Shown here: positions 1 to 64,000 of the stretch, one piece after another
How the letters are laid out: every line of letters begins with the position of its first letter
Numbering within the stretch: the stretch's first letter is position 1
Assembly (NCBI RefSeq): GCF_001861355.1
Contig: NZ_MASN01000030.1
Coordinates: 372,001 to 436,000, forward strand
Direction: 5' to 3'
Origin: Natrialba sp. SSL1
GTDB taxonomy: Archaea; Halobacteriota; Halobacteria; Halobacteriales; Natrialbaceae
Length of the DNA stretch: 64,000 bases
Translations under genes and position numbers: made by a program
Notes under the pieces: model-generated
Seen by the model: only the letters and a program-made list of their open reading frames with translations
The model's database searches: none
What the model was told of the DNA's origin: nothing

Positions 1-661
1 CTCGTCACAATCTCAGGCGTGCGATGCTGTTGAGATTACCCGAGCGTCTGTATCCGTGGAACCCCTGTGTGGTGGCGCCACAACGAGGACAGGGAGTGTA
101 GAGGGCCAAGCAGGGGACTGCAACACGGAACTACTCCTCGAAATCGTCGACGAGGACGAAATCATCGAGGAAGTTACCGTCGAGACCAACAAGGGTGGGT
201 GGTCGGTCGGTTTCGGCGAGGGACCAGAACAAGTACGGACGGTTCCCAGTCAAGGCGACAAACGTGTACGGATTCGTGGCCCGGGTGAGGAGATTCTTGC
301 CTCGGAGCAACTTACCGTTTCGCACTATCTGGACTCACCAAACCTGGCTATTTGGGGGCCTGAGTTCGAGCCTGAGACAGTATCAGTCGGCGAGGACGTC
401 ACGGTGGAATTCAGCATTGCGACGTACGGTGCTGAGACGTCATTCACTGCCGCACTCCTGGTCAACGGCGAAGCGGTAGAAACTCGTAACGGAGTGGTTG
501 ACGGCAGACCAGACTGTCAACATGCCAGCGGACCGGAGTACGAGTTCAGTTACACCTTCGAGGAACCGGGTGAGCACGAACTGGCTAGCAGAATCACCGT
601 CGACAGTTCCTCGAAGGGGGGTGACACTAATTCGATTGGAACGGTGACCGTGACCCAATGA
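1..661 (+). CDS. surface protein with a CARDB/Ig-like C-terminal domain, 5' end outside window
   Basis: The frame is open from base 2 to a TGA at 659-661 with no stop, so the gene begins upstream of the window; the GTG at 56 is only an internal codon. The C-terminal part (about the last 95 residues) has alternating hydrophobic strands with the pattern of a bacterial-Ig/CARDB adhesion fold: a proline-rich entry, then 'VSVGEDVTVEFSI', then 'ALLVNGE'. It ends in a beta strand (TVTVTQ). Acidic composition and several cysteines fit a haloarchaeal secreted or surface protein, but the signal peptide would lie outside the window. Function unknown; the fold assignment is by pattern only. Confidence 0.55.
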   Translation, partial: SSQSQACDAVEITRASVSVEPLCGGATTRTGSVEGQAGDCNTELLLEIVDEDEIIEEVTVETNKGGWSVGFGEGPEQVRTVPSQGDKRVRIRGPGEEILASEQLTVSHYLDSPNLAIWGPEFEPETVSVGEDVTVEFSIATYGAETSFTAALLVNGEAVETRNGVVDGRPDCQHASGPEYEFSYTFEEPGEHELASRITVDSSSKGGDTNSIGTVTVTQ

Positions 662-928
662 ACCAGGGCACAAGAGGTTCAAATTCGGGAGGCGATACAC
701 GAAATCGATGCGGCGGAGGGGGGTCTGACGGGTGGCATGGAAGTAGACGTGGACCTGCCGACGGAGCCTGGCAAGTTTGTCGTCCGAACTGCGATCGGCG
801 AGACGGCCCGCGAGAGCAATATTGCAGATAAACACGGTGACGGATGTATCAGCGTGCAGGTGTGGGTCGGGCCTGACGAGGTGCCATCGATTCTGACGCG
901 GCATGACGGAACCGCGTGTCTCGAGTAG
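662..928 (+). pseudogene. probable gene remnant or short hypothetical protein
   Basis: Directly after the stop of the preceding gene the same frame stays open for 88 codons to a TAG at 926-928. The first ATG is at 737, which would give 63 residues, and no ribosome-binding site is visible before it. The translated segment reads like the end of a beta-rich surface domain (PTEPGKFVVRTAIGE, then a cysteine near GDGCISVQVWVG), resembling the style of the gene before it. It may be the tail of a longer ancestor, a decayed paralog, or the distal part of the preceding gene after a nonsense mutation. Nothing recognisable is present between 929 and 1117. Confidence 0.35.
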
Positions 929-1117
929 CGACCGGTCCGAGGTGATGGCTGCTCGAGCCAGCAAGTGGGGCGAATAAAGCCACAATCTTGGAGACCAGGA
1001 GCTCCGATACCAATCCACACATGCTAACCTCGCAGTGAAACTCCGATTTTCGGACGTATCAGCACCCGTGCTGGTAGGTTCGGGATTAATGGATGACTCG
1101 CGCGTACGTATCTCCTA

Positions 1118-2266
1118 ATGACATCAATTGTCATGGATGATGTTAGCAAGTATTTCGACGGTGGGCAGACCATCGCGAACTACCGGCTAACGCTCGAGGT
1201 AGTCGACGGCGAGTTTCTGGTGTTTCTCGGCCCGTCAGGTTGTGGGAAGACGACCGCGCTGCGGCTGATTGCGGGGCTCGAGCAGCCGTCTGAGGGGGCG
1301 ATCTACTTCGACGACGAGCGGGTTGACGGGCGTTCGCCGAGCAGTCGCAACGTGGCGATGGTGTTTCAGAACTACGCGCTGTATCCGCATATGACGGTCG
1401 CGGAGAACATCGGGTACCCGCTGCGGGTTCGGGGCGTCCCGCCCGACGAGCGCGACCGAAAGGTCGAGGAAGTCACCACGTTGTTGCACATCGAAGATCA
1501 GGTCGGGAAGAAACCGGCAGCGCTGTCGGGTGGACAGCGCCAGCGGGTGGCGCTCGCGCGGGCGATCATCAGGGAGCCATCGGTGTTTCTGCTCGACGAA
1601 CCACTCTCGAATCTCGATGCGAAACTCCGCCAGGAGATGCGCGTCGAACTGAAACGGCTCCAGAACGAGCTGGACATCACGACCGTCTACGTGACCCACA
1701 ATCAGGAGGAGGCGATGAGCATGGCCGATCGGGTCGTGGTGATGAACCGTGGGACGATTCAACAGGTTGCGCCGCCACAGGAACTCTACGAGCGCCCGCG
1801 GACGGCGTGGGTAGCCCGGTTTATCGGCTCGCCGCCGATGAACCTGTTCGAGGGCACGCGGCGGAACGGGTCGATCGATTTCGGCGAAGCGGGAGCCGTC
1901 GAGTTGGGCGATGTACTGCGGGGCGGCGAGACAGTCGACGACGAGGTCGCGCGGCCGGCATCGCCGGGAAACGGTGACACTGCCAGCGTGGTGACGGGCG
2001 ACGTCCAGGGCGAGGTCGCACTGGGGGTTCGTCCGGAGGACCTGACCATCACGACCTCGCGGCCGACAGCCGGCAACGTGATCGAAGGACGGGTCGACAC
2101 CGTCGAACCGCTCGGCGAGTACGTCCTCGTCAACGTCACAGTCAACGACCAACTCGTGAACGCGAAACTGGCCGACGGAACCGTCTCGCGCGACGAGCGC
2201 GTCTACCTCACGTTCGACGACGAGGACGCCTACCTGTACGACGAGAACGGCGAGCTGGTCGGCTAA
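1118..2266 (+). CDS. carbohydrate-type ABC transporter ATP-binding protein (MalK/UgpC family)
   Basis: This 382-residue ATPase energises sugar or glycerol-phosphate uptake at the inner face of the membrane. Visible motifs: Walker A GPSGCGKTT (38-46), Q-loop glutamine 84 in FQNYALYP, signature LSGGQ (136-140), Walker B VFLLDEP (156-162) and H-loop H195. The region after about residue 235 is the MalK-type OB/TOBE extension, with 'GVRPEDL' typical of the family. It is first in an operon with two permeases, 21 bases upstream of the next start. The solute-binding protein lies convergently at 4781. The substrate cannot be read from sequence. Confidence 0.94.
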   Translation: MTSIVMDDVSKYFDGGQTIANYRLTLEVVDGEFLVFLGPSGCGKTTALRLIAGLEQPSEGAIYFDDERVDGRSPSSRNVAMVFQNYALYPHMTVAENIGYPLRVRGVPPDERDRKVEEVTTLLHIEDQVGKKPAALSGGQRQRVALARAIIREPSVFLLDEPLSNLDAKLRQEMRVELKRLQNELDITTVYVTHNQEEAMSMADRVVVMNRGTIQQVAPPQELYERPRTAWVARFIGSPPMNLFEGTRRNGSIDFGEAGAVELGDVLRGGETVDDEVARPASPGNGDTASVVTGDVQGEVALGVRPEDLTITTSRPTAGNVIEGRVDTVEPLGEYVLVNVTVNDQLVNAKLADGTVSRDERVYLTFDDEDAYLYDENGELVG

Positions 2267-2287
2267 CGGAACACAGGAACCCGAGCT

Positions 2288-3247
2288 ATGAGCCTCCGAG
2301 ACCACTTCGACGCGGTCACCGCAGACACCGATCGGGCAGACGGACTGGCCGTCGACCGAGACAAAGCGATCGCCATCGCAGTCTTTCTGATTCCCGGGCT
2401 GACGCTCTTTACGATCTTCTCCGTCGGGCCGATCGTCTACTCGGCGATCGGGAGCTTCTACTCCTGGGACACCTTCACGATGGAGCACTTCGTCGGCATC
2501 GACAACTGGGTTCGGTCGCTCACCGACCCGCTTATCGTCAACTGGTCGAACATGCGGGAGTTCCAGTATCCAATGGGGGCGCTCACGCACAACCTCCTCT
2601 GGGTGGTCCTGCACGTCCCGGCGAGTACGTTCCTCGGGCTGGCGCTCGCGCTGTTGTTCGCCGATCTGAAGGGGCGGCGTATCCTGCGGTCGATGGTCTT
2701 TGCGGGCTTCACCGTTCCACCGATCGTCATCGGTCTGGTGCTCATGTTCGTCTACGACCCGCAGGCCGGCATCTTCAACGAGTTCCTGCGGGTGATCGGC
2801 CAGGGACACCTGGTCCGCAACTGGACCCAGTCGCCGCAGGTGGCGATCTACGCGCTTATCGCAGGCGGCATCTGGGTCCACACCGGTTTCAGTATGCTCC
2901 TGTACAGCTCGGCGCTGTCCGCTATCGACCCATCGCTGATCGAATCGGCCAAGGTCGACGGTGCCGGCGCGTGGCGACGGTTCTGGGACATCATCTGGCC
3001 GCTGGTCAAGCCGGTGACCGCCGTCGTCGTCATCATGGGCATCATCTGGGTGATGCGAATGTTCGACATCGTCTACGCGGCTGGCGGCGCTGCGGGCGGT
3101 CCCAACCACGCCTACTCCGTGCTGGGTATCGAGGTGTATCGAGCCGCGTTCCGGCCACAGATCGACTACGGGATGGCGATGGTCGTCGCACTGCTCCAGC
3201 TGTTCATCGTCGCCCCACTCGCGCTCTATATCGCTCGCATGCGGTGA
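2288..3247 (+). CDS. carbohydrate ABC transporter permease (MalF-like)
   Basis: A 319-residue polytopic protein with about six membrane segments, the first at about residues 28-52. The EAA loop that docks onto the ATPase is at about 219-242 (ESAKVDGAGAWRRFWDIIWP). It pairs with the permease at 3253 to form the transmembrane channel of the importer. The start is an ATG 21 bases after the ATPase stop. Long antisense frames over this gene (1235-3271) are codon-bias shadows. Confidence 0.93.
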   Translation: MSLRDHFDAVTADTDRADGLAVDRDKAIAIAVFLIPGLTLFTIFSVGPIVYSAIGSFYSWDTFTMEHFVGIDNWVRSLTDPLIVNWSNMREFQYPMGALTHNLLWVVLHVPASTFLGLALALLFADLKGRRILRSMVFAGFTVPPIVIGLVLMFVYDPQAGIFNEFLRVIGQGHLVRNWTQSPQVAIYALIAGGIWVHTGFSMLLYSSALSAIDPSLIESAKVDGAGAWRRFWDIIWPLVKPVTAVVVIMGIIWVMRMFDIVYAAGGAAGGPNHAYSVLGIEVYRAAFRPQIDYGMAMVVALLQLFIVAPLALYIARMR

Positions 3248-3252
3248 TCCCA

Positions 3253-4239
3253 ATGACAGACGACGACCCACTCAATCCGACCGGCATCGATGCGGGAGCA
3301 GACACGACGAGCGACCGCAAGCGCGAGCGCGGCCAATACCTGCGAACCGAAGAGATACCCGAGACGGCTCCGGAGGCCGATCTCGACTGGCGGACTCGGC
3401 TCAGCGAGACGATCCCCACAAGTAGGCGCGCGCTCACGTATCTCGTCTCGATCACCATCGCAGTCCTCTGGATCGTGCCGTTCATCGGCCTGTTCATGGC
3501 CTCGTTCCGGCCCCTCTCGGAGATCATCGGCGGCTGGTGGCACGTCGAGGGGATGACGTTCACGCTCGAGAACTACTACCAGGCGTGGGACTACAGCACC
3601 GCGCCGATGGGCCGGGCGCTGCGAAACACGTTCATCGTCACGATTCCGGCAGTGCTCATCGTGATGCTCCTCGGCGTGATGGCGGCCTACCCGTTCGCCA
3701 GATTCGAGTTCCCCTTGAAGACGACGCTCTTCTTCCTGATACTGCTCGTGATGGCCGCGCCGCCGGAACTCGTCGCGATGGGGAACTACAATGCACTGCA
3801 CGAGTTCGGGCTGTTCGACACCTACATGGGGCTGATCCTGATCCACATCGGCTGGGGACTGGGCTGGGTCGTCCTCTTCTTGCGAAACTATTTGCTCGGG
3901 ATTCCGGAGGAACTCGAGGAGGCCGCGCGGATCGACGGAGCCTCGCGGTACCAAATTTTCCGGACGATCATCCTGCCACTGTCGACGCCCGCGCTCGTTT
4001 CGGTAGCGGTGATTCAGTTCACTTGGGTCTGGAACGCCTTCTTCTTCCCGCTGGTGTTCATGCGCTCGCCGGAACTCTACCTCGCGCCGCAGGTGCTCCC
4101 GCTGATGACCGGACGCGTGCAGGTCGAGTGGGGGATGATCGCCGCCGGCTCGATCATGACGATGGCCGTGCCGGTGATCCTGTTCTTGCTGCTGGAGCGG
4201 TACTACAAGCGAGGAATGGTTGCTGCGGTTGCTGACTGA
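3253..4239 (+). CDS. carbohydrate ABC transporter permease (MalG-like)
   Basis: A 328-residue second permease. The frame is open upstream to 2971, but that stretch only shadows the previous gene. The ATG at 3253, five bases after the previous stop, begins a typical acidic, hydrophilic N-terminus (about 55 residues). Six or so membrane helices follow. The EAA loop is at about 219-246 (EELEEAARIDGASRYQIF). It is the last gene of the three-gene transporter operon and ends facing the convergent pair 4369-6025. Confidence 0.93.
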   Translation: MTDDDPLNPTGIDAGADTTSDRKRERGQYLRTEEIPETAPEADLDWRTRLSETIPTSRRALTYLVSITIAVLWIVPFIGLFMASFRPLSEIIGGWWHVEGMTFTLENYYQAWDYSTAPMGRALRNTFIVTIPAVLIVMLLGVMAAYPFARFEFPLKTTLFFLILLVMAAPPELVAMGNYNALHEFGLFDTYMGLILIHIGWGLGWVVLFLRNYLLGIPEELEEAARIDGASRYQIFRTIILPLSTPALVSVAVIQFTWVWNAFFFPLVFMRSPELYLAPQVLPLMTGRVQVEWGMIAAGSIMTMAVPVILFLLLERYYKRGMVAAVAD

Positions 4240-4254
4240 CCCTCACACCTCTCC

Positions 4255-4344
4255 GGCGCAGAACTAATTCATATCTTACCAACCGACACAGGACTAATCC
4301 ACACTTCGCCAACCGGCGCAGAACTCACTCTGCCACTTCACAAC
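4255..4344. repeat. three degenerate 30-bp direct repeats between convergent genes
   Basis: Units at 4255-4284, 4285-4314 and 4315-4344. Units 1 and 2 share the frame g-c-ca-ga/ggactaat...cc, ending in 'ccaacc'. Unit 3 repeats 'ggcgcagaact' and then diverges. They lie in the 129-base gap between the permease stop and the stop of the convergent membrane protein. No hairpin or T-run is obvious, so a terminator role is not shown. Confidence 0.55.
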
Positions 4345-4368
4345 TCCACAAAAAGTCCGTTCAGCACC

Positions 4369-4779
4369 TCACAGCGGCAACAATCCCATCCTCGTCGCTG
4401 CGATTGCCGCGATGATTGCAAGCACGTTCGTCAGGAAAAACAGCCGCGAGGAGAGCCAGGCGAACCCGAGCAACACCGCGATCGGGAAGGCCGCAATCAG
4501 CGCCGGCCAGAACCCGCGAATCGCGAGACTCGCAAAAAAGCCAATCGTGAACACGTACAGCAGGTCGACCGCAACGGCGTTGGCACTACTGCGCCGGACC
4601 TCCTGGCCGACGATTCGGAGGGACTCGAGTACCCCGCCGTTGCGAGTGTCGCGTCCGGCCTTGCTGTTCGGTCCGCTTTCGAGACCGAGGGAGGTCCCGC
4701 TGCTGGTGTTCCCCTCGGCGTCGGTGCCTGTGGTGGTCGTATCAGTGTCGGTACCGCCGTCGGTCTCGAGTCTCGACAC
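4369..4779 (-). CDS. small membrane protein in the transporter locus
   Basis: A 136-residue protein that appears to start at the GTG at 4779, one base after the stop of the binding protein, with a GGAGG 12 bases upstream; the frame further upstream only shadows the binding-protein gene. The first 60 residues are hydrophilic with a Thr/Asp/Gly-rich run. The last 75 residues hold two to three closely spaced hydrophobic helices ending at MGLLPL. The tight spacing suggests co-transcription with the binding-protein gene. I do not recognise the family; a transporter accessory role is inference from position. Confidence 0.7.
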   Translation of the reverse strand: MSRLETDGGTDTDTTTTGTDAEGNTSSGTSLGLESGPNSKAGRDTRNGGVLESLRIVGQEVRRSSANAVAVDLLYVFTIGFFASLAIRGFWPALIAAFPIAVLLGFAWLSSRLFFLTNVLAIIAAIAATRMGLLPL

Positions 4780-4780
4780 G

Positions 4781-6025
4781 CTATGGGCCGTCCTCCTGCA
4801 CGGTTTCTTGCAGGGACCCGTCAAGCGACTCGACGATGCCGGTGACGTCTTGGTCCGGTTCGGCCCAGAGGCCGAGGAGCTGCGACCAGAACTCGGCCTG
4901 GAACGGATCGCCGACCGCGTCGTCGAGGTCGGGGACGAGATCGACTTCGTCCGCGTGTTCGGACAGCTCCTGCATGATGCCGACATCGAAGGCGTCCGCC
5001 GGCACCTCGAGCGAGGACGGAACGAAGCCACCGCGTTCGGTCCAGACCTCCTGTCCGTCGGGGGAGATGATACCCTCGACGGCGGTTCTGGCCGCGTCGG
5101 TCGCGTCCGTATACGCAGGGATGGTGAACCAGTTGATGCTGGTCACCATCGCGTCGGTGCCGGGAAGCATGAAGTACTCGAGGTCTTCTGGATCCTCGAT
5201 CGGGCCGAACGTCGGCGTCCACGACCCCATGAAGTACAGGGGCGTCTCGTTCTCCCAGAAGAACTCGTACTGGATACCGAAGTCTCGCACTTCGCTGAAG
5301 TAGCCAGCCTGCAAGAGTTCCTGCAGTTCCTCGAAGGCCGTCACGACGCGATCATCGGTGAACTCGGCGTCGCCCTCGATAAGATCCTGCTGGAGCTGGG
5401 CACCGTCGTCCTGCCGAAGGATGAACGCCTCCGTGACATCGCTGAGCGGCCAGCCATCGCCGTTCCCGGACGCGAGCGGTGCCTCGACGCCCTCAATGCC
5501 GTCGATTTCGTCGAGGAGGTCGAGGAAGGCGTCGTAATCCTCGGGCTCCTCGAGTCCGTGTTCCTCGAAGAACGACTGGCGGTACCAGAAGCCCGGCTTG
5601 AGGTCCATTCCGAACGGAGCGGCGTAGACCTCACCGTTCGCCTCGACAACCGCGTGCTCGGTCGAGTACTCGTCTTCGTCCCACAGGTCACCCACCGGTT
5701 CGAGGTGGCCCGCCTGGCCGTCCCGTCTCACTCGCCCCTCGGTCGGCAACACGACGATGTCGGCGGTCGCGATGCCGGCCTCGTAGTCCATCAGCGTCTC
5801 CGTCAGGAGCGTTTCGGTGTCTCGCGGCGCGTACGAGATATCGACGCCGGTCTCTCCCTCCACGTAGTCGACCACGGCGAGGAAGTCTTCCTCCTCGTCG
5901 TCAGTCCAGACGGCCGTGACCGTCACCGCCTCCTGCGCGCTGACGCCGCCAGCGCCGCCCAGTCCCGCCAGTGCGATCGCCCCGCCGCCGACGCCACGGA
6001 GTACACCGCGACGGTCGACGTTCAT
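4781..6025 (-). CDS. Tat-exported extracellular solute-binding protein (family 1-like)
   Basis: A 414-residue binding protein for the ABC importer at 1118-4239. It opens with a twin-arginine signal: VDRRGVLRG, then a Gly/Ala-rich hydrophobic stretch ending near VSAQ. A classical lipobox cysteine is absent, so it may be released or held another way. The mature part shows sugar-binding-protein features (PFGMDLKPGFWYR, FFEEHGLEEPEDYDAF). The ATG at 6025 is preferred because GGGAG precedes it by about 8 bases; an ATG at 6040 is also possible. It is convergent with the transporter genes, an unusual but compatible arrangement. Confidence 0.9.
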   Translation of the reverse strand: MNVDRRGVLRGVGGGAIALAGLGGAGGVSAQEAVTVTAVWTDDEEEDFLAVVDYVEGETGVDISYAPRDTETLLTETLMDYEAGIATADIVVLPTEGRVRRDGQAGHLEPVGDLWDEDEYSTEHAVVEANGEVYAAPFGMDLKPGFWYRQSFFEEHGLEEPEDYDAFLDLLDEIDGIEGVEAPLASGNGDGWPLSDVTEAFILRQDDGAQLQQDLIEGDAEFTDDRVVTAFEELQELLQAGYFSEVRDFGIQYEFFWENETPLYFMGSWTPTFGPIEDPEDLEYFMLPGTDAMVTSINWFTIPAYTDATDAARTAVEGIISPDGQEVWTERGGFVPSSLEVPADAFDVGIMQELSEHADEVDLVPDLDDAVGDPFQAEFWSQLLGLWAEPDQDVTGIVESLDGSLQETVQEDGP

Positions 6026-6171
6026 GGTATCGTCTCCCATGGAGTGTCCTATGACCGATCGGTATCATAATGGTTTTCCACATGTTGGTGTAAGTACAGG
6101 AAGGCGACCAGTCTGGCAGGGAGACTGATCCGGTCGCATTGCAACAAGATTCGAAACGAACCAAACCTTCC

Positions 6172-6753
6172 TCAGCAGTTCTCGAGATCCCACCCGACGA
6201 ACGGCGCTTCGCACTCGACCGAAAGCGCATCCAGCAATCGCGCGAGGCCGAGATAGCACCCCGAGAGCATCCCGATTCCCAAAATTGTCTCGTCGTCGTA
6301 GCACTCGGCCAGTCGATCGTGCGTCGCGTCGTCGACCGCACCCGTGACGAACGCCGCGACGTAGTCGACGATTGCTGCGTGGTTGTACTCGAGTCGATCC
6401 TGCTCCTCGCGGGACACGGCGAGAATCTGCTCGGGGTCCATCCCCTCGTCGAGTGCGACGCGGACGTGCTGGTGCCACTCGTAGGCCGAGTCGGCGTAGT
6501 AGGCCGTCGCGAGAATCACGAACTCGCGTTCGTGGGGTGAGAGGCCGCTTTCGCGCCAGACCGCGGAGCCGTAGGCGCGGAACTGCTCCAGTAGGGCGGG
6601 GTCCTGACCCATAGTTCGGTAGACGTTGAGCGTGCCGCCCTCGAGTGAGTGGCCGCGCTCTTCGGGTGGAACGTCTTTATCGGACAGCGTGTCGAGCAGG
6701 TCGCGTTTGTCGGCCGGGAACTCCTCGGGGTCGACGGGTGGAATCCGTGGCAT
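6172..6753 (-). CDS. carboxymuconolactone decarboxylase / AhpD-like protein
   Basis: A 193-residue protein of the all-helical CMD/AhpD family. The central segment (LSPHEREFVILATAYYADSAYEWHQHV) matches the family core, including the EWHQH histidines. The CxxC redox pair of true AhpD is not seen; the helix carries YYADSAYEW instead. That argues against peroxidase-coupling activity and for an uncharacterised member. An A/T-rich promoter (TATTTTTAC on the minus strand) lies just upstream of the ATG at 6753. Monocistronic. The substrate is unknown. Confidence 0.8.
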   Translation of the reverse strand: MPRIPPVDPEEFPADKRDLLDTLSDKDVPPEERGHSLEGGTLNVYRTMGQDPALLEQFRAYGSAVWRESGLSPHEREFVILATAYYADSAYEWHQHVRVALDEGMDPEQILAVSREEQDRLEYNHAAIVDYVAAFVTGAVDDATHDRLAECYDDETILGIGMLSGCYLGLARLLDALSVECEAPFVGWDLENC

Positions 6754-6824
6754 ATGCGCACGTTCGTCGGTGAGTAAAAATAGGTCAGTGATGCTGCTGT
6801 GACGTGTTCACTGTGAAAACGATT

Positions 6825-7013
6825 GGGTGCGAGAATCAAGCTACCTGAAGACGGTCCCACTCGCTACATTTGTGGGCCACGTCTTCCGTTGTTCGAGTCT
6901 CCGAGGATGCCGTCGGCTCACGAGTTTGTTCATCGGATCAGCTTGCTGCGCCGAGTAGTTGCTCACTCCGTTCGCGACAACGCCGAAGAACGACCGGGTG
7001 CGAGAATCGAACC
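6825..7013 (-). repeat. two truncated copies of the tRNA-His 3' end
   Basis: Bases 6994-7013 repeat exactly the 20 bases at 7107-7126 inside tRNA-His (part of the T arm plus the acceptor 3' strand, same orientation). A shorter 13-base copy is at 6825-6837. Both lie downstream of the tRNA 3' end. The rest of 6754-7104 has no gene. Between tRNA and first copy are 93 bases ending (plus strand) in 'gtcagaaag', closely like the spacer at tRNA-Pro. They could be integration-site scars or a conserved trailer structure. Confidence 0.75.
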
Positions 7014-7104
7014 ACGCCGAGACGTGCTCGCTGGCGCTGCGCGCGACTCGTCTGGTTCGATCTCGGTCGGACTTTCGACTCCTCCATGAAGTCGTCGTCA
7101 GAAA

Positions 7105-7177
7105 GTCCGGGTGCGAGAATCGAACCCGCGTCTCAGCCTCCACAAGGCTGAAGGATAACCACTACCCCAACCCGGAC
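7105..7177 (-). tRNA. tRNA-His (GTG)
   Basis: The minus-strand sequence folds into a full cloverleaf. The acceptor stem has eight pairs (GTCCGGGT with ACCCGGAC), so the extra G at position -1, paired with C73, is encoded, the hallmark of tRNA-His. The anticodon loop is TTGTGGA with anticodon GTG between stems AGCCT... and ...AGGCT. The T arm is CGGGTTCGATTCTCG. CCA is not encoded. Truncated 3' copies follow at 6994 and 6825. Confidence 0.95.
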
Positions 7178-7347
7178 ACGCTTGCAGACGTATGTAGGTC
7201 CGGTTAACCTGAAATACGTTACGACTCGCGTACGTGATCGTGGTAGCAGATACCGCGATTGTCGGCCGCTCGCAGTCACGTTCCGATCGGAACCTGAATC
7301 GCCGACCGAGACGTTTTTCGGCCACGCTATCGTACGTCCGCCAACGC

Positions 7348-7803
7348 GTGGCCATCACCGACAAGATCTACGTCAAGAACCACCGGCAACTGAGCTCCCA
7401 GCTCGAGACGAACATCCCCAAAGGCGCGTTCAAGGGTGCCACCCTCGACATGCTCTTTCAGGGCGCGGGACTCGAGAAGCTCGACGACGCAACTCGGGAT
7501 CGGGTGCTCGACTTCACGGAGGACTTCCTCGACTGCGACTGCGACAACAACCCCTACTGTGGCTGTCCCGAGCGGAAGTTCACCGAGTACCTACTCGAGT
7601 TACGAGCGCAGGGGCTCGGCCCCGATGCGATCGTTGACGTGATGAGTGACGACTACATGGTGTATGCCTACTCGGGCGACGTACTCTCCTTTCTCGACAG
7701 CGGCGTGCGGACGCTCGAGGCTGCTGAGAGTCTGGCGCGAGTCGAGGGCGCAGACGAGAAGCGCGACGAGATTCGGCAGTCAAAGCAGGATCTCGCACGG
7801 TAG
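7348..7803 (+). CDS. DUF5814-like conserved haloarchaeal protein
   Basis: A 151-residue soluble protein. The frame is open from 7234, but the conserved part begins at the GTG at 7348 (MAITDKIYVKNH), so that is the start chosen. A cysteine cluster DCDCDNNPYCGCPE at about residues 60-73 looks like a metal-binding knuckle. The flanking helices (LDDATRDRVLDFTEDF; FTEYLLELRAQGLGPDAIV) are strongly conserved in haloarchaea as I remember the family. Function unknown; a nucleic-acid-associated role is possible given the zinc-like cluster. Confidence 0.8.
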   Translation: MAITDKIYVKNHRQLSSQLETNIPKGAFKGATLDMLFQGAGLEKLDDATRDRVLDFTEDFLDCDCDNNPYCGCPERKFTEYLLELRAQGLGPDAIVDVMSDDYMVYAYSGDVLSFLDSGVRTLEAAESLARVEGADEKRDEIRQSKQDLAR

Positions 7804-8065
7804 CTCGCTCGCACAGCGATCCGTCTGGGGGAGCGAGCGTCTATCGATATAACCGCGCACACAACTGCGCACCCGCTCTTCATGCACCTGCGCGTCGAGA
7901 AACTAAGTAGCCATCCGTAGACGACACCACCGTGTTGTCGCCACAGCTTTCACTCCGAGGACGGCTCTCCCGGCAGCCATCGCGCCGGCGCTGGTCCACC
8001 CATACCAGCCGTCGCGTTCCACAGAACAACCGAACACGACCCACCCCACCCAAAGGTGACCAGCA

Positions 8066-9031
8066 ATGACAGCCAACGTCCTCGGCTACCACGCCTCCCA
8101 CGAACAGTTCGCCCCGAGCGAGGTACTCGAGTACGCCCAACTCGCAGACGAGCAGGGCTTCGAGCACGCGCTCGCCTCGGATCACTTCCATCCCTGGAGC
8201 GAGCAGCAGGGCGAGTCGGGGCTTGTCTGGTCGTGGCTCGGGTCGGCGCTGGAGGCGACAGACCTGACGTTCGGGACGGTCAACGCGCCCGGCTACCGCT
8301 ACCATCCGGCGATCATCGCGCAGGGAGCGGCGACACTGCGCGAGATGTACCCCGAGCGGTTCTGGCTCGCGGTCGGCAGCGGGCAGCTGCTCAACGAGGG
8401 CATTACGGGCGCAGACTGGCCAATCAAGGAAGAACGAAACGCGCGTCTCGAGGAGTGTGCGACAGTCATGCGGCGACTCTGGGACGGCGAGGAGGTGACC
8501 CACCACGGGCGCGTCGATGTCGAGCGGGCGACGCTCTACTCCCGCCCGGAGACGCCGCCGCCGCTGATCGGAGCGGCGCTGTCCGAGGAGACCGCCGAGT
8601 GGCTGGCCGAGTGGGCCGACGGCATGATCACCATCGCGACGCCGAATCACGAAGACGACGCGGCTCGCGTCGAGGCCTTCCGCGAGCACGCTCCGGAGAA
8701 GCCAGTGTACCTCAAGGCTCAACACTCCTACGCGAGCGACGAGGAGGCTGCACTCGAGGGCGCGGTCGAGCAGTGGCGAAATCAGTGTATTCCGGGGACG
8801 GTCACACAGGAGCTTCGGACGCCAGAGGACTACGACGAACTCGGGGCGCAGATTGGTGAAGAAGAGGTGGAAGCGAACGTCCGTGTCTCTGCGGACCTAG
8901 AGGAGCATCGCGAGTGGATCGAACAGGACCTCGAACTCGACGTCGATCGGGTCTACCTCCACAACGTCAACACGAATCAGGAGGAGTTCATCGAAGCGTT
9001 CGGCGAGGACGTGCTGCCGGCGTTCGACTAG
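8066..9031 (+). CDS. luciferase-like flavin oxidoreductase (TIGR03885-type)
   Basis: A 321-residue TIM-barrel protein of the bacterial luciferase/LLM superfamily. The N-terminus (GYHASHEQFAPSEVLEYA; ALASDHFHPW) and the segment AVGSGQLLNEGITG match the branch annotated as probable non-F420 flavinoid oxidoreductase, as recalled. A GGTGA 6 bases before the ATG supports the start. Region 7804-8065 upstream contains no gene. Substrate unknown. Confidence 0.85.
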   Translation: MTANVLGYHASHEQFAPSEVLEYAQLADEQGFEHALASDHFHPWSEQQGESGLVWSWLGSALEATDLTFGTVNAPGYRYHPAIIAQGAATLREMYPERFWLAVGSGQLLNEGITGADWPIKEERNARLEECATVMRRLWDGEEVTHHGRVDVERATLYSRPETPPPLIGAALSEETAEWLAEWADGMITIATPNHEDDAARVEAFREHAPEKPVYLKAQHSYASDEEAALEGAVEQWRNQCIPGTVTQELRTPEDYDELGAQIGEEEVEANVRVSADLEEHREWIEQDLELDVDRVYLHNVNTNQEEFIEAFGEDVLPAFD

Positions 9032-9095
9032 GATGTAATAGCGGCTGACGGCTAGTTGATGGCCCCTGGCTCTCAAACCCGCATCCGTTGACTGT

Positions 9096-9548
9096 CTACC
9101 GCAACTGGTAGGAGTCGTCCACATCAGCGCCGTCGATCTCGTCAAAATCGTCGAGATCGTCGAGCAACAGCACCTCGTCTTCCTCGTCCTCGAGTCGATC
9201 CTGGAGCTGCGTGACGTAGGCTTTGTACTCGTCGAGTTGCTCGCGAAGATGGTCCGTCTCGAGTTCGAGTCGCTCGTGTTCGCGGATGAAACTCTTCGGG
9301 ACCTCGACGGTCGGCGGGAACGAGAGGTCCGCGTCGTCGCCATCGCTGCTACCAGCACCCTCGGCCGATCTGATCTCGAGTTCGCGCTCGGGAACGACCG
9401 CGACCTGCCCGTCGTGCTCGACGAGCTGGTCGACGTAGTCGCGAAACACCGCGGACAGCGAGATGTCGCGCTCCTCGGCGATGTCCTGAAGCGCGTCGAA
9501 CGCGTCCTCGTTGACGCGAAACGAGATCGTCTTGTTCTTGTTGCCCAT
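9096..9548 (-). CDS. ribbon-helix-helix protein with C-terminal coiled coil
   Basis: A 150-residue protein. Residues 1-45 form a CopG-like ribbon-helix-helix: KTISFRVNEDAFDALQDIAEERDISLSAVF. A middle acidic linker is followed by a predicted coiled coil at about 93-127 (LELETDHLREQLDEY...), with a very acidic tail. The RHH half suggests DNA binding as a dimer; the coiled coil could mediate oligomerisation or partner contact. No toxin-like neighbour is present. Targets unknown. Confidence 0.8.
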   Translation of the reverse strand: MGNKNKTISFRVNEDAFDALQDIAEERDISLSAVFRDYVDQLVEHDGQVAVVPERELEIRSAEGAGSSDGDDADLSFPPTVEVPKSFIREHERLELETDHLREQLDEYKAYVTQLQDRLEDEEDEVLLLDDLDDFDEIDGADVDDSYQLR

Positions 9549-9686
9549 TCGTACTCGTCAGTTACTCACCGGGCATTCCACTTAACGGTTCGTCAGACGA
9601 GAAGATCGAATTCGGTTCGAACGTCCAGCTCATCGCCTGGCGTCGCCCGGTGTCGCCCGGCGTCGCACGCTCGGATGCTCGGGCGC

Positions 9687-10205
9687 TTACGACTCCGGTG
9701 CCAGCCCCTTCTCGGCCAGTTCGGCGATCGCGTCCGCCGACTTCTCGAGTTCGAGTCCCATCCCCTCCCGTACGTGCTCGGCTTTCGTGAACTGGATCTC
9801 GCCGTACTCGACCAACTGGACGCGGTTCCCCCACGGATCTCGGAACTCGAGCCCCGGCACGTCCAGACGGTCAACGCCCTGGTCGTCGAGTCGGCGTTCG
9901 GCAGCGTCGAGGTCGTCGACGACGAGGCCGAAGTGGCGTTTCTCGTCCCCGGTCGCCGCCGCGTTGGCGGTCTCCGATAGCGCGATGAACTGATCGCCCA
10001 TGTCGAGAAACGCTGCGGTCTCCGACCGCCCCCGGAGTTCGAACGCGAACAGCGACTCGTAGAACTCGAGTGCATTCTCGATGTCGCCGACCTCGAGAGC
10101 GACGTGGTTGATGCCGACGAGTTGCGGACGGTCGTCGGTGCGGTCTGTGTTCGGTTCGGTTCTGGTGTCGCTCGACTCGGACGTGGACTCGTTCGGCTCG
10201 GGCAT
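9687..10205 (-). CDS. VOC-family (glyoxalase/dioxygenase fold) protein
   Basis: A 172-residue protein. After a hydrophilic acidic leader (1-28) comes a vicinal-oxygen-chelate core: GINHVALEVGDIENALEFYESLF with the first metal-ligand histidine, HFGLVVDDL in the second half, and EFRDPWGNRVQLVEY with the distal glutamate. Ligand positions look intact, so a metal-dependent lyase, isomerase or dioxygenase is likely. Substrate unassigned. Monocistronic. Confidence 0.82.
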   Translation of the reverse strand: MPEPNESTSESSDTRTEPNTDRTDDRPQLVGINHVALEVGDIENALEFYESLFAFELRGRSETAAFLDMGDQFIALSETANAAATGDEKRHFGLVVDDLDAAERRLDDQGVDRLDVPGLEFRDPWGNRVQLVEYGEIQFTKAEHVREGMGLELEKSADAIAELAEKGLAPES

Positions 10206-10404
10206 GGGTTCGTGTACGCCGCCCGAACGGGTAATAATGGGGCTGGCGGCGGGCAGTGGGAAAGAAAGGGTCCGACGAGCGGTGGCGGGGCGGCCGTGCA
10301 GCGGCGCGGCGGTGTGGCGTCGCAGCGACGCGACTACGGGTATCGGTGCAGGTACGCTATCACTGTCGGCATCGGACAGACAAAAATCGAATCGGTGCCG
10401 ACGG

Positions 10405-11037
10405 TTACGCCGTCGCGTCAGCCTCTTGCTCCTCGAGTTGCTCGAGTGCCTGGATCACGTCGTTGCGGTAGTTGACGACCGGCGAGTCGTACTGCTCGCG
10501 GGCCATCTGGGCGTACTCGTTCGTCGGCGCAGTCGACGCGCTCTCGGGGGCCTCCTGTTCGGCTTCCCACTCCTCGAAGGCCTCGATGCGGTCGAGCGTG
10601 CGTTCTGCGGTTTCGACGACCCAGCGGTCGCGGGTCGCGGCGTCGACAACTGCGATCGATTCGGGTCGAACGGAGACGTTGACGGAACCATCTTCGGTCT
10701 CGTAGGTCCGGGGCTTGCCGACGACCGAGACGTACGCTGGCGGCTCGGTCTCGCGCAGGATCGAGGCCGCTTCGGGCTGGTACTGCCCGGCGTAGACGAA
10801 GAACGTCCCCGTCGGGTCGACGACGCGGCCGCGCCAGTACTCGCTGTCCTCGCCGACATCCTCGGTCTCAGTCAGCGTGCCGACGATGAACGCGCGGTTC
10901 GCGCGGTCACCCGTCGGGAGCAGGGCGAAGTTCGGCGCGCGCTCGTCGTCGCTTTCTTTGAACGTGTACGTCGAATCGTTGAATTCCGAGGCGAAGACGC
11001 GGCGGGCGACTTCGCGGGTGAGTTCTGCCTGGCTCAT
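10405..11037 (-). CDS. RPA-associated protein (COG3390 type)
   Basis: A 210-residue partner of the RPA gene immediately upstream; the ATG at 11037 lies two bases after the RPA stop. The protein begins with a helical segment (AELTREVARRVFASEFNDS) and holds an OB-like core (AFIVGTLTETED; FFVYAGQYQPEA; AYVSVVGKPRTYE). In Haloferax the equivalent rpa/rpap pairs are co-transcribed and function together in single-stranded DNA binding and repair. The C-terminal tail is acidic and helical. Confidence 0.88.
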   Translation of the reverse strand: MSQAELTREVARRVFASEFNDSTYTFKESDDERAPNFALLPTGDRANRAFIVGTLTETEDVGEDSEYWRGRVVDPTGTFFVYAGQYQPEAASILRETEPPAYVSVVGKPRTYETEDGSVNVSVRPESIAVVDAATRDRWVVETAERTLDRIEAFEEWEAEQEAPESASTAPTNEYAQMAREQYDSPVVNYRNDVIQALEQLEEQEADATA

Positions 11038-11039
11038 GG

Positions 11040-11969
11040 TTACATCGACCTCGCTTTGATCAGCAGCTGTTCAGCATCGGCGGGTCCGTCGAGTTCGGAG
11101 ACATCGTCTGCGAGCACGTAGCGGCCGAACGTCGGCCCCTCGATGCGGTAGTAGGTGCCGACGATGTCGTCCGCGATTTCGTCGGCGACGACGGTCGTGT
11201 CGAGTGCGTCCATCGCCATGTCCTTGGCCTCCTCGAGTGAGAGCCCGGTCAGCTCCTCCGTCGCCTCCTTGTCGAAGATTACTTCGTGGGCGTCCAGCCC
11301 GTCGTCGACGACGGCCTTGATTCGGAGGTCGAATTCGCCTTCGACCTCGCCGTGTTCGTTACAGCGCCCGTTCTGGAGTACTCTGGTGCAGTCCTCCTTC
11401 GGGCAGCGCTTGATGAGGCCGCTGCCGCTTTGCATATCGACGAGCGCACCTTCGATCTCGCTCGTGTCGTCGCCGACCTCGAGTTCCTCGTCGAGTTCCT
11501 CGATGATCGTCGTGCTGTTGAGTTTGACCGAGTACCGACCCTGGTACTCGTCGGTCACGACGTTCTCGAGGGAGTAAACGCCGCCCTCCTCGAGTGCGGG
11601 AAGCTCTGATTTAGCCCACTTGGTGAACTTGATCGTTCCCGTCGGGTCGCCGAGCAGGCCGACCTGGGCGACGGCGTCGCTTCGTGGGTCCCAGAGTTCG
11701 ATAACTTTCGCCGTGAGGTCGACCCACTCCTCGGGTTCGTCGACGTCTTCGACGTTCACCGCCTCGCTCGAGCCACTCGAGAGGTCCTCGCGGTCGAGGC
11801 CGGCCTCCTCTAGGTAGTGGTTGGTGACGCTCCGGCGCGCCTCGTCCATTGGTACTTTGTATTCGTCGACGAGCGTGGCCAGGCGCTCTTCGACGTCCTC
11901 GACGCTCACGTCGAGGTGGTCCGAAAACTGGTCGTGGATGTCGTCCGCGTGCTGTCGTACGTCGCTCAT
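11040..11969 (-). CDS. rpa3: replication protein A, OB-fold/zinc-finger subunit (Rpa3-like)
   Basis: A 309-residue single-stranded DNA-binding protein for replication and repair. The frame is open to 12014, but GGAGG sits 10 bases before the ATG at 11969, which begins MSDVRQHADDIHDQ. An N-terminal helical region (1-75) precedes an OB fold (VDLTAKVIELWDPR; VGLLGDPTGTIKFTKWA). A zinc knuckle follows (CPKEDC...GRCNEHG). Co-directional with its COG3390 partner at 10405, as in other haloarchaea. A second RPA-type gene is at 27888. Confidence 0.9.
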   Translation of the reverse strand: MSDVRQHADDIHDQFSDHLDVSVEDVEERLATLVDEYKVPMDEARRSVTNHYLEEAGLDREDLSSGSSEAVNVEDVDEPEEWVDLTAKVIELWDPRSDAVAQVGLLGDPTGTIKFTKWAKSELPALEEGGVYSLENVVTDEYQGRYSVKLNSTTIIEELDEELEVGDDTSEIEGALVDMQSGSGLIKRCPKEDCTRVLQNGRCNEHGEVEGEFDLRIKAVVDDGLDAHEVIFDKEATEELTGLSLEEAKDMAMDALDTTVVADEIADDIVGTYYRIEGPTFGRYVLADDVSELDGPADAEQLLIKARSM

Positions 11970-12101
11970 GGTGTCACGCCTCCTCTTAGGTTTCACTGGG
12001 AGGCATACGCCCATTCGCGCCCGATCATATTTAAAGTGCGGTTACCGGAGTGAAAGTGAACAGTCGTTGACTGCGCGCAGAGAACGCTGCGTGAATGCGG
12101 G

Positions 12102-12740
12102 CTAGGACTCGGTTGCAGCATCCGGCAACCCGTCGCTCTCGTCGGTTTCGACGACGACACGGATGTGATCGCCCTCGGTAAGTTCCTGGTCGGAAGCTGC
12201 GGGAGCGCGGTTGATCGTCAGTTCGACGCTCGTCCCGTCATCGCTGTCGTCGTAGGTCGTGCCGTGGATGCTGATCGTAGAGTCGGTGATCGGCATCTCG
12301 ATGTCTGACATCGCCTCGCCGAACGTGACCCGTTCGGGGTGCATATGCCAGACGTTGCCGTCGTTCGGGTGGAAGTGGAACGTCCCGCCGAGTTCCTCGT
12401 AGTAGTACTGGGACTGTTCGAAATCGATCGCCTCGCCGTCGACGCTGACGGTGATCTCACCGTGTTCGTGGACCTCGCCGCTCTCGCTCAGCCCAGAGGC
12501 GACGATGTAGCCGGCCGAGCCGATTACGAGCAGGACGAACGAGAGCGCAAGTCCGTAGACGATGATCGGATCTCTGCCACCCGGTCCCGACTGTGACTGC
12601 GAGGGGGACTCAAGTTCACCTGCTGTGGCGACGCGCCGACGGTCGATGCGCCCGAGTTCGTCGACATGGTCGCGACTGAGGTGGGCCAGGTAGGACTCCT
12701 CGTCGTCGAACGATGCGTCGCAGTAGTCACAGTCGGGCAT
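12102..12740 (-). CDS. C2H2 zinc-finger membrane protein with His-rich outer domain
   Basis: A 212-residue protein of unknown function. Residues 4-25 form a C2H2 finger (C4, C7, H20, H25). A single hydrophobic helix spans about 58-82. The following domain is beta-rich with clustered histidines at 91, 93, 122, 124, 132 and 134 (HEH, HFH, HMH patterns), suggestive of metal binding. If the finger is cytoplasmic, the His-rich domain faces outside. Adjacent genes (rpa3, moaB) give no pathway clue. Confidence 0.75.
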   Translation of the reverse strand: MPDCDYCDASFDDEESYLAHLSRDHVDELGRIDRRRVATAGELESPSQSQSGPGGRDPIIVYGLALSFVLLVIGSAGYIVASGLSESGEVHEHGEITVSVDGEAIDFEQSQYYYEELGGTFHFHPNDGNVWHMHPERVTFGEAMSDIEMPITDSTISIHGTTYDDSDDGTSVELTINRAPAASDQELTEGDHIRVVVETDESDGLPDAATES

Positions 12741-12837
12741 CGGTTGGCTCGCACTAGCGAGAGGGAGTACTCAACGGTGTCGGTCGCACGAGCACGAGGG
12801 CGGTCTTACAGCGCCCACTCACGAGCGAGATGGTGCA

Positions 12838-13410
12838 CTACTGAGTTTCGCCGGCGGCCTGGTGACGTGTCGCCAGCCCCGCAAGGTGGGGCGACTCGGG
12901 GACGATCAGCTGTTCGCACGCAGTCTGACACGCGCCGGTGCTTCCCGGAATGCAGAACACCGGTGTGTCGACGGCGATGCCAGCGGTCGCACGCGAGGCA
13001 ATCGTCCGCGTGCCGATCTCCTCCCACGAAAGCGCGCGAAAGCGCTCGCCAAATCCCGGGAGGTCCCGCTCGAACAGCGAGGATGTCGCCTCGGGTGACA
13101 CATCGTCGGTGGTGACGCCCGTCCCGCCGGTCGTGACGACGACGTCGATATCGCGTCGCGCAACGAGGCCGCGAACAGCGGTCCGGATCGACGAATAGTC
13201 GTCTCGGACGAGCAGCCGTTCTTGTACCTCGTGACCCTCGGCTTCGAAGCACTCCTGGATGGTGTCACCGCCGGGGTCGTCGGGTTCGGACCCAGCGTCG
13301 TCGGCCTGCGCGCGCGAACTCGAGACCGTTACGATCCCGACGTAGAGAGGATCGATAACGTCGTGTCCGTGGTCGTCGGTGCTGCGCCGATCGTCTCGGT
13401 CGGTTGCCAT
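12838..13410 (-). CDS. moaB: molybdenum cofactor biosynthesis protein MoaB/MogA family
   Basis: A 190-residue molybdopterin adenylyltransferase-type protein. Signature segments: YVGIVTVSSSRA, DVVVTTGGTGVTTDD and DLPGFGERFRALSWEEIGTR, followed by FCIPGSTGACQTACEQL. The ATG at 13410 is taken over the longer frame from 13437 because the conserved region follows an acidic leader starting MATDRDD. It acts on molybdopterin before metal insertion. No other moa/moe gene is in the window. Confidence 0.9.
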   Translation of the reverse strand: MATDRDDRRSTDDHGHDVIDPLYVGIVTVSSSRAQADDAGSEPDDPGGDTIQECFEAEGHEVQERLLVRDDYSSIRTAVRGLVARRDIDVVVTTGGTGVTTDDVSPEATSSLFERDLPGFGERFRALSWEEIGTRTIASRATAGIAVDTPVFCIPGSTGACQTACEQLIVPESPHLAGLATRHQAAGETQ

Positions 13411-13607
13411 ACGTATCCCTCTACACTGCATCGGCATAAGCGATGGTCAGCCCGAGTGGCAGTCGGCGCAAGTGATGCCCGCTGTGAGTGATTGCCGACG
13501 CCATCAAACCGAATCAAGCACCGCGAGACTCGTCGATCTCTGCGAGTACACAGGTCAGTACGCCCGTCCGGAACGTTTTACTACCACTCGAGCAACCTGT
13601 CACGTGA

Positions 13608-15194
13608 ATGGCTCCCCGAGACGCCACGGGTAGGCACCCACCCGCTGCAGCCTTCGCCCCAATCCTGCTCGCGAATCTGGTGCCGCTCGTCGGCGTTCTC
13701 GAGTTCGGCTGGGATCCCGCGACGCTGGTCGTCATCTATGCGCTCGAGGTGCTGCTCGCGTTTCCACTCGCCGCGGGGAAAGCGCTGTTCGCGGGGAAGC
13801 CACCGAACATCGAGGAGCTAGAGACGGACGACGAGAACGAGAGTAGCGGGGACTCGAGTGTCGTCAATATCGGCAACACGGATCTGGCACGAAAGCGCGG
13901 GAGCGTGCGACTGGTGTCCTGGCTGCCGCCGGTGTATCCGCGGAACGTGCCGTTCATTGGAGGGGTGCTGTTCGCGACCGTCTGGTCGACCCTCTTCATC
14001 GTGGCGCTGCTGTCTGAGGTCGCCATCGACGAGGCCCTCGCGCGGCCCGAGGTCTGGCTCAGCGTCGTCGCGCTGATCAGCGGGCAACTCATCGAAACCT
14101 GGCGCGACTATCTCCGCGGCGGACGCTACGAGGAGACCTCGCCGTACGCCGTCATCGAAACCCCTGCACGGCAGGCGTTCTTCCTGATTTTCGTCCTCTT
14201 CATCGTGGCGGAGGCCAGCGGTGCGATTGTCCTCGCCGCGTTCGTCGCCGTCAAGTTGCTCGTCGACTGGTCGGCGTTTCGCGCGACCAACGGCGGTGGT
14301 GGCCGACTCACGGGCTGGCTATCCGGTCCGGACGGCGAGGACGAGTCCGACGAAACTGGCGAGACCGGCGAGACAGGCGGGGCAGTCGAGACAGGCGAAA
14401 CCACCGCCAATGAAATCGGTGAGAACGGAGCGAGACTCGAACCCCTTTCTGTACCCGACGGCGAACCGGATACTCGCGTTTCAACACATACGCCCACAGT
14501 GGTTCTCACCGGCATCCTCCACACGCTGGTGAAGCCGGCACCGTTCTACACCGGCATCGTCATCGTCGCGTGGTTCATCACCCTCGCCGTGCTGGGCGGC
14601 ACCGCCAGCGGCGGCTTCGCAGTCGCGCTAACGATCGGCATCAGTTTCCTCGCGCTCGCTGCGCTCGCCGGCTATCTGACCGTCAAAACGCTCGAGCACA
14701 TCCTCTCGCACGCGCCACTCGAGTACCATCGGTACGACGACCACCTCGTCGCGTACGATACGTGGGTCGAAGAACCTCAGTGGGAAATTCCATTGCACGA
14801 GATCCGCGACGTGAGTCTCGTCACCGACCGGTATCCAGATCGCGTGTACGACACCCGAACACTCGAGGCGCAGATGGGATGGGGCGACGACGAGGCGACA
14901 CGAGAGATCGGTCCGGTCGTGGACGCCGACGCGTTCGCCGAGGCGCTCGACCTCCCGATTCGCGGGGCGGGACTCGAGTTACAACCGATCGATCGACGGA
15001 TTGCAGCGATTGCGGTTGCCCCGCTCGGTGGACTCCTCGTCGGTGCTGTCGCGGTCGTCGTTGGTCCCTGGCCGTTGCTTGCCGCGCTCCCGTACGTCAT
15101 CTTCGGGCTGCCGTTTATTGCGCTCGTTCTGCACGGACTCTGGCGGCAGGCGTACCCAGATCCGGATCCAGATCCAGGTCCGGGTCCAGAGTAG
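13608..15194 (+). CDS. polytopic membrane protein (DUF6498-like)
   Basis: A 528-residue protein with about nine hydrophobic segments in two clusters, one near residues 15-60 and 110-225 and another near 305-365 and 465-515. The clusters are split by a hydrophilic stretch containing a Glu-Thr-Gly low-complexity run (around 250-265) and by a soluble domain (about 370-460). The C-terminus is a Asp-Pro/Gly-Pro repeat. N-terminal LANLVPLVGVLEFGWDPATLVVIYALEV resembles DUF6498 proteins as I recall. Function unknown. Confidence 0.7.
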   Translation: MAPRDATGRHPPAAAFAPILLANLVPLVGVLEFGWDPATLVVIYALEVLLAFPLAAGKALFAGKPPNIEELETDDENESSGDSSVVNIGNTDLARKRGSVRLVSWLPPVYPRNVPFIGGVLFATVWSTLFIVALLSEVAIDEALARPEVWLSVVALISGQLIETWRDYLRGGRYEETSPYAVIETPARQAFFLIFVLFIVAEASGAIVLAAFVAVKLLVDWSAFRATNGGGGRLTGWLSGPDGEDESDETGETGETGGAVETGETTANEIGENGARLEPLSVPDGEPDTRVSTHTPTVVLTGILHTLVKPAPFYTGIVIVAWFITLAVLGGTASGGFAVALTIGISFLALAALAGYLTVKTLEHILSHAPLEYHRYDDHLVAYDTWVEEPQWEIPLHEIRDVSLVTDRYPDRVYDTRTLEAQMGWGDDEATREIGPVVDADAFAEALDLPIRGAGLELQPIDRRIAAIAVAPLGGLLVGAVAVVVGPWPLLAALPYVIFGLPFIALVLHGLWRQAYPDPDPDPGPGPE

Positions 15195-15259
15195 CACTCA
15201 CGTTGACCACTGAGAGTCTCGTGTTCGGAGAGCGCTCGGACCGAACCCTACACTCGATC

Positions 15260-16555
15260 CTACGGCTCGATCGAAATCACCGTGGTCTCGCCCATGCCTG
15301 TCGGCGTGTCGTTCTCGTACTCGAGCCAGTCATCGTCCAGCTCCGCGTCGGTGAGCAGGCACTCGTCGAGGCGTTCCTCGAGGGCGTCCAGGTCGACGTT
15401 GCGACCGATCAGCGCGAGTCGTGTCTCGCGGTCGCCCCACTCCTCGTCCCACGGGAGGTCGGGCTGGCCCTGACGGTACGTCTCCTGGCGATCCGCGGAG
15501 AAGCTGGCGATCCAGCGACCCGTTACCTCGAGTGCGGTCTCGCTGCCGGCGTAGCTCATCGTGATGGCCTGTTTGTCACGTCCGGCGATCCAGCACAGTC
15601 CCTTCGCGCGCACGAGGCCGTCGGGGAGATCAGCGAGGAAGGCGGCGAACCGTTCGGGATGGAGCGGCCGGCGGCGGTGGTAGGTGTCGACGGTGATGCC
15701 GTAGCGTTCGGGCGGGTGGGTGTGGGCGTGGTCGTGCTCGTGGTGCCCGTTGCGTTCAGAGTGCTCGTGGTGCTCGTTGTACTCGTTGTGTTCGGGGTGA
15801 TCGTGGTCCGCCTCGCCGTGGGCGTGATCGTCACCGCGCTCATCCGCTTCGATCACCCGCTTCCAGCCCGCCGCGTCGGTCACCGCCTCGAGGTCGAATC
15901 GCTCGACAGCCAGTATCTCGGCGGGATCGATTACCCCGTGTTCGGTCGTCACGACCTCGGCGCGCGGCTGAAGCGTCTCGAGAACGGCGACGACGCGCTC
16001 GCGTTCGGCGTCGGAAACGAGGTCGCACTTGTTGACGACCAGCAGGTCACAGAACTCGACCTGCGCCAGAACGAGATCTGCGAGCGGACGCGTTCCGGAG
16101 TCATCCGGTCCCTGAACGACGGGAACATCGTCGGAATCGGCGTCGGCGAATCGATCGTGAAATCGCCGCGCGTCGACAACGGTGACGACAGCAAAGAGGT
16201 CGTACGGCCCCCCAGCAGGGCCGCGGACGAACTGGCGCGCGATTGGCTCGGGTTCGCCGACGCCAGAGGCCTCGACGACGAGATGGTCGAACTCGTGTTC
16301 CTTCCAGAGCTGGATCACCGCCCGCGAGAGTTCGCCGCCGAGGCTACAGCAGATACAGCCGTTCTCGAGTGCGACGACTTCCTCGCCGGTCGCGAGATCG
16401 GTGCGAGCCTCCACGAGATCGGCGTCGACGTTGACCGCGCCGACGTCGTTGACCAACACTGCGACATCGCGCTCGGCCGACTCGAGTAGCCCCGAAAGCA
16501 ACGTCGTCTTTCCCGCGCCGAGTTCGCCGCTGAGGACGGTGACCGGAACAGACAT
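15260..16555 (-). CDS. COG0523 (CobW-family) metallochaperone GTPase with His-rich loop
   Basis: A 431-residue G3E GTPase. Walker A GELGAGKTT (10-18), the metal-binding CxCC motif (C67, C69, C70) and the base-recognition NKCD are present. A long insertion around residues 240-285 contains more than a dozen histidines in His-Glu/His-Asp repeats, a feature of zinc-handling members. The C-terminal CobW_C domain follows (RRPLHPERFAAFL). It is five bases downstream of its paralog at 16561, forming an operon divergent from a NikR-like gene; metal delivery or salvage is the likely role. Confidence 0.88.
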   Translation of the reverse strand: MSVPVTVLSGELGAGKTTLLSGLLESAERDVAVLVNDVGAVNVDADLVEARTDLATGEEVVALENGCICCSLGGELSRAVIQLWKEHEFDHLVVEASGVGEPEPIARQFVRGPAGGPYDLFAVVTVVDARRFHDRFADADSDDVPVVQGPDDSGTRPLADLVLAQVEFCDLLVVNKCDLVSDAERERVVAVLETLQPRAEVVTTEHGVIDPAEILAVERFDLEAVTDAAGWKRVIEADERGDDHAHGEADHDHPEHNEYNEHHEHSERNGHHEHDHAHTHPPERYGITVDTYHRRRPLHPERFAAFLADLPDGLVRAKGLCWIAGRDKQAITMSYAGSETALEVTGRWIASFSADRQETYRQGQPDLPWDEEWGDRETRLALIGRNVDLDALEERLDECLLTDAELDDDWLEYENDTPTGMGETTVISIEP

Positions 16556-16560
16556 GCTGG

Positions 16561-17763
16561 TTACCGGGAGAGCGCAAGCTCACGTCGGTCTTCCGGTTTG
16601 AACGGATCGGAATAGCGCGACCAGTTGTCGTCCATCTCCGCATCGGTGAGCACGCAGTCGTCGAGTCGGTCGATCAGCCCGTCTTCGTCGAACTCGCGTG
16701 CGATGAAGACCAGTCGAGTCATTCGGTCGCCGTACTCCTCGTGCCAGTCGTCTTTCAGCCCGGGGCGGGCGGCGAAGTACTGCTCGCGTTCGGCCTGAGG
16801 AAGGTTTGCGAGCCACGTGCCAGCGGGGCCGGCACGGACGGAGGTGCCGGCTTTGTCGACGCCCATCGAGACGTCTTCGCGGCCCGCACTCCAGAGGAAC
16901 CCCTTGGCGCGGATGATTTCGTCCGGCATGTCCGACAACAATGCGGCGATGCGTTCGGGGTGGAACGGCCGTCGGCGCTCGTAGACGAAGGAGGTGACCC
17001 CGTGTTCCTCCTGTGGGTCGTGGTGGTGATCGTGTTGGAGCTCGTGTTTCCAGCCCGCCGAGTTCTGGGCGCGCTGGAAATCGAATGTACCGGTTCCCAG
17101 AATTTCGTCCGGCTCGATGTTCCCGAACTCCGTGCGGATGATCTCCGCACGCGGTTGGAGCCGCTCGAGGACTGACTCGATCTCTGCAAGCGCGTCGTCG
17201 GGGACGAGGTCGCACTTGTTCACTAACAGCACGTCACAGAATTCGATCTGGTCGAGTAGGACTTCCTCGGGGACGCGACCGGACTGGCCCTCGAGTTCTT
17301 GATCCGTGAGAGCAGTGCCGGAGTCGAACGACTCCCAGAAGCTGTGGGCGTTGACCACCGTCACCATCGTGTCCAGTTCGTAGGTGCCGGTCGGATCGAA
17401 TTCGGCATCCTCGAAGCCCATCGCGAACGTCTGGGCGATCGGAACCGGCTCGGAGATACCGGACGATTCGACCAGCAGGTAGTCGAATTCGCGCCGCTCA
17501 GCGAGTCGGCCGACTTCATCCAGCATGTCACCTCGCAGGCGACAGCAGATGCAGCCGTTGGACAACTCGATGACCTCCTCTTCGCCGCCGAGGTCGGACT
17601 GCTGGGTGACGTGCTCGGCGTCGACGTTTACCTCTCCCATGTCGTTGACGACGACGGCAACATCGAGGCCGTGATCTGCGGTCAGTACGTGATTCAAGAC
17701 GGTCGTTTTTCCCGCACCGAGGCTGCCACTGAGGACGGTCACGGGAATAGGGTCGTCGGTCAT
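16561..17763 (-). CDS. COG0523 (CobW-family) metallochaperone GTPase
   Basis: A 400-residue paralog of the next gene. Walker A GSLGAGKTT (about 13-21), CxCC (C71, C73, C74), NKCD, then CobW_C (RRRPFHPERIAALL). Its histidine loop is short (HDHHHD), unlike the neighbour, so the two may differ in metal capacity or affinity. First gene of the two-gene operon. The 110 bases upstream are shared with the divergent regulator gene at 17874 and hold the operator-like palindrome, suggesting metal-controlled expression. Confidence 0.88.
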   Translation of the reverse strand: MTDDPIPVTVLSGSLGAGKTTVLNHVLTADHGLDVAVVVNDMGEVNVDAEHVTQQSDLGGEEEVIELSNGCICCRLRGDMLDEVGRLAERREFDYLLVESSGISEPVPIAQTFAMGFEDAEFDPTGTYELDTMVTVVNAHSFWESFDSGTALTDQELEGQSGRVPEEVLLDQIEFCDVLLVNKCDLVPDDALAEIESVLERLQPRAEIIRTEFGNIEPDEILGTGTFDFQRAQNSAGWKHELQHDHHHDPQEEHGVTSFVYERRRPFHPERIAALLSDMPDEIIRAKGFLWSAGREDVSMGVDKAGTSVRAGPAGTWLANLPQAEREQYFAARPGLKDDWHEEYGDRMTRLVFIAREFDEDGLIDRLDDCVLTDAEMDDNWSRYSDPFKPEDRRELALSR

Positions 17764-17851
17764 GCGTCGATTGTGAATAAGATCCCCAGTGTTGTTAATT
17801 CTAGTTATTACGTACTGCTAGCTTATTGGATGACAAATCCTAATATCTGCT

Positions 17852-17871
17852 GTGGTGACATTCACAACCAC
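17852..17871. promoter_or_regulatory. operator-like inverted repeat before the nikR-like gene
   Basis: GTGGT at 17852-17856 and ACCAC at 17867-17871 form a perfect 5-bp inverted repeat with a 10-base centre, ending two bases before the regulator's ATG. A TATA-like taatat at about 17841-17846 lies just upstream. Binding here would block initiation of the regulator gene, an arrangement typical of autorepression. Effect on the divergent GTPase operon is inference. Confidence 0.5.
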
Positions 17872-17873
17872 GA

Positions 17874-18284
17874 ATGCCCGTTATCAGCGTTTCCATGCCC
17901 GCAGAACTGATCGATCGACTCGATACCCTCGCCGAGCGCCACGGATATACGGGTCGAAGCGAAGTCGTCCGCGAGGGATCGCGAGTCCTGCTCACCGAAT
18001 TTGAAGACGACCGTCTGGCGAACCAGCAACTCGCGGGAACCGTCAGCGTCTTCTCCGATTTCGAAACCCAGCCTATCGAGCGACAGCTAACGGCGCTTCG
18101 TCACGAATACGAGGGCAGTATCGCTTCGATCACCCACAGCTACGTTGGCGACTCCTGTCTCGACGTACTGGTACTCGAGACCGACTGCGACGAACTAGCC
18201 ACAGTCGTTGGGAAACTCCGAGCGATCGATGGCGTTCAGGCGGTGGAATATTCGCTGGTACCGCTAGAGACGACTGGAGTATGA
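17874..18284 (+). CDS. NikR-like CopG-family metal-responsive regulator
   Basis: A 136-residue RHH regulator. Residues 1-42 are the DNA-binding ribbon-helix-helix (VISVSMPAELIDRLDTLAE; TGRSEVVREG). Residues 52-136 match the ACT-like metal-sensing domain. Candidate ligands are H77, H88 and C95. In E. coli NikR the square-planar site uses an HxH pair plus a cysteine and a histidine; here the HxH becomes H-S-Y. Metal specificity may therefore differ from nickel. It is divergent from two COG0523 GTPases, so zinc or cobalt homeostasis is plausible. Confidence 0.82.
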   Translation: MPVISVSMPAELIDRLDTLAERHGYTGRSEVVREGSRVLLTEFEDDRLANQQLAGTVSVFSDFETQPIERQLTALRHEYEGSIASITHSYVGDSCLDVLVLETDCDELATVVGKLRAIDGVQAVEYSLVPLETTGV

Positions 18285-18527
18285 CCAAGTGTGCCAGACC
18301 GGCAATGCTCTCCCAGAATTGCTATTAGAAGGCCAACTAAAAACCGTGACGTTGACTATTTGTCCACTAGAATCCCATTTTTATGAGGATACTCTCTAGC
18401 GATTTCCAATAGAAACATTCTCTTTGTACCACTGGAAGACTGATAAGAAGAATATCTCAAACAACGGCCAGAATAGTTAAATACTAGTAAAAAATCTTTA
18501 TCAACCATCCTCGTTGTAGGTGGAAAT
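18285..18527. other. A/T-rich intergenic region with promoter for the PGA locus
   Basis: This stretch is clearly lower in G+C than its surroundings and holds no frame with haloarchaeal codon use. TATA-like sequences are present at about 18478-18485 (gttaaata) and 18493-18502, about 30-45 bases before the short leader frame at 18528. Low G+C here could mark a promoter region or horizontally acquired DNA. Confidence 0.45.
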
Positions 18528-18692
18528 ATGAGCCCTCCAGCACCGTGCAGCGGTCCGATAGCTGCGGCTGCAGGTGAACCGAGTCGAGGAGACCGACGCC
18601 AGTCGTTTTCGTCGGTCCAGCAGTTATCCGTGCACCGTGATGGTGACAGCGATCACCTCCGAACGGCCCGTGCCAGAACGAGGACACAATGA
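18528..18692 (+). CDS. possible 54-residue leader ORF overlapping pgsC
   Basis: An ATG at 18528, preceded by AGGTGG at a 4-base spacing, opens a frame that ends at TGA 18690-18692, overlapping the pgsC ATG (18689) in an ATGA. The predicted peptide is Ser/Arg-rich and has no recognisable domain. The overlap would couple its translation to pgsC. Bacillus PGA operons have a small PgsE of similar length, but there is no visible similarity and its position differs, so homology is not claimed. Confidence 0.35.
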   Translation: MSPPAPCSGPIAAAAGEPSRGDRRQSFSSVQQLSVHRDGDSDHLRTARARTRTQ

Positions 18693-19861
18693 TCATTGCT
18701 GTCACCCTTACCGTGCTCGGATTGCTCCTGGGTATCGGCCTCGTACAGTCGTACGGACTCCGGTTGTCCGGCGTCCTCGTCGTACCGCTGTTCGCAGTGT
18801 ACGTACTGTATGACTTCCTCGCACTCCCAGTGTTCGTACTCGGTACTGCTGCTGCGTACGTCGGACTCACGGTGCTCCAACAGCGGACACTGCTGTTCGG
18901 TCGTCAGTTGCTCCTCGCGAGCGTGGCGATCAGTATGGCCGTGCCGCTCGCCGTCTTCGGAGGGCTCGCCGCTGTCGGCGTTCCCGGGCTGGCGCTCTCG
19001 TCGTTTACCTTCGTCGGGAGTATCCTTCCGGGTGTCGCCGCGTACAACTACCACCAGCTCGATTCCGAGCGACGACGCGAGGACGTGCTGGTAAGCGGTG
19101 GCGCACTCATCGGGCTCGTCGCACTCGGTGTCAGTCTCGTGAATATCACGCTGACACCTACCGTTCGAGAACTCACACCACCGTTGCTCTACGCATCGGA
19201 ATCTGACATCGCCGTCGCACGAGGGGCTGAGATCACCACCGATCCCAACCTCTTCATCGACGCGTCGTTCGGCCTCATCCTGGCCGTGTTGCTCTGTGGG
19301 ATGCTCGTTTCGGAGGGTGCATACGGCCGCTGGGGAATCAGGCTCAACGGGATCATTGCACTCCCGTTACTCGCACTGTTCGCGCTCCAGTCGGCTGCGA
19401 TCGTTCCGCTGTACATCGGCGGCATCGCCATCGTCTACGCCCTGCTGACGCTCGTCCACCGGACAACGTTGCTGTACGGACGCGTGTTGCTCTCAACCGG
19501 ACTCGTCATCTCGCTTCTGGGTGCAGTCCCCGTGGCGATGGTGGCCCCGGTCGACTCCGCGATGCACGTGTTCTTCACAGCGATCCTGATCGGCATCGGT
19601 GCATACAACCTGCATCGAATGCCCCAGAAACACCGATGGACATCGATCCGGCTCTCCGCAGGCGCGTTCGCGATCTTCGCCATCGCCCTCCGGACAACGG
19701 TCGCTCCTGGCCCGAACGGGCTGCTCGTGACACACGTTCCGCTCCAGATGAGCGTGCTCGTCGTTGCCATCGTTGCTGGTGGCCTCACGGCGCTCCGTCT
19801 CGAGTGGCTCCGTTCACCGGACCGAGTCCAGCAGTCGATGTTCCGGAGTAGACACACCTGA
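18689..19861 (+). CDS. pgsC: PgsC/CapC-like poly-gamma-glutamate synthesis membrane protein, internally duplicated
   Basis: A 390-residue protein with about ten membrane helices. PgsC of Bacillus has about 150 residues and the core RF..LYGR...GVIVPGLIAN. Here the core occurs twice: RTLLFGR at 66-72 with SILPGVAAYNYH at 111-122, and RTTLLYGR at 258-265 with AILIGIGAYNLH at 298-309. The protein is thus two fused PgsC units. It is followed by pgsB and two PGA hydrolase-family genes, which supports the assignment. It forms the membrane part of the PGA synthase and export complex. Confidence 0.82.
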   Translation: MIIAVTLTVLGLLLGIGLVQSYGLRLSGVLVVPLFAVYVLYDFLALPVFVLGTAAAYVGLTVLQQRTLLFGRQLLLASVAISMAVPLAVFGGLAAVGVPGLALSSFTFVGSILPGVAAYNYHQLDSERRREDVLVSGGALIGLVALGVSLVNITLTPTVRELTPPLLYASESDIAVARGAEITTDPNLFIDASFGLILAVLLCGMLVSEGAYGRWGIRLNGIIALPLLALFALQSAAIVPLYIGGIAIVYALLTLVHRTTLLYGRVLLSTGLVISLLGAVPVAMVAPVDSAMHVFFTAILIGIGAYNLHRMPQKHRWTSIRLSAGAFAIFAIALRTTVAPGPNGLLVTHVPLQMSVLVVAIVAGGLTALRLEWLRSPDRVQQSMFRSRHT

Positions 19862-19978
19862 GCACGCGATTGAGAGTCCCCTCTAAACACGAATGGCACC
19901 CCACGCACCACCGCCTAACACGTTGTATGGTGACACACCGACAGCGTTCCCACTCTGACACGTCGTCTCAACCAGACT

Positions 19979-21322
19979 ATGTCAAACCCACCCCTCACAG
20001 CACTCCGGCAATCGATCACGACCCTCTCTGGACCGCTTATGCGGGCTGGACGGCACCTCCTGTCGCCGTTCACCCGCGGTCTCGAACACCGTCGCAGACT
20101 CGCGGACATCGACGTCAAGATCGTCGTCTCGGGAACCCGCGGCAAATCGGGTACCACCGAGCGACTGTACGACGTCCTTCGGGCCCGCGAGTACGACGCC
20201 TACGCGAAAGTCACGGGTAACCATCCCCTGTCGCTGTACGACGGGGACGAAAACGCTATCGATCGCGGCGAGCGCGTCACGCTCTACGAGAACGTCCGCG
20301 AGCTTCGCAAGTACGCCGACGCCGAGGCGTTGGTCCTCGAGAATCAGGGGATCACGGACTACACGACGCGAATGATGAACGAGGCGTTCGGCCAACCCGA
20401 TGTCCTCGTCATCACGAACATCCGGCAGGATCACCGCGACACGCTCGGCAAGAGTCGCGAGACGATCGCCCGAGCGTTCGCGCGGGCTGCGCCACCCGGC
20501 ACCCACGTGGTAAACGGTGAGCAAGACCCGGAGCTTCGCTCGTACCTAGAGCGTGAACTACAGGAGATCGGCGCGACCGTGACGCACGTCGACGTTCCCG
20601 ACTGCCACCAGCACGTCCCGGGAGCCGAGTGCGTCTACGCCATCGACTGCGTCCTCGAGACGATCGGCGAACCGACCATGTCCGACGAGCGTCGAGCGTC
20701 GATGCTCGACGCCCTCGCCGTCGACTGGGTGCACGCCCTCGGCGGCCGCATCTACAACGCGGCCGACGTCAACGACGTCGAGAGTACCGAAATGGTCCGA
20801 CAGTCGCTGGTCGAGGACGGCGAACAGATTCAGCCGTTCGTCTACCTGCGCCGCGACCGTCGCGCCCGGACGGCGTCGTTCCACGAGTATCTCGAGGAAC
20901 TATTCCAGCAGGATGCACTCGAGCAGGCCCGTGTTGCGGGCAGCCACACGGACCTGTTCGCAGCAAAGGCGTCGTTTCCCGTAATCTGTCACGACGAGCA
21001 GACTGAGGCTGCGATCGATGTCCTCAACGAGATGCTCGAAGAGGACTGGCCGGTGCTGGTGATGGGGAATACCGTCGCCGAGTTCATGCGCGATCTCGAC
21101 GACGAGATTGAGCGCCACGCAACCGATCCGGCGGCCGTGTGCGAGCGCGAACTCGAGTCCGAGTCCGAACGTGAGGCTGCGAGCGACGGCACTGCCAGGT
21201 GCGAGCGCGAACGCGATCAACAGTCGAACGCGCCAGCAGACGCCGCGATGACCGCCGACGGTCGGGAAGACACACAGTCCGGGCATGAGCCCGAACCCGA
21301 GCAGCGTGCCCCGGCTCAATAG
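19979..21322 (+). CDS. pgsB: poly-gamma-glutamate synthase PgsB/CapB (Mur-ligase fold amide ligase)
   Basis: A 447-residue ATP-dependent ligase that adds glutamate through gamma-amide bonds. The P-loop GTRGKSGTT is at 52-60. VLVITNIRQDHRDTLG at about 141-156 matches the conserved TN-R-DH segment of PgsB, and ENQGITDY precedes it. The last 60 residues are a Glu/Arg/Ser-rich low-complexity tail beyond the catalytic core. It lies 117 bases after pgsC. No pgsA/capA homolog is nearby. Confidence 0.9.
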   Translation: MSNPPLTALRQSITTLSGPLMRAGRHLLSPFTRGLEHRRRLADIDVKIVVSGTRGKSGTTERLYDVLRAREYDAYAKVTGNHPLSLYDGDENAIDRGERVTLYENVRELRKYADAEALVLENQGITDYTTRMMNEAFGQPDVLVITNIRQDHRDTLGKSRETIARAFARAAPPGTHVVNGEQDPELRSYLERELQEIGATVTHVDVPDCHQHVPGAECVYAIDCVLETIGEPTMSDERRASMLDALAVDWVHALGGRIYNAADVNDVESTEMVRQSLVEDGEQIQPFVYLRRDRRARTASFHEYLEELFQQDALEQARVAGSHTDLFAAKASFPVICHDEQTEAAIDVLNEMLEEDWPVLVMGNTVAEFMRDLDDEIERHATDPAAVCERELESESEREAASDGTARCERERDQQSNAPADAAMTADGREDTQSGHEPEPEQRAPAQ

Positions 21323-21422
21323 CCGCTGGCCGCTGGCGGGGAACACGGCGACAGAACAGAGGTATCGAGCGGTAGAAAACCGCAGGGAGACGGGCATCTC
21401 CCATGCTCACAGAAACAAACCA

Positions 21423-22517
21423 ATGACAGACGACACAAACGAAACCGGACGAATCGACACCCCGAAACTAACCCGCCGATCGGCGTTGACCGCCGCAGTC
21501 GGAACACCGGCGTTGCTCGGCCTCGCCGTCGGCTCGTACGAGGCAGCGACGCGAGTCAGCGACGGCGACGAGTTCGAGACCGGAATCCTCTGTCCGCTCG
21601 CTGATAACCAACCGTCGCTCGAGGGAGAGAAAACCGCAATCTCGGCCGATCCACGGCTGCTCTCGGCCCACGGGCTCTCGGCGGGACAACAGGTCCGGCT
21701 CGTCCGAAACGACAACGACGACGAGTTCGCCATCTACACGATCGTCGAGGAGCGCCCGGAGAATCCGTCCGACATCATCAGAGGCGGGACCGCCGCACGC
21801 AAGCGGCTCGATCTCGCGTCGGTCGAGCCGACTGATCCCGGCAACGACGACTGTCCGGAGCTCCTCCAAGCCTATACTGGCGACGATGAGGAGATCGACG
21901 TCACGGTTTCGACGACGATTCCAAATCCGGACCTCTCCGAAGACGAAGCGCGCGAACAGGGCGAGTTGATCGAACGGCTGGACGACCGGGGGTCCGACCT
22001 CCTCTTTCTCGCTCCCCACGGTGGAGCCGTCCAGCCAAAGACCGACCAGCAGGCCGAACACGCCGGCGAGCTTGCCGAGGCAACGTGCTGGCGGACGAAA
22101 GGGTGGGGCCCGAACGGAGTCAACGCCTTCCACCGATGGCACGTCCCGACGAGCGAACTCTCGCCGTCATCCTACCCCGAACTCGAGACGATCGCCGACG
22201 AGGAGTTCGAGCTCGCCGTCGACTTCAGCGGCGTCTGTGAGACGGGGATCGTCGTCGGCGGGACGGCTGACCGGGCACGCCGCGAAGCCGTGCGCGATTC
22301 GATCAACGACGCGTTGCCAACCTGTTCGGTGACGGCGACGCTTGCCGATGACGAGAGCGGAACCAACCAGGAACTGCTCAGCAATCGACTCGCTGCGGAA
22401 ACCATCTACCTCGCACAGAGCTACGACGCTCGACGAGCCTACTGGGAGGAGATTTCGCTCGGCGTCGCCGCTGGACTCTCCGACGACGTCGTGTTGATGC
22501 AGCGACATAGCTGCTGA
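21423..22517 (+). CDS. Tat-exported poly-gamma-glutamate hydrolase-family protein (paralog 1)
   Basis: A 364-residue protein of the PghP-like family (PF05908, zinc-dependent, carboxypeptidase-like fold). The ATG at 21423 begins a Tat signal (KLTRRSALTAAVG). The frame upstream to 21285 only overlaps pgsB. The core motif LAPHGG is at about 196-201, followed by AVQPKT; other members usually have a glutamate where Q204 sits, so catalysis may be altered. C-terminal NRLAAETIYLAQS is family-like. It could cut, release or bind exported PGA outside the cell. Confidence 0.82.
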   Translation: MTDDTNETGRIDTPKLTRRSALTAAVGTPALLGLAVGSYEAATRVSDGDEFETGILCPLADNQPSLEGEKTAISADPRLLSAHGLSAGQQVRLVRNDNDDEFAIYTIVEERPENPSDIIRGGTAARKRLDLASVEPTDPGNDDCPELLQAYTGDDEEIDVTVSTTIPNPDLSEDEAREQGELIERLDDRGSDLLFLAPHGGAVQPKTDQQAEHAGELAEATCWRTKGWGPNGVNAFHRWHVPTSELSPSSYPELETIADEEFELAVDFSGVCETGIVVGGTADRARREAVRDSINDALPTCSVTATLADDESGTNQELLSNRLAAETIYLAQSYDARRAYWEEISLGVAAGLSDDVVLMQRHSC

Positions 22518-22691
22518 GCAGTTCGCTGGGAGCGACACACCACGCCACCACAACACCACGACACCACACCCCAACCCCGACAGTTTTTCACTGCGATCTG
22601 GATCGGTTGTAGCTCTCGAAAGACACACCGCAATGAGAACGTATGAGTATGAGTACGACTACAACTAGCGACTTTCGGAAATTAACAACAG

Positions 22692-23828
22692 ATGTGCAAG
22701 AAGCGCCCCGCTACGAACCAGCATTCAAAGACGAATTCGGAGCACAACTATCGCCGCCGCCAACTGCTTCGAACCGGAATCGCGGCAACTGCACTCAGCG
22801 GGTCCGGATTCGGTTCCCGAGCACTGGCTGCCGACTCGGATCCGGCGACGAAAACAGGGACCGGAACGAAGACGACTGCTATCACGACCAAACGAACGAC
22901 CATGACCACTCCACTGAGCTGTAACGGCGAAACGACCTACTGGGACCGAACCGTCGAGGAGGTCGACGACGAATGGACGACCCGCGCTGCAACTGATCGT
23001 TACTGCTCGCTCCCGTGTGAGCTCCTCGACTCGAGTACACTCGAGATCGGCCAGCAGATTCGGTTGTTTCACGACGCTGGGGGCGGCTTTGCGAACGCCA
23101 TCTACACCATTGCGTCGGACCACGACAGCGAACACCTCTGGCTAACCGACCACGGTCTCGATCGCATCGGTGCCGGAGATGGCGACACCCTGACAGTTGG
23201 CCAGCTTGCGACCCATCCAAACTACGAGACGCGACAGAGTGCGCGGCTCAACGACGAGTACGCGGAGTATCTCGTTGGCGACGATGACGATGTCGATGGT
23301 AATGACGATACCGCCGCCACCGACGTGCTCGCACTCGCCCCCCACGGCGGCTACGTTGAGTACGGAACCGACTGGCAGGCCAAACGCGTCGTCGACACGG
23401 CCGGCGGCCTCGCCTGGATCTGCGCGGGCTTCAACGACGGCGGCGGCGCGCTCGACCGGTGGCACGTCCACTCGACGGATATCCACCACGCCTCGTTTCC
23501 AGTCCTCAACGACATTCGCCACCGGGAGTTCGAGTGGAGCGTCGCCTTCCACGGCTACACGAGCGACGCCATCCTCGTCGGCGGTACCGCAAGCGAAGAC
23601 GACCGGGCACTCGTCGCCACTGCACTCGAGGAGGCCCTACCCGAGACGCCGGTCGAACTCGCGAGTAGTGACGCGACCAGCTACGCCGGTGCAGCACCCG
23701 AGAACGTGCTCAACGAGGTCGGAACGATTGGGCAAACGATTCAGCTCGAACAGCCGATGAACGTTCGGCAAGAGCAGTGGGCAGCTGTCGCGGATGCCGT
23801 CGCGAGTGCACTCGAGGAACTGCACTGA
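22692..23828 (+). CDS. Tat-exported poly-gamma-glutamate hydrolase-family protein (paralog 2)
   Basis: A 378-residue paralog of the preceding gene. The N-terminus holds an RRR-containing Tat motif (YRRRQLLRTG at 20-29), then a Thr-rich linker. The metal-site motif LAPHGG is at 215-220 and is followed by YVEYGT with the expected glutamate E223. An acidic DDDD insertion precedes the motif (about 197-207). It lies 174 bases after paralog 1. With pgsC and pgsB it forms a synthesis-plus-turnover locus for extracellular PGA. Confidence 0.82.
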   Translation: MCKKRPATNQHSKTNSEHNYRRRQLLRTGIAATALSGSGFGSRALAADSDPATKTGTGTKTTAITTKRTTMTTPLSCNGETTYWDRTVEEVDDEWTTRAATDRYCSLPCELLDSSTLEIGQQIRLFHDAGGGFANAIYTIASDHDSEHLWLTDHGLDRIGAGDGDTLTVGQLATHPNYETRQSARLNDEYAEYLVGDDDDVDGNDDTAATDVLALAPHGGYVEYGTDWQAKRVVDTAGGLAWICAGFNDGGGALDRWHVHSTDIHHASFPVLNDIRHREFEWSVAFHGYTSDAILVGGTASEDDRALVATALEEALPETPVELASSDATSYAGAAPENVLNEVGTIGQTIQLEQPMNVRQEQWAAVADAVASALEELH

Positions 23829-23890
23829 AAGCTGACGACGGATCGACTCGAGTGTAGCGAGAGAGCCCCAATTCCGAAGAAGTGTTGGAC

Positions 23891-23910
23891 GCCGAAGCCA
23901 GGAGTCGAAC
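23891..23910 (-). repeat. truncated copy of the tRNA-Asn 3' end (att-like repeat)
   Basis: These 20 bases match tRNA-Asn positions 24611-24630 at 19 of 20 positions, in the same orientation, and lie 700 bases downstream of the tRNA 3' end. The interval between the two copies holds one gene, a PD-(D/E)XK nuclease at 24065. The arrangement is that of a small element inserted at a tRNA 3' end with a duplicated target. No integrase gene is present. Bases 23829-24064 otherwise carry no gene. Confidence 0.7.
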
Positions 23911-24064
23911 AGGTGCGAGGCGGTCGGCCTCACTGTGTTCGGCCGCATGCGACTCGCGTGTTCGAGTCTGCTTGTTTCGCTGTTTTTCTTGGGTTTTGCT
24001 CGGAGCTATCGCTCCTCGCAGGTAACGATTCGAAAAACAGCGACACTGGAACGCTCTGCCGGAA

Positions 24065-24526
24065 TTATGGCCTGAGTACTGCGAGTTGTTTGTCGAAGAG
24101 ATACTCTTTTGCCCAGTTGATCCCGGCGCGTTGTCCGTTCACTGGGTCTCGAAACCGAATTTCCATTTTCCCAGTTGCAGCCTCCGAGACGGGTACGAGA
24201 TACCGATTATCGTTGAGTGGGTCGTAGACCGCAAAGTACTCCGCACGACCATCGTACCCAGTCCGATCGTATCCGTCCCCTCGGCGGCGTGTGCTCACCG
24301 TCTCAAACGCGACTGTGCCCTCGCTCTTCTGATACGCTGTTTTGCACTGAATTCGGTGGAACTGACCGGCGATTTCGACAACGAGATCGTACGGTTCGTT
24401 GTCGTAGGCTGGAACGAGAACGGGAATGTCGCGGATTACGAACGCAGAACGGATGATCGCCTCGGTTGCTTGACCGCGCTTTTGCGGTTCTTTGAGTGAC
24501 TCATACCATGTCGTTCGATCAGACAT
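24065..24526 (-). CDS. PD-(D/E)XK endonuclease, PDDEXK_5 / I-Ssp6803I-like
   Basis: A 153-residue stand-alone nuclease-fold protein. Candidate active-site residues are E22, D47 (in PYDLVVE) and the Q60-x-K62 pair (IQCKTAY), the D-(x)n-(E/Q)xK arrangement of this superfamily. The layout resembles PDDEXK_5, the family of the group I intron enzyme I-Ssp6803I; this is from memory. The gene is bracketed by the tRNA-Asn 3' end and its truncated copy, which suggests a mobile or homing-type unit. A palindrome covers its start codon. No methylase or antitoxin accompanies it. Confidence 0.72.
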   Translation of the reverse strand: MSDRTTWYESLKEPQKRGQATEAIIRSAFVIRDIPVLVPAYDNEPYDLVVEIAGQFHRIQCKTAYQKSEGTVAFETVSTRRRGDGYDRTGYDGRAEYFAVYDPLNDNRYLVPVSEAATGKMEIRFRDPVNGQRAGINWAKEYLFDKQLAVLRP

Positions 24527-24546
24527 ACCGCTATTCGATGCGGTAT
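24525..24546. promoter_or_regulatory. 7-bp inverted repeat over the nuclease start codon
   Basis: ATACCGC (24525-24531) and GCGGTAT (24540-24546) form a perfect inverted repeat with an 8-base centre. The left arm covers the nuclease ATG (24524-24526 on the minus strand). A TATA-like TTTATA on the minus strand lies at about 24551-24556. It could be an autoregulatory operator or the nuclease's own recognition sequence. Confidence 0.45.
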
Positions 24547-24609
24547 ATGGTATAAACCATCAGTTAGAGAACAGTCAATATGTCAACTGGACGGTGAAAA
24601 TCGGAAAAG

Positions 24610-24715
24610 CGCCGAAGCCAGGACTCGAACCTGGGACAACCTCGTATCTGCGGCGGACAGGCAGTACCTGAGTCGCCGTAACAGCGAGGTGCTCTACCAT
24701 CTGAGCTACTTCGGC
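24610..24715 (-). tRNA. tRNA-Asn (GTT) with a 33-nt intron
   Basis: The minus strand folds as tRNA-Asn: acceptor GCCGAAG/CTTCGGC, T arm CCAGGTTCGAGTCCTGG and anticodon loop CTGTTAA after splicing. The intron is 24646-24678, between positions 37 and 38, the canonical archaeal site. The exon-intron junctions form a standard bulge-helix-bulge: 3-nt bulges TA|C and AT|A, a 4-bp helix CTGT/GCAG between them, and the intron closed by CGGCG/CGCCG. Mature length is 73 including discriminator G. The CCA-adding enzyme gene lies 97 bases away on the other strand. Confidence 0.93.
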
Positions 24716-24811
24716 TCAACTCGTGATTGGAGGGTTCATTTGATAGGGCTTTCGTTTTCGCCTCCGGTGGTTCGACACCCTTTCACGCACCGCACGAGTA
24801 GATGCGGGAAA

Positions 24812-26293
24812 ATGAGCGACGAGGATGCAGACGCCGGCGCTGATGCAGACGCCGACGCAACCGCTGGCGACCGTGATGCCGGAGACACTCGAGACGAAGA
24901 CAACGGCAACGGCAGCGGCAACGGCAACGGGGGCGCTGCCAGCGACGAGTTCGCCAACGTCGTCGCCACCGTCCGAGACCGCGTCGACCCCGACAAGGAC
25001 GAACGCGAGCGACTCCGTGCCGTCGCCAACCAACTCACCACCCGCGCCAAAGCCGCAGCGACCGAGCTATGCGACGACGCAGACGTCATCCAGGTCGGCT
25101 CCACCGCGAGAGGCACCTGGATCAGCGGCGACCGCGACATCGATGTCTTCGTTCGATTCCCACCCGAACTCGACCGGGAGACACTCGAGTCCTACGGCCT
25201 CGAGGTTGGCCACACCACCCTCCCCGAGGGCCACGAGGAGTACGCCGAACACCCCTACGTTAAGGGCACCGTCGAAGGATTCGACGTCGACGTCGTCCCC
25301 TGCTTTCGGCTCGAGTCGGCCACCGAAATCAGATCGGCCGTCGACCGAACGCCGTTCCACACGGAATACCTGCGCCAGCGCCTCGACGACGACCTCGCCG
25401 CCGACGTGCGCGTCACGAAGCAGTTCCTGAAAGGCATCGACGCCTACGGCAGCGACCTCCGAACGCGGGGGTTCAGCGGTTACCTGACCGAACTGCTCGT
25501 CTGCGAGTACGGCGGCTTTCGCCCGCTCCTCCAGGCCGCCGCGGAGTGGCAGCCGCCGGTCGAACTCGACCCCGAGGACCACGGCCGTGAAACCTTTGCC
25601 GACCCGCTCATCGTCATCGACCCTACCGACCCCGAACGCAACGTCGCCGCAGTCTGCTCCCCCGAGAACGTCGCCCGACTCCAGCACTACGCCCGCGCGT
25701 TTCTCGACGAGCCGGCACTCGAGTACGTCGAGCCAGCCGACCCCGATCCGCTGTCCGAAGCCGACCTTCGCGAGCACCTCGAGCGCCGCCAGACGACGCC
25801 GGTTGCGATCCGATTCGATGCGCCGGACCTCGTGGAAGACCAGCTCTACCCGCAGCTTCAGAAGTCGCTCGACGGAATCACACAGGGGCTCGACAATCGC
25901 GGCTTCGACGTCTTTCGCGCTGCGGCGTTCACAGACGAGACGGCCGTTGTGTTCGCCGAACTCGCCGTCGCCGAGCGTCCCGCAGTCGAGCGCCACGACG
26001 GGCCGCCAGTTCACGTGCAGGGCCACGCCGAGGGGTTCTACGACGCGTACGAGGACGATTCAGACGCCTACGGCCCGTTCATCGACGGCGACCGCTACGT
26101 CACCGAGCGCGAGCGCGAATTCACGAGCGCACGTGAGTTTCTCGAGAGTCAGCGTCTCTTCGACGTTGGCCTCGGCGCGCACGTCCAGACAGCACTCGAG
26201 TCCGACTACGAGGTGCTAGTGGGCGACGAAATTACAGTGCTACTCGAGGAGTTCGGTCGCGAGTTCAGGACGTATTTCGAGCCGCGGCCCTGA
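24812..26293 (+). CDS. cca: CCA-adding tRNA nucleotidyltransferase, archaeal class I
   Basis: A 493-residue enzyme that adds CCA to tRNA 3' ends, needed here because none of the four tRNA genes encodes CCA. The catalytic motif GSTARGTWISGDRDIDVFV is at about 96-114, with carboxylates D109 and D111. The frame is open from 24689 through the tRNA, but the ATG at 24812 is the first plausible start. A 43-residue low-complexity leader (Asp-Ala and Gly-Asn repeats) precedes the catalytic domain and is unusual in being so repetitive. Archaeal CCA and dsRNA-like domains follow. Confidence 0.93.
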   Translation: MSDEDADAGADADADATAGDRDAGDTRDEDNGNGSGNGNGGAASDEFANVVATVRDRVDPDKDERERLRAVANQLTTRAKAAATELCDDADVIQVGSTARGTWISGDRDIDVFVRFPPELDRETLESYGLEVGHTTLPEGHEEYAEHPYVKGTVEGFDVDVVPCFRLESATEIRSAVDRTPFHTEYLRQRLDDDLAADVRVTKQFLKGIDAYGSDLRTRGFSGYLTELLVCEYGGFRPLLQAAAEWQPPVELDPEDHGRETFADPLIVIDPTDPERNVAAVCSPENVARLQHYARAFLDEPALEYVEPADPDPLSEADLREHLERRQTTPVAIRFDAPDLVEDQLYPQLQKSLDGITQGLDNRGFDVFRAAAFTDETAVVFAELAVAERPAVERHDGPPVHVQGHAEGFYDAYEDDSDAYGPFIDGDRYVTEREREFTSAREFLESQRLFDVGLGAHVQTALESDYEVLVGDEITVLLEEFGREFRTYFEPRP

Positions 26294-26356
26294 GTAGGGC
26301 TCGAATCGCTGCAAGCGGCATGACACGTACGGAACGAAAGAGGGGACGAAGACGAG

Positions 26357-27385
26357 CTACAGCTCGATATCTAACTCGTGTTCCTCAAGAACCGCCTCGA
26401 GTGCGTCTTCGACCGCCTCGTCGATTTCGGCGTCGTCGTCCGGCCCGATCGGTTCGCGGCCGTCGAACGTCTCGTGGACGATCGAGACGCTGTCTGCGAG
26501 GACATCTAGTCCGTAGCCGCCTTCGAGAACGAACGCGAGCGGTGCATCCAGTTCGCCAGCAAGGGTCCGGACACGATCGGTTAGCAGCGCGTAGGCCTCC
26601 GTCGAGAGCCGAATCCGAGAAATCGGGTCGTGACGGTGTGCATCGAACCCCGCGCTGATGAGGAGGAGGTCCGGATCGAACGACTCGAGCGCGGTCGCGA
26701 TTGGGCCGTCGAACGCGGCGAGGTAGCCCGCGTCGCTCGTGCCCGCAGGCATCGGGATGTTCATCGTCGTCCCTGCACCGTCACCGGAGCCGGTCTCCTC
26801 GACGTCGCCGGTGCCGGGATACAGACCCTGTTCGTGGATCGAGACGAAGAACACGTCGTCACGGTCCTCGAAGATATCCTGTGTTCCGTTGCCGTGGTGG
26901 ACGTCCCAGTCGAAGATCGCGACGCGGTCGACATCGTACTCCTCGTGGTCGAGTGCGTGCTGGGCGGCAATCGCGACGTTGTTCGCGAAACAAAACCCCA
27001 TCGCGTCGTCGGGGACGGCGTGGTGGCCCGGCGGTCGGCCGATCGCAAACGGCGTCTTGCGACCTGAATCACCCGCAAGTGCGGCGTCGACGGCCCAGCA
27101 GGCCTGCCCGGCGCTGGCACAGACCGCATCCCAGGTTGCCTCGACCGCCGTCGTGTCAGGGTCCCAGTTGCCGCCGCCGTCGTCACAGAATTCCTTGACC
27201 GACTCGACGTAATCGCGGTCGTGGACGGCCGCAATGTCGTCGATCGGACAGACGTCTGCCTCGACGTACTCGACGCCGTGTTTCTTCTTCAGGCGCTCTC
27301 GAATGGCACGCAGCCGGTCGGGCGACTCAGGATGGCGCGGACCGGGATCGTGTGCGAGGCAGGCCTCGCTGTAGCCGAATTGCAT
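26357..27385 (-). CDS. histone deacetylase / acetoin utilisation (AcuC-like) family amidohydrolase
   Basis: A 342-residue zinc-dependent deacetylase fold. Motifs: HPESPDRL near the N-terminus, GRPPGHHA (116-123; H121/H122), DWDVHHGNGT (159-168; metal ligands D161 and H163) and SAGFDAHRHDP with the distal aspartate. LEGGYGLD is near the C-terminus. All catalytic positions look intact. It is the last gene of a cluster rpa - histone - deacetylase, six bases after the histone stop. Deacetylation of histone, another protein or a small molecule are all possible. Confidence 0.9.
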   Translation of the reverse strand: MQFGYSEACLAHDPGPRHPESPDRLRAIRERLKKKHGVEYVEADVCPIDDIAAVHDRDYVESVKEFCDDGGGNWDPDTTAVEATWDAVCASAGQACWAVDAALAGDSGRKTPFAIGRPPGHHAVPDDAMGFCFANNVAIAAQHALDHEEYDVDRVAIFDWDVHHGNGTQDIFEDRDDVFFVSIHEQGLYPGTGDVEETGSGDGAGTTMNIPMPAGTSDAGYLAAFDGPIATALESFDPDLLLISAGFDAHRHDPISRIRLSTEAYALLTDRVRTLAGELDAPLAFVLEGGYGLDVLADSVSIVHETFDGREPIGPDDDAEIDEAVEDALEAVLEEHELDIEL

Positions 27386-27391
27386 CTGCTG

Positions 27392-27823
27392 TCACTCGAA
27401 CAGCGAGAAGTACGTCTCGATGTCGTCGTCGATGATCGTGCGCCGATCGGCGTGGTGTGCGAGAATCGCCGCCGCACCTGCGACGTTGTCGGCATAATCC
27501 TCGAGAATGTCCGCGAGCGCGACGCGAGCATCCATCGAGACGCGATACTGGTCGTCGATCTCCAGTCTGGCGATCCGGTCGACCGGCGCGACTGGTAACT
27601 CGAGTTCGTTCTTGTCGACGACGGTTTCGACGCCGAAGTCGGCGGCCATCAGCGTCTTTCGGCCCTCGTCAGTGGCACACTCGGCCGCGTCGATCGCGAG
27701 TTCGCTCCCGTGGTCCTGGATCCGGGCTGCGAGTTCCTGGGACGCATCGGCACTCACCCGAAGCTCGCCCGCGTTCCGGCGGATAATCGTATCCACGGGG
27801 GCGAACGGGAGTTCGACGTTCAT
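27392..27823 (-). CDS. archaeal histone, double histone-fold
   Basis: A 143-residue fusion of two histone folds (about 1-68 and 69-143), the usual haloarchaeal form. Segments FAPVDTIIRRNAGELRVSADA and VAPVDRIARLEIDDQYRVSMDA mark the two starts. The frame is open to 27970, but the ATG at 27823 begins the conserved part (MNVELPF). The protein is acidic and contains only two lysines, so any acetyl-lysine control would involve few sites. It sits between an RPA gene and a deacetylase-family gene in one orientation. Confidence 0.92.
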   Translation of the reverse strand: MNVELPFAPVDTIIRRNAGELRVSADASQELAARIQDHGSELAIDAAECATDEGRKTLMAADFGVETVVDKNELELPVAPVDRIARLEIDDQYRVSMDARVALADILEDYADNVAGAAAILAHHADRRTIIDDDIETYFSLFE

Positions 27824-27887
27824 ACCATCATAGGTGAAGTTAACGCCCTTAACGCTTTTCCTCGCCGCTTGACAGCGCAAGGGCTGC

Positions 27888-29351
27888 TTAGAATACGTCG
27901 TTTGCATCGAGGCGGCCATCCCGAACGACGCCGCGTGCGGTGACTTCCTCACCAAGACCCACGTCGACATCGGTGTCGACGCTCATCGTCGTCTCGCCGT
28001 CGTCGAGAACGACCGGGTTGCCAGCCTGCACGACGACGCCGGTGAACTCGGTTTCATCGCCGCCGTCGCCGGTTCCAGTTGCATCGTCGGCCTCGGTAGC
28101 TGTCGTCGTGGTCGTGGCCGCACCATCGCCATCCTCACTCGCCGCGTCAGCTGTCTCGGCGTCGTCGGACGCATCGCCCGCAAACGCGCCGAGTCCCGCA
28201 TTCTCGTCGTCACCGCCGCTCTCGTCGCCGCCCGTCGTGCGCTCGGAGTCGGACTCGAGTACCGTAATCGTCGACTGCCAGCCTGCGGAAGCTTCGAGAT
28301 CGTCCTGCCAGCCGTCCTGAATCTCGACATCGCCGAGTGCGACTTCATCGCCCGGCCCGATGTCGATATCAGCCTTCTCACCCCAGAGCGCGACGCGGAT
28401 ATCGCCGGTCGCGTCCTGGACGCGGATGTTCCGCACCTGCCCCTCGGAGCCGTCGTCGCGGTCGAACGTCCGTTTCGGGTCCGCCGAGCGGACGACACCG
28501 GCGAGGTCGACCTCCTGTCCGATTTCGATGGACTCGATAGACGTACTCTCCGGGACGTATTCGACCTCGGCGTCGACTTCTTCGACTGCGCCGCGGTTAC
28601 CGACGTGGAGTTCGAGGCTGCCGTCGCGCTCCTTAACGTAGCCGTCGACGACTTCGACGGTCGTCCCCGTCTCGGTCTCGGTCGCGAGGTCTGCCTGTTC
28701 GTCCCACAGCGTTACGCGGACGCGCCCGGTCGAGTCGCCGAGTACGAGGTTCGAAACGCGCCCTTCAGAGCCGTCGTCGCGGTCGAACGTCCGGACGGTC
28801 CCCGTATCCAGAACCAGCCCGACGAGGTTGACGTTCGAGAGCCCAAGCGAGAGACTCTCGACGGTGTGCGTGTCCGACACCTGCACGTCGACCTCGGTGT
28901 CCGGATCCGGTTCGACCTCGTCGACACTGACCTCGACGCCGCTGAAGCCGTCCTTTGGCCGACCCTTGATTCGGAGTACCTGGCCCTCCTCGAGTTCCCC
29001 GAGTGCGGCCTCGGCGTGTTCGTCCCAGAACGCCGCGCGCACGGAGCCGGTTTCGTCGGCGACTTCGACGTTGACGACCTGGCCATCCTCGTCCTCGCCG
29101 TCGCGTTCGAACGTTCGGCGCTCGCCGATCGAGAGCACCTTGGCGACGAACTTCGCCACCTCCATACTGGGTTCGATGTCGGCGATGCCGCCGACCTCGC
29201 TCTCGCCGATTTCGTGGGCGATCAGCATCGCCGCGGTTTCCTCGTCCGCGAGCCCCCCCATCTGCTCGACTTTCTCCTCGACGGCCTCGCGAAACTCTTC
29301 GAGAGAAACGTCGGCCTCGAGATCTTCGTAGACGCCCTCGATATCGCTCAT
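27888..29351 (-). CDS. replication protein A, multi-OB-fold single-stranded DNA-binding protein (Rpa2-like)
   Basis: A 487-residue protein with three clear OB repeats, each ending in a similar 'ERDGEDEDGQVVNVEVADETGSVR'-type strand pair (around 70-150, 165-255, 270-355). A Asp/Ala/Thr-rich linker and a C-terminal OB-like piece follow (about 440-487). The start is the ATG at 29351; the frame opens at 29381. It precedes the histone gene by 64 bases in the same direction. It binds single-stranded DNA in replication and repair, and is distinct from the rpa3-rpap pair at 10405-11969. Confidence 0.88.
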   Translation of the reverse strand: MSDIEGVYEDLEADVSLEEFREAVEEKVEQMGGLADEETAAMLIAHEIGESEVGGIADIEPSMEVAKFVAKVLSIGERRTFERDGEDEDGQVVNVEVADETGSVRAAFWDEHAEAALGELEEGQVLRIKGRPKDGFSGVEVSVDEVEPDPDTEVDVQVSDTHTVESLSLGLSNVNLVGLVLDTGTVRTFDRDDGSEGRVSNLVLGDSTGRVRVTLWDEQADLATETETGTTVEVVDGYVKERDGSLELHVGNRGAVEEVDAEVEYVPESTSIESIEIGQEVDLAGVVRSADPKRTFDRDDGSEGQVRNIRVQDATGDIRVALWGEKADIDIGPGDEVALGDVEIQDGWQDDLEASAGWQSTITVLESDSERTTGGDESGGDDENAGLGAFAGDASDDAETADAASEDGDGAATTTTTATEADDATGTGDGGDETEFTGVVVQAGNPVVLDDGETTMSVDTDVDVGLGEEVTARGVVRDGRLDANDVF

Positions 29352-29381
29352 TCTATGCTCGTGCAGGCGTAGCCCGCGCAT

Positions 29382-29806
29382 AAGCGTTATCCATTCGATG
29401 TGTGCGATGGACGCGCGGAGACTGTTGGCCGCCTCTGCCCATGCTCGACGTGGCGATCACGCCAGATTCGGAAGCCTTGCCAGACATCTCGGACGGATCA
29501 CCCGCCTCGAGTGTCCGACGCGCGCCGGACGCAACTCGAGTGCAACTCGTCTCGATTCCCTTCATCATCGTGCGTACCGCATGATGGGCCTGTCATCCTA
29601 TTTGAATGTGCGCAGGTCGTCGATCAGGGTCGGTACTCGAGTACGGGCGTTCGTGCTACCGCCAGCACGATTTGCGGTGGGATAAGGGAGAGTGGGACGC
29701 CGAACGGTGTCGTGGGAGAGTTAGACAGGCACAATCGGCCGAAACGGGCCCGTTCACCGGTTGCTTTCGAAAGGGCTTTAATGTCCACGCGGCTACGAAG
29801 AGATGA
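29382..29806. other. 425-base gap without a supported gene
   Basis: Several short frames occur on both strands but none has a start with a leader, a recognisable domain or consistent acidic codon use. The last 30 bases carry the tRNA-Arg promoter, with TATA-like ctttaatg at 29776-29783. Confidence 0.5.
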
Positions 29807-29879
29807 GTCCTGATAGGGTAGTGGACTATCCTCTTGGCTTGCGGAGCCAGGGACCGGAGTTCAAATCTCCGTCAGGACG
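29807..29879 (+). tRNA. tRNA-Arg (GCG)
   Basis: Cloverleaf on the plus strand: acceptor GTCCTGA/TCAGGAC, anticodon loop TTGCGGA (anticodon GCG, reading CGC/CGU), T arm CGGAGTTCAAATCTCCG, discriminator G at 29879, no encoded CCA. Box A-like ctttaatg is centred about 27 bases upstream. The tRNA is followed by two truncated 3' copies (29969, 30122). Confidence 0.93.
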
Positions 29880-30132
29880 CTCACTTATCACGGACGCTTC
29901 GTATTGCTCAGCGCCCGCTTTTGCGTTCGGTCCTGACGTGCCCAACGCTCGCTACCGCTCGCGTTGGACTCCGTCAGGACGCTTTTCCGAACACAACAAC
30001 GACGAGCGGAGCGAGTCGTCCGTGTTCGGGAAACGGACCCGGAGAATTTGAGCAGACGAGTTGCAGCCCGAAACGGCGCTTTGCGCCGCACGCTCGGAAC
30101 ACCTTAGCGAGTTTGAAGGTCTGTCAGGACGC
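29880..30132 (+). repeat. tRNA-Arg trailer with two truncated 3' copies and hairpins
   Basis: ctccgtcaggacgct at 29867-29881 (tRNA end) recurs exactly at 29969-29983; gtcaggacgc recurs at 30123-30132. The first spacer holds an inverted repeat CCAACGC...GCGTTGG ending right before the first copy. The second holds nested inverted repeats CGAACAC...GTGTTCG and GACGA...TCGTC. A cttttcc run follows the first copy. No gene is supported from 29880 to 30417. Confidence 0.7.
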
Positions 30133-30380
30133 ATGCGCATAGGGCTATGACATCGTGTTCAGCCGCCGGTTTGCGTTTGAGTTGGGGATGTTCAGTGTTT
30201 GCGACTGCCCATGTTAGATACCAACAACTCGCCGCTTCCGACACCAACGGGGAGGTAATACCGGCGGTGAGCCGATACCAGCTGGTGCGAGAAGGGGTAC
30301 ATATAGTCTGTTCCCAGACGGTGCTGTTTCCAATAGTCATTTCCTAAACTGAGGAAACACAGTCTGGATTTAGATAGCTT

Positions 30381-30390
30381 TTTATGAGAC
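30381..30390 (+). promoter_or_regulatory. TATA-like promoter element of the HalOD1 gene
   Basis: tttatgagac, within the A/T-rich tract 30363-30390, lies about 28-37 bases before the ATG at 30418, the usual spacing for a haloarchaeal transcript with a very short leader. Confidence 0.45.
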
Positions 30391-30417
30391 GGTGTGGCCC
30401 ATCTTCCAAGAAGTGGG

Positions 30418-30720
30418 ATGGATTCGAAAGTACACCATCGGACGAACTCGACTGCGGGATCAACAGCAATGGCACAGTACGATTACGACACCGACCACAC
30501 CGCGTCGCTCGCGGTGATTGAAGCCGTGTCGACAGCTACCGACTGTGACCCGACCGAGCTGCCACCGCTGTACGATACTATCGATCCGGATGCACTCGAC
30601 GCACTCTTTTCGGACCAGACTGCAACCGATGTCCGCCCAGAAATCTCATTTACGTACGATCAGTACGAAGTAACGATTAGCCGGACCGAGGTTCAGCTCT
30701 CCGTCGAGGTCATCCAGTAA
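30418..30720 (+). CDS. HalOD1 output-domain protein
   Basis: A 100-residue protein. The C-terminal 75 residues match the small HalOD1 output domain: SLAVIEAVSTATDCDPTELPPLYDTIDPDALDALF, then a beta hairpin ending in VEVIQ. HalOD1 domains are attached to haloarchaeal response-regulator and signalling proteins or occur alone, as here. The start at 30418 is chosen from promoter spacing; ATGs at 30394 and 30469 are alternatives. Target unknown. Confidence 0.8.
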   Translation: MDSKVHHRTNSTAGSTAMAQYDYDTDHTASLAVIEAVSTATDCDPTELPPLYDTIDPDALDALFSDQTATDVRPEISFTYDQYEVTISRTEVQLSVEVIQ

Positions 30721-30833
30721 GGCCGACGCGCCGCGTTTTTTCCAACTCGAGTCGTCACCAGATCGCAGACGTGAGCGGCAGCCGTGTCGACGCCAGTTGC
30801 ATGGGACAGTCCTGATGCTCAGCGTGAAAAATT

Positions 30834-31393
30834 GGTGAGAGGAGTAAGCCCCCTTCTGTTCATCCCGGCATTCGGCTGAGCGTCCACGCCGTCACGGCAA
30901 AGCCGTGGGCGTTCGGGCTACCACGGCGTGGACTTGCACCGGTGAGGGTTCGCCGTTCCATCGATCCTCGGCCGTCTCTGTGTGATCGATCGTGACGAGC
31001 ACGATCCACGGTTTCGAACCGTGAACGCGGACCACACACCGCTCGGCGGCTCGCGCGCCAGAGGCGCTTTGAGTCGCCTTCCCTCTGCGGGTTGACTCCC
31101 CTTCCTCTCGGTCGGGTTCGCACGCATCATCGGTCGGGCCGAGACGTGTCGTTTCTGTTCCAGAGCCAGCGGTCTCCCGCTCCGGACTTGCGTCCGGTCA
31201 CCTGCCCGAACAGGTGGGGGGACTTTCCTCGCGAGCGTTGCGCGACTCGGGGAGTCGGGCAACGTTAAGAGCGTTGGGCAACCCGGAGGGGTGGCCAACG
31301 GTAAGAGCGCGGGCTACCCCGAGGGGGTAGTCCGCGTTGTACAGCCATCCCGTTGCCAGGATCGCCGCCGCGGCAGCCAGGCTCTCTCTCCAT
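30834..31393 (-). ncRNA. rnpB: RNase P RNA (archaeal type A)
   Basis: Catalytic RNA of tRNA 5' maturation. CR-I GAGGAAAGTCCCCCC is at 31216-31230 and CR-V ACAGAAGGGGGCTTAC at 30844-30859, the two strands of P4; an AACAGAAAC (CR-IV-like) lies between. The ends pair imperfectly as P1 (GGAGAGAGAG at 31382-31391 with CTCCTCTCACC at 30834-30844), which sets the approximate limits. At about 560 nt it is longer than the roughly 400-440 nt I expect for haloarchaea; three tandem hairpins at 31237-31335 explain part of the excess. End positions are approximate. Confidence 0.92.
31237..31335 (-). repeat. three tandem 27-nt hairpins with exact 36-nt period inside RNase P RNA
   Basis: Hairpins at 31237-31263, 31273-31299 and 31309-31335, separated by nine-base linkers GCTCTTAAC and GCTCTTACC (RNA sense). 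Each has a 5-bp outer and 5-bp inner stem with a 3-base loop. Stem sequences differ but pairing is mostly kept (for example GTTGC/GCAAC, GTTGG/CCAAC, GCGG/CCGC), which is covariation. The block lies just 5' of CR-I, where the P3 element is expected. Confidence 0.8.
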
Positions 31394-31550
31394 CATTTCT
31401 AGGTGCTAGTAGCGAATAAGTCCCTCGGTCGAAGCCACGGCCGACTGTCGATAGCCACAAAACGTGTCACTACCGGAACGCTACCACCCGGTGGTTTGAC
31501 TTTCGAAACGAATGGAAGCGTTTTAGGACGGCTGTCTCATGTACACGTGT

Positions 31551-32150
31551 ATGTCCCAGGGACAGGGCGTCAACCTTTCCTACGAAGACGGTGCGCGAGC
31601 GGTCGAACTCGCGCGTGAAGCCGTCGAATCCTACGTCGAACACGGTCAACGAGAACAACCAGGGAGCATGCGCGAGAGCTTCTACGAGCGAACCGGTGCG
31701 TTCGTTCGACTCGAGTCCACCCGCGGTCGCGGCAGCCTACGCGGCTGCGCCGGCGGCTACCGTTCGGGTGAACAGCTCGGTCACGTCATCGTCGACGCGG
31801 CGATCGAGGCCGCCAGCGAGGACTCCTGTGGCTCCGAGATAAGCCCCTCCGAGTTGCCAAATCTCACGGTCTCTGTCTGTGCGGTCAAAAACGTCGTCCT
31901 CACCGACGATCCACTCACGGATATCGAACTCGGCACACACGGTGTCGCCATCGACGGCGGTGAGGGTGGCTGGCTCTACCCGACAGTACCCGTCGAAAAC
32001 GGCTGGAGCGAACGCGAGTACCTCGATCGGACCTGCCGCAAGGCCAAACTCGCACCGACTGCCTGGCAGGACGACGACGTCGTCGTCACGCTGTTTGAAG
32101 GGCAAGTCTTCCGCGAGCGCGAAGCTGACGGGAGTATCGAAGAACTGTAG
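31551..32150 (+). CDS. AMMECR1-domain protein (TIGR00296 type)
   Basis: A 199-residue protein with the AMMECR1 core: GAFVRLESTRGRGSLRGCAGGYR (the LRGC motif) and ELGTHGVAIDGGEGGWLYPTVPVENGW. C-terminal RKAKLAPTAWQDDDVVVTLFEGQVF is also family-typical. The start ATG at 31551 is preferred over 31539. Distributed in archaea and eukaryotes; molecular function unsettled, possibly linked to MEMO-type redox or methylation chemistry. Single gene. Confidence 0.92.
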   Translation: MSQGQGVNLSYEDGARAVELAREAVESYVEHGQREQPGSMRESFYERTGAFVRLESTRGRGSLRGCAGGYRSGEQLGHVIVDAAIEAASEDSCGSEISPSELPNLTVSVCAVKNVVLTDDPLTDIELGTHGVAIDGGEGGWLYPTVPVENGWSEREYLDRTCRKAKLAPTAWQDDDVVVTLFEGQVFREREADGSIEEL

Positions 32151-32311
32151 CAAGGCCAACACCAACAACACTGTCGCGTCCTTCCGTTGGTAACAGCCAG
32201 GTTGGATTCTACCACTAGCCGGTAGCAAGGAGTTTGGAGTACACAGTAGTGGTCGCTAGTACCCCGTGTAGCCAGAACAACTAATCTCCCACCGACTCGA
32301 GAACGGTACCA

Positions 32312-32887
32312 ATGGCGGGCCAACCGCAACTGCTCCCCGAGTTGGTCGGAACGGCGGTCGCTGTCGGATACTGCCTCTGGGTGTACGGGATTATTGCCGG
32401 CTACCTTCCCGTCTGGTCGACCGGTATCCTCGGAATCGCAGCGATCCCGATCGTACTGTGGCGGGCGGACTGTCGCGGCGTCTCCGAATCGACAGTCTAT
32501 GCAGTGACCAGAGGTGTCGTCGTCACACTTCCGGGACTGATACTGCTGCTCCTGCTCTCGGGCTTCGGACGTCTACTCCGGTCGAGTTTTCGCGTGTTCA
32601 GGGCGGAGCCACTCGCTCGGATGCATTCGGAGGAACAGGTCGATCCGTCGCTCTCGATGATGCCGGTTGCTGACGTAACTGTCCCCTACAGTCTCCTCTT
32701 TGGCGAGTACTTCACCGGCGAGTCGACGATCGCCGAGGAAGCCTTCGCGTTCGTCGTCTTCGATCCATACCTGTTGCTGATCGCAATGGAAACGACGGTG
32801 CTGTTCGTGCTCGGCTGTGGTATCAGCGGCCTCTTGTATGGATGGCGGCGACGACCCGTCTCAGAACCCGAGTCGGCTACCAGCTAA
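32312..32887 (+). CDS. four-helix hypothetical membrane protein
   Basis: A 191-residue protein with hydrophobic segments at about 11-32, 34-50, 66-86 and 154-176, and a hydrophilic loop (about 90-150) that contains an ARMHSEEQVDPS stretch. No recognised domain. The start ATG at 32312 is isolated from the previous gene by 160 bases. Convergent with the gene at 32951. Haloarchaea-restricted in appearance; function unknown. Confidence 0.65.
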   Translation: MAGQPQLLPELVGTAVAVGYCLWVYGIIAGYLPVWSTGILGIAAIPIVLWRADCRGVSESTVYAVTRGVVVTLPGLILLLLLSGFGRLLRSSFRVFRAEPLARMHSEEQVDPSLSMMPVADVTVPYSLLFGEYFTGESTIAEEAFAFVVFDPYLLLIAMETTVLFVLGCGISGLLYGWRRRPVSEPESATS

Positions 32888-32950
32888 CTCGCGTGGAAAC
32901 AGCGGATACGCCTCGAAAAACGAAAAACCACGAAAACCACGACGAATCAG

Positions 32951-34156
32951 TTACGCTGCATCAGTTGCGTCAGTCGCCGCAGTCTCCGCAGTCGTGTCGG
33001 CTGTCGACTCGTCGTACTCGAGTGCGGCGGTGTCCGAGTCGACGACGGAGAACTGGTACTCGGCTGCGGCGTCCTCGACGGCAGCGACGAGTTCCTCGAA
33101 GTCTTCCTCGACGTTCTCCTCGCCGTACATCGGCGTACACGTTGCGCTGACGGTTACTGAGAGGATCGCAGCTGTCTCAGTGGTCGACGAACTTGGGTCA
33201 ATTCGTGGTGACTCGAAGGCGTCCTGAACGTCGTCATCGTACGTGTTGACGGTCGTCGAATAGATCGTCCCTTCCTCGACGCAGTAGAGTTTGGCCCACT
33301 CTCGCGTTCGGGTCGCGTAGTCGTAGGCGACGATGGTCGTGCCGACGAGGAAGAAGACGCCACCGAACGCGCTCACGGCGGCACCGCCGGCGTCGATGCC
33401 GACGAGTGTGATGCCGAGCAACGAGATGAAGACGCCGAGAGTAGCGACGGTGAGGATCTGTTCGAGGTATTCGTCGTCGACTTCGGGTGCGAGTGACCGG
33501 GAGTGTTCGATTGGACGGGTCGTGGCCTCGAATCCACCACTCGCGTGGAAGACGTCATCGGCAACGGCCGACGCTCTCCCGGCCGCAGTCGGAGACGTGG
33601 ATGTCGGAATTCGATAGCCGAGGTCTTCTGCCTGCTGTCGGAGTGCGATGTGGAACGAGTGGGCAGCGAAGTTGTCCGGTGCCCGGACGGCGATCGTCTC
33701 CGTATGGTCGGCAATGATTCCGTAAGAGGAGCGCCACGTAATCGCGACGACGATCGCCCCGATGATCATCGCAGCGACCCAGAGCGCAACGAGACCGAAC
33801 TCCTGCAATCCAAGCGCGACAATGAACAGGATGACCGCAGAAACGGTCAGTGCGAGTCCGTAGGAGTTGCGGAGGGTGTGCCGGCCCAGTCGGGACCAGT
33901 CAGTTTCGGCGACGATATCCTGGCGTTCCTGGCTGATTCCGTTATCGATGTCGAGGAACGGAACGCTCCCACCGCTGGTGAGACGCGGGAGGAGTACGAG
34001 TACAGCGCCGGCAAAGACCAGCAACCACCAGAAACTGACAACTGATCCAAGGGCTGTCAGCGGTTCACCCGGGCCAGTCAGCCCGGCAGTGTCGATTACG
34101 AGTAACAGTACCCCAAGCCCAAACAGGAGTTTTCCATTCCTGGCAGTAGATGCCAT
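32951..34156 (-). CDS. hypothetical membrane protein with acidic Thr/Ala-rich tail
   Basis: A 401-residue protein. Hydrophobic pairs at about 8-26/40-57 and 98-117/119-140 frame a soluble loop, and a third pair lies at about 232-250/260-280. The last 120 residues form a soluble domain ending in a DTTAETAATDATDAA run. An A/T-rich promoter with tataaatatt lies just upstream of the ATG (about 34178-34190). Function unknown. Confidence 0.65.
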   Translation of the reverse strand: MASTARNGKLLFGLGVLLLVIDTAGLTGPGEPLTALGSVVSFWWLLVFAGAVLVLLPRLTSGGSVPFLDIDNGISQERQDIVAETDWSRLGRHTLRNSYGLALTVSAVILFIVALGLQEFGLVALWVAAMIIGAIVVAITWRSSYGIIADHTETIAVRAPDNFAAHSFHIALRQQAEDLGYRIPTSTSPTAAGRASAVADDVFHASGGFEATTRPIEHSRSLAPEVDDEYLEQILTVATLGVFISLLGITLVGIDAGGAAVSAFGGVFFLVGTTIVAYDYATRTREWAKLYCVEEGTIYSTTVNTYDDDVQDAFESPRIDPSSSTTETAAILSVTVSATCTPMYGEENVEEDFEELVAAVEDAAAEYQFSVVDSDTAALEYDESTADTTAETAATDATDAA

Positions 34157-34396
34157 ACCACGAAAAGGATAGTTCGAATATATAAATATTCCTTACTATA
34201 TGTTTCGAATATGTTACCGATGCATCAGGGTGTGAGAGAATTAATAGATGCCGAGCGGCGGTAAATACAGCGTCTCCTCAGTAGAACTATCGGATCGGTA
34301 TTACCATCAGAATGAGGATACCTACACGAATAAGTCAGGAAACACCAGTTCGGAGACGAGGTCCGCTGTCGGAATCAAAAGACAGTAACGGCGCAA

Positions 34397-35557
34397 CTAC
34401 GGCTCTGCGTCGGCGAATCCGACCGCCTCGGCGTCGGCCAGACACCGCTCACTCGCCTCGTCGAGGTCAAATTCGCGGACAAGTTCGCCGTCACGGACGA
34501 GCGGTTCGAAGAGTGGCGTCGCATCGGCAGGCGCGTCGCGGTCGGCCAGCGCGACGTGGTGGCCACCGTCTGCGGTTCGGTAGACCTCCTTCACACCCGA
34601 GAGCTTGCCGCGTTTAGAGATCGGCTTCCCTTCTATCTCGACAATATCCAGGCTGAAGTCGACCGAGTCTGCACTGGTAATGTGGCTCCCGACGCCGAAG
34701 CCGTCCGCGAGGTCTCGCAGTTCGCGCATCGAATCCGGTCCGAGTCCGCCGCTGCAGAAGATGTCGACGTCCTCGTAGCCCCGTGCGTCGAGTTCCCAGC
34801 GAACTTCGCGGATGATGTGACGGAAGTCGCCGCGACGCGAACTCGTGGTATCGATACGGACGCCGTCGAGATCGTCGCCAAGCGTCTCGGCTGCGAGCAG
34901 GCTCTCGCTCTTCTCGTCCCAGAAGGTGTCGGTCAGTGCGATTCGGGGAACGTCCTCCGGGACCGCCTCGTCGAACGCCTCCCAGGCCTCGGCCTGATTC
35001 CTCTCACCGAAACAGAACATGAGCGCGTGGGGCATCGTGCCGCCTGCTTCACGCCCGAGGATCTCGCCCGCAGCGACGTGCGAAAAGCCATCGAGTCCGG
35101 CGAGCAGCGCCGCCCGCTCGACCGTCGCTGCAATCGACGGGTGGACGTGGCGCGCACCGAAGGAAAGGACCGTCGACTCCGGCGCAGCCAGCCGGGACTC
35201 GAGTGCCGCCGTCGCGAACCCACTGGGTTGGGAAAGAAAGCCGAGCAGCGACGTTTCGAGTTCAGCGAACTCGAGATAGGGGCCTTCGATTCGCATGACT
35301 GGCCCGCCATCGAACAGGTGGCCGTCAGGTAGTGCGTCCACGTCGACGGCCCGCCCCTCGAAGAGCGTCGCGACGTCTTTGACGCCCGTGACGACGTCGA
35401 ACGACCCAGTCGGGAACTGGTCGGCAGTGACCTCGGCGACGACGTGGGGGTTCTTCCCGGCGTACTCGAGTGTCGTCCGCGTGCGGTCGAAGTAGGCGTC
35501 CGTCGCGGTCCCCTCGAGAATCGCCTCGTCGGGGATGGTTCCGAACGGGTTTGACAT
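34397..35557 (-). CDS. pncB: nicotinate phosphoribosyltransferase
   Basis: A 386-residue NAD-salvage enzyme converting nicotinate and PRPP to nicotinate mononucleotide. Family segments: TDAYFDRTRTTLE (substrate loop), SFGARHVHP and GTMPHAL, the flavodoxin-like TDTFWDEKSES, IFCSGGLGPDS and GVGSHITSA (phosphate site), and EIEGKPISKRGKLSG. The short archaeal form. An isochorismatase-family gene that could supply nicotinate is at 39277, not in the same transcript. Confidence 0.93.
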   Translation of the reverse strand: MSNPFGTIPDEAILEGTATDAYFDRTRTTLEYAGKNPHVVAEVTADQFPTGSFDVVTGVKDVATLFEGRAVDVDALPDGHLFDGGPVMRIEGPYLEFAELETSLLGFLSQPSGFATAALESRLAAPESTVLSFGARHVHPSIAATVERAALLAGLDGFSHVAAGEILGREAGGTMPHALMFCFGERNQAEAWEAFDEAVPEDVPRIALTDTFWDEKSESLLAAETLGDDLDGVRIDTTSSRRGDFRHIIREVRWELDARGYEDVDIFCSGGLGPDSMRELRDLADGFGVGSHITSADSVDFSLDIVEIEGKPISKRGKLSGVKEVYRTADGGHHVALADRDAPADATPLFEPLVRDGELVREFDLDEASERCLADAEAVGFADAEP

Positions 35558-35680
35558 AGCGTCGATTTCCTGCGCGAAGCCAAAAATCTACCCGTCTCCG
35601 GTCGATTTCGGCGTCGATTGTGGTCTCTTGTGACACACCTGGCAGAGAGTTGCAGGGGTGGTACTGGTGGTGCGCACAGA

Positions 35681-37354
35681 TTACGACGAGGACGAAACCG
35701 GACTCGAGTAGGGGTCTGTGTCGCCAACGGCGAGAGCGGGTGGCGAGGCGGCGAGCGCCGTGGATTCGGGCGTCGGTGTGGCGACAGTGTCGTGGACGGA
35801 CTCGAGTGCTCCTGTCGACGGTGCGCCGACGATCGCCACTGTGTCATCAGAGACCGAGACGGCGTAGCCGCCGGCGAACGGGTCGCTGTCGGGGATGTGG
35901 TGGATCGTTTGCTGTTCTCCGGGCGCGGATGAGTCCGAGTCCTCGAGCGTTGCGCCGTGGGTGGCGAGGAGGGTCCGGTAGGCGTCGGCGAAGGTAGCCG
36001 CATCGGCGGGGGTGTCCCAGGTGAGTTTCCAGACAAAGGCGTGCTGGTCGTGGGTCTGGTGCTGCTCCTGGCTCTGGTTCTGTGCCTCAGTGTCTTCGTC
36101 TCCTGCCGCTTGTTGATACACCTGGAACGTATCGCCGGTCCACCCACTGGTCTCGGGTGCCGAGTAGTTGTACGGCGAGTGCTCGGGTGCGCCCGCGGTG
36201 AGCGGGCGGTCGATGACGCCGTTAGCCCACAGCGTCGCGAACAGTGTCGCCTCACCGACGGTGTCGGTCCGCGGTTCGTCGCCCTCGTCGCCGACCGTAA
36301 TCGGCTCCCACGCCGCATCGGAGCGGTCGGGAACGTCGACGGTGACTGGTTCGTCGTCAGGGTAGCGCTCGGGGTCGATCAGTTGTGCCGTGCTCGTCGG
36401 CCGGTCGTCGTAGGCCGCGTCGACGGCGTCCCAGCCGCCGCGCTCGTGGAGGCTGGCGACGAACTCCGGCCCGGTGGCGTAGGGAGCGTAGATAGAGAGG
36501 AAGAGGCCAGGGTTGATTTCGCTGGTATCGGCGTCGGCGTCAGCGTCAGCGTCGGTGTCGGCGTCGGCCTCGGCTGCATCCCCAGTACTGTCGTCCGCTG
36601 CGGGAGTGGACCCATTCCCATCCGTCGGAACGGTGGCAGCGAGACACTGCCACTGCTCGCCACAGCGCTCGTCGTATAGCTCCGGCACGTAGTTCGCCTC
36701 ACCCTCGATCAAACCGAGTTCGGCGCGTCGCTCGTCGAGCGTCTCGCCCTCGCGTGCGAGGCCGAAGTGCTGGTCCTGCAGCGCGTGGACGAGTTCGTGT
36801 ACCAGCGTGTCGCGATCGATTCGGACACCATCGTTCGCTGGGTCGGTAACAATGACGATCCGGTCGTCGGTGTAATAGCCCTGGACTGAAGCGCCGTAGA
36901 GGGCGTCGAGTTCCTGATTCGCGTCCGTCTCACCGTCGACGACGAACGTCCCGCGCCAGAACTCGTTGACGAACGGCGACGCAGTGCCGGACTCACCACG
37001 TTGCTCGCGATATTCCTCACGAGTGATCACCTCGAGTTCCACATCGTGCTCGAACCGCAACTCGCGGACGACCTCGATGCGGGCCATCGCCCGGTACTTG
37101 GCCTGCTCGAGCTCGGCCTCGGTGAGTTCGGTAGTGGCCTCCTCGTCGAACGTGAACGTATCCTCCGGCGAATACTCGCCGAGGTCGCCGTACTCGCGGT
37201 CAGTCCCGAACTGGTCCGGCGACGCTGGAAGCGTACAGCCCGCAAGCAGAATGAGGAACACAATCGCGACCAACCCCAGCGGCAGGCTTCGGACTCGAGT
37301 ACGCAGCCGTCCGTCGACCGCCTGCCGAGAGTTCGGCCCCTGTCGCTTCGTCAT
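35681..37354 (-). CDS. lipoprotein, Hvo_1808-like surface metalloprotease-like protein (paralog A)
   Basis: A 557-residue protein with an N-terminal hydrophobic segment and lipobox LLAGC (about 36-40), so probably membrane-anchored outside. The zinc-peptidase helix HELVHALQDQHF is at about 186-197, with a downstream E (LIEGEAN) as a possible third ligand; this gluzincin-like layout suggests a protease, not proven. A long Asp-Ala repeat insertion lies near 255-280. The C-terminal domain repeats a strand pattern also present in the upstream paralog, 24 bases away. Confidence 0.82.
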   Translation of the reverse strand: MTKRQGPNSRQAVDGRLRTRVRSLPLGLVAIVFLILLAGCTLPASPDQFGTDREYGDLGEYSPEDTFTFDEEATTELTEAELEQAKYRAMARIEVVRELRFEHDVELEVITREEYREQRGESGTASPFVNEFWRGTFVVDGETDANQELDALYGASVQGYYTDDRIVIVTDPANDGVRIDRDTLVHELVHALQDQHFGLAREGETLDERRAELGLIEGEANYVPELYDERCGEQWQCLAATVPTDGNGSTPAADDSTGDAAEADADTDADADADADTSEINPGLFLSIYAPYATGPEFVASLHERGGWDAVDAAYDDRPTSTAQLIDPERYPDDEPVTVDVPDRSDAAWEPITVGDEGDEPRTDTVGEATLFATLWANGVIDRPLTAGAPEHSPYNYSAPETSGWTGDTFQVYQQAAGDEDTEAQNQSQEQHQTHDQHAFVWKLTWDTPADAATFADAYRTLLATHGATLEDSDSSAPGEQQTIHHIPDSDPFAGGYAVSVSDDTVAIVGAPSTGALESVHDTVATPTPESTALAASPPALAVGDTDPYSSPVSSSS

Positions 37355-37378
37355 CGACTCTCGTTTTCGCCGGTGCGA

Positions 37379-39163
37379 TCAAAGCTTCGTCGGCTTTGCG
37401 ACCGCCACTGCGTGACGTGCGCCGTGCGAGGCCGAACCGGGTGGACTCGAGTGCACCCGTGACCGAGTGCGCGTTCTGCGGACGACGAGCCAGCCACCCG
37501 TTCCGACGAGCGCGATGGACACGAAGACGGCCGTCACCGTCCCAAAGCCAGGGTCGAGTCCTGCAAGGACAGCGCCCTCCTGGTCGTCGGGAGTACCGGC
37601 CGTGGTCGAATCAGTGCTGATCGAGTTCGATCCAGGCGCGTCCGCGCTGCCCGGAACAGCGCCCGCGTCGATCGCATCGAGGTCGTCGACGGTTGGCGCG
37701 CGGACGATGGTCACCGTCTCACCGTCCTGGTCGATGTGGTACGCACCGGGGAAGCCGTCGTCGATTACGTAGGTATCTGTCGAGTCGTCAGTCTGGTCGC
37801 CGTTGTACAGTTCGAGCAACTCGGTGTACGCGTCGGCGAACTGCGCGGCGTCCTCGTCTGAGGCCCACTCGGTCTGCCAGACGTAGCCGGTGTCGTCGAC
37901 ATCGTCAGCGGTCTCCCCGTCGTTCGTCGCGACGTAGGTCACTAGTTCGTCCCCCGCCCAGCCGTCGGTGATGGCGTGGTCGAACTCGTACCCCATTCCG
38001 GAGCCGAGGATGTCAGCCTGCTCGAGTACCGTCGGTCGCATGTCGTCGAACGCACCGCCGGCGAACATCGCAACCATCCCCGCCTCACCGACGGATTCGG
38101 TCGCAACGTCGTCGCCGTCCAACTCGAGTTGGGTCCACTCCTCGGTCGAGCGATCCTCGATCTCGATTGCGGTCGGCTCCCGGTCGTCACCCGGGCGGAT
38201 CACTTCGGAACTGCTTGCGGGCGGGTCGTCGTAGGCTGCGTCGACAGCGTCCCAGCCGCCCTGTCCGAGCAGGTAGTCGACGTAGTCGGGGCCGTCGTCG
38301 TAGGGCTGGTAGACGGTGAGGTACAGCCCCCAGTTGAGGTCGTCCGCAGCAGGCGGGGTCCGGGTCGGCTGGAGACAGTCCCAGTCCGCCTCACATCGCT
38401 GTTCGTACGTGGTGTCGACCCAGACCGCATCACCCTCGATGAGGCCGTTCTTGGCGTTGTCCTGGTCGATCGTCTCGCGGTCGTAGCTCTGGAGGTCGAA
38501 GTGCTGGTCTTGCAGCGCGTGAAGCAACTCGTGACCAAGAACGACCTCGTCCAGTTCGGGCGAGTCCGGGCTGTCCGAGACGAGAACGATTTCGTCGGTC
38601 ACCGGATCGTAGAAGCCGTCGACGGCACCGCCGTAGAGCGACTCGAACGCCTCGGTCGCGTCGGTCTCGCGGTCGACCATGAACAGCGCCTCGTAATTGA
38701 CGTTCTGCTGGAGCCGCTCGTCGCCGGTCACGTTCGCGAACATATCTCCGTGTTCTGTCTGATACTCCTCGCGAGAGATGACATCGACGTCAGCCTCGTC
38801 CTGGAAGGTCAGGTTGCGGATGAGTTCGACGCGTGCCATCGACCGGGCGACGACGGCGTCCAGCTCGTCCGACTCGACGACGGCGTCCTCACGGTCGTCG
38901 ACCGGTAACTCGTCGTCGTACCAGTAGCCGTCGACGTAGCCGATTGTCTCTGTTGTGGACGGATCGGCCGGTCGATCCTCTTCTGGGATGTCCGACTCGA
39001 GTCCGTTCTGTTCGTGATCGCTAGCGCCCGAGTCAGAGTCGGGGCCCGGACCCGGATCCTCACCCGGGGAAAAGATAGCAACACCGCCGATCGCAGCAAC
39101 GAGGAGTACGACTGCTGCAAGGACGGCAAGACCCGCCATACGCCGCGTTCGCGTCGAATTCAT
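37379..39163 (-). CDS. Hvo_1808-like surface metalloprotease-like protein (paralog B)
   Basis: A 594-residue paralog of the downstream gene. The ATG at 39163 begins a signal or anchor helix after MNSTRTRRM. GHELLHALQDQHFDL carries the zinc helix and LIEGDAVWVDT the third-ligand candidate. A C-terminal hydrophobic helix near 555-575 followed by an Arg-rich tail (VVRRTRTRSR) makes this copy doubly anchored, unlike the lipoprotein copy. Together they form a two-gene operon of related surface proteins. Confidence 0.82.
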   Translation of the reverse strand: MNSTRTRRMAGLAVLAAVVLLVAAIGGVAIFSPGEDPGPGPDSDSGASDHEQNGLESDIPEEDRPADPSTTETIGYVDGYWYDDELPVDDREDAVVESDELDAVVARSMARVELIRNLTFQDEADVDVISREEYQTEHGDMFANVTGDERLQQNVNYEALFMVDRETDATEAFESLYGGAVDGFYDPVTDEIVLVSDSPDSPELDEVVLGHELLHALQDQHFDLQSYDRETIDQDNAKNGLIEGDAVWVDTTYEQRCEADWDCLQPTRTPPAADDLNWGLYLTVYQPYDDGPDYVDYLLGQGGWDAVDAAYDDPPASSSEVIRPGDDREPTAIEIEDRSTEEWTQLELDGDDVATESVGEAGMVAMFAGGAFDDMRPTVLEQADILGSGMGYEFDHAITDGWAGDELVTYVATNDGETADDVDDTGYVWQTEWASDEDAAQFADAYTELLELYNGDQTDDSTDTYVIDDGFPGAYHIDQDGETVTIVRAPTVDDLDAIDAGAVPGSADAPGSNSISTDSTTAGTPDDQEGAVLAGLDPGFGTVTAVFVSIALVGTGGWLVVRRTRTRSRVHSSPPGSASHGARHAVAVAKPTKL

Positions 39164-39276
39164 CGGGTATAGATGCGAACCTGTACGAAAGCAATCGTGA
39201 AAAGAGCGACGGTCGACCGAATGGAGCGAACGCACCCGCCGCGAACGTTTTGACAGCGGCGTTCGTACCACCGCGT

Positions 39277-39867
39277 ATGTCAGTCACGCTGGACCCAGAC
39301 CGTACGGCCGTCGTCGTCGTCGACATGCAAAACGGGTTCTGCCATCCCGACGGGGCGTTGTATGCACCCGGCAGCGAGGAAGTCATCGAACCAGTTGCCG
39401 AACTCGTCGACCACGCTCGCGACGCGGGCGCACGCATCGTCTACACCAGAGACGTCCACCCGGCGGAACAGTTCGACGGGGCACACTACTACGACGAGTT
39501 CGAGCAGTGGGGCGAACACGTCCTCGAAGACTCCTGGGAGGCCGAACTCGTGGACGAACTCGAGGTTCATCCGGACGATCACGTCGTCGAAAAACACACC
39601 TACGACGCCTTTTACAACACCGAACTCGAGGGCTGGCTGAACGCTCGTGGGATCGACGACCTGCTCATCTGTGGCACACTCGCGAACGTCTGCGTGCTCC
39701 ACACTGGCGGCAGCGCCGGCCTCCGAGACTTCCGACCGCTCATGGTCGAAGACTGTATCGGTGCACTCGAGGACGACCATCACGAGTACGCCCTTGATCA
39801 CGCTGGCTGGCTGTTCGGCGAGGTGCTTGCAGGCGACGATATTACGTTCGCCCCGGAAGTCGATTAG
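39277..39867 (+). CDS. isochorismatase-family hydrolase, nicotinamidase-like
   Basis: A 196-residue cysteine hydrolase. The catalytic triad positions are visible: D16 in VVDMQNGF, K106 in VEKHTYDAF and C139 in GTLANVCVLHT. Length and motifs fit nicotinamidase (nicotinamide to nicotinate), and pncB lies 3.7 kb away, so NAD salvage is likely; other isochorismatase-like substrates are possible. The start at 39277 is used rather than 39250. Confidence 0.88.
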   Translation: MSVTLDPDRTAVVVVDMQNGFCHPDGALYAPGSEEVIEPVAELVDHARDAGARIVYTRDVHPAEQFDGAHYYDEFEQWGEHVLEDSWEAELVDELEVHPDDHVVEKHTYDAFYNTELEGWLNARGIDDLLICGTLANVCVLHTGGSAGLRDFRPLMVEDCIGALEDDHHEYALDHAGWLFGEVLAGDDITFAPEVD

Positions 39868-40000
39868 ACCCTGGCCGACGGCACACGCTGTCTCAACCGC
39901 GTTTTTGGTCCATTTACTGGTACTCACGACACCGAGCGGTGTCTGTATCAGCGTAGCCGCTGCCCATCGCAATGATATTATATTTCCAACTATTCGGTTA

Positions 40001-40010
40001 CTTTAAATAG
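40001..40010 (+). promoter_or_regulatory. TATA-box of the TFB gene
   Basis: ctttaaatag lies 38-47 bases before the TFB start, in an A/T-rich tract (39971-40010) of an otherwise G/C-rich region. Confidence 0.5.
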
Positions 40011-40047
40011 TATCCCGGCCCCAGACTAGTACGAAGCGATATAACCA

Positions 40048-41037
40048 ATGGAGCGCAACGATTCGCCGACTCACTGTCCGGAGTGCGATGGAATACTCCG
40101 GGAGCGCGAAACGGAAACGATCTGCGAGGAGTGTGGTGCCGTCGTTGATACTGATCCGATCGACCGTGGCCCTGAGTGGCGGTCCTTCGCCGACGATCCG
40201 ACTGACCGTCGCCGAACCGGTGCCCCGCTCACTCGCTCACGACACGACCGGGGGCTGTCAACGATGATCGGATACGGGTCTGGGTCACGGTTCGACCGGA
40301 GCACACGAATCACCGGCCGCAAGCGCCGCCAGCTCACCAGACTGCAGCGCGAACACACCCGTTCACAGATCGGGACGAAAGCGGAGTACAACCAGGTTCG
40401 TGCGTTCAACGAAATCAAATGCATCGTCGCCCGACTATCGCTAACCGATCCTATCACCGAGCAGGCCTGTGCCCTGTTCGACAGCGCCCAATCCGAAAAC
40501 CTCCTCCAGGGACGTTCACTCGAAGGCTTTGCCGCTGCAGTCGTTTACGCAATCTGTCGTATCCACGACCTCCCACGAACGATCGACGAAATTCTCACCG
40601 TCGCATCCGCAGATGAAGCCGAACTCAAGGCGGCCTATTCAGCCCTCAATCGCGACCTCGGACTCGAAACCGGACCGATCGACCCCACTCACTATCTCCC
40701 GCGGTTCGCCTCAGAACTTGACCTCGAGATGCCCACCGAGCGACGCGCACACGAACACGTCACCGCACTACAGCAGGCAAATCGAATCTGTGGCAGCAAC
40801 CCGAGCGGTGTCGCCGCAGCCTGTCTCTACCATGCCGCCGGTGAACGCGATGAGTGGCCAACCATCACGCAGGCCGACGCTGCTGCTGTCGCAGATGTTG
40901 CGGCCACGACGATCCGAACAACACACCAGAAACTCGAGGCACTCGAATCGGAGGTAGACTCGGAGTCAGAATCAGACACAGAGACAGAGACAGAGACAAC
41001 GGATACCGATTCTGAAGCGGAGTCAGCAACTGAGTGA
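40048..41037 (+). CDS. tfb: transcription initiation factor IIB (TFB) paralog
   Basis: A 329-residue general transcription factor. N-terminal zinc ribbon CPECDG...CEECG (C10, C13, C31, C34), B-reader region GPEWRSFADDPTDRRRTGAPLT, a linker YGSGSRFDRSTRITG, and two cyclin repeats (about 130-215 and 220-305). The C-terminus carries an acidic Glu-Thr/Asp-Ser repeat tail. Haloarchaea have several TFBs with specialised promoters; which one this is cannot be told here. Confidence 0.93.
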   Translation: MERNDSPTHCPECDGILRERETETICEECGAVVDTDPIDRGPEWRSFADDPTDRRRTGAPLTRSRHDRGLSTMIGYGSGSRFDRSTRITGRKRRQLTRLQREHTRSQIGTKAEYNQVRAFNEIKCIVARLSLTDPITEQACALFDSAQSENLLQGRSLEGFAAAVVYAICRIHDLPRTIDEILTVASADEAELKAAYSALNRDLGLETGPIDPTHYLPRFASELDLEMPTERRAHEHVTALQQANRICGSNPSGVAAACLYHAAGERDEWPTITQADAAAVADVAATTIRTTHQKLEALESEVDSESESDTETETETTDTDSEAESATE

Positions 41038-41100
41038 GAGTGATTGCAAACGGATTGGTCGGGTAAGCCGTCGGTTACGCTGGCAGACGAAGTCACTTCG

Positions 41101-43746
41101 TCACGTCGTTCGCAGATTGTCCGTACTCGGCTCGTAGACCTCGCCTTTCTGCTTTAGCTTCTCGATTTCGTGCTCTGCTTTCGAGTGGTCCATGCCGATT
41201 TCCTCTGCGCGATCCATGACAATGTCGACCGGCGCACCGTCGTCGTACTCTTCTTCGATATCACTGATCAGCTGTTTCAGGTTCTTGATCCGGTCTCGCT
41301 GGGACTTCGAGGTACCCGCTTCGACGATGTCGGCGTCGAACTCACCCGTTTCTGGGTCGACACCAACGTCCTGCAGACACGACCGGACGATTTCGATAAC
41401 CCGGTCTGCGTCGGACTGTTCGACCGTGTCTGAGAGACGAACACGCGCGCTGGCCTCAGAGAGGCGAACCAGCGCCTCGAGCTTTCGGGCTGTGACGGGC
41501 ACAGCTGCGTCCTCGTCGGTCCCCTTCGATCGAAGGTTGACGTAAAAGTCCCGGATCGACTCGCGGGCTTCCTCGGTCATCCGCGGGTGACAGTTCTGCT
41601 TGGAGAAGGCGATGTACTTCCGAAGGAGGTCGGCGTCGATCTCCGGGTCGACCTGTTCGGTCATCTCCTCAATTTCGTCCTGAGTGACGTCGAGGTTGGT
41701 CATCTGCTCGCGCTGAGTGGTTAGCTCACCCGCGTAGTTGGTCGTCAAGATGTGTTCCGCCAAATTGCGGTCTTTCTCCTCGTCTGGCGTGTCCGTGACG
41801 GTGAAGATCAGGTCGAACCGCGAGATGAGCGCCGGCTCGAGGTCGATCTGTTCGCTGATCGGTTCGTACTGATCGAAGCGACCGTACTTGGGGTTCGCCG
41901 CACCCAACAGCGAACAGCGGGACTTGAGGGTGGCGTTGATCCCTGCCTTGGAAACAGAGATTTTCTGCTGCTCGAGCGCCTCGTGCATGGCAGAGCGGTC
42001 TTCGGAGTTGTGGACGACCATGCCGTTGGCGACGAAGTTGTGCGTTCCCTCGACCGTGAGATCGTAGACGTAGTCCCAGTCGTCGCCTTCAATTCGCCGT
42101 CTCCCGATGATTTCTTTCGGCTCGACATCACGACCAGCTGAGTGTGCCGATTCAGCGGATACGACACCACCATCAGCGATAACGGATGATCGATCCTGCG
42201 GTGTAAGCGTCCGATCCCCAATCTCGAGATTCTCTGCGCTTCGTTCGACAACCGAGCCGTTCTGGTAGATGAAGAATGGGTGATCTGCAGTTGTGCGGAG
42301 TTGCTTTCCGTCTTCAGTAACGATCTCGATCAGTTCCGATGGCGCCTCATACTGGTGAACTGCAGTTACTGGCCGGTCAACAATCACACCAGACTCGGTC
42401 ATCGTTCGGACAGCCAGATCGACACCGCGAATCGTTTGGCCGTTCTCGAGTGGTTCAATTGTACCCCCCGCTGCAGCCTGGCAAGCAATCTCTCCGATAG
42501 ACTCATTTGAGCCATCAGCTAGCTTGACAATGGTTTCACCAGTCACGCACCGCATCTTATCGAGTTCGTCAACCGCCGCAATTCCCTGATCGGCGAGGAC
42601 CAGCGCACCGGCCTCGAGTGTCCACTGTTGGCCGTCGCCGAAGTCGTCTCTCACAGCCGCAGCGGTAAGTCCCGCCGAGGACGACCCCTTTCCGGAGGTG
42701 TAGACGGATCGGGGCGCGATGTTCTGGATATAACCAATCATCTGACTCTTTCCGGTACCCGGATCCCCTATCAGAAGCATATGCAGGTCGCCACGAATTC
42801 GGGACCCGTCGGGGAGGTGTTTCGTCACGCCGGAGAACAACTGGAGGGTCATCGCGAGCTTCTCCTGATCGTAGCCGTAGATGGAGGGGGCGATGGAGCC
42901 GACCATCTTCTCGTAGACGTCGTCCCGGTTCGAGATTTCGTAGATTCGCTTCTTGTCCTCGTCGGTGATGTCCATGTCCTCGAACTGCTCTTCGTCGATA
43001 TCGACGGACATCCCCTCCATGTAGAAGTCGAACACCGGCGTCTTCTCGCCTTGATTGCTCTGCTGTTCGAGTCTGAGCACACCCGTCGCGGAGACGTGAT
43101 CGCCGGGCGTGACCTCGCCAGTAATGTCGTCCTCGACGTGGACGTCGAGCGCCTGTGGCGTCTCGCCGCCGCGGAGCCCCTCGGGACTCTCCTGAATGCG
43201 GAGCTTCTGGGAGTCGACGAACTCGGACTGGTCGAAGTTGACCTTGAACGGCCCCTGTCGTTCACAGCCCTGGCACTCGTGGGGTTCCTGGAAGTCGCCG
43301 CTCGACTGCGGGACGCGGCTGAGCGTGCCACAGAGTTGGCACTCGAAGGCAGCCTCCTCGATTTTCGGGCGGACGTCCGTCGCCTTGCGGACGATACCGT
43401 GAACCTCGACCAGCGAGTTCATGTCGCGAGCGCGGATCTCGCGGATCTCGGGCGTCTCGGTCTCGGGCAGGTTCTTGATCCGGACGTGGGCCTGTCCGAG
43501 GCTCACGTCGATCGGTAGGTCGTAGAGCCGCAAGGCCTCCTCAGCGTAGCGCTGAAGCTGTTCTGGCTGGGCCAGCATGTCGTCGGCTAGATCCGGATCG
43601 AACCGGTAGAGTTCCTGCCAGTCGACGTGGAGCGAGCGCTGTTCGTTGGGATACTGCTGCGCAAGCTGCTTGATTTCGTTGTCGTAGTAGTTGCGGAAGA
43701 ACTGCTCGAACGCGTCGACAAGTTCAGAATTTCCCGCTTGCGCCAT
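41101..43746 (-). CDS. mcm: replicative DNA helicase MCM containing a mini-intein
   Basis: An 881-residue precursor; without the intein (residues 400-580) the product is 700 residues, the usual haloarchaeal size. It forms the hexameric 3'-5' replicative helicase. Features: zinc motif C136, C139, C158, C161; beta-hairpin N-domain; Walker A GDPGTGKS (327-334); Walker B AAVDELDKM (390-398); then the intein; arginine finger segment SRFDLIF; a winged-helix C-terminus. Long antisense frames here are shadows. Confidence 0.96.
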   Translation of the reverse strand: MAQAGNSELVDAFEQFFRNYYDNEIKQLAQQYPNEQRSLHVDWQELYRFDPDLADDMLAQPEQLQRYAEEALRLYDLPIDVSLGQAHVRIKNLPETETPEIREIRARDMNSLVEVHGIVRKATDVRPKIEEAAFECQLCGTLSRVPQSSGDFQEPHECQGCERQGPFKVNFDQSEFVDSQKLRIQESPEGLRGGETPQALDVHVEDDITGEVTPGDHVSATGVLRLEQQSNQGEKTPVFDFYMEGMSVDIDEEQFEDMDITDEDKKRIYEISNRDDVYEKMVGSIAPSIYGYDQEKLAMTLQLFSGVTKHLPDGSRIRGDLHMLLIGDPGTGKSQMIGYIQNIAPRSVYTSGKGSSSAGLTAAAVRDDFGDGQQWTLEAGALVLADQGIAAVDELDKMRCVTGETIVKLADGSNESIGEIACQAAAGGTIEPLENGQTIRGVDLAVRTMTESGVIVDRPVTAVHQYEAPSELIEIVTEDGKQLRTTADHPFFIYQNGSVVERSAENLEIGDRTLTPQDRSSVIADGGVVSAESAHSAGRDVEPKEIIGRRRIEGDDWDYVYDLTVEGTHNFVANGMVVHNSEDRSAMHEALEQQKISVSKAGINATLKSRCSLLGAANPKYGRFDQYEPISEQIDLEPALISRFDLIFTVTDTPDEEKDRNLAEHILTTNYAGELTTQREQMTNLDVTQDEIEEMTEQVDPEIDADLLRKYIAFSKQNCHPRMTEEARESIRDFYVNLRSKGTDEDAAVPVTARKLEALVRLSEASARVRLSDTVEQSDADRVIEIVRSCLQDVGVDPETGEFDADIVEAGTSKSQRDRIKNLKQLISDIEEEYDDGAPVDIVMDRAEEIGMDHSKAEHEIEKLKQKGEVYEPSTDNLRTT
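42007..42549 (-). other. MCM mini-intein, 181 residues, no homing endonuclease
   Basis: Starts at C400 (CVTGETIVKL, block A) directly after the Walker B helix DELDKMR. Block B is GKQLRTTADHPFF (TxxH). Block F is WDYVYDLTVEGTHNF. Block G is NGMVVHN, and the +1 extein residue is Ser581. No LAGLIDADG motif occurs; the stretch between blocks B and F is only about 65 residues. The splicing residues C1, penultimate His and terminal Asn are intact, so it should still splice. Confidence 0.92.
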
Positions 43747-43879
43747 TGCACTGTCCTAGGTTCGCCATCGGGTATAAATGGTTGCAAACCGGACTGAAAC
43801 TGAACCGGGTGGGTGCGGCTGCTCCAAAATGGACAGGCAGTGACGTTCTCTCACGCCCTCTGTTTTGGAGACGCGCGCT

Positions 43880-44578
43880 CTACCGTTCCGTATCGACGGT
43901 TGCGTCCGGTGCGTCTGATGACGACCCAGCCGTCTGGGAGCCAAGTTCCGAGGAGGCAACACCGAGCGTCGCAATCGAGCGGATCGCTTCCTCGACGGTG
44001 ATATCGATGTCGTAGACGTTCGTCGCGGGAACGTGCATGACGAAGCCGTTCGTCGTCGGGTTCGGTCCGAGGGGGACCATGATGGTCACCATCTGTCCCT
44101 CGTCGGCCCGCGATTCGATAACAGGTGGTGTCTGGGCGGTAAGAAAAGCCAGCATGTAGGCGTTCTCGTGGGGGAACTCGACGAGTTTCACATCTTTGAA
44201 CTGATCTGTATCGTCGTCGAGCAGCATGTGGCTGGCGCGTCGGATACTCTCGTAGACGGTGCTGATACCCGGAATCGTCTCCATGGTGGCGTGGAGACGC
44301 TTCGAGATGTGGCGACCGGGTGTATACTCTGCAACGATTCCCACGAGCAGGAAAAAGCCGAACAGTGACGCCAGCGTGACGAACTGGACGACCGCAGTCG
44401 GCGGATCGTTCGGTAACAGGTAGATAATGCCCTCGACGACGGGTGAGAGGACGCCGAGTACGAAGTCGACGACGACGATCAGAATGAGGAGCGTGATGAC
44501 TAGCGGAATCGTGATCGCAATCCCGTTGATAAGCCACCGCTTGAGTGCGGCCTGCGCTCCGTTCCGAAGTGCTGCCAT
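43880..44578 (-). CDS. DUF502-family membrane protein
   Basis: A 232-residue protein with two membrane helices (about 15-40 and 60-82) followed by a soluble domain: PGISTVYESIRRASHMLLDD; FVMHVPATNVYDIDITVEEA. These match DUF502 as recalled (plant COV-like). The ATG at 44578 is taken; the frame opens at 44668 without support. The C-terminus is acidic and unstructured. Function unknown. Confidence 0.88.
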   Translation of the reverse strand: MAALRNGAQAALKRWLINGIAITIPLVITLLILIVVVDFVLGVLSPVVEGIIYLLPNDPPTAVVQFVTLASLFGFFLLVGIVAEYTPGRHISKRLHATMETIPGISTVYESIRRASHMLLDDDTDQFKDVKLVEFPHENAYMLAFLTAQTPPVIESRADEGQMVTIMVPLGPNPTTNGFVMHVPATNVYDIDITVEEAIRSIATLGVASSELGSQTAGSSSDAPDATVDTER

Positions 44579-44742
44579 GCGTTGAGAGTGGGACGGTACA
44601 CCCAGTAAACCGTTCGGCTTTCGCGAGCATCGTATCGACTGTTGCGTGGCACTGAGATTCACTAGCACACTTCAGATGTGATAGTCGTCTGTTCAGAACA
44701 CACAGACGAGACGGTTTTCGTCGATTACGGCGTAGAATCGGT

Positions 44743-44901
44743 ATGGCAACCAGATCCCCAGTCTACTGTCACCTATGCAACGAAGAGGTCGCCGCCACCG
44801 ACACGCTCGAACATCACCTGGTGTACAGCCACAAGCCCCGTGAACTCGCCAAGCGACTCGCGGCCGAATGGGAAGCGGAAGAACTCGGCGATGCGGTATA
44901 A
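44743..44901 (+). CDS. 52-residue C2H2 zinc-finger micro-protein
   Basis: MATRSPVYCHLCNEEVAATD... : C9 and C12 with H25 (or H24) and H30 form a CxxC-x12-HxxxxH finger, followed by a basic-acidic helix (KRLAAEWEAEE) and a TAA at 44899-44901. Codon use is haloarchaeal (G/C third positions). Small zinc-finger proteins of this size are widespread and often functional in haloarchaea. Role unknown; nucleic-acid or protein binding is possible. Confidence 0.8.
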   Translation: MATRSPVYCHLCNEEVAATDTLEHHLVYSHKPRELAKRLAAEWEAEELGDAV

Positions 44902-44975
44902 GATCGTACTCGCCAGGCAGTTTTTCGTTTCGAACGGGTCCAGTCGCTACTCCCGAGTTAGTCAGCGGTAAAAAT

Positions 44976-44998
44976 ATGGGATCGCCCGGATTTGAACC
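44976..44998 (-). repeat. truncated copy of the tRNA-Pro 3' end
   Basis: These 23 bases repeat 45096-45118 (T-arm half, acceptor 3' strand and two trailer bases) exactly, same orientation, 97 bases downstream of the tRNA. A run ATTTTT on the minus strand follows immediately (44971-44975), as an archaeal terminator would. The spacer holds two perfect hairpins: CTGTCGC...GCGACAG and TGCGC-GAA-GCGCA. Confidence 0.85.
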
Positions 44999-45096
44999 AC
45001 GCCCGAGAACCTGCGCTTCGCGCAGAACCTCGGTCTACTCCAAACCCAGACTCGTTCCATTTGCTGTCGCTCACGAAATTGTTCGCGACAGAAAGA

Positions 45097-45169
45097 TGGG
45101 ATCGCCCGGATTTGAACCGGGGTCACGGGCACCCAAGGCCCGAAGTATACCAGGCTAACCCACGATCCC
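45097..45169 (-). tRNA. tRNA-Pro (TGG)
   Basis: Minus-strand cloverleaf: acceptor GGGATCG/CGATCCC, anticodon stem CGGGC/GCCCG with loop CTTGGGT (anticodon TGG), T arm CCCGGTTCAAATCCGGG, discriminator A at 45097, CCA not encoded. No intron. One truncated 3' copy follows at 44976. Confidence 0.95.
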
Positions 45170-45252
45170 GTACCTCCTTCTTTCGGGTGCACTGCATAAA
45201 GGGTTTCGTTCTGTTCCGAACGGTTTTGTTCCTCGCGACGCTAGAGTCGTGC

Positions 45253-45510
45253 ATGGTTACAGGACTCGAAATCCTCCTCTTGGTCCTCGTTCTCGCTGCG
45301 CTTCTCGGCGCAACGACCATCATCCAGACGGTCCGTCCGTTCATCGTCAACGCCGTCGTGGGCCTCATCGTCCTCTTTCTGGCCCAGGCCGTCTTCGGAC
45401 TCTCCGTTGCAATTACTCCGATTGCGATCGCAGTCGTCGCGATCGGTGGCTTCCCCGGCTCACTGCTGGTGATCCTCCTATCGATGTTCGGCATCGCGTT
45501 CGTTCCCTGA
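45253..45510 (+). CDS. BofA-family small membrane protein
   Basis: An 85-residue protein, almost entirely hydrophobic with two to three helices. The pattern 'VRPFIVNAVVGLIVLF' and 'GGFPGSLLVILLSMFGIAF' matches the pro-sigmaK processing inhibitor BofA family seen in archaea. Archaea lack sigmaK, so the name gives no function. The ATG at 45253 is used; the frame upstream runs through tRNA-Pro. Confidence 0.82.
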   Translation: MVTGLEILLLVLVLAALLGATTIIQTVRPFIVNAVVGLIVLFLAQAVFGLSVAITPIAIAVVAIGGFPGSLLVILLSMFGIAFVP

Positions 45511-45680
45511 CCACCGTCGACCGGTCGTCGTCACGTCGTTTTGCCGCCCCGTTTTCGCACACACACATACACCCACTACTGCGAAGAGAGAGCGACGGAG
45601 AGACCAACTACTGCGACCCAGAGACAGCCAACAGACGAACGATACCAGCAAACAGGTCCGGAAGCAGAGAAGCAATCGCG

Positions 45681-47747
45681 TCACAGATCCGCATCGCGAA
45701 GCTCGATATCCGCCACGAGCTCGTACGGATGCGCGTCCTTCCGAATACCGTCGAGCAGCGTGAACGCCTCGCTGGGATCGAGGAAGTGTTCCGTCACGAC
45801 CTGCCCCAACGGCGTCGGCTCGAAGCCGTCGATGAAGTCGTACTGAAGCAGTTTGCCGACCGCGTGCTTCGTCGGCACGTCACCCAACATCCGGTCGTTG
45901 AGCGACTTCGCCGCCTTGCCGCCGACGGTGATGTTCGCGAGCGTCTCCTCGATCGCCGCGCTCTCGTCGTAGTGGGTCATCACCGACTCCATCTCGCCCT
46001 TGAGCAGCTTGAACGCCACCTCGTCCTCCGTCATCTCCATCGAGTTGTGATAGGCAGTGTCGGGCTCGACAAGGACGTACACCGTCCCCTTGTCGTGGTA
46101 GTCCGGTCGTCCCGCGCGCCCGAGCATCTGGTGGAACTCCTGCACGGAGAGCCACTCGATCCCCATCGCCAACGAGTCGAAGACGACCTGCGAGGCGGGG
46201 AAGTCGACACCCGCTGCGAGCGCCGCCGTCGTCACGACCGCCGCGAGATCCTGGTCGCCGAACTGGCGCTCGACCGTTTTGCGGCGCTTGTAATCGAGTC
46301 CCGCGTGGTACGGCGCCGAGGAGTACTCGAGTTTCCGCGAAATTTCGTGACACCGTCTGCGGGAGTTCGTGAAGATAATCGTCTGGCCGCGATACCCCTT
46401 CGAGGACTCGGTATCGAACTCGCGTCTGACGAGTTTGTTCTCGACGCGGACCTTCTCCTGGCCGTCGGCGAAGGTGACGTGGCGCTCGATTGGGACGGGA
46501 CGCTCCTCGAACTCGATGAGGGTGGACTCGAGTGCGGTTGCGAGCTGTTCGGGGTTGCCGACGGTTGCGGAGAGGTAGACCCACTGGGCTCCCTGGTAGT
46601 CGTCTCGCCGCTTTGCTCGCTGCTCGCAGGTGTGTTTGAGCCGCGAGATGAGGCCGTCGAGGCGGTGGCCGCGTTCGTCTTCTTTGAGGGTGTGAACCTC
46701 GTCGATGACGACGGTGCCGATGTCACCCATGTCCTTGCCGGTTCGGAGGGCGTGGTCGATGCCCTCGTAGGTGCCGACGATGACGTCGGCGTTGGGGTCG
46801 AACTGGTTGCCGTTGTCCGCGATGCGGCTGGCACCGACGCGGATGGAGACGTCGACGAGGTCGCCGTACTCGTCCTTGAAGTCCTCGTGTTTCTGGTTCG
46901 CGAGTGCGACGAGCGGGACGAGAAAGAGCATCTTCCCCTTGCCGTTCAGTACGCGGTTGATGCCGGTCATCTCGCCGACCAGCGTCTTCCCGGTCGCCGT
47001 CGCGGAGACGACCATCTGGTCGTCGCCCTCGAAGAGCCCGTTATCGACAGCGAGACTCTGGACCGGAAGCAGCGTTTCGAACCGATCCTCGAGCAGGTTC
47101 TGCAGGCCGGGATGGAGGTTCAGCGAGTCGACTCGGACGGGGTCGACCTCGTCGGTCGTCGCCGAGATGGTATCGAACTTCGTCAGATCGGGATCGAGTT
47201 GGCCCTGCAGCAGGTTGACGATTCGATCAAGGTCCTGTACTTCGATCATGAGGTCCTCGAGTCGGTCCTTTGCAGCGCCGGTGACCTTGCCGCCGCCGGA
47301 GTACGATAGCTGGCGCTCGAGTTCCTGGCGGGCGCAGTCCTGGCAGATCCAGTCCTCGTCGTCCTTGACCGCCGTGTCGGTCGTGATCGGCGAGTAACGG
47401 CCCGCGGAGGCGCAGTAGCGACAGGTCCGAACGGCCTTTGCCTTCTCCTCGAGCTGGTAGCCCGACAGCATCTCGAGGAGTTCCTCGCGGCCAGTGCGGG
47501 AGGTCTGCTCTGAAATGCGAATTCGCTTTGCGCGGCGTGCGAGTTCGACGAACTCGTCGGGCTGGCGTGGCTCCTCACTTGAGCCGTCCTTGAGACGGAA
47601 CTTCGCGGGGCGGGGCCCGGCGGAGGTTTCGGAGAGACCGAGCTTTGCCCGGAACAGCCGCTTGCCGTCGCGCTGGACGACGATCAGGTAGTCGCCGCCG
47701 GTTTCGTGGCAGAAGATGGTTTCGACCTGCTGGACCTGCTTCGACAC
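45681..47747 (-). CDS. Ski2-like DEAD/DEVH-box helicase with N-terminal zinc domain
   Basis: A 688-residue superfamily II helicase starting at a GTG (47747); the frame extends to 47987 without support. The N-terminal 150 residues include a zinc-knuckle (CRYCASAGRYSP ... WICQDC). Helicase motifs: SATATGKTLVGE (I), VVIDEVHTL (II), LSATVGNP (III), IIFTNSRRRC (IV), TTAALAAGVDFP (V), QMLGRAGRPDYHDKG (VI). Haloarchaeal homologs are related to Hel308/Ski2 proteins. Probably acts in DNA or RNA processing; substrate unknown. Confidence 0.88.
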   Translation of the reverse strand: MSKQVQQVETIFCHETGGDYLIVVQRDGKRLFRAKLGLSETSAGPRPAKFRLKDGSSEEPRQPDEFVELARRAKRIRISEQTSRTGREELLEMLSGYQLEEKAKAVRTCRYCASAGRYSPITTDTAVKDDEDWICQDCARQELERQLSYSGGGKVTGAAKDRLEDLMIEVQDLDRIVNLLQGQLDPDLTKFDTISATTDEVDPVRVDSLNLHPGLQNLLEDRFETLLPVQSLAVDNGLFEGDDQMVVSATATGKTLVGEMTGINRVLNGKGKMLFLVPLVALANQKHEDFKDEYGDLVDVSIRVGASRIADNGNQFDPNADVIVGTYEGIDHALRTGKDMGDIGTVVIDEVHTLKEDERGHRLDGLISRLKHTCEQRAKRRDDYQGAQWVYLSATVGNPEQLATALESTLIEFEERPVPIERHVTFADGQEKVRVENKLVRREFDTESSKGYRGQTIIFTNSRRRCHEISRKLEYSSAPYHAGLDYKRRKTVERQFGDQDLAAVVTTAALAAGVDFPASQVVFDSLAMGIEWLSVQEFHQMLGRAGRPDYHDKGTVYVLVEPDTAYHNSMEMTEDEVAFKLLKGEMESVMTHYDESAAIEETLANITVGGKAAKSLNDRMLGDVPTKHAVGKLLQYDFIDGFEPTPLGQVVTEHFLDPSEAFTLLDGIRKDAHPYELVADIELRDADL

Positions 47748-47835
47748 GATACGTGGTACACGACTGTCGTACTTGAGCGATTCGGACTCGTACCGACTCG
47801 TACCGACTGTACGGATTCGTAGCGAGCCCGTGACC

Positions 47836-48810
47836 TTACTGCTCGACAGGGTGGTGGGGCATGATCGTCGGCCCGTTCTCGCCGTAGCCGACGGTTGCAA
47901 CGACACCGAAGACCGTCTCGAGGAGGTCGTCGGTGACGACCTCGTCCGGCGGCCCCCAGTCGAAAACGGAGCCGTCCTTGAGTGCAACGAGGTTGTCCGC
48001 GTAGCGGGCAGCCTGCGAGATGTCGTGCAGGACGATTCCCACCGTCACGCCGCGCTCCTCGTTCAATGTCTGGACGAGTTCCATCACCTGTAGCTGGTGC
48101 TGGAGGTCGAGATACGTCGTGGGCTCGTCGAGCAGCAACACGTCCGTCTCCTGGGCGAGCACCATCGCGATCCAGACGAGTTGCTTCTGGCCGCCGCTCA
48201 GGTTGCCGACCTCCGCCTCGCGCAGGTGGTCGACGCCCGCGAGATCGATCGCGCGCTCGACAGCCGCCTCGTCCTCCGAAGTCGGCGCGTCGAAAAAGCC
48301 CATGTGCGGATACCGCCCGTAGTAGATCAGCTCCTCGGCGGTCATCCCGCCGGGCGACTCGTGTTCCTGAGAGAGCATCCCGACACGGCGAGCGAAGGGC
48401 TTGCTATCGAAGTCGTCGATATCGTCGCCGTCGAGGAGGATAGTGCCGTTCTCAGGCGCGTGCTGGCGAGCCAGCGCCTTCAGCAGCGTCGACTTACCGC
48501 TCCCGTTCGGCCCGACGAGCGCCGTAATCTCGCCCGCCGGAAGGTCGATCCGGTCGACCTCGACGACCGGCTCCTCGGTCGTCGGGTAGCCGATCGCGAG
48601 GGTATCGCCGACGAGTTGACTCGAGTGCCCGCCATTGGTATCGGATGGGGTACTCGAGTCCCCGTCAGCGGCGTCGGCTGGCTGCGGACCGGAGTGGACG
48701 GTAGCGTCGGCGAACTGGCTGGTGTCACCGGATTCGTGCACGGCGGACCGGTCTGTTCGCGCCTCTGGCGTCGATTGTGAGGACGGTTGCGAGTGCGTCT
48801 CGTTGCTCAT
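47836..48810 (-). CDS. iron/siderophore-type ABC transporter ATP-binding protein, orphan
   Basis: A 324-residue FecE/BtuD-type ATPase. After a 65-residue low-complexity leader come Walker A GPNGSGKST, the Q-loop MLSQEHES, signature LSGGQKQ, Walker B VLLLDEPTTYLD, and H-loop VLHDISQAARYAD. No permease or binding protein is adjacent, so partners are elsewhere. A DtxR-box-like palindrome upstream (48843-48856) points to iron control. Confidence 0.9.
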   Translation of the reverse strand: MSNETHSQPSSQSTPEARTDRSAVHESGDTSQFADATVHSGPQPADAADGDSSTPSDTNGGHSSQLVGDTLAIGYPTTEEPVVEVDRIDLPAGEITALVGPNGSGKSTLLKALARQHAPENGTILLDGDDIDDFDSKPFARRVGMLSQEHESPGGMTAEELIYYGRYPHMGFFDAPTSEDEAAVERAIDLAGVDHLREAEVGNLSGGQKQLVWIAMVLAQETDVLLLDEPTTYLDLQHQLQVMELVQTLNEERGVTVGIVLHDISQAARYADNLVALKDGSVFDWGPPDEVVTDDLLETVFGVVATVGYGENGPTIMPHHPVEQ

Positions 48811-48842
48811 AGGTTACCGAACAGCTGCCGCCTGTTCACTTT

Positions 48843-48856
48843 TTAGGCTGACCTAA
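48843..48856. promoter_or_regulatory. DtxR/IdeR-type iron box
   Basis: TTAGG-N4-CCTAA forms a perfect inverted repeat, 33-46 bases upstream of the iron-type ATPase start and next to a minus-strand A/T-rich promoter (TTTTCAATAG). The half-sites resemble the TTAGG..CCTAA core bound by DtxR-family repressors, which control iron genes in haloarchaea (Idr/SirR). Confidence 0.65.
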
Positions 48857-49017
48857 CTATTGAAAAGTGCATCGGTTTCGGCGATCCGTACCCGAGAGTG
48901 ACCGACGTTTTGCGAACCTGTTCGGGCAAACAGAGCAGAAGAGTTGACCCGACGCGCGCGAACCCGAGCGCGGCGATGGACGGCTGGAGCGTGGTGTCGG
49001 TCGTGAGAACGACGGAA

Positions 49018-51015
49018 TCAGGACTCGTCGTAGATCCGGTCGACGCGGTTCTCGAATCGGTCCATGATGACGCGGCGTTTCTTCTTCATCGTCGGCGTCA
49101 GCATCTCGTTCTCCTCGGTGAACTCCTGGGGGACGAGTTCGAACTGCTTGATCGTCTCGTGTTTCTCGAAGTCCTCGTTCGCGCGGTCGACCTCTTGCTG
49201 GACGTACTCGCGAACGCGGTCGTCGTCACAGAGTGCTTCGAGGTCGTCGGGCAGGTCGATACCCTCCTCGTCGGCCCACTCGCGGATGTGTTCGACGTTC
49301 GGGACGAGCAGCGCGCCGATGAACTTCTCGCCGTCGCCGACGACCATACACTGTTCGACGACCTCGCTCGCGGCGAAGGCGTCCTCGATCGGACCGGGCG
49401 CGACGTTTTTGCCCGTCGAGAGGACGATGAGTTGTTTGACGCGGTCGCGGAACTCGATGTAGCCATCCTCGCGCAGGTGGACGACGTCGCCAGTGCGGAA
49501 CCACTGCCCCTCGGCGTCGGCATCTGGGTCCTGCAGGGCTGCACCGCCGTCAGGCTGTGCGGCATCGGTGAACGCCCGATCGGTCGCCGAGGGCTTGTTC
49601 CAGTACCCCTGTGTCACGTTCGGCCCGCGGGTGAGCAGTTCGCCGACCGTTCCAGGGTCGTCGAACGCGTCCTGATCGACGACGCTCTCGTCGATCGAGA
49701 TGTCGACGTCGGTCACCGTCGGCCCGATGGTTCCGATCTTCGGCTCCTCTGGCGGGTTGACCGCGACGACCGGCGAGGTCTCGGTCAGGCCGTAGCCCTC
49801 GAAGATCGGGAGCCCCATCGCGTGGTAGAGTCGAGCGAGTTCGGGCGAGAGGCTACCACCGCCGCTGATCAGGATCTCGATCTCGCCGCCCAACGCCTCA
49901 CGGACCGTCGAGAAGACGAGTTTGTCCGCGAGCGCGCGCTTCGTGTTCAGAATCGGGCCGGGTGAGTCCGCCCGCTGGTACTCGACACCCACGTCGGTTG
50001 CCCACTCGAAGATACGCTTCTTGACCGGGGACTCGCTCGCCTGCTCGCGGATCGCGTCGTAGATCTTCTCGTAGACGCGCGGGACGCTGGTCGCCGTGTT
50101 CGGCTGGACGGTGCTGAAGTCTTCCTGCAGCGTGTCCGGGTTTTCGGCGTAGGCAACGCAGGCACCGCTTGCGAACAACAGGAAATGCCCCGCCGTCCGC
50201 TCGAAGACGTGTGCAAGCGGCAGATACGACATCGCCTGGCAGTCCGAGTCAATCACCGGCACGTCGTCGTCGCGGTCCGGTCGCGGCGCGAAGCGCTTGC
50301 GGATCTGGTTGACGTTCGACCGAAAGTTGCTGTGGGTAAGCTGGACGCCCTTTGGCTTCCCGGTCGTCCCGCTCGTGTAGATGAGACTCGCCAGATCGTC
50401 CATCGCGGGTTCGTCGACCCATTCCTGATAGGCCTCCTCGTCGAACGCCTCTGCACCGCGCTCGTGCAGTTCCGCGAGCGTCAGAATGTCGTCCCGGTCG
50501 TCGTACCCGTCGAGTTCGTCGATCGAGACGATGAACTCGAGTGCCAGTTCGTCCTCGACCTCGAGGACGCGCTCGAGAAGTTCTTGGTTCTCGACGACGA
50601 CGCCATCTGCGTCGGGGTCGTCGAGCAGATAGGAGACCTGGTCGGGAGAAGAACTCGTGTAGACCGTGGTGACGACTGCGCCGGCACCCAGCAGCGCGAA
50701 GTCGGTCTGGGCCCACTCCATGCGGGTGTTGCTGAAGATGCCGACTCGGTCGCCCGACTCGACGCCGAGGTCGCGAAAGCCGGCGGCGAGGTTGCGGACG
50801 ATATTGCGCATCTCGGCGTAGGAAATCGCGGTGAACGAGTCCGGCTCGGCCGCCGGCAGCACGTCGTCGGTGAGCGAGCGGTCGTAGACTCCACCCTTGT
50901 AGCGCTGGGCCGGCCGATTCGCGTTCCGTTCGGCCGTCTCCTCGAACATCCGTCCGAGCGTCGTCGTCCCGATCACCTCGTCGTCGTACTCGCGTTCGGC
51001 GTCCCGCCAGTTCAT
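49018..51015 (-). CDS. long-chain acyl-CoA synthetase (AMP-forming)
   Basis: A 665-residue ANL-superfamily enzyme activating a carboxylic acid to its CoA thioester. Motif P-loop YTSGTTGKPKGV at about 212-223, EGYGLTETSPV (A5), WFRTGDVVHLREDGYIEFRDR (A7-A8), and a C-terminal lysine region (TPTMKKKRRVI). Length and the leader DRSLTDDVLPA fit FadD-type members. Start at the ATG 51015. Chain-length specificity cannot be read. Confidence 0.92.
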   Translation of the reverse strand: MNWRDAEREYDDEVIGTTTLGRMFEETAERNANRPAQRYKGGVYDRSLTDDVLPAAEPDSFTAISYAEMRNIVRNLAAGFRDLGVESGDRVGIFSNTRMEWAQTDFALLGAGAVVTTVYTSSSPDQVSYLLDDPDADGVVVENQELLERVLEVEDELALEFIVSIDELDGYDDRDDILTLAELHERGAEAFDEEAYQEWVDEPAMDDLASLIYTSGTTGKPKGVQLTHSNFRSNVNQIRKRFAPRPDRDDDVPVIDSDCQAMSYLPLAHVFERTAGHFLLFASGACVAYAENPDTLQEDFSTVQPNTATSVPRVYEKIYDAIREQASESPVKKRIFEWATDVGVEYQRADSPGPILNTKRALADKLVFSTVREALGGEIEILISGGGSLSPELARLYHAMGLPIFEGYGLTETSPVVAVNPPEEPKIGTIGPTVTDVDISIDESVVDQDAFDDPGTVGELLTRGPNVTQGYWNKPSATDRAFTDAAQPDGGAALQDPDADAEGQWFRTGDVVHLREDGYIEFRDRVKQLIVLSTGKNVAPGPIEDAFAASEVVEQCMVVGDGEKFIGALLVPNVEHIREWADEEGIDLPDDLEALCDDDRVREYVQQEVDRANEDFEKHETIKQFELVPQEFTEENEMLTPTMKKKRRVIMDRFENRVDRIYDES

Positions 51016-51165
51016 ATATCAAATGAGAGTGAGGCCCACGCGATAAAACGTGATGAAACTGGTTTCGGTCGAATTTCCGTTTATTCGTGTGCGAGAACTT
51101 GTTACCGCCGATCTGTCGACAGCGGTGGCGAGTTCGGTCGAGAGACGTTCCCCCTCGCTCGCAGT

Positions 51166-52083
51166 TCACTCCCGGTCGTCAAGGTAGCCGACCACGCCGC
51201 GAACGTTCATCGCTGCCTCGGCGCTCGCCTTCTCGTCGCTCCAGGCGTCACCGTGGTCGGTCGCGGCCGCAAAGTGTGCCATGAGTTCGTCGTCGGCCAG
51301 TTCCTCTCGCTTCGCCTCGACCGCGTTTACCCACTCGGTGAGGACGGTGGCGTACTCCTCGAGAGCCTGGTCGGCATCGTCGCCGACGTATCGGGGGCCG
51401 AAGTGAGTGTAGAGGAGGACGTCGGGGTCGATATCGGCGATCGTTCGAGCATCCGCGAGGCACTGCTCCAGATCGAAGTCGGAGGGTGGTGAGGTCTCGA
51501 CGATTTCCTCGCGGTCGGGAATCCAGATCCCCGCCGCGTCGCCGGTGAAGACGGCGTCGTTCGCAGGGTCCTCGAAGACCACCTGATGGAAGGCGTGACC
51601 CGGTGCCTCGTGAACGCGCAGTTCGTGCTCGCCGAGGTCGATCACGTCGCCGTCCTCGAGTTCGACGATCCGGTCTTCGGGGATCGGTTCCGGTTCGACG
51701 TAGTACTGCCACTGGTCGCCGACGGCGTTTTTCGTTCCGGCGACGAGTTTGCCGGGGTCGGCGAGCAGGCTCGCGCCGACACTGGGGATATGCACATCAG
51801 CGTTCGGGCAGGCCTCTGCGAGGAGTCCCGCACCGCCCGCGTGATCGAGGTGGATGTGCGTGACGGTGATGACCGCGACGTCCTCGGGTGCGATGTCGAG
51901 TTCCGCGAGCCCGTCGAGAATCAGGTCGTAGTTGGTTCCGATACCGGTCTCGACGATCGCCGGCCGCTCGTCGTCTATGATGTAGACGGCACCGTACCCT
52001 TCCGTCTCGTACATGCCGGTGTCCAGGTAGTAGAGATCCGAGCAGTCGCCAACCGTCACCGCACGAACGTCTCCGATGGCCAT
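51166..52083 (-). CDS. metallo-beta-lactamase-fold hydrolase
   Basis: A 305-residue MBL-fold protein. The binuclear site motif VTHIHLDHAGG (HxHxDH) is at about 73-83, with ligands H (GHAFHQVV), D (FTGDAAG) and a terminal His (YTHFGPRY). It resembles glyoxalase II-like hydrolases. It lies between the acyl-CoA synthetase and the CDF gene in the same direction, but the 78-150 base gaps make one operon uncertain. Substrate unknown. Confidence 0.87.
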   Translation of the reverse strand: MAIGDVRAVTVGDCSDLYYLDTGMYETEGYGAVYIIDDERPAIVETGIGTNYDLILDGLAELDIAPEDVAVITVTHIHLDHAGGAGLLAEACPNADVHIPSVGASLLADPGKLVAGTKNAVGDQWQYYVEPEPIPEDRIVELEDGDVIDLGEHELRVHEAPGHAFHQVVFEDPANDAVFTGDAAGIWIPDREEIVETSPPSDFDLEQCLADARTIADIDPDVLLYTHFGPRYVGDDADQALEEYATVLTEWVNAVEAKREELADDELMAHFAAATDHGDAWSDEKASAEAAMNVRGVVGYLDDRE

Positions 52084-52160
52084 ATCGGAAGCCCGTCGGC
52101 AGACGGGATAAAAGCACGTATCACAGCAAGCCCGCCGTTCTCCGGTGGAGCCAACTCCCG

Positions 52161-53072
52161 CTACTGCTCAGCTTCGTCCGACTGCTCCTTCCACTCCCCG
52201 ATCCCCGACGGGTCGAGATGGACGTGCGCGTCACCCACGTCCTCGAGTGCCCGTAGTTCCTCGACCAGGTCGGACTCGATGTCGTGGGCCCGCCGGAGCG
52301 GCAGGTCGCCGTCGACCTCAACGTGGACTTCGACCTCGAGGACGGGGCCGTCGTAGAAGACGGTCAGGTCGTGCATTCCGTGCGCGTCGGGATGCTCGCG
52401 AAGGACCTCGGTCACCGCCTCGCGTTTCTCTGGCGTCGGTGCGGCACCGATGAGGTAGTTCACGTTCTCACGGCCGATCACGACGCCCTGATAGACGACG
52501 AGGAGACTGACGAGTGCGCCAGCGAGCGGATCGAGCAGCGGCTGGCCGAGCAGAACGCCGATAACGCCGACGACGGCCGCGAAGGAGGTGTAGATATCGT
52601 TCAGACAGTCAGTCGCGAGCGCCTCGAGTGCGGTCGACTGCAGGTGTTCGTTGATCGCCTCGGTGTAGCGGTAGACGAGATACATGTCGACGATTGCGAA
52701 CGCGAGCGCGCCGAGTAAGAGCGGACTGAACGTGACATCGACGCCGGTGATGAGCCCCTCGACGGAGCTATAGAGCAGGTTCAGCCCTAGCAGGGCGATC
52801 ACCGCACCGACGAACAGCGCCGTCAGCGGTTCGATCCGATCGTGGCCGTGGGGGTGGGTGTCGTCGGGTTCGTCGAACGAACTGCGCCCCCAGACGAGGA
52901 CGACGATACTCGCAACGAGGTCCGCGACGGAGTGGGCCGCGTCGGCCAGCAACGCGACGCTGCCGAACAGCAAGCCCGCCGCTCCCTCGACGATGATCTT
53001 CACCGCGTTTCCGAGCACGTTGGCCCACGACGCCCGCGCAAACCCGCGTCGCTCCTCGACGGCCTCGACCAT
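52161..53072 (-). CDS. cation diffusion facilitator (zinc/cobalt/manganese efflux)
   Basis: A 303-residue CDF transporter with six helices. The metal-site signature DAAHSVADLVAS (HxxxD) is in TM2 with its partner in TM5 (EALATDCLNDIYTS), and a DDTHPHGHDRIEPL loop is present. The C-terminal cytoplasmic domain (VTEVLREHPDAHGMHDL; DGPVLEVEVHVEVDGDLPL) is the regulatory dimer domain. Efflux of divalent metal is expected; specificity is unclear. Confidence 0.92.
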   Translation of the reverse strand: MVEAVEERRGFARASWANVLGNAVKIIVEGAAGLLFGSVALLADAAHSVADLVASIVVLVWGRSSFDEPDDTHPHGHDRIEPLTALFVGAVIALLGLNLLYSSVEGLITGVDVTFSPLLLGALAFAIVDMYLVYRYTEAINEHLQSTALEALATDCLNDIYTSFAAVVGVIGVLLGQPLLDPLAGALVSLLVVYQGVVIGRENVNYLIGAAPTPEKREAVTEVLREHPDAHGMHDLTVFYDGPVLEVEVHVEVDGDLPLRRAHDIESDLVEELRALEDVGDAHVHLDPSGIGEWKEQSDEAEQ

Positions 53073-53230
53073 GGCTGTTTTAGAGCCAGTCTAACCTTGG
53101 GTCTTTTCCTTCGCGGTGACTGCTGGGTAGGGTAGCTGGCGACGTGGGCTCTGGGTCGAACTCGAGTACCACCTCCTCTCTGGTTCCGCAACGCTCATTG
53201 GGTGGCTGTGAGAAGGACGTGACAGACACT

Positions 53231-53280
53231 GGGCGATGGGGCCCGCCTGACCCAACTGTCGGTGCTGTGGGCAGACTGTG
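53231..53280 (+). ncRNA. candidate fluoride riboswitch-like motif upstream of crcB
   Basis: GGGCGATGGGGCCCGCC at 53231-53247 matches the first 17 bases of the Thermotoga fluoride riboswitch (GGGCGAUGAGGCCCGCC) at 16 of 17 positions, and AACTG follows at 53254-53258, as in the aptamer. It lies 194 bases before crcB1. Against it: I cannot see the closing strand (GGCCCC with CTGATG) that should pair downstream, and the spacer is unusually long. A candidate only. Bases 53073-53230 hold no gene. Confidence 0.35.
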
Positions 53281-53293
53281 TACGCGAGACGCT

Positions 53294-53383
53294 GTTCGGC
53301 TGGTCGGATATTCGGCTATTCGAGTATTCGGCTGGTCGGCTGGCCGGATGATCGGTTGGTCGGCCGATTGGCTGGTCGGATCC
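53294..53383 (+). repeat. degenerate short tandem repeat (TTCGGCTGGTCGG units)
   Basis: About six imperfect copies of a 12-16-base unit related to ttcggctggtcgg, between the riboswitch-like motif and crcB1. The frame through it is open and continues into crcB1, but its Trp/Gly-rich translation is unlike the protein, so the ATG at 53441 is taken as start. Confidence 0.6.
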
Positions 53384-53440
53384 ACGCTGCGCGTTCAGCC
53401 TGTACCCCACGGCCGGCTGACGGTCCCTGCTTCGGTAGCC

Positions 53441-53860
53441 ATGGCAGGATCCCACCCCCACCCCCTCGTTCGACTCGAAACGCTCGCGCTGGTCGGCATC
53501 GGCGGCTTCGCCGGCGCGAATCTCCGGTTTTTCGCACTCGGGCTTGTCCCGGATGTCGTCGCCGTCTTGCTCGTCAACGTTCTCGGCTGTTTCGCGCTCG
53601 GCTTTATCGCCTACGAGGCCCAGTACTCGGGAATCGTCGAACGAAAGTCGCGGCTCGTCTTCACGACCGGCTTTCTGTCGTCACTGACGACCTACAGTAC
53701 GTTCGCACTCCAGACGGCGCTCGCCACCGACCCGTTCCTGCTCGTCGCCATCGTCCTCGGCAACTACGGACTCGGCTTCGCCGGCGTGCTCGCGAGCCGC
53801 GAACTCGCCCGCCGGGTTCGCAGTCCCGAAGCCACAGCGGCCGGAGGTGAGACGGCGTGA
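53441..53860 (+). CDS. crcB: fluoride channel CrcB/Fluc, subunit 1
   Basis: A 139-residue protein with four membrane helices. GGFAGANLRFFALG near the N-terminus matches the conserved G-x-G-A/R-R region, VNVLGCFALGF the central N-x-x-G, and TGFLSSLTTYSTF the T-T-S/F motif. It acts as a dimer exporting fluoride. It overlaps crcB2 by 4 bases, suggesting a heterodimer of two subunits. Confidence 0.9.
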   Translation: MAGSHPHPLVRLETLALVGIGGFAGANLRFFALGLVPDVVAVLLVNVLGCFALGFIAYEAQYSGIVERKSRLVFTTGFLSSLTTYSTFALQTALATDPFLLVAIVLGNYGLGFAGVLASRELARRVRSPEATAAGGETA

Positions 53861-54270
53861 GCGAATTTCCGATACTGGCGTTAGCGCTGGCACTCACTAC
53901 CGACCTCGTCGCCATCGACCCCGAACCGGCCCACATCGTCGGCACCGGCGGCGCAATCGGTGCGATACTTCGGTACGCCGTCTACCAGCAGCTCTCGAGT
54001 GACCGATTCCCCTGGCCGACGCTGCTCGTCAACGTCGTCGGGAGTTTCGTCTTCGCGCTGGCGACGTTCGCGGGCGCGAGCGAGTCGGTGATTCAGCTGG
54101 TCGGAATCGGCATCTGCGGCGCGTTCACAACGTTCTCGTCCTTTTCGGTCGAGACGGTCCAGCTCTACGAACGCGGCGACAAACACCTCGCCGTCGCCAA
54201 CGCGGTCGTCAACCTCGCTCTCTCGCTCGCGGGCATCGGCCTCGCGTGGGTGGTCGTCGCCGTCGTCTAA
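53857..54270 (+). CDS. crcB: fluoride channel CrcB/Fluc, subunit 2
   Basis: A 137-residue second Fluc subunit starting at a GTG in a GTGA overlap with crcB1. GTGGAIGAILRYAVYQ, LLVNVVGSFVFAL and CGAFTTFSSFSVET are the family motifs. Paired small subunits of opposite topology are common in the family. The stop overlaps the convergent UspA gene by 3-4 bases (54267-54270). Confidence 0.9.
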   Translation: MSEFPILALALALTTDLVAIDPEPAHIVGTGGAIGAILRYAVYQQLSSDRFPWPTLLVNVVGSFVFALATFAGASESVIQLVGIGICGAFTTFSSFSVETVQLYERGDKHLAVANAVVNLALSLAGIGLAWVVVAVV

Positions 54271-54719
54271 TCTGAGGGCTCGTCCTCGGGAGAGCCACGA
54301 ACGATGGTGACCGGCACCGCAGCCCGACGAACGACCTGTTCTGCAACGCTGCCGAGCAGATAGCGGACAGCACCCGTCCGTCCGTGGCTCCCGATAACGA
54401 TTCCGTCGACGTCGTGGTCGTCTGCGTACTCGACGATTACCCTCGGAGGCTTGCCGGCCTCGAGTGTAGTCTCGACGGTCGCGTCGTCCGGCAGTCGCTC
54501 GCGCGCCGTCTCGAGTATCGCTTCTCCCTTCTCGTGTTCCGTCTTGAACTCATCGTCCGCCGTATACCCCGGATACGACCGTTCGCGGCTGTAATCCGCC
54601 ATCGGGTCAACGACGTACAGCACCGTCAGCCGGTCCTCGGGGAAGTGCTCGTGGGCGTACTCGAGTGCCGCCGTCGCTGGCTGGGAGCCGTCGACTGGAA
54701 CGAGGATGTGCTCGGGCAT
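54267..54719 (-). CDS. universal stress protein, UspA family
   Basis: A 150-residue Rossmann-like protein. ILVPVDGSQPATAALEYA at the N-terminus and the ATP-site motif GxxGxxG(x)9GS as GSHGRTGAVRYLLGSVAEQVV near 113-133 mark an ATP-binding member. Convergent with crcB2 with overlapping stops. Role in stress response is not specific. Confidence 0.93.
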   Translation of the reverse strand: MPEHILVPVDGSQPATAALEYAHEHFPEDRLTVLYVVDPMADYSRERSYPGYTADDEFKTEHEKGEAILETARERLPDDATVETTLEAGKPPRVIVEYADDHDVDGIVIGSHGRTGAVRYLLGSVAEQVVRRAAVPVTIVRGSPEDEPSD

Positions 54720-54791
54720 ACGACGACTACGACGGCAGTTTCAAAAAGTGTACGTCGGCAGGAGTGCCCCTGCAGGGGCGATGGCGTAAAG

Positions 54792-55122
54792 TACCACGGG
54801 TCAGGTGACCCGTAGCGTTCCCAGAGGCGCGTCACGCCCAGAATCGGGCGGTAAAGCGTGCGAATCTTTAATTCCCTTCGCGCTCCCGTTCGGTCGCGTG
54901 GAACCAGTAACACCCGAACACGCCGTTCGTGTCCGTGAAGGTCAGCCACTTTACGATGGCTCGACACCACCAGTCTCACCACGTCTTACCATGTTTCAGT
55001 GCGTGGGTTTTGAGTGGTTGTTAACGGTGGGTTCCCATCTAATTCAACGAGTTGATGCGTAATAAAACCGTAGATTATGACGAGGGGCGTACGCGATTCA
55101 CCCACGGGTCAGATGACCCGTG
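54792..55122. mobile_element. probable decayed hairpin-flanked element
   Basis: Two near-identical hairpins bracket this region: ACGGGTCA-GG-TGACCCGT at 54796-54813 and CCACGGGTCA-GA-TGACCCGTGG at 55101-55122, 287 bases apart. Hairpin ends of this kind occur at IS200/IS605-type elements; the sequence between has only broken frames and no transposase motif I can identify. Parts of 54817-55040 read as possible coding remnants on either strand. It fills the 420-base gene-free interval 54720-55140. Confidence 0.45.
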
Positions 55123-55140
55123 GAACTCCCGCTGTACTCT

Positions 55141-56178
55141 TTAGATCAGTTCACTCAGCAGCACCGCCGCCAGTCCGAAGTAGATCAGCAGCGCGGTGAT
55201 GTCCTTGACCGTCGTGATCAGCGGGTCCGACGCCGCCGCGGGGTCGAAGCCGAGTTTGTTCATGATCCACGGGATGACGTAGCCGACGACCGACGCGACC
55301 ACACAGACCGTGACGAGGCCGACGAAGACGACCGCCGCCAGCTCGAGTGCGTACGGTTCGTTGATCTGCCAGACGTACGCCGCACCAGCACCGATCCCGC
55401 CGATGATCAGGCCGATGAGGAGGCCGATCAGCCCCTCGCGAGCGAAGTGACGCATCGCGTTTCTATCGTCGATGTGACCGAGCGCGAGACCGCGGACGAA
55501 AATCGTCGACGCCTGCGTGCCGACGTTCCCGCCCATGTCCATGATCACCGGGACGAAGAAGGCGAGCGCCACGACGGCTTCGAGCGTGTCCTCGAACTGC
55601 TCGATGACGCCGCCGGCCATCAGACCGCCGGCCAACGCGACGATCAGCCACGGCAGTCGCAGTCGGAGGATCTTCGGGATCGAGGACTCGAGTATGGCCG
55701 AGCTTCGCGAGCTCTCGATGTCGGCGAACGAGAAGCCGGCGCTCTTCATGATGTCCTCGGTGGCTTCCTCCTCGACGACCTCGAGCATGTCGTCGGTACG
55801 GAGGACGCCGATCAGCACGTCGTCGGTGTCGATGACCGGCAGTGCGGGGAAGTCCCGATCAGCCATCTCGTCGGCCGCGTACTCGGGATCCGCATCGGCG
55901 TCGATCGTCACGAGGTCGGTATGCATGTGTTCTTCGACCACGTCGTCTTCCGGGGCGTTGAGCAGTTCCCGGAGGGACATGACGCCGACTAATCGGCCGG
56001 AGTTGTCGGTGACGTAGAGATAATAGACGGTCGTTTCGTCGTCGATCGGTTCGAAGTGACGGAACTCTTCGATTGCGGGGCCGACGAACGTTTCCTGGGT
56101 GACGGCGACGTACTCCTCGTCGGTTACGTCGTAGACGCGATCCGCGTGGAACTCGGTGGGTTGCTCAGCAGCCCCCAT
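55141..56178 (-). CDS. mgtE: magnesium transporter MgtE, lacking the usual N-terminal domain
   Basis: A 345-residue transporter. A CBS pair lies at about 10-140 (LYVTDNSGRLVGVMSLRELL; ALPVIDTDDVLIGVLRTDDM). Five membrane helices follow from about 175, with PVIMDMGGNVGTQASTI and DPAAASDPLITTVKDITALL (Mg2+-pathway residues). Classical MgtE has an extra about 120-residue N domain that is missing here. The frame extends upstream to 56292 but loses coding character. Next to a split MgtE pair on the other strand. Confidence 0.88.
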   Translation of the reverse strand: MGAAEQPTEFHADRVYDVTDEEYVAVTQETFVGPAIEEFRHFEPIDDETTVYYLYVTDNSGRLVGVMSLRELLNAPEDDVVEEHMHTDLVTIDADADPEYAADEMADRDFPALPVIDTDDVLIGVLRTDDMLEVVEEEATEDIMKSAGFSFADIESSRSSAILESSIPKILRLRLPWLIVALAGGLMAGGVIEQFEDTLEAVVALAFFVPVIMDMGGNVGTQASTIFVRGLALGHIDDRNAMRHFAREGLIGLLIGLIIGGIGAGAAYVWQINEPYALELAAVVFVGLVTVCVVASVVGYVIPWIMNKLGFDPAAASDPLITTVKDITALLIYFGLAAVLLSELI

Positions 56179-56344
56179 ATACCTCACCTCGAACGTGGGA
56201 CCGAATGACACCTGCAAACTCGCCTTCGAGCAGGTCGAGCACGAGTTCCTCGAGTGTCCGCCGGCGTTCGATACCGTCGGCGACGGCAGCATCGGCGATC
56301 GCAGTTTCAGTTCCGTATCGACTGCTGTGATTGGTATCCAGCAT
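56165..56344 (-). CDS. possible 59-residue ORF overlapping mgtE start
   Basis: An ATG at 56344 opens a frame ending at TGA 56165-56167, 14 bases inside mgtE. G/C-rich third positions and an acidic helix-like segment (TLEELVLDLLEGEFAG) suggest real coding. It could be a small upstream partner or a lost N-terminal piece of MgtE displaced by a frameshift; I see no homology to settle it. Confidence 0.35.
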   Translation of the reverse strand: MLDTNHSSRYGTETAIADAAVADGIERRRTLEELVLDLLEGEFAGVIRSHVRGEVYGGC

Positions 56345-56545
56345 ACGGTGCAGAATTATTAGACCTCTCAAAAACAGTTTCCCTTCTAGATACACCATGT
56401 ATTTTAGCCACACACCAGTGGCGGAGACACTGAGAACAAATCCGAGTGGGATCGAGCGAACCCAACCACGTGTCTCGTCTTCCAGCACCAGTGTTGGTGC
56501 TTTCAGTCCCGATACGTTTAACAGACGACTGAGTGATGAACTGAT

Positions 56546-57115
56546 ATGAGCGTTCGCGGCGATGTCTGGTCGATCTATCGTGAGGCGATGCCGATTCTCC
56601 TCATCGCGCTCGGGGGCGGCCTGTTCGCCGGCCTCGTTCTCGAGGGGATGCTCGAGAGCGTCGAGCGCTTTCCCGGCTTGCTCGTGATGGTTCCCGTCTT
56701 CCTCGCAACCAGGGGGAACGTCTACGGCGCACTCGGCGGGCGCATCTCGAGTGGGCTCCACCAGGGACTGATCGAACCGCGATTCGAGTGGGACGAGCGA
56801 CTCGTCAACGCCGTCATCGCCTCGTTCATCAACGGCATCGGCATTTCGGTCGTCATCGGCGTCGTTAGCTGGCTGGCACTGCAGGTGCTCGGCTGGGAGT
56901 CTGCCGCGCTGTACGAACTCGTCGGGATCATGCTCGTCGCCGGCGTACTGACCTCGGTCGTGCTCATCTTCGGCCTGCTCGCGCTGATCTTCGCGGGCTA
57001 CAAGTACGGCTACGATCCGGACAACCTCGTCGGACCGATCGTGACCACCCTCGGTGACATCTTCGGGATGCTCTTCTTGCTGTTCGCGATCGGCGTCGTC
57101 GAGGTGATCGTCTGA
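56546..57115 (+). CDS. MgtE-type integral membrane half-transporter, subunit A
   Basis: A 189-residue protein that corresponds to only the membrane part of MgtE/SLC41: VPVFLATRGNVYGALGGRISS and DPDNLVGPIVTTLGDIFGML. It has five helices and no CBS domain. It ends in TGATG, one base overlapping the start of subunit B, so the two are surely co-translated and likely form one pore. Confidence 0.86.
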   Translation: MSVRGDVWSIYREAMPILLIALGGGLFAGLVLEGMLESVERFPGLLVMVPVFLATRGNVYGALGGRISSGLHQGLIEPRFEWDERLVNAVIASFINGIGISVVIGVVSWLALQVLGWESAALYELVGIMLVAGVLTSVVLIFGLLALIFAGYKYGYDPDNLVGPIVTTLGDIFGMLFLLFAIGVVEVIV

Positions 57116-57699
57116 TGGTCGTCCCGCAGGGACAGGGCTCGCTCGGCTCGTGGGATGCACACAGCATCGTCAGGAACATGTTCCCGCTGTTGATCGTCCT
57201 CTCGGTTATCGTCCTCGCAGCGGGGATCACACTCGAGGACGCAGAAGAGATGCTCACCGAGTACGGGCTGCTCGCGGTGATGGTGCCGACGATGGTCGAC
57301 ATGGGCGGGAACCTCGGTGCGATTCTGAGTTCGCGGCTTACCTCCCGGCTCCACCTGGGGATGACGGATTTCGATCCCCGAGACCGGGAGCTCTGGGCGA
57401 ACATTCTTGCGATTCTCGCGCTCGCGGTGACTGTTTTTACCGCGCTTGCCGTAGGTGCCTGGCTGCTCGGACAGATAATCGGCGGCGCGTTGCCGCTGTG
57501 GATGTTGCTCGTGATTTCGCTGACGAGCGGGCTGTCCGTCGCGGTTATCGCGATCGTCTTCAGTTTCGCGGCGACGTACGCCTCCTACAAACTGGGGATC
57601 GACCCCGACGACACGACGATTCCGATCGTCACGAACGTCGTCGACGTCTTCGGGATGATCATCTTCATCGGCGTTTCGGCGCTGGTTATCGGCTTTTAA
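57115..57699 (+). CDS. MgtE-type integral membrane half-transporter, subunit B
   Basis: A 194-residue partner. VPTMVDMGGNLGAILSSRLTS and DPDDTTIPIVTNVVDVFGMI repeat the conserved pore motifs. It carries the D-M-G-G-N form of the motif seen in full MgtE, whereas subunit A has A-T-R-G-N. Divalent cation transport is expected. Confidence 0.86.
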   Translation: MVVPQGQGSLGSWDAHSIVRNMFPLLIVLSVIVLAAGITLEDAEEMLTEYGLLAVMVPTMVDMGGNLGAILSSRLTSRLHLGMTDFDPRDRELWANILAILALAVTVFTALAVGAWLLGQIIGGALPLWMLLVISLTSGLSVAVIAIVFSFAATYASYKLGIDPDDTTIPIVTNVVDVFGMIIFIGVSALVIGF

Positions 57700-57724
57700 T
57701 CCGGAATAACGTTTTGGCGCGTTG

Positions 57725-58945
57725 CTACGGCGTCCGTTCCTGTTCCTGCGAGAGGTCGTCGAATGCCTCCGCCGCCGTCCGCGTTCCCTTCGAGATCAAC
57801 ACGTCGCCCGCCTCGAGTTCGGTGTCGGTGTCGCCGACGAGCAACCAGCCCTCCTCGGGGCGACGAATCGCGATAATCGACATCGTCGACTCTGTATCCG
57901 GCACACCGCCGATGACGGTCGCCCCATCGAGTCTGCTCTCCGGTTCGACCACGACCCGCGTAATGATCTCGTCGCTCTCCTCGACTGCCATCTGGACGAC
58001 CGGATGTACCTCCAGATCTCTGAGCACACCCTCGCTGATGTCGACTGCCGCGTCGCTGATAACCTCCGTGCTGCTCCCGAGCTGGATCAACCCGCGCAGC
58101 ACGACCGGATCCTCGGCGTCCGCGGCGGCCCGAAGAGTCCACGCCTCGAAGCGCGATTCCATCGCGTCGACTTCGACCTCGAGATTCCGAACCTCCTCTG
58201 CGATCCCCTCGCTGTCGAACAGCACGCTGCTGTAGGCCAGGTCGACCGCGAGCTCCGAGAGGTTCTTCATGTGGACGATCGTGTCGACCGCTCGCTCCAG
58301 ATCCTCGATATCCGGCGCGTCGATCGCCGGTGACTCGTAGGGCTCGCCAGTTAGCGTCTCGTAGACCCCATCGACTGCCGGTTCGGGACCGCGCAACAGC
58401 GCGACGTCATCGCGCTCGATCTGCGTCTCCGGTCCGGGGTTCAACAGCCACTCGTCACCGCGCCGGAGCGCGATTACCCGGACGCCGGTCACGGACTCAA
58501 GGTCGATATCGACCAGCGTGCGCCCGGCGTACTCGGAATCGGATGCAACGACACCGCGGACGAGCGTCTCGGTCGCCTCGGGCAGCGCCGCGCGCATCGC
58601 CTCCGGAAGACCGACCTCTTCCAAGACGATCTTCGCAATGTCGCCAGCCGCATCGCTGATATCGCCCGCCGCGGCGACGATGCCGAGCACCGGCGCGAGC
58701 TGCTCCGCATCGTCCGGATTCCGGACGGCGAGCATGAGGCTCATGCGCGCCTGTAACTCGAGTACGTCCATGCGCTCTTCGAGCCGGAGCACTTCCCGCG
58801 CGAGGTCCTCGTTGCGGTGGAGCACCGCCGAGTACGAGAGGTCGATCAGCAGCTCCGCTGTGTCCTTCATCTCGACGAGGACGTCCTTGACGCTCCGTGG
58901 CTCGTACTCGATCGGTACCGCCGCTTCCCCCTCGAACGGGTCCAT
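57725..58945 (-). CDS. two-module PhoU / TrkA_C regulator (COG3273 type)
   Basis: A 406-residue cytoplasmic protein with an internal duplication: each half has a PhoU-like helical bundle (VKDVLVEMKDTAELLIDLSYSAVL and ALERAVDTIVHMKNLSELAVDLAYSSVL) and a TrkA_C domain (GVRVIALRRGDEWLLNPGPET; SIIAIRRPEEGWLLVGDTDTEL). The ATG at 58945 is preferred to the frame start at 59176. It is convergent with the half-transporters, a conserved neighbourhood in haloarchaea as I recall; ion-transport regulation is likely. Confidence 0.87.
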   Translation of the reverse strand: MDPFEGEAAVPIEYEPRSVKDVLVEMKDTAELLIDLSYSAVLHRNEDLAREVLRLEERMDVLELQARMSLMLAVRNPDDAEQLAPVLGIVAAAGDISDAAGDIAKIVLEEVGLPEAMRAALPEATETLVRGVVASDSEYAGRTLVDIDLESVTGVRVIALRRGDEWLLNPGPETQIERDDVALLRGPEPAVDGVYETLTGEPYESPAIDAPDIEDLERAVDTIVHMKNLSELAVDLAYSSVLFDSEGIAEEVRNLEVEVDAMESRFEAWTLRAAADAEDPVVLRGLIQLGSSTEVISDAAVDISEGVLRDLEVHPVVQMAVEESDEIITRVVVEPESRLDGATVIGGVPDTESTMSIIAIRRPEEGWLLVGDTDTELEAGDVLISKGTRTAAEAFDDLSQEQERTP

Positions 58946-59124
58946 ACGTCGACAAACCCGCCGCGTCGAAAAAAACGTTTCCCGCGTGGGCCGAGTTCGT
59001 TCCGAACGGCGGACAGTAGACGACGGACAGCAACCGACGGGCGGTAGACAACGACCACGGCGACAGACACAGCCAACGACGCCTTCCGATACGGTTTTGG
59101 ACGGCCACAAAGAACCCACGGGCA

Positions 59125-60504
59125 ATGATCGATCAAACGACGCTTCGCGAACAGCCCGACGCCGTTCGCGAGGCACTCGAGAACCGGGGCGCGGACATCG
59201 ACCTCGACGACCTTCTCGAGACGGACGAGCGCTGGCGCGAACTGAAAGCCCGCGGCGACGAACTCCGCCACGAGCGAAACGAGATTACCGACAGGATCGG
59301 CGAACTCGTCGCCGAGGGCAAAGACGAAGAGCGCGAGGAAGCCATCGCGGAATCGAAGGAGCTCAAAGCCGAAATCGAGGACGTCGAAACCGAGGCCGCC
59401 GACCTCCGCGATGAGCTCGACGAGCGACTGCTCGAAATCCCACAGCTTCCCGACGAGAGCGTCCCGGTCGGCGAGGACGAGGACGACAACGTCGAGGACC
59501 GGCGCTGGGGCTTCGACGACAGGCGTGACCTTCCCGACGAGGTCGTCCCTCACTACGACCTCGGCGAGGATCTCGACATCATCGACGAGGCTCGCGGCGC
59601 GAAGACCACGGGTTCGGGCTTTTACTTCCTCAAGGGCGACGGCGCACGCTTAGAGCACGCGCTGATCCAGTTCATGCTCGATGTCCACCGCGAGCAGGAC
59701 TACGTGGACCTCTTCCCGCCGGTGCCGGTCACCAGCGAATCGATGCGCGGTACCGGTCAGCTACCGAAGTTCGCCGACGACGCCTACCGACTCGGCGGCA
59801 GCAACGAAGAAGACTACGAGGACGAGGACCTCTGGCTCTGTCCCACGGCCGAGGTGCCGGTCACCAACATGTACGCCGACGACATCCTCCTCAAAGACGA
59901 CCTCCCGCTCAAACACCAGGCGTACACCCCGAACTTCCGGCGCGAAGCCGGCGAACACGGCACCGAAACCCGCGGCATCGTCCGCGTCCACCAGTTCAAC
60001 AAGGTCGAACTCGTCAACTTCGTCGAACCCGAGAACAGCTACGACCGCCTCGAGGGACTACTCTCGGAAGCCGAGGAGGTACTCCAGCAACTCGGCCTTC
60101 CCTACCGCATCCTCGAACTCTGTACCGGCGACCTCACCTTCGCCTCGGCCAAAACCTACGACATCGAGATCTGGGCCCCCGCAGACGACATGGACGACGG
60201 TCCCGAGGAGGGCGGCCGCTGGCTCGAAGTCTCCTCGGCCTCGAACTTCGAAGACTTCCAGGCCCGCCGCGCCGGCCTGCGCTACCGCCCAGAGCGCCAC
60301 GAATCGGCCGACTACCTGCACACGCTGAACGCTTCCGGACTCGCGCTGCCGCGCGTGATGGTGGCGGTACTCGAGTACTACCAGAACGAGGACGGCACTG
60401 TCACGGTGCCCGAGGCGCTGCGGCCGTACATGGGTGGCCAGGAAGTTATCGAGGGCCACGAGAAGGTCGGCGAGAGTGCGCTTGGGTCGGGCGAACGGGA
60501 GTAA
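59125..60504 (+). CDS. serS: seryl-tRNA synthetase
   Basis: A 459-residue class II aminoacyl-tRNA synthetase. Residues 1-110 form the long tRNA-binding coiled-coil arm (RWRELKARGDELRHERNEITDRIGELV...). The catalytic domain holds motif 2 (FRREAGEHGTETRGIVRVHQFNKVE) and motif 3 (LNASGLALPRVMVAVLE). The bacterial/haloarchaeal type, not the methanogen type. ATG at 59125. Confidence 0.97.
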   Translation: MIDQTTLREQPDAVREALENRGADIDLDDLLETDERWRELKARGDELRHERNEITDRIGELVAEGKDEEREEAIAESKELKAEIEDVETEAADLRDELDERLLEIPQLPDESVPVGEDEDDNVEDRRWGFDDRRDLPDEVVPHYDLGEDLDIIDEARGAKTTGSGFYFLKGDGARLEHALIQFMLDVHREQDYVDLFPPVPVTSESMRGTGQLPKFADDAYRLGGSNEEDYEDEDLWLCPTAEVPVTNMYADDILLKDDLPLKHQAYTPNFRREAGEHGTETRGIVRVHQFNKVELVNFVEPENSYDRLEGLLSEAEEVLQQLGLPYRILELCTGDLTFASAKTYDIEIWAPADDMDDGPEEGGRWLEVSSASNFEDFQARRAGLRYRPERHESADYLHTLNASGLALPRVMVAVLEYYQNEDGTVTVPEALRPYMGGQEVIEGHEKVGESALGSGERE

Positions 60505-60642
60505 CCGAAAGTCGACCATACGGAAAGACAACCACGTTATCGCGGGAACGACGGTTGACGAACGGTTTCTGACGGAATAGCGATCGACGGACGATTTGTG
60601 ACGGATACATCGATCAACGCACGCGAAAAAAAGAGAGTCGAT

Positions 60643-61893
60643 TTACCGCCGGTAGCGCTCGAGAGTAGCCGGGAGGCGCTTACTTACCGTCCCGCCGAGT
60701 CGATCTCGAATCGATCCGAGCAGTCCGTTGGGGACGAACAGCACGAACAGCACGAAGATAATCCCCAGATACAGCGGGGCGCGGCCGTCGAGGAACGTTC
60801 CGATGAAGTCGTTGATCGTCAGTCCCGCGACCTCGGCGGTGAGGACGCTCTCCGGCAGGAGCTGCTCAAGGTACGTGGAGAGTCCGTCGCTCTCCGTCGA
60901 GAGGATGTCTTCGAACCACTCGTGGAACAGTGCGCCGAACAGTGGTCCGGCGAGCGTTCCGATACCGCCGATGATCGCCATGATCAGCGCGTCCGCCGTG
61001 ACGAGGAAGTAGAAGGAATTGTCCGGCGAGGCACCGCCCGCGTACGCGGCGAACAGTGCACCGGCGATAGCGGCGAAGAACGCACTCGTCGCGAACGCAC
61101 CCATCTTGTACCAGAAGACATTGTAGCCGACCGCTCTGGCGCGTTCTTCGTTCTCGCGGATCGCGATCATGACTTTGCCGAAGGGAGAGTGGATGATCCG
61201 CTGCATCACGAAGTACGACAGAAGGACGACGATGCCGAGCGCGTAGTACGACGTCATCGTCGCCGAAACGTCGATTCCCACTCCGAGGACGTTCTCGAAG
61301 CTGTCCCCGGAGAGTCGGCCGACGGCGAAGTTGAGTGAGTCGACGAACGGAACGCCGATCGACATGTCGGCGCCGGACGGAATCGTCGCCCCCTCGGTCG
61401 GGTTCGAACTGACGTACCCCCAGTGGCGGATGAACTCGTACATCACCTGCGCGAAGCCGAGCGTAAGCATCGCGAAGTAGACGCCTGTGAGCCGGAACGA
61501 AACGGCACCGATGGCGAGCGCAACGACGAACGCCAGGGTCGCACCGAGGAGCATCGTAATCATGAACGGCGTCCCTTCCGGGACGCCCGGGACCTGTCCG
61601 TTCGCAGCGAGCACCACGAAGTACGCTCCCGTTCCGTAGAACGCGGCGTGGCCGAACGAGAGGTAGCCGGTGTAGCCGCTGATAAAGTCGAAGCTGATCG
61701 CGAACAGTCCCATGTAGAGAACGATGATCATGAAGGTGAGCCCCGGAAGGAACGCGCTGGCTTCCGACGCGAGCGGCGTTCGGTTGAGGACGCCAAGCAG
61801 TATCGGATACAGCGCGAATCCGAGCACGACCAGCACGTGCGGGAACTGGTCGCGGCCGTACGACCTGATCCAGTGTTCGTCACTGGAACTCAC
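60643..61893 (-). CDS. livM: branched-chain amino acid ABC transporter permease LivM
   Basis: A 416-residue permease from the GTG at 61893. About ten helices; family motifs GYTGYLSFGHAAFYGTGAY and ALIMAIIGGIGTLAGPLFGA. The frame stays open for a further 43 codons upstream to an ATT at 62020-62022, which overlaps the LivH stop and follows a perfect GAGGAGGTG; that extension is acidic and Asp/Arg-rich. ATG or GTG starts are absent in between, so the true N-terminus may be longer. Confidence 0.93.
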   Translation of the reverse strand: MSSSDEHWIRSYGRDQFPHVLVVLGFALYPILLGVLNRTPLASEASAFLPGLTFMIIVLYMGLFAISFDFISGYTGYLSFGHAAFYGTGAYFVVLAANGQVPGVPEGTPFMITMLLGATLAFVVALAIGAVSFRLTGVYFAMLTLGFAQVMYEFIRHWGYVSSNPTEGATIPSGADMSIGVPFVDSLNFAVGRLSGDSFENVLGVGIDVSATMTSYYALGIVVLLSYFVMQRIIHSPFGKVMIAIRENEERARAVGYNVFWYKMGAFATSAFFAAIAGALFAAYAGGASPDNSFYFLVTADALIMAIIGGIGTLAGPLFGALFHEWFEDILSTESDGLSTYLEQLLPESVLTAEVAGLTINDFIGTFLDGRAPLYLGIIFVLFVLFVPNGLLGSIRDRLGGTVSKRLPATLERYRR

Positions 61894-62017
61894 GGCCGTT
61901 GTCGAGCGCTGCTCGGCGGCCTGGTCCGATGTGGTCTCGACGCCGCCGTCCGCGGTTCGCTCGCGGTCGCAGTTGCGGTCGTGATCGGGGTCGGAGTCTC
62001 GACCGGAGTCAGTCGGG

Positions 62018-63040
62018 CTAATGGCCCCCCACCTCCTCGACGCCGTACAGTCCCTGTGGACGGATAATGAGCATGATTACCAGTAAACCGAATATCGTCA
62101 GTTCCGGGAGCCCGGTGAAGGTGACGATCCCGGTGGCGAACAGCCACGTCGTGAACGAGTCTGCGATGCCGACCAGGATTGCCGCCGCGACCGTGCCCTT
62201 GAACGAGCCGAGGCCGCCGATGATGACCACGACGAACGCGTACAGCAACACGTCGATGGCGAGCAGGGCGCTTGGCCCCCACAGCGGGTCCCACATGAGC
62301 AATACGCCGCCGATACCGGCGAGACCCGTCCCGAGGCCGAACACGATCGTAAACGCCTGGCGAACGTCGATGCCGAGCGCCTCGACCATCTCCGGGTCCT
62401 CGCTGCCGGCCCGGATATAGAGGCCGTACAGCGTCCGGTTGAGGAACAGCCAGACGCCCACGACAGCCACAATCCCGAGGACGATTTCGAACGCGTACAG
62501 GCCGCGGATCGGTGCACCGAGGATATCGTATCGCTCCGTGAAGACCGCCGGAGCCGTCCCCATCGCTCCCGACCACGGTGGTTCGGGCTGAATTCCCTGC
62601 GAGAGGACAACGATCCGCGTCACCTCCTCGAGGATCAGCGCGACGCCGAACGTCAGGAGGATCTGGTACATCGGCGTCCGATCGTAGATCGGACGGATCA
62701 GCGAGTACTCGAAGGCGCTCCCGAAGCCGGTGAGCAGTGCAAAGACCACCGCCAGCACGACCACGAAGAGCGCGATCCGAACGAGTGCGCCCGTGCCGTC
62801 GGAGACGGAAAGGACCATGATGAGCCCCCCGATGTACGCACCGAGCATCGCCATCGCACCGTGGGTGAAGTTGAGCACGCCCATCAGACCGAAGACGAGC
62901 GTCAATCCGACCGCGAGGACGAAGTAGACGGCCGCCTTGCCGAGTCCCTCGACGATGATCCGTGCGATCGTACTCGGCTGGAACAGCCGTTCGAGCGTAT
63001 CGATCACCAGCGGAACCTCGGTCGCGAGTTCAAACGTCAT
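62018..63040 (-). CDS. livH: branched-chain amino acid ABC transporter permease LivH
   Basis: A 340-residue permease with about eight helices. GLTLVFGLMGVLNFTHGAMAMLGAYIG near the N-terminus and FVVVIIGGLGSFKGTVAAAILVG near the C-terminus are family motifs. It precedes livM in the same direction; livF and livG are upstream. A long insertion (EPPWSGAMGTAPAVF) is typical. Confidence 0.94.
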   Translation of the reverse strand: MTFELATEVPLVIDTLERLFQPSTIARIIVEGLGKAAVYFVLAVGLTLVFGLMGVLNFTHGAMAMLGAYIGGLIMVLSVSDGTGALVRIALFVVVLAVVFALLTGFGSAFEYSLIRPIYDRTPMYQILLTFGVALILEEVTRIVVLSQGIQPEPPWSGAMGTAPAVFTERYDILGAPIRGLYAFEIVLGIVAVVGVWLFLNRTLYGLYIRAGSEDPEMVEALGIDVRQAFTIVFGLGTGLAGIGGVLLMWDPLWGPSALLAIDVLLYAFVVVIIGGLGSFKGTVAAAILVGIADSFTTWLFATGIVTFTGLPELTIFGLLVIMLIIRPQGLYGVEEVGGH

Positions 63041-63097
63041 CGTCTCGACCTCCTGAACAGCAGGTTCGCTGTCGGCGCTGTGCTCGCTCGTTCCGTC

Positions 63098-63796
63098 TCA
63101 TGCGCTGAGATACCTCCGTATTCGTTCGTCGTCAGCCGTGACACCCTCGGTTGAACCGGACTCGACGACGGTCCCGTGATCGATGAGGTAGAACCGGTCT
63201 GCGAGCTCCATCGCGAGGGGGAAGTTCTGCTCGACGAGGATCATCGTCGTGTCTTCCGAGGCCGTTTCGAGCGCGTCGACAACCTGGTCGACGATCATCG
63301 GTGCCAGCCCCTCACTCGGCTCGTCGACGAGCAACAACTCGTTCTGTCCGACCATGCCGCGAGCGATGGCGAGCATCTGCTGTTGGCCGCCACTCAAGTT
63401 CCTCGCTTCCTTCTCGCTGAACTCGTCGAGCGCAGGGAACAGCGAGTAGACGTACTCTCGCTGGGCCTCGAAATCGTCGTCCGGTTTGACTGCAACCCGA
63501 ATGTTCTCTTCGACGGTCAGATATCCGAACATCCGCCGCTCCTCGGGAACCCAGCCGATCCCGTCGTTACTAACTTCGTGTGTGTCCTTCCCGACGATCT
63601 CCTCGCCTCTGTAACGGATCGTCCCTTCTTGAGGCGGCGTTAGCTGGAGGATCGATCGGAGCGTCGTCGTCTTCCCGACGCCGTTACGCCCGATCAGTGC
63701 GACGATCTCTTGTTCTTCGACGTCGAGAGAAACTCCCTGTAACACGTGGCTCTCGCCGTAGTAGGTGTGAACGTCCTCGAGTTCGAGAACACTCAT
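63098..63796 (-). CDS. livF: branched-chain amino acid ABC transporter ATPase LivF
   Basis: A 232-residue ATPase. Walker A GRNGVGKTT, signature LSGGQQQM, Walker B LLLVDEPSEGLAP, H-loop LVEQNF. Start ATG at 63796 overlaps the livG stop by ATGA. It pairs with LivG on the LivH/LivM channel. Confidence 0.95.
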   Translation of the reverse strand: MSVLELEDVHTYYGESHVLQGVSLDVEEQEIVALIGRNGVGKTTTLRSILQLTPPQEGTIRYRGEEIVGKDTHEVSNDGIGWVPEERRMFGYLTVEENIRVAVKPDDDFEAQREYVYSLFPALDEFSEKEARNLSGGQQQMLAIARGMVGQNELLLVDEPSEGLAPMIVDQVVDALETASEDTTMILVEQNFPLAMELADRFYLIDHGTVVESGSTEGVTADDERIRRYLSA

Positions 63797-64000
63797 CCGG
63801 CCGCCACCCCCGTCTCTGAGTCGTCGGCGGATTCGTCACTTTCGTCGTCTTGCCCGTAACCGCCGAGATACGCCTGCTGGACCCGATCGCTCTCGCGAAT
63901 TTCCGACGGAACGCCGTCCGCGATGAGTTCGCCGTTGTCGAGGACGACGACGCGATCGCTGATGTCCATCACGATGTCCATATTGTGTTCGATCAGCATG
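63793..64000 (-). CDS. livG: branched-chain amino acid ABC transporter ATPase LivG, 3' part only
   Basis: The gene runs off the window; only the C-terminal 68 residues are visible: LIEHNMDIVMDISDRVVVLDNGELIADG is the LivG H-loop region, followed by an acidic tail. Its stop overlaps the livF start. Confidence 0.9.
   Translation of the reverse strand, partial: MLIEHNMDIVMDISDRVVVLDNGELIADGVPSEIRESDRVQQAYLGGYGQDDESDESADDSETGVAAG

Follow-up and report, generated by a model that had tools for sequence, protein, structure and literature searches.

The locus considered here raises the question of whether a nuclease gene situated between an intron-bearing tRNA-Asn gene and a truncated copy of the 3' end of that gene is a minimal, nuclease-driven element targeting a tRNA gene, as the original prediction proposed. 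The window, by which we mean the whole stretch of 64,000 nucleotides of Natrialba sp. SSL1 that was analyzed, contains the following features at this site.

24611-24715, minus strand: tRNA-Asn(GTT) gene with intron (RF00005); exon 1 at 24679-24715, exon 2 at 24611-24645
24646-24678, minus strand: tRNA-Asn intron, 33 nt, at the anticodon-loop position, without counterpart in the congeners G001-G004 and G006
24549-24558, minus strand: TATA-like sequence 5' of the nuclease start, from sequence only
24065-24526, minus strand: PDDEXK_5 nuclease, 153 aa, I-Ssp6803I-like (PF11645, 2ost profile, AlphaFold model, Foldseek)
23891-24041, minus strand: tail unit, 151 bp, made up of a hairpin, an antisense T-arm, a hairpin and then the tRNA-Asn 3'-end copy
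23891-23910, minus strand: truncated tRNA-Asn 3'-end copy, matching at 19/20 bases (20/21 counting the next base)
24689-26293, plus strand: CCA tRNA nucleotidyltransferase ORF (TIGR03671, 511 bits), its real start probably lying further inside the annotated frame

The tRNA-Asn locus and its nuclease

The joint presence of an intron-bearing tRNA-Asn and an I-Ssp6803I-type nuclease, as originally described, is borne out by both profiles, the tRNA scoring 59.3 bits against the RF00005 gathering score of 29 (Rfam) and the protein 102.5 bits against the PF11645 cut-off of 26.1 (Pfam); a default ARAGORN run did not call the tRNA-Asn of the window. The exons are identical to the intronless tRNA-Asn of relatives, and the intron, whose site is in the anticodon loop, folds into a bulge-helix-bulge-like structure, the minimum-energy form of which is relaxed rather than of the strict 3-nt-bulge type. 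The identical 33-nt intron is present in the window genome (G000), in G005 and in G077, which belongs to another genus; elsewhere the intron interiors vary (L081, L083, L113). The nuclease gene starts 84 bp 3' of the tRNA-Asn, outside its intron, and the CCA gene is a fixed neighbor that adjoins tRNA-Asn on the side opposite from the nuclease in most of the family. An integrase had been said to be missing beside the nuclease, and none was found among the six neighborhood proteins scanned with Pfam. The interval has one PDDEXK_5 gene; the statement that it holds the nuclease gene only has to be corrected, as the 151-bp structured tail unit is located there too. Further along, the window carries an adjacent pair of plus-strand genes (21285-22517 and 22692-23828), each matching the poly-gamma-glutamate hydrolase family, and elsewhere in the window genome (contig C60; L010, L364) an Asp-type nuclease 3' of tRNA-Asp seems to be split, with two overlapping matches, and is probably decaying.

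I-Ssp6803I is a PD-(D/E)XK homing endonuclease encoded by a group I intron that interrupts the tRNA-fMet gene of a cyanobacterium. A profile of the nuclease matches 2ost, which we take to be I-Ssp6803I, with an E-value of 6.5e-13, and the AlphaFold model of the window nuclease (pLDDT 89.9) retrieves 2ost chains A-D as Foldseek ranks 1-4 (E 8.2e-10, TM 0.73), so that, as modeled, its nearest solved structure is I-Ssp6803I (2ost). The residues E22, D47, Q60 and K62, presumably the catalytic PD-(D/E)XK residues, are conserved in A3 (invariant or at least 90%). The dN/dS ratios of 0.06-0.34 in 10 nuclease pairs point to purifying selection acting on the nuclease, and Pfam gives PDDEXK_5 alone for the window protein, with no GIY-YIG domain. 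By sequence and predicted fold the protein is thus a PDDEXK_5 member with candidate homing activity. With I-Ssp6803I the haloarchaeal nucleases share the sequence family, the fold, a tRNA host gene and, in some relatives, an anticodon-loop intron; they differ from this bacterial group I system in being archaeal, in being associated with short archaeal tRNA introns, and in lying mostly beside the tRNA gene and not in the intron.

Nuclease genes and their tRNA genes across the class

Of 292 genomes of the class, 138 contain PF11645, and a search directed at the rest of the phylum placed 23 of 294 genomes above the cut-off, every one of them of the class, with six others below it. From a longer list, 110 class loci were taken in a nonrandom manner, comprising the best 30, the next 60 (passing over some members of the family of the window), and 20 weaker ones from other families. 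A same-strand tRNA gene lies beside or around the nuclease in 108 of these 110, the remaining two having either a tRNA on the opposite strand or none; the question of the prediction as to whether other haloarchaeal PDDEXK_5 genes adjoin tRNA genes is for the most part answered positively in this sample, the link being much closer than had been proposed, and a nuclease away from any tRNA, on which the prediction could have foundered, was seen at a single one of these loci. A random gene would be found within 0.7 kb of a tRNA by chance in about 0.7% of cases. All of the best 30 nucleases are 3' of a same-strand tRNA, and 59 of the next 60 have a same-strand ARAGORN tRNA, the sixtieth being located within a tRNA intron. 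The 20 weaker loci include 18 on the same strand, one without a tRNA (L298) and one (L286, genome G320) with an inverted arrangement, in which tRNA-Asn copies, one of them interrupted by a 31-nt intron, flank an opposite-strand nuclease. Among 52 loci of named genomes, a set that overlaps the class survey, 50 have a linked tRNA on their own strand (the nuclease being intronic in one), the exceptions being an actinobacterial locus with a divergent tRNA-Arg and a contig-end fragment. The fragment L350 was used only in the locus survey, the intron and selection statistics and the truncated-copy counts. Three viral loci were found as well, with the nuclease 34 bp from tRNA-Asn in one, inside an apparent split tRNA of a large array in another, and 2.6 kb from an array in the third.

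The linkage is specific as to the tRNA. On a tree of 141 nucleases, which like the other tree has few columns and many weak forks, the eight tRNA labels require 8 changes, the least possible being 7, as against a mean of 67.9 after shuffling of the labels (0 of 200 shuffles as low as 8) and 34 changes for the nine host families; the first tree, of 116 nucleases, gave 8 changes for the tRNA and 29 for the host family. The larger tree excludes L054, which the first tree includes in a wrong reading frame, includes L285 with its three stops as X, and has five rows without a tRNA label, while L173, L197 and L221, which have early stops, were excluded from both. As reconstructed from these sequences, the nuclease tree follows tRNA identity and not host family, an agreement that, taken alone, could also be produced by vertical descent at fixed loci. 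It has to be noted that in G142 the nuclease ORF lies within a tRNA-Lys(TTT) intron and in a Natronomonas MAG (L340) within a tRNA-Ser(TGA) intron, and that both of these group in the tree with nucleases beside the same tRNA in other genomes. The two arrangements are therefore tied together, given that the Lys and Ser clades each hold in-intron and beside-tRNA forms. Lengths of 264-265 or 382-383 aa are common among the Pro-linked nucleases, which have an extra region (L175, L176, L223, L227).

Tail units and the truncated 3'-end copy

The truncated copy at 23891-23910 was reported in the original prediction as one of two brackets around the nuclease, and it is not a chance match. Across 125 genomes of the family, the 20-mer (at most one mismatch) is almost confined to tRNA-Asn and the sequence just 3' of it, occurring once per genome at tRNA-Asn in most; some two dozen have another copy, as a rule 140-218 bp beyond the first, and the reversed 20-mer has zero matches in the same genomes. 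A copy of the gene's own 3' end within 1.8 kb downstream is found for 9 of 34 tRNA genes checked in the window genome, as compared to 0 of 34 with the reversed 20-mer.

The copy constitutes the final 20 bases of the 151-bp tail unit, which was aligned with 27 other units following tRNA-Asn in relatives. The sequence between the 20-mer copies is kept in more than 10 genera and consists of a hairpin, an antisense T-arm, a variable hairpin, and the T-arm with the acceptor 3' strand. The majority of the tRNA-Asn tail units in relatives have no nearby nuclease, and units of the same anatomy are present 3' of tRNA-Asp in relatives and, in the window genome, after the Gly-TCC, Lys, Gly-GCC, Phe, Asp, Met, Pro and Ser tRNAs. 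As the repeat is the end of a tail unit, it is not readable alone as a duplication made by the nuclease, and as such units follow many tRNA genes without a nuclease, the bracket in the window is by itself weak evidence and fails as proof of an element's borders. A truncated copy is 3' of the nuclease in just 16 of 178 loci with an upstream tRNA, a low number that counts against the explanation favored below, and between the tRNA and the nuclease in 48, with zero matches of the reversed control in either position. Compact loci with the order tRNA, nuclease and 3'-copy do exist without a tail unit, namely L352, with tRNA-Asn on a viral contig, and L241.

Covariation in the tail unit is weak (RNAalifold: change on both sides in 7 of 28 pairs, covariation term -0.66), so that the unit may have a role at the RNA level. 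No Rfam family was found for the unit in 40,005 bases at E-values up to 1. In E. coli, the tyrT repeats (rtT RNA) follow a tRNA gene as a tandem array in which every unit closes with the 3' end of the tRNA; the archaeal tail units differ from them in sequence and in following many tRNAs. Both hairpins of the unit often have GAAC...GUGAG-like loops that resemble kink-loops (e.g., L249, L258, L272, L274) and are possible L7Ae sites, judging from sequence. Two further units with own-3'-end copies are found in the window, at 44977-45096 (minus strand) after tRNA-Pro (45097-45169) and at 6991-7103 (minus strand) after tRNA-His (7104-7177; His as read by eye). In the second tail unit of G005 (L081), the first hairpin is inverted, matching the reverse complement of the window's hairpin (23979-24041) at 61 of 63 positions.

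A replaced tRNA allele, introns and the competing explanations

An empty site, for which the prediction had asked, does occur in a relative. In the window genus, the window genome and G005 have the intron and the nuclease, and G001-G004 and G006 have neither at tRNA-Asn. In G004 the tRNA-Asn runs directly into the sequence that in the window follows the truncated copy, with 93% identity both upstream (300 bp) and downstream (400 bp), and the stretch that begins with the tRNA and closes with the copy measures 825 bp in the window, as against 72 bp in G004. This pair gives no direction alone, because recombination between the 20-bp repeats could delete the interval. Across the family the nuclease is patchy within genera, being present in 25 of 112 genomes. 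Recent horizontal transfer of the Asn nuclease within the family was considered and is unsupported, its divergence following that of the adjacent CCA gene (identities to the window protein and for CCA, respectively, of, e.g., 78 vs 82, 78 vs 77 and 63 vs 76%).

A direction is provided by the genus g49. Three of its genomes (G243, G313, G280) carry tRNA-Gly(TCC) alone, with the same sequence in all three, and three others (G301, G314, G311) have a tRNA-Gly that differs from the native one at 12 of 71 positions and is followed by the nuclease. The remnant 3' of the nuclease, as read in G301 and G314, has the native acceptor end CTGGCGCA and not CCGGCGCA, and in G301 the native flank resumes after it. 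Compared with G243, G301 shows 92% identity over the 120 bp upstream and 97% over the 330 bp downstream, and just 59/71 (83%) in the tRNA-Gly itself; the tRNA-Gly genes of G301, G314 and G311 are exactly the same, yet in their flanks G301 and G314 agree at no more than 72 and 79% of positions. The native 3' remnant fixes the direction, meaning that tRNA and nuclease together entered a native tRNA gene. On these comparisons, a foreign tRNA-Gly allele and its nuclease clearly came in together.

Introns are associated with the nuclease in other lineages. All nine members of the Lys clade are found with an intron-bearing tRNA-Lys and in no other tRNA context, and an intronless tRNA-Lys(TTT) anticodon-arm pattern, which with up to 2 mismatches allowed includes some tRNA-Lys(CTT) matches, is present in 262 of 292 genomes and lacking in 9 of 9 genomes with the Lys nuclease. 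Within the family, the tRNA-Asn has an intron in 12 of 25 genomes with the nuclease versus 16 of 87 without it (within-genus permutation p 0.00035), the corresponding numbers for the 33-nt intron being 11 of 25 and 5 of 87 (p 5e-5). Against the favored explanation, 13 of the 25 Asn-linked genomes have a tRNA-Asn that lacks an intron and does not differ from the one in nuclease-free genomes, and no introns turned up in tRNA-Asp or tRNA-Pro genes next to a nuclease in the loci surveyed (G093, G094 and the nuclease contig of G103 being excluded from this survey and from that of the Pro-linked lengths). The nuclease lies between two tRNA-Asp genes in 23 loci, these being identical in 19 and different by one base in 3, with one locus that looks misregistered. 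The idea that the twin tRNA-Asp is a target duplication of the element was rejected, as 3' ends are duplicated without a nuclease too (G015, G018, G024, G025), and it is also disfavored by the identity of the twins in 19 of the 23. Protection by an intron thus does not cover the Asp, Pro and intronless Asn cases.

The explanation that we consider probable is that these are homing nucleases, each specific for one tRNA gene, which move together with a protected allele of their tRNA, the old 3' end being left behind. In this model, the nuclease would cut an unprotected allele of its own tRNA gene, following which the break would be repaired from DNA in which the nuclease adjoins a protected allele of that tRNA or occupies its intron. 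Protection would be conferred by an anticodon-loop intron (Lys, part of Asn, one Ser) or by recoding of the tRNA (Gly), the association being what is seen. The recipient would end up with the donor tRNA and the nuclease, the broken native 3' end may stay downstream as a truncated copy, and the nuclease would afterwards decay and then be lost. Cleavage, protection and repair-driven copying by the nuclease are steps that we infer, and the order of donor tRNA, nuclease and native 3' end is seen directly at the tRNA-Gly locus of g49. The element in the window would be the intron-bearing tRNA-Asn plus the nuclease, perhaps with the tail unit; the arrangement is compatible with a replacement, confounded by the tail unit and with exons the same as the native ones. 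The core of the original prediction, a nuclease-driven element that targets a tRNA gene, has good support from the linkage survey, the empty site of G004 and the tRNA-Gly of g49, the part that did not hold up being the window repeat as a bracket; beyond that proposal, the element probably includes the tRNA allele itself. The sequences suggest that such nucleases spread by cutting and replacing an essential gene. For the broader notion of tRNA-gene drives, in which every nuclease lineage is tied to a single tRNA, carries a cleavage-proof allele of it (with an intron or recoded) and replaces the resident gene, the 3' end of which stays behind, in chromosomes and viral tRNA arrays alike, we regard the chances as evenly balanced. 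If true, many archaeal tRNA introns and alleles would be footprints of past homing, and two old puzzles, the patchy gain of tRNA introns in archaea and the swapping of essential tRNA genes, would have a direct cause. The I-Ssp6803I type is extended from one cyanobacterial intron to class-wide pairs of one nuclease and one tRNA, with target sites ready for cleavage tests, and an essential RNA gene is seen replaced as a whole, with a probably selfish nuclease alongside.

Three other explanations have to be weighed. The nuclease could be a host gene of vertical descent that serves some function at its tRNA, e.g., guarding an integration hot spot against mobile elements, and was lost in many species, which would agree with the purifying selection, the constant position by CCA and tRNA-Asn, and the divergence of the Asn nuclease in parallel with CCA; we hold this to be unlikely in view of the patchiness within genera, the intron-embedded members, the homologues on viral contigs, and the tRNA-Gly allele that was replaced with displacement of the native end. 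Integrases that target tRNA genes usually leave the final 20 bp of the tRNA directly repeated, and the locus could accordingly be read as what remains of an integrase-borne element that came in at the 3' end of the tRNA, with the 20-bp repeat as its attachment site and the nuclease as leftover cargo, a reading to which the tail units lend something by resembling stacked attachment sites in their behavior. That history appears decidedly improbable, as no integrase is among the six neighborhood proteins, some nucleases sit within tRNA introns, a single nuclease lineage per tRNA spans host families, and in g49 the whole tRNA-Gly including its 5' half was replaced, unlike in 3'-end integration. 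We give hardly any credence to the proposal that the tail unit alone matters, the copy being a tRNA-tail repeat with the nuclease between by accident; the copy is indeed the 3' end of a unit, and units follow tRNA-Asn and other tRNAs without a nuclease, but the linkage in 108 of 110 loci and the tRNA-specific clades go unexplained, the linkage statistics refuting it as a full account, and compact loci lack the unit.

As regards known systems resembling homing with a protected tRNA allele, in the open-access literature searched we found no report of PD-(D/E)XK nucleases at haloarchaeal tRNA genes or of ORF-bearing archaeal tRNA introns, and nothing usable on rtT RNA/tyrT or on RNAs from the sequence 3' of haloarchaeal tRNA genes. 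As a general matter, bulge-helix-bulge introns of archaea are known to house homing genes (PMC6125680). The SegB endonuclease of phage T4, whose free-standing gene lies between tRNA genes and which targets a tRNA intergenic region (PMC2988022), is similar in being a free-standing nuclease in a tRNA region; it differs in being a GIY-YIG enzyme of phage only, and the accessible portion of that source reports no replaced tRNA allele. Similar in arrangement to the tRNA-Gly locus of g49 are the mobile endonuclease ORFs of fungal mitochondria (Allomyces atp6; Glomus atp6, atp9, cox2 and nad3; PMC3630166), which bring in a foreign gene piece while the native 3' piece stays downstream, the difference being that LAGLIDADG or GIY-YIG enzymes and protein genes are involved there, and PD-(D/E)XK nucleases and whole tRNA genes here.

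Follow-up and report, generated by a model that had tools for sequence, protein, structure and literature searches.

Short structured modules behind haloarchaeal tRNA genes: a probable family of non-autonomous insertion elements directed to the T-loop motif

This study examined a stretch of 64,000 nucleotides of Natrialba sp. SSL1 (the window; genome G000), in which the tRNA-Pro gene is followed by a short structured module ending in a copy of the tRNA 3' tail. The sequence immediately preceding a module of this kind is of the T-loop type (GGTTCRAANCC) and belongs in nearly all cases to the T arm of a tRNA, in some to the end of a protein gene. The 17-25 bp from the T-loop motif onward are present at both sides of the module, and an inverted, imperfect copy of this target lies inside it, between a first hairpin (hairpin 1) and an inner hairpin. 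Each module is probably a copy of a short, gene-less, structured and non-autonomous haloarchaeal insertion element, which has the T-loop motif as its target and duplicates approximately 17-25 bp.

At the tRNA-Pro locus (Table 1), the exact 23-bp tail copy at 44976-44998 that a sequence-only reading of the window had described was recovered, and it consists of 22 tail bases plus one following base that gene and copy share. With up to 3 mismatches allowed, the tRNA-Pro tail has only two matches in the 64 kb, the gene and the copy, with 0 expected. The 97-base spacer does contain the two hairpins noted earlier (CTGTCGC/GCGACAG and CTGCGC/GCGCAG), and additionally holds an inverted imperfect copy of the tail that had been overlooked; its inner hairpin recurs near letter for letter in a tRNA-Val module of the same genome. 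The previously remarked likeness between the junctions before the tail copies of tRNA-Pro (CTCGGGCGTGGTTC) and tRNA-His (CTCGGCGTGGTTC) was also seen. The ATTTTT immediately beyond the tail copy is present as stated, but its interpretation as a terminator of the copy did not hold: the sister species G003, which has no module at this site, carries TATTTTTGCCGC directly after tRNA-Pro, and the T-run is therefore the original downstream flank of the gene, the ordinary flank of the empty site.

Table 1. Features of the tRNA-Pro locus and of the other tRNA loci in the window.
Feature	Position	Strand	Basis
tRNA-Pro(TGG), host gene	45097..45169	-	ARAGORN; Rfam RF00005
Target sequence T, the tRNA-Pro 3' tail GGTTCAAATCCGGGCGATCCCA	45097-45118	-	
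Hairpin 1, CTGTCGC-GAACAATTTCGTGA-GCGACAG, with opposed GA/GA mismatches under the apical loop	45064..45091	-	fold; helix 1 covariation, 80 distinct modules
Anti-tail TGGAACGAGTCTGGGTTTGGA, imperfect reverse complement of the tRNA-Pro tail	45039..45059	-	tRNA specificity by permutation; helices 2-3
Inner hairpin, CCGAG..CTGCGC GAA GCGCAG..CTCGG	45003..45033	-	fold; helix 4 covaries
Tail copy, identical to the final 22 bases of tRNA-Pro	44977..44998	-	repeat search; empty orthologue in G003
tRNA-His, first module including tail copy	6994..7104	-	
tRNA-His, second module, in tandem	6825..6993	-	
tRNA-Arg(GCG), first unit, partial tail copy	29880..29981	+	
tRNA-Arg(GCG), second module, degenerate tail	29982..30131	+	fold
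tRNA-Asn (24610-24715, with an intron), module displaced by an intervening ORF; tail copy at 23890-23910	23890..24040	-	
153-aa PD-(D/E)XK endonuclease (PF11645), between tRNA-Asn and its module	24065..24526	-	

The claim that all four tRNAs of the window carry a tail copy was likewise substantiated, the tRNA-Asn copy having 1 mismatch and being displaced by approximately 0.7 kb by the 153-aa ORF. This ORF is a neighbor lying outside the module, and its family, PF11645, is presumably the I-Ssp6803I homing family. The endonuclease occurs in 28 of 61 haloarchaeal genomes and in most of these stands beside tRNA-Asp or tRNA-Asn (loci L280-L304, L308 and L309); the tRNA-Asn genes next to it mostly bear an intron, and the tRNA-Asn of G003 has neither intron, nor ORF, nor module. 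This pattern resembles intron homing in an archaeal tRNA, driven by an endonuclease whose gene lies beside that of the tRNA. At one further locus (L296, around 1433-1959), ARAGORN calls a tRNA-Lys(TTT) with a 451-nt intron that overlaps the PDDEXK_5 ORF. An archaeal RNase P RNA was also located in the window at 30836-31268 on the minus strand, approximately 0.7 kb past the tRNA-Arg module array.

In a module read in the direction of the tRNA, the tRNA end is followed by a short T-rich stretch and then by hairpin 1, the anti-tail, the inner hairpin, a connector and the tail copy. Hairpin 1 has a stem of 7-8 bp with opposed GA/GA mismatches and a small loop; the anti-tail comprises 20-odd bases that are an imperfect reverse complement of the tail of its own tRNA and pair with the tail copy; GA/GA mismatches are frequently present again in the inner hairpin; and the connector is short (e.g., GCGTG or CCGTG). 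The two ends of a module are unlike each other (left, YTTTYTG..; right, ..CGTG) and form no terminal inverted repeats, the sole inverted repeat being that of the internal anti-tail and the tail. Most modules are 77-200 nt long, too short for an integrase gene, and no ORFs were found within them. Tail copies start at the GG/GTTC of the T loop and reach the last base of the tRNA in 82 of the 116 modules of three genomes. Up to four units can stand in tandem, with a single tail between neighboring units. No module of the window or of 14 further loci matched Rfam at the gathering score.

The structure was evaluated on 80 distinct modules from other genomes, none of which had been used in building the model. 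Pairing was retained in 89% of cells, and the covariation score of 0.472 compares with 0.178 +/- 0.008 for shuffled and 0.067-0.100 for slid partners; the alignment was fitted to the model and is biased toward the structure, and the margin is very large. As an indicator of which strand carries the selected structure, G.U was compared with A.C in hairpin 1: G.U pairs are in excess by 40 to 18 on the model-fitted alignment but by only 26 to 19 on an unfitted set, and a role for the RNA is possible. Beyond the universal T-loop letters, the anti-tail is specific to its own tRNA (3.71 vs. 2.84 +/- 0.18 when permuted, about 5 SD, 83 modules). Inner hairpins have been swapped between tRNAs with the exchange borders in T-loop sequences, and hairpin 1 and the anti-tail stay with the tRNA. 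Jumps between tRNAs appear to be rare, since the best match of a module is mostly that at the same tRNA of a sister genome (63 of 112). A separate kind of change was seen in the tRNA-Met array (G000:C43:32840-32953 and beyond vs. G002:C1:2562753), in which hairpin 1 keeps its stem but has its loop in opposite orientation from one species to the other; one of the two tRNA-Asn modules of G002 also has an inverted hairpin-1 loop, and such inversions are recurrent.

Across the genome of the window, the flanks of all 47 tRNAs were examined and the seven on two small contigs were left out of the counts. At least one own-tail copy in a chain directly downstream was found for 23 of the 40 remaining, chromosomal tRNAs, and at least 26 have a module once degraded or displaced cases are counted. 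In the sister genomes modules stand behind 26 of 43 and 28 of 45 tRNAs, giving 116 modules over all three genomes. An own-tail score of at least 16 within 1 kb downstream was reached by 21 of the 40 tRNAs, compared with 0.13 expected from the tails of other tRNAs, and upstream by 1 of 40; the contrary expectation, that most tRNAs lack copies and share no structure, therefore fails. The seven tRNAs set aside (G000:C56:544-3353 and C59:5662-5813), several with odd D arms, have no modules and are probably virus- or plasmid-borne.

A covariance model detected modules in 57 of 61 haloarchaeal genomes from many families, with a maximum of 51 per genome; among the module-poor relatives are G045 (0) and G046 (1). 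In a phylum-wide sample, modules were found in 22 haloarchaeal genomes, and a single marginal match (E 0.009) fell outside the order. A strict 34-position pattern for one inner hairpin matched 55 copies in named genomes; the many genera represented include Natrialba, Natrinema, Natronorubrum, Natronococcus, Halobellus, Halorubrum, Haloferax, Halosimplex and Natronomonas. At least 46 of these copies lie just 3' of a same-strand tRNA, for 14 amino acids and each with the tail and anti-tail of that tRNA; several others follow displaced tRNA tails where larger insertions have their far end. With a 31-nt inner-hairpin pattern, few genomic copies were obtained, nearly all at modules. Combined, the common architecture and hairpins, the covariation, the tRNA-specific tails and this distribution uphold the earlier suggestion of a family of tRNA-tail modules rather than unrelated scars.

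Comparison of 38 orthologous tRNA loci among three congeneric species showed that 16 are occupied in all, 8 in none and 14 differ in presence, with copy number differing at 27. Base-exact empty sites were obtained at five loci (Pro, 120 nt; Ala, 130; Arg, 102; Leu, 111; and Gln, 201 in two units), where the first base after the tRNA aligns to the first base after the last tail of the occupied species; the empty orthologue of the tRNA-Pro module is that of G003, and a similar empty site at the Tyr locus (122 nt) was judged by eye. Because presence and copy number vary among sister species and the empty sites are precise, the modules are not conserved appendages of tRNAs. One tRNA-Ala module (L059, G000:C43:1946-2072) lies approximately 13 kb from its tRNA (G000:C43:15141-15212), and the flank CTGCGATTCTGTAACGTC occurs after the tRNA and again behind the displaced tail, which suggests the entry of a larger element between the two. 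Downstream of tRNA-Leu, G002 (C1:1182421) and G003 (C13:34749) share a tandem-like 265-bp unit that is absent in G000 and contains, besides a tail copy, additional partial sequence of the tRNA-Leu body; it is either a larger relative or a tail duplication of another kind.

Gain by insertion is best supported at a protein gene. In Natronorubrum texcoconense, a protein gene with the end CGGTTCGAACCGGTCTGA has three tandem modules immediately after its stop codon, and one module stands behind a paralogue of this gene. These modules copy the gene-end sequence GGTTCGAACCGGTCTGA, which contains the T-loop-like GGTTCGAACCGG, and their anti-tails contain CCGGTTCGAA, the most degenerate one excepted. 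The target is thus a T-loop-like sequence and not a tRNA, because modules sit behind a protein gene with an end of the GGTTCGAACCGG type. Of 91 genomes of the family, 89 have the gene end itself; about four of the loci read have a module (G010; G023, in tandem; G089, with one; G026, with a remnant), and in the other loci the gene end runs straight into other sequence. The duplicated length at this site is variable, approximately 15-25 bp, so that a fixed stagger is not proven. The evidence for gain is direct at the protein-gene site only; the empty sites at tRNAs could also be losses through recombination between 22-bp repeats.

We envisage insertion as a staggered attack at a distance set by the T-loop motif, which would duplicate the target and leave the tRNA intact; the duplicate would end at the tRNA end because the distance from the T loop to the 3' end is constant (21-22 nt). 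The inverted copy may be made during insertion through fold-back copying of the target around hairpin 1, the inner hairpin then being copied or exchanged via T-loop microhomology, and modules may be lost when the two direct target copies recombine with each other. The tRNA would serve as a safe harbor and not as a working partner, and the mobilizing machinery would act in trans. A bolder version is possible and offered tentatively, namely a minimal mobile element that takes direct and inverted copies of approximately 20 bp of target at each insertion and has its long hairpin rebuilt from the target, with host-borne functions or fold-back copying in place of reverse transcriptase, Y1 transposase or Cas1 and the T loop as a universal landing signal.

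Four candidate machineries were considered, and none can be the general mover because each is missing from many carriers. Reverse transcriptase (RVT_1, PF00078) occurs in only 2 of 61 haloarchaeal genomes, one of them the genome of the window (domain at G000:C37:35495-35929). No Y1 transposase (PF01797) is present in G058, G051, G028 or G060, which have 37, 31, 29 and 28 modules, respectively. Cas1 (PF01867) is found in 20 of 61 genomes, being absent from G000, G002 and G010 and occurring twice in the module-free G045. PDDEXK_5 (PF11645) is lacking in 33 of 61 genomes, including the two richest in modules (G027 and G017).

An alternative that we regard as unlikely is that the modules are miniature attachment-site elements of tyrosine recombinases, with the T-loop quasi-palindrome as the core site and small circles integrating and excising at T, alone or helped by resident integrases. 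Archaeal integrases classically target the 3' ends and T stem-loops of tRNAs, and enzymes of this kind are active in haloarchaea (PMC8371274), and tail copies act as or coincide with the far ends of larger integrated elements (L217, L233, L239 and L245, and the 13-kb displaced L059). The arrangement of T, inverted T* and T would moreover permit deletion and inversion, and an inverted hairpin-1 loop exists at tRNA-Met. Exchange at a short core would, however, give a new tRNA the tail of the donor and cannot alone yield tRNA-specific tails and anti-tails at many tRNAs; no integrase gene lies in the modules; and with the queries used, no module was found on PLSDB plasmids (blastn sensitivity) or in IMG/VR (type-I pattern), while phages gave tRNA matches only.

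It is quite improbable that no dedicated mobility is involved and that the modules arise and are reshaped by slippage during replication and by template switching at the quasi-palindromic T loop, with microhomology to other modules. The order T, hairpin, T*, hairpin, T is the product expected of two fold-back copying events, inner hairpins are exchanged exactly between T-loop sequences, and no correlated enzyme emerged among reverse transcriptase, Y1 transposase, Cas1 and PDDEXK_5; haloarchaea are also polyploid with efficient gene conversion (PMC11276520). Chance template switching would nevertheless not preserve two specific hairpins with conserved GA/GA and strong covariation across many families, and the modules are confined to one order. 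That the module is instead a functional trailer, a structured small RNA co-transcribed with the tRNA to provide a decoy 3' end or a processing or termination element, is very improbable, as its agreement with the strong covariation, the invariable orientation downstream of tRNAs and the long persistence at given tRNAs (all three species have a module at 16 of 38 loci) is set against the polymorphism within the genus (14 of 38 loci), the modules after a protein gene, the relatives with none or few (G045 and G046) and the engagement of the tail copy in the anti-tail helix. The decoy RNA with a tRNA-like 3' end proposed in the sequence-only reading found no support in the variation between sister species, the precise empty sites or the protein-gene modules, and the copied tail pairs with the anti-tail without a rebuilt T arm.

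Should the reading as an insertion element be true, one unrecognized, order-wide family of mobile elements adjoins over half of the tRNA genes of these haloarchaeal genomes, and it would explain many of the partial haloarchaeal tRNA copies now ascribed to lost proviruses. The family would also provide a clean case of an insertion element with a hairpin rebuilt from its target, and a genetically tractable system for finding an unknown insertion or template-switch mechanism. The results additionally warn against labeling such tails integration scars or tRNA-derived decoys.

Among the systems already described, MITEs and other non-autonomous transposons that duplicate their target site resemble the modules in being short, gene-less and repeated, with flanking direct repeats; the modules too show a target duplication with a precise empty site. 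They differ in having an internal inverted copy of the target in place of terminal inverted repeats of their own, in a long duplication that begins at a fixed T-loop motif, and in that no partner transposase was found among PF01797, PF00078, PF01867 and PF11645. Casposons and Cas1-type integration share with the modules the insertion beside a tRNA 3' end that leaves the gene intact and duplicates the target, and direct target repeats at tRNA 3' ends are what the modules show; casposon target duplications measure 1-27 nt with a median of 15 (PMC4046053). CRISPR arrays are alike in their succession of repeat, unit and repeat. Casposons, however, carry cas1, polB and terminal inverted repeats, whereas the modules are gene-less and two thirds of the genomes have no Cas1. 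Lacking terminal inverted repeats and cas1, the modules are neither MITEs nor casposons.

The attachment-site duplications left by the integrases of proviruses and islands at tRNAs likewise place a copy of the tRNA 3' end downstream, and a direct repeat of the 3' part of the tRNA is present in the modules. In contrast to such scars, the copies flanking a module stand approximately 100-150 nt apart and enclose conserved hairpins and an anti-tail, and modules occur at most tRNAs at once and also at a non-tRNA site; neither an integrase gene, cargo nor the remnant of a larger element lies between the module repeats, the ORF at tRNA-Asn encoding a PDDEXK endonuclease. Palindromic elements derived from IS200/IS605 (PATEs, REP) are similarly short, non-autonomous and built of structured hairpins. 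They insert without target duplication, and the Y1 transposase is absent from many module-carrying genomes. Proviruses and sporadic partial tRNAs have been reported in haloarchaea (PMC3119063, PMC9897764), the sporadic tRNA gene fragments of archaeal genomes being partial genes left by larger integrations, and no hairpin family is treated there (PMC9897764). A published description of the module family was not found in the open-licence literature, which is weak evidence of novelty. Short non-autonomous insertion elements are a known kind and the target-derived hairpin is not, and the haloarchaeal modules probably represent an undescribed family of insertion elements.
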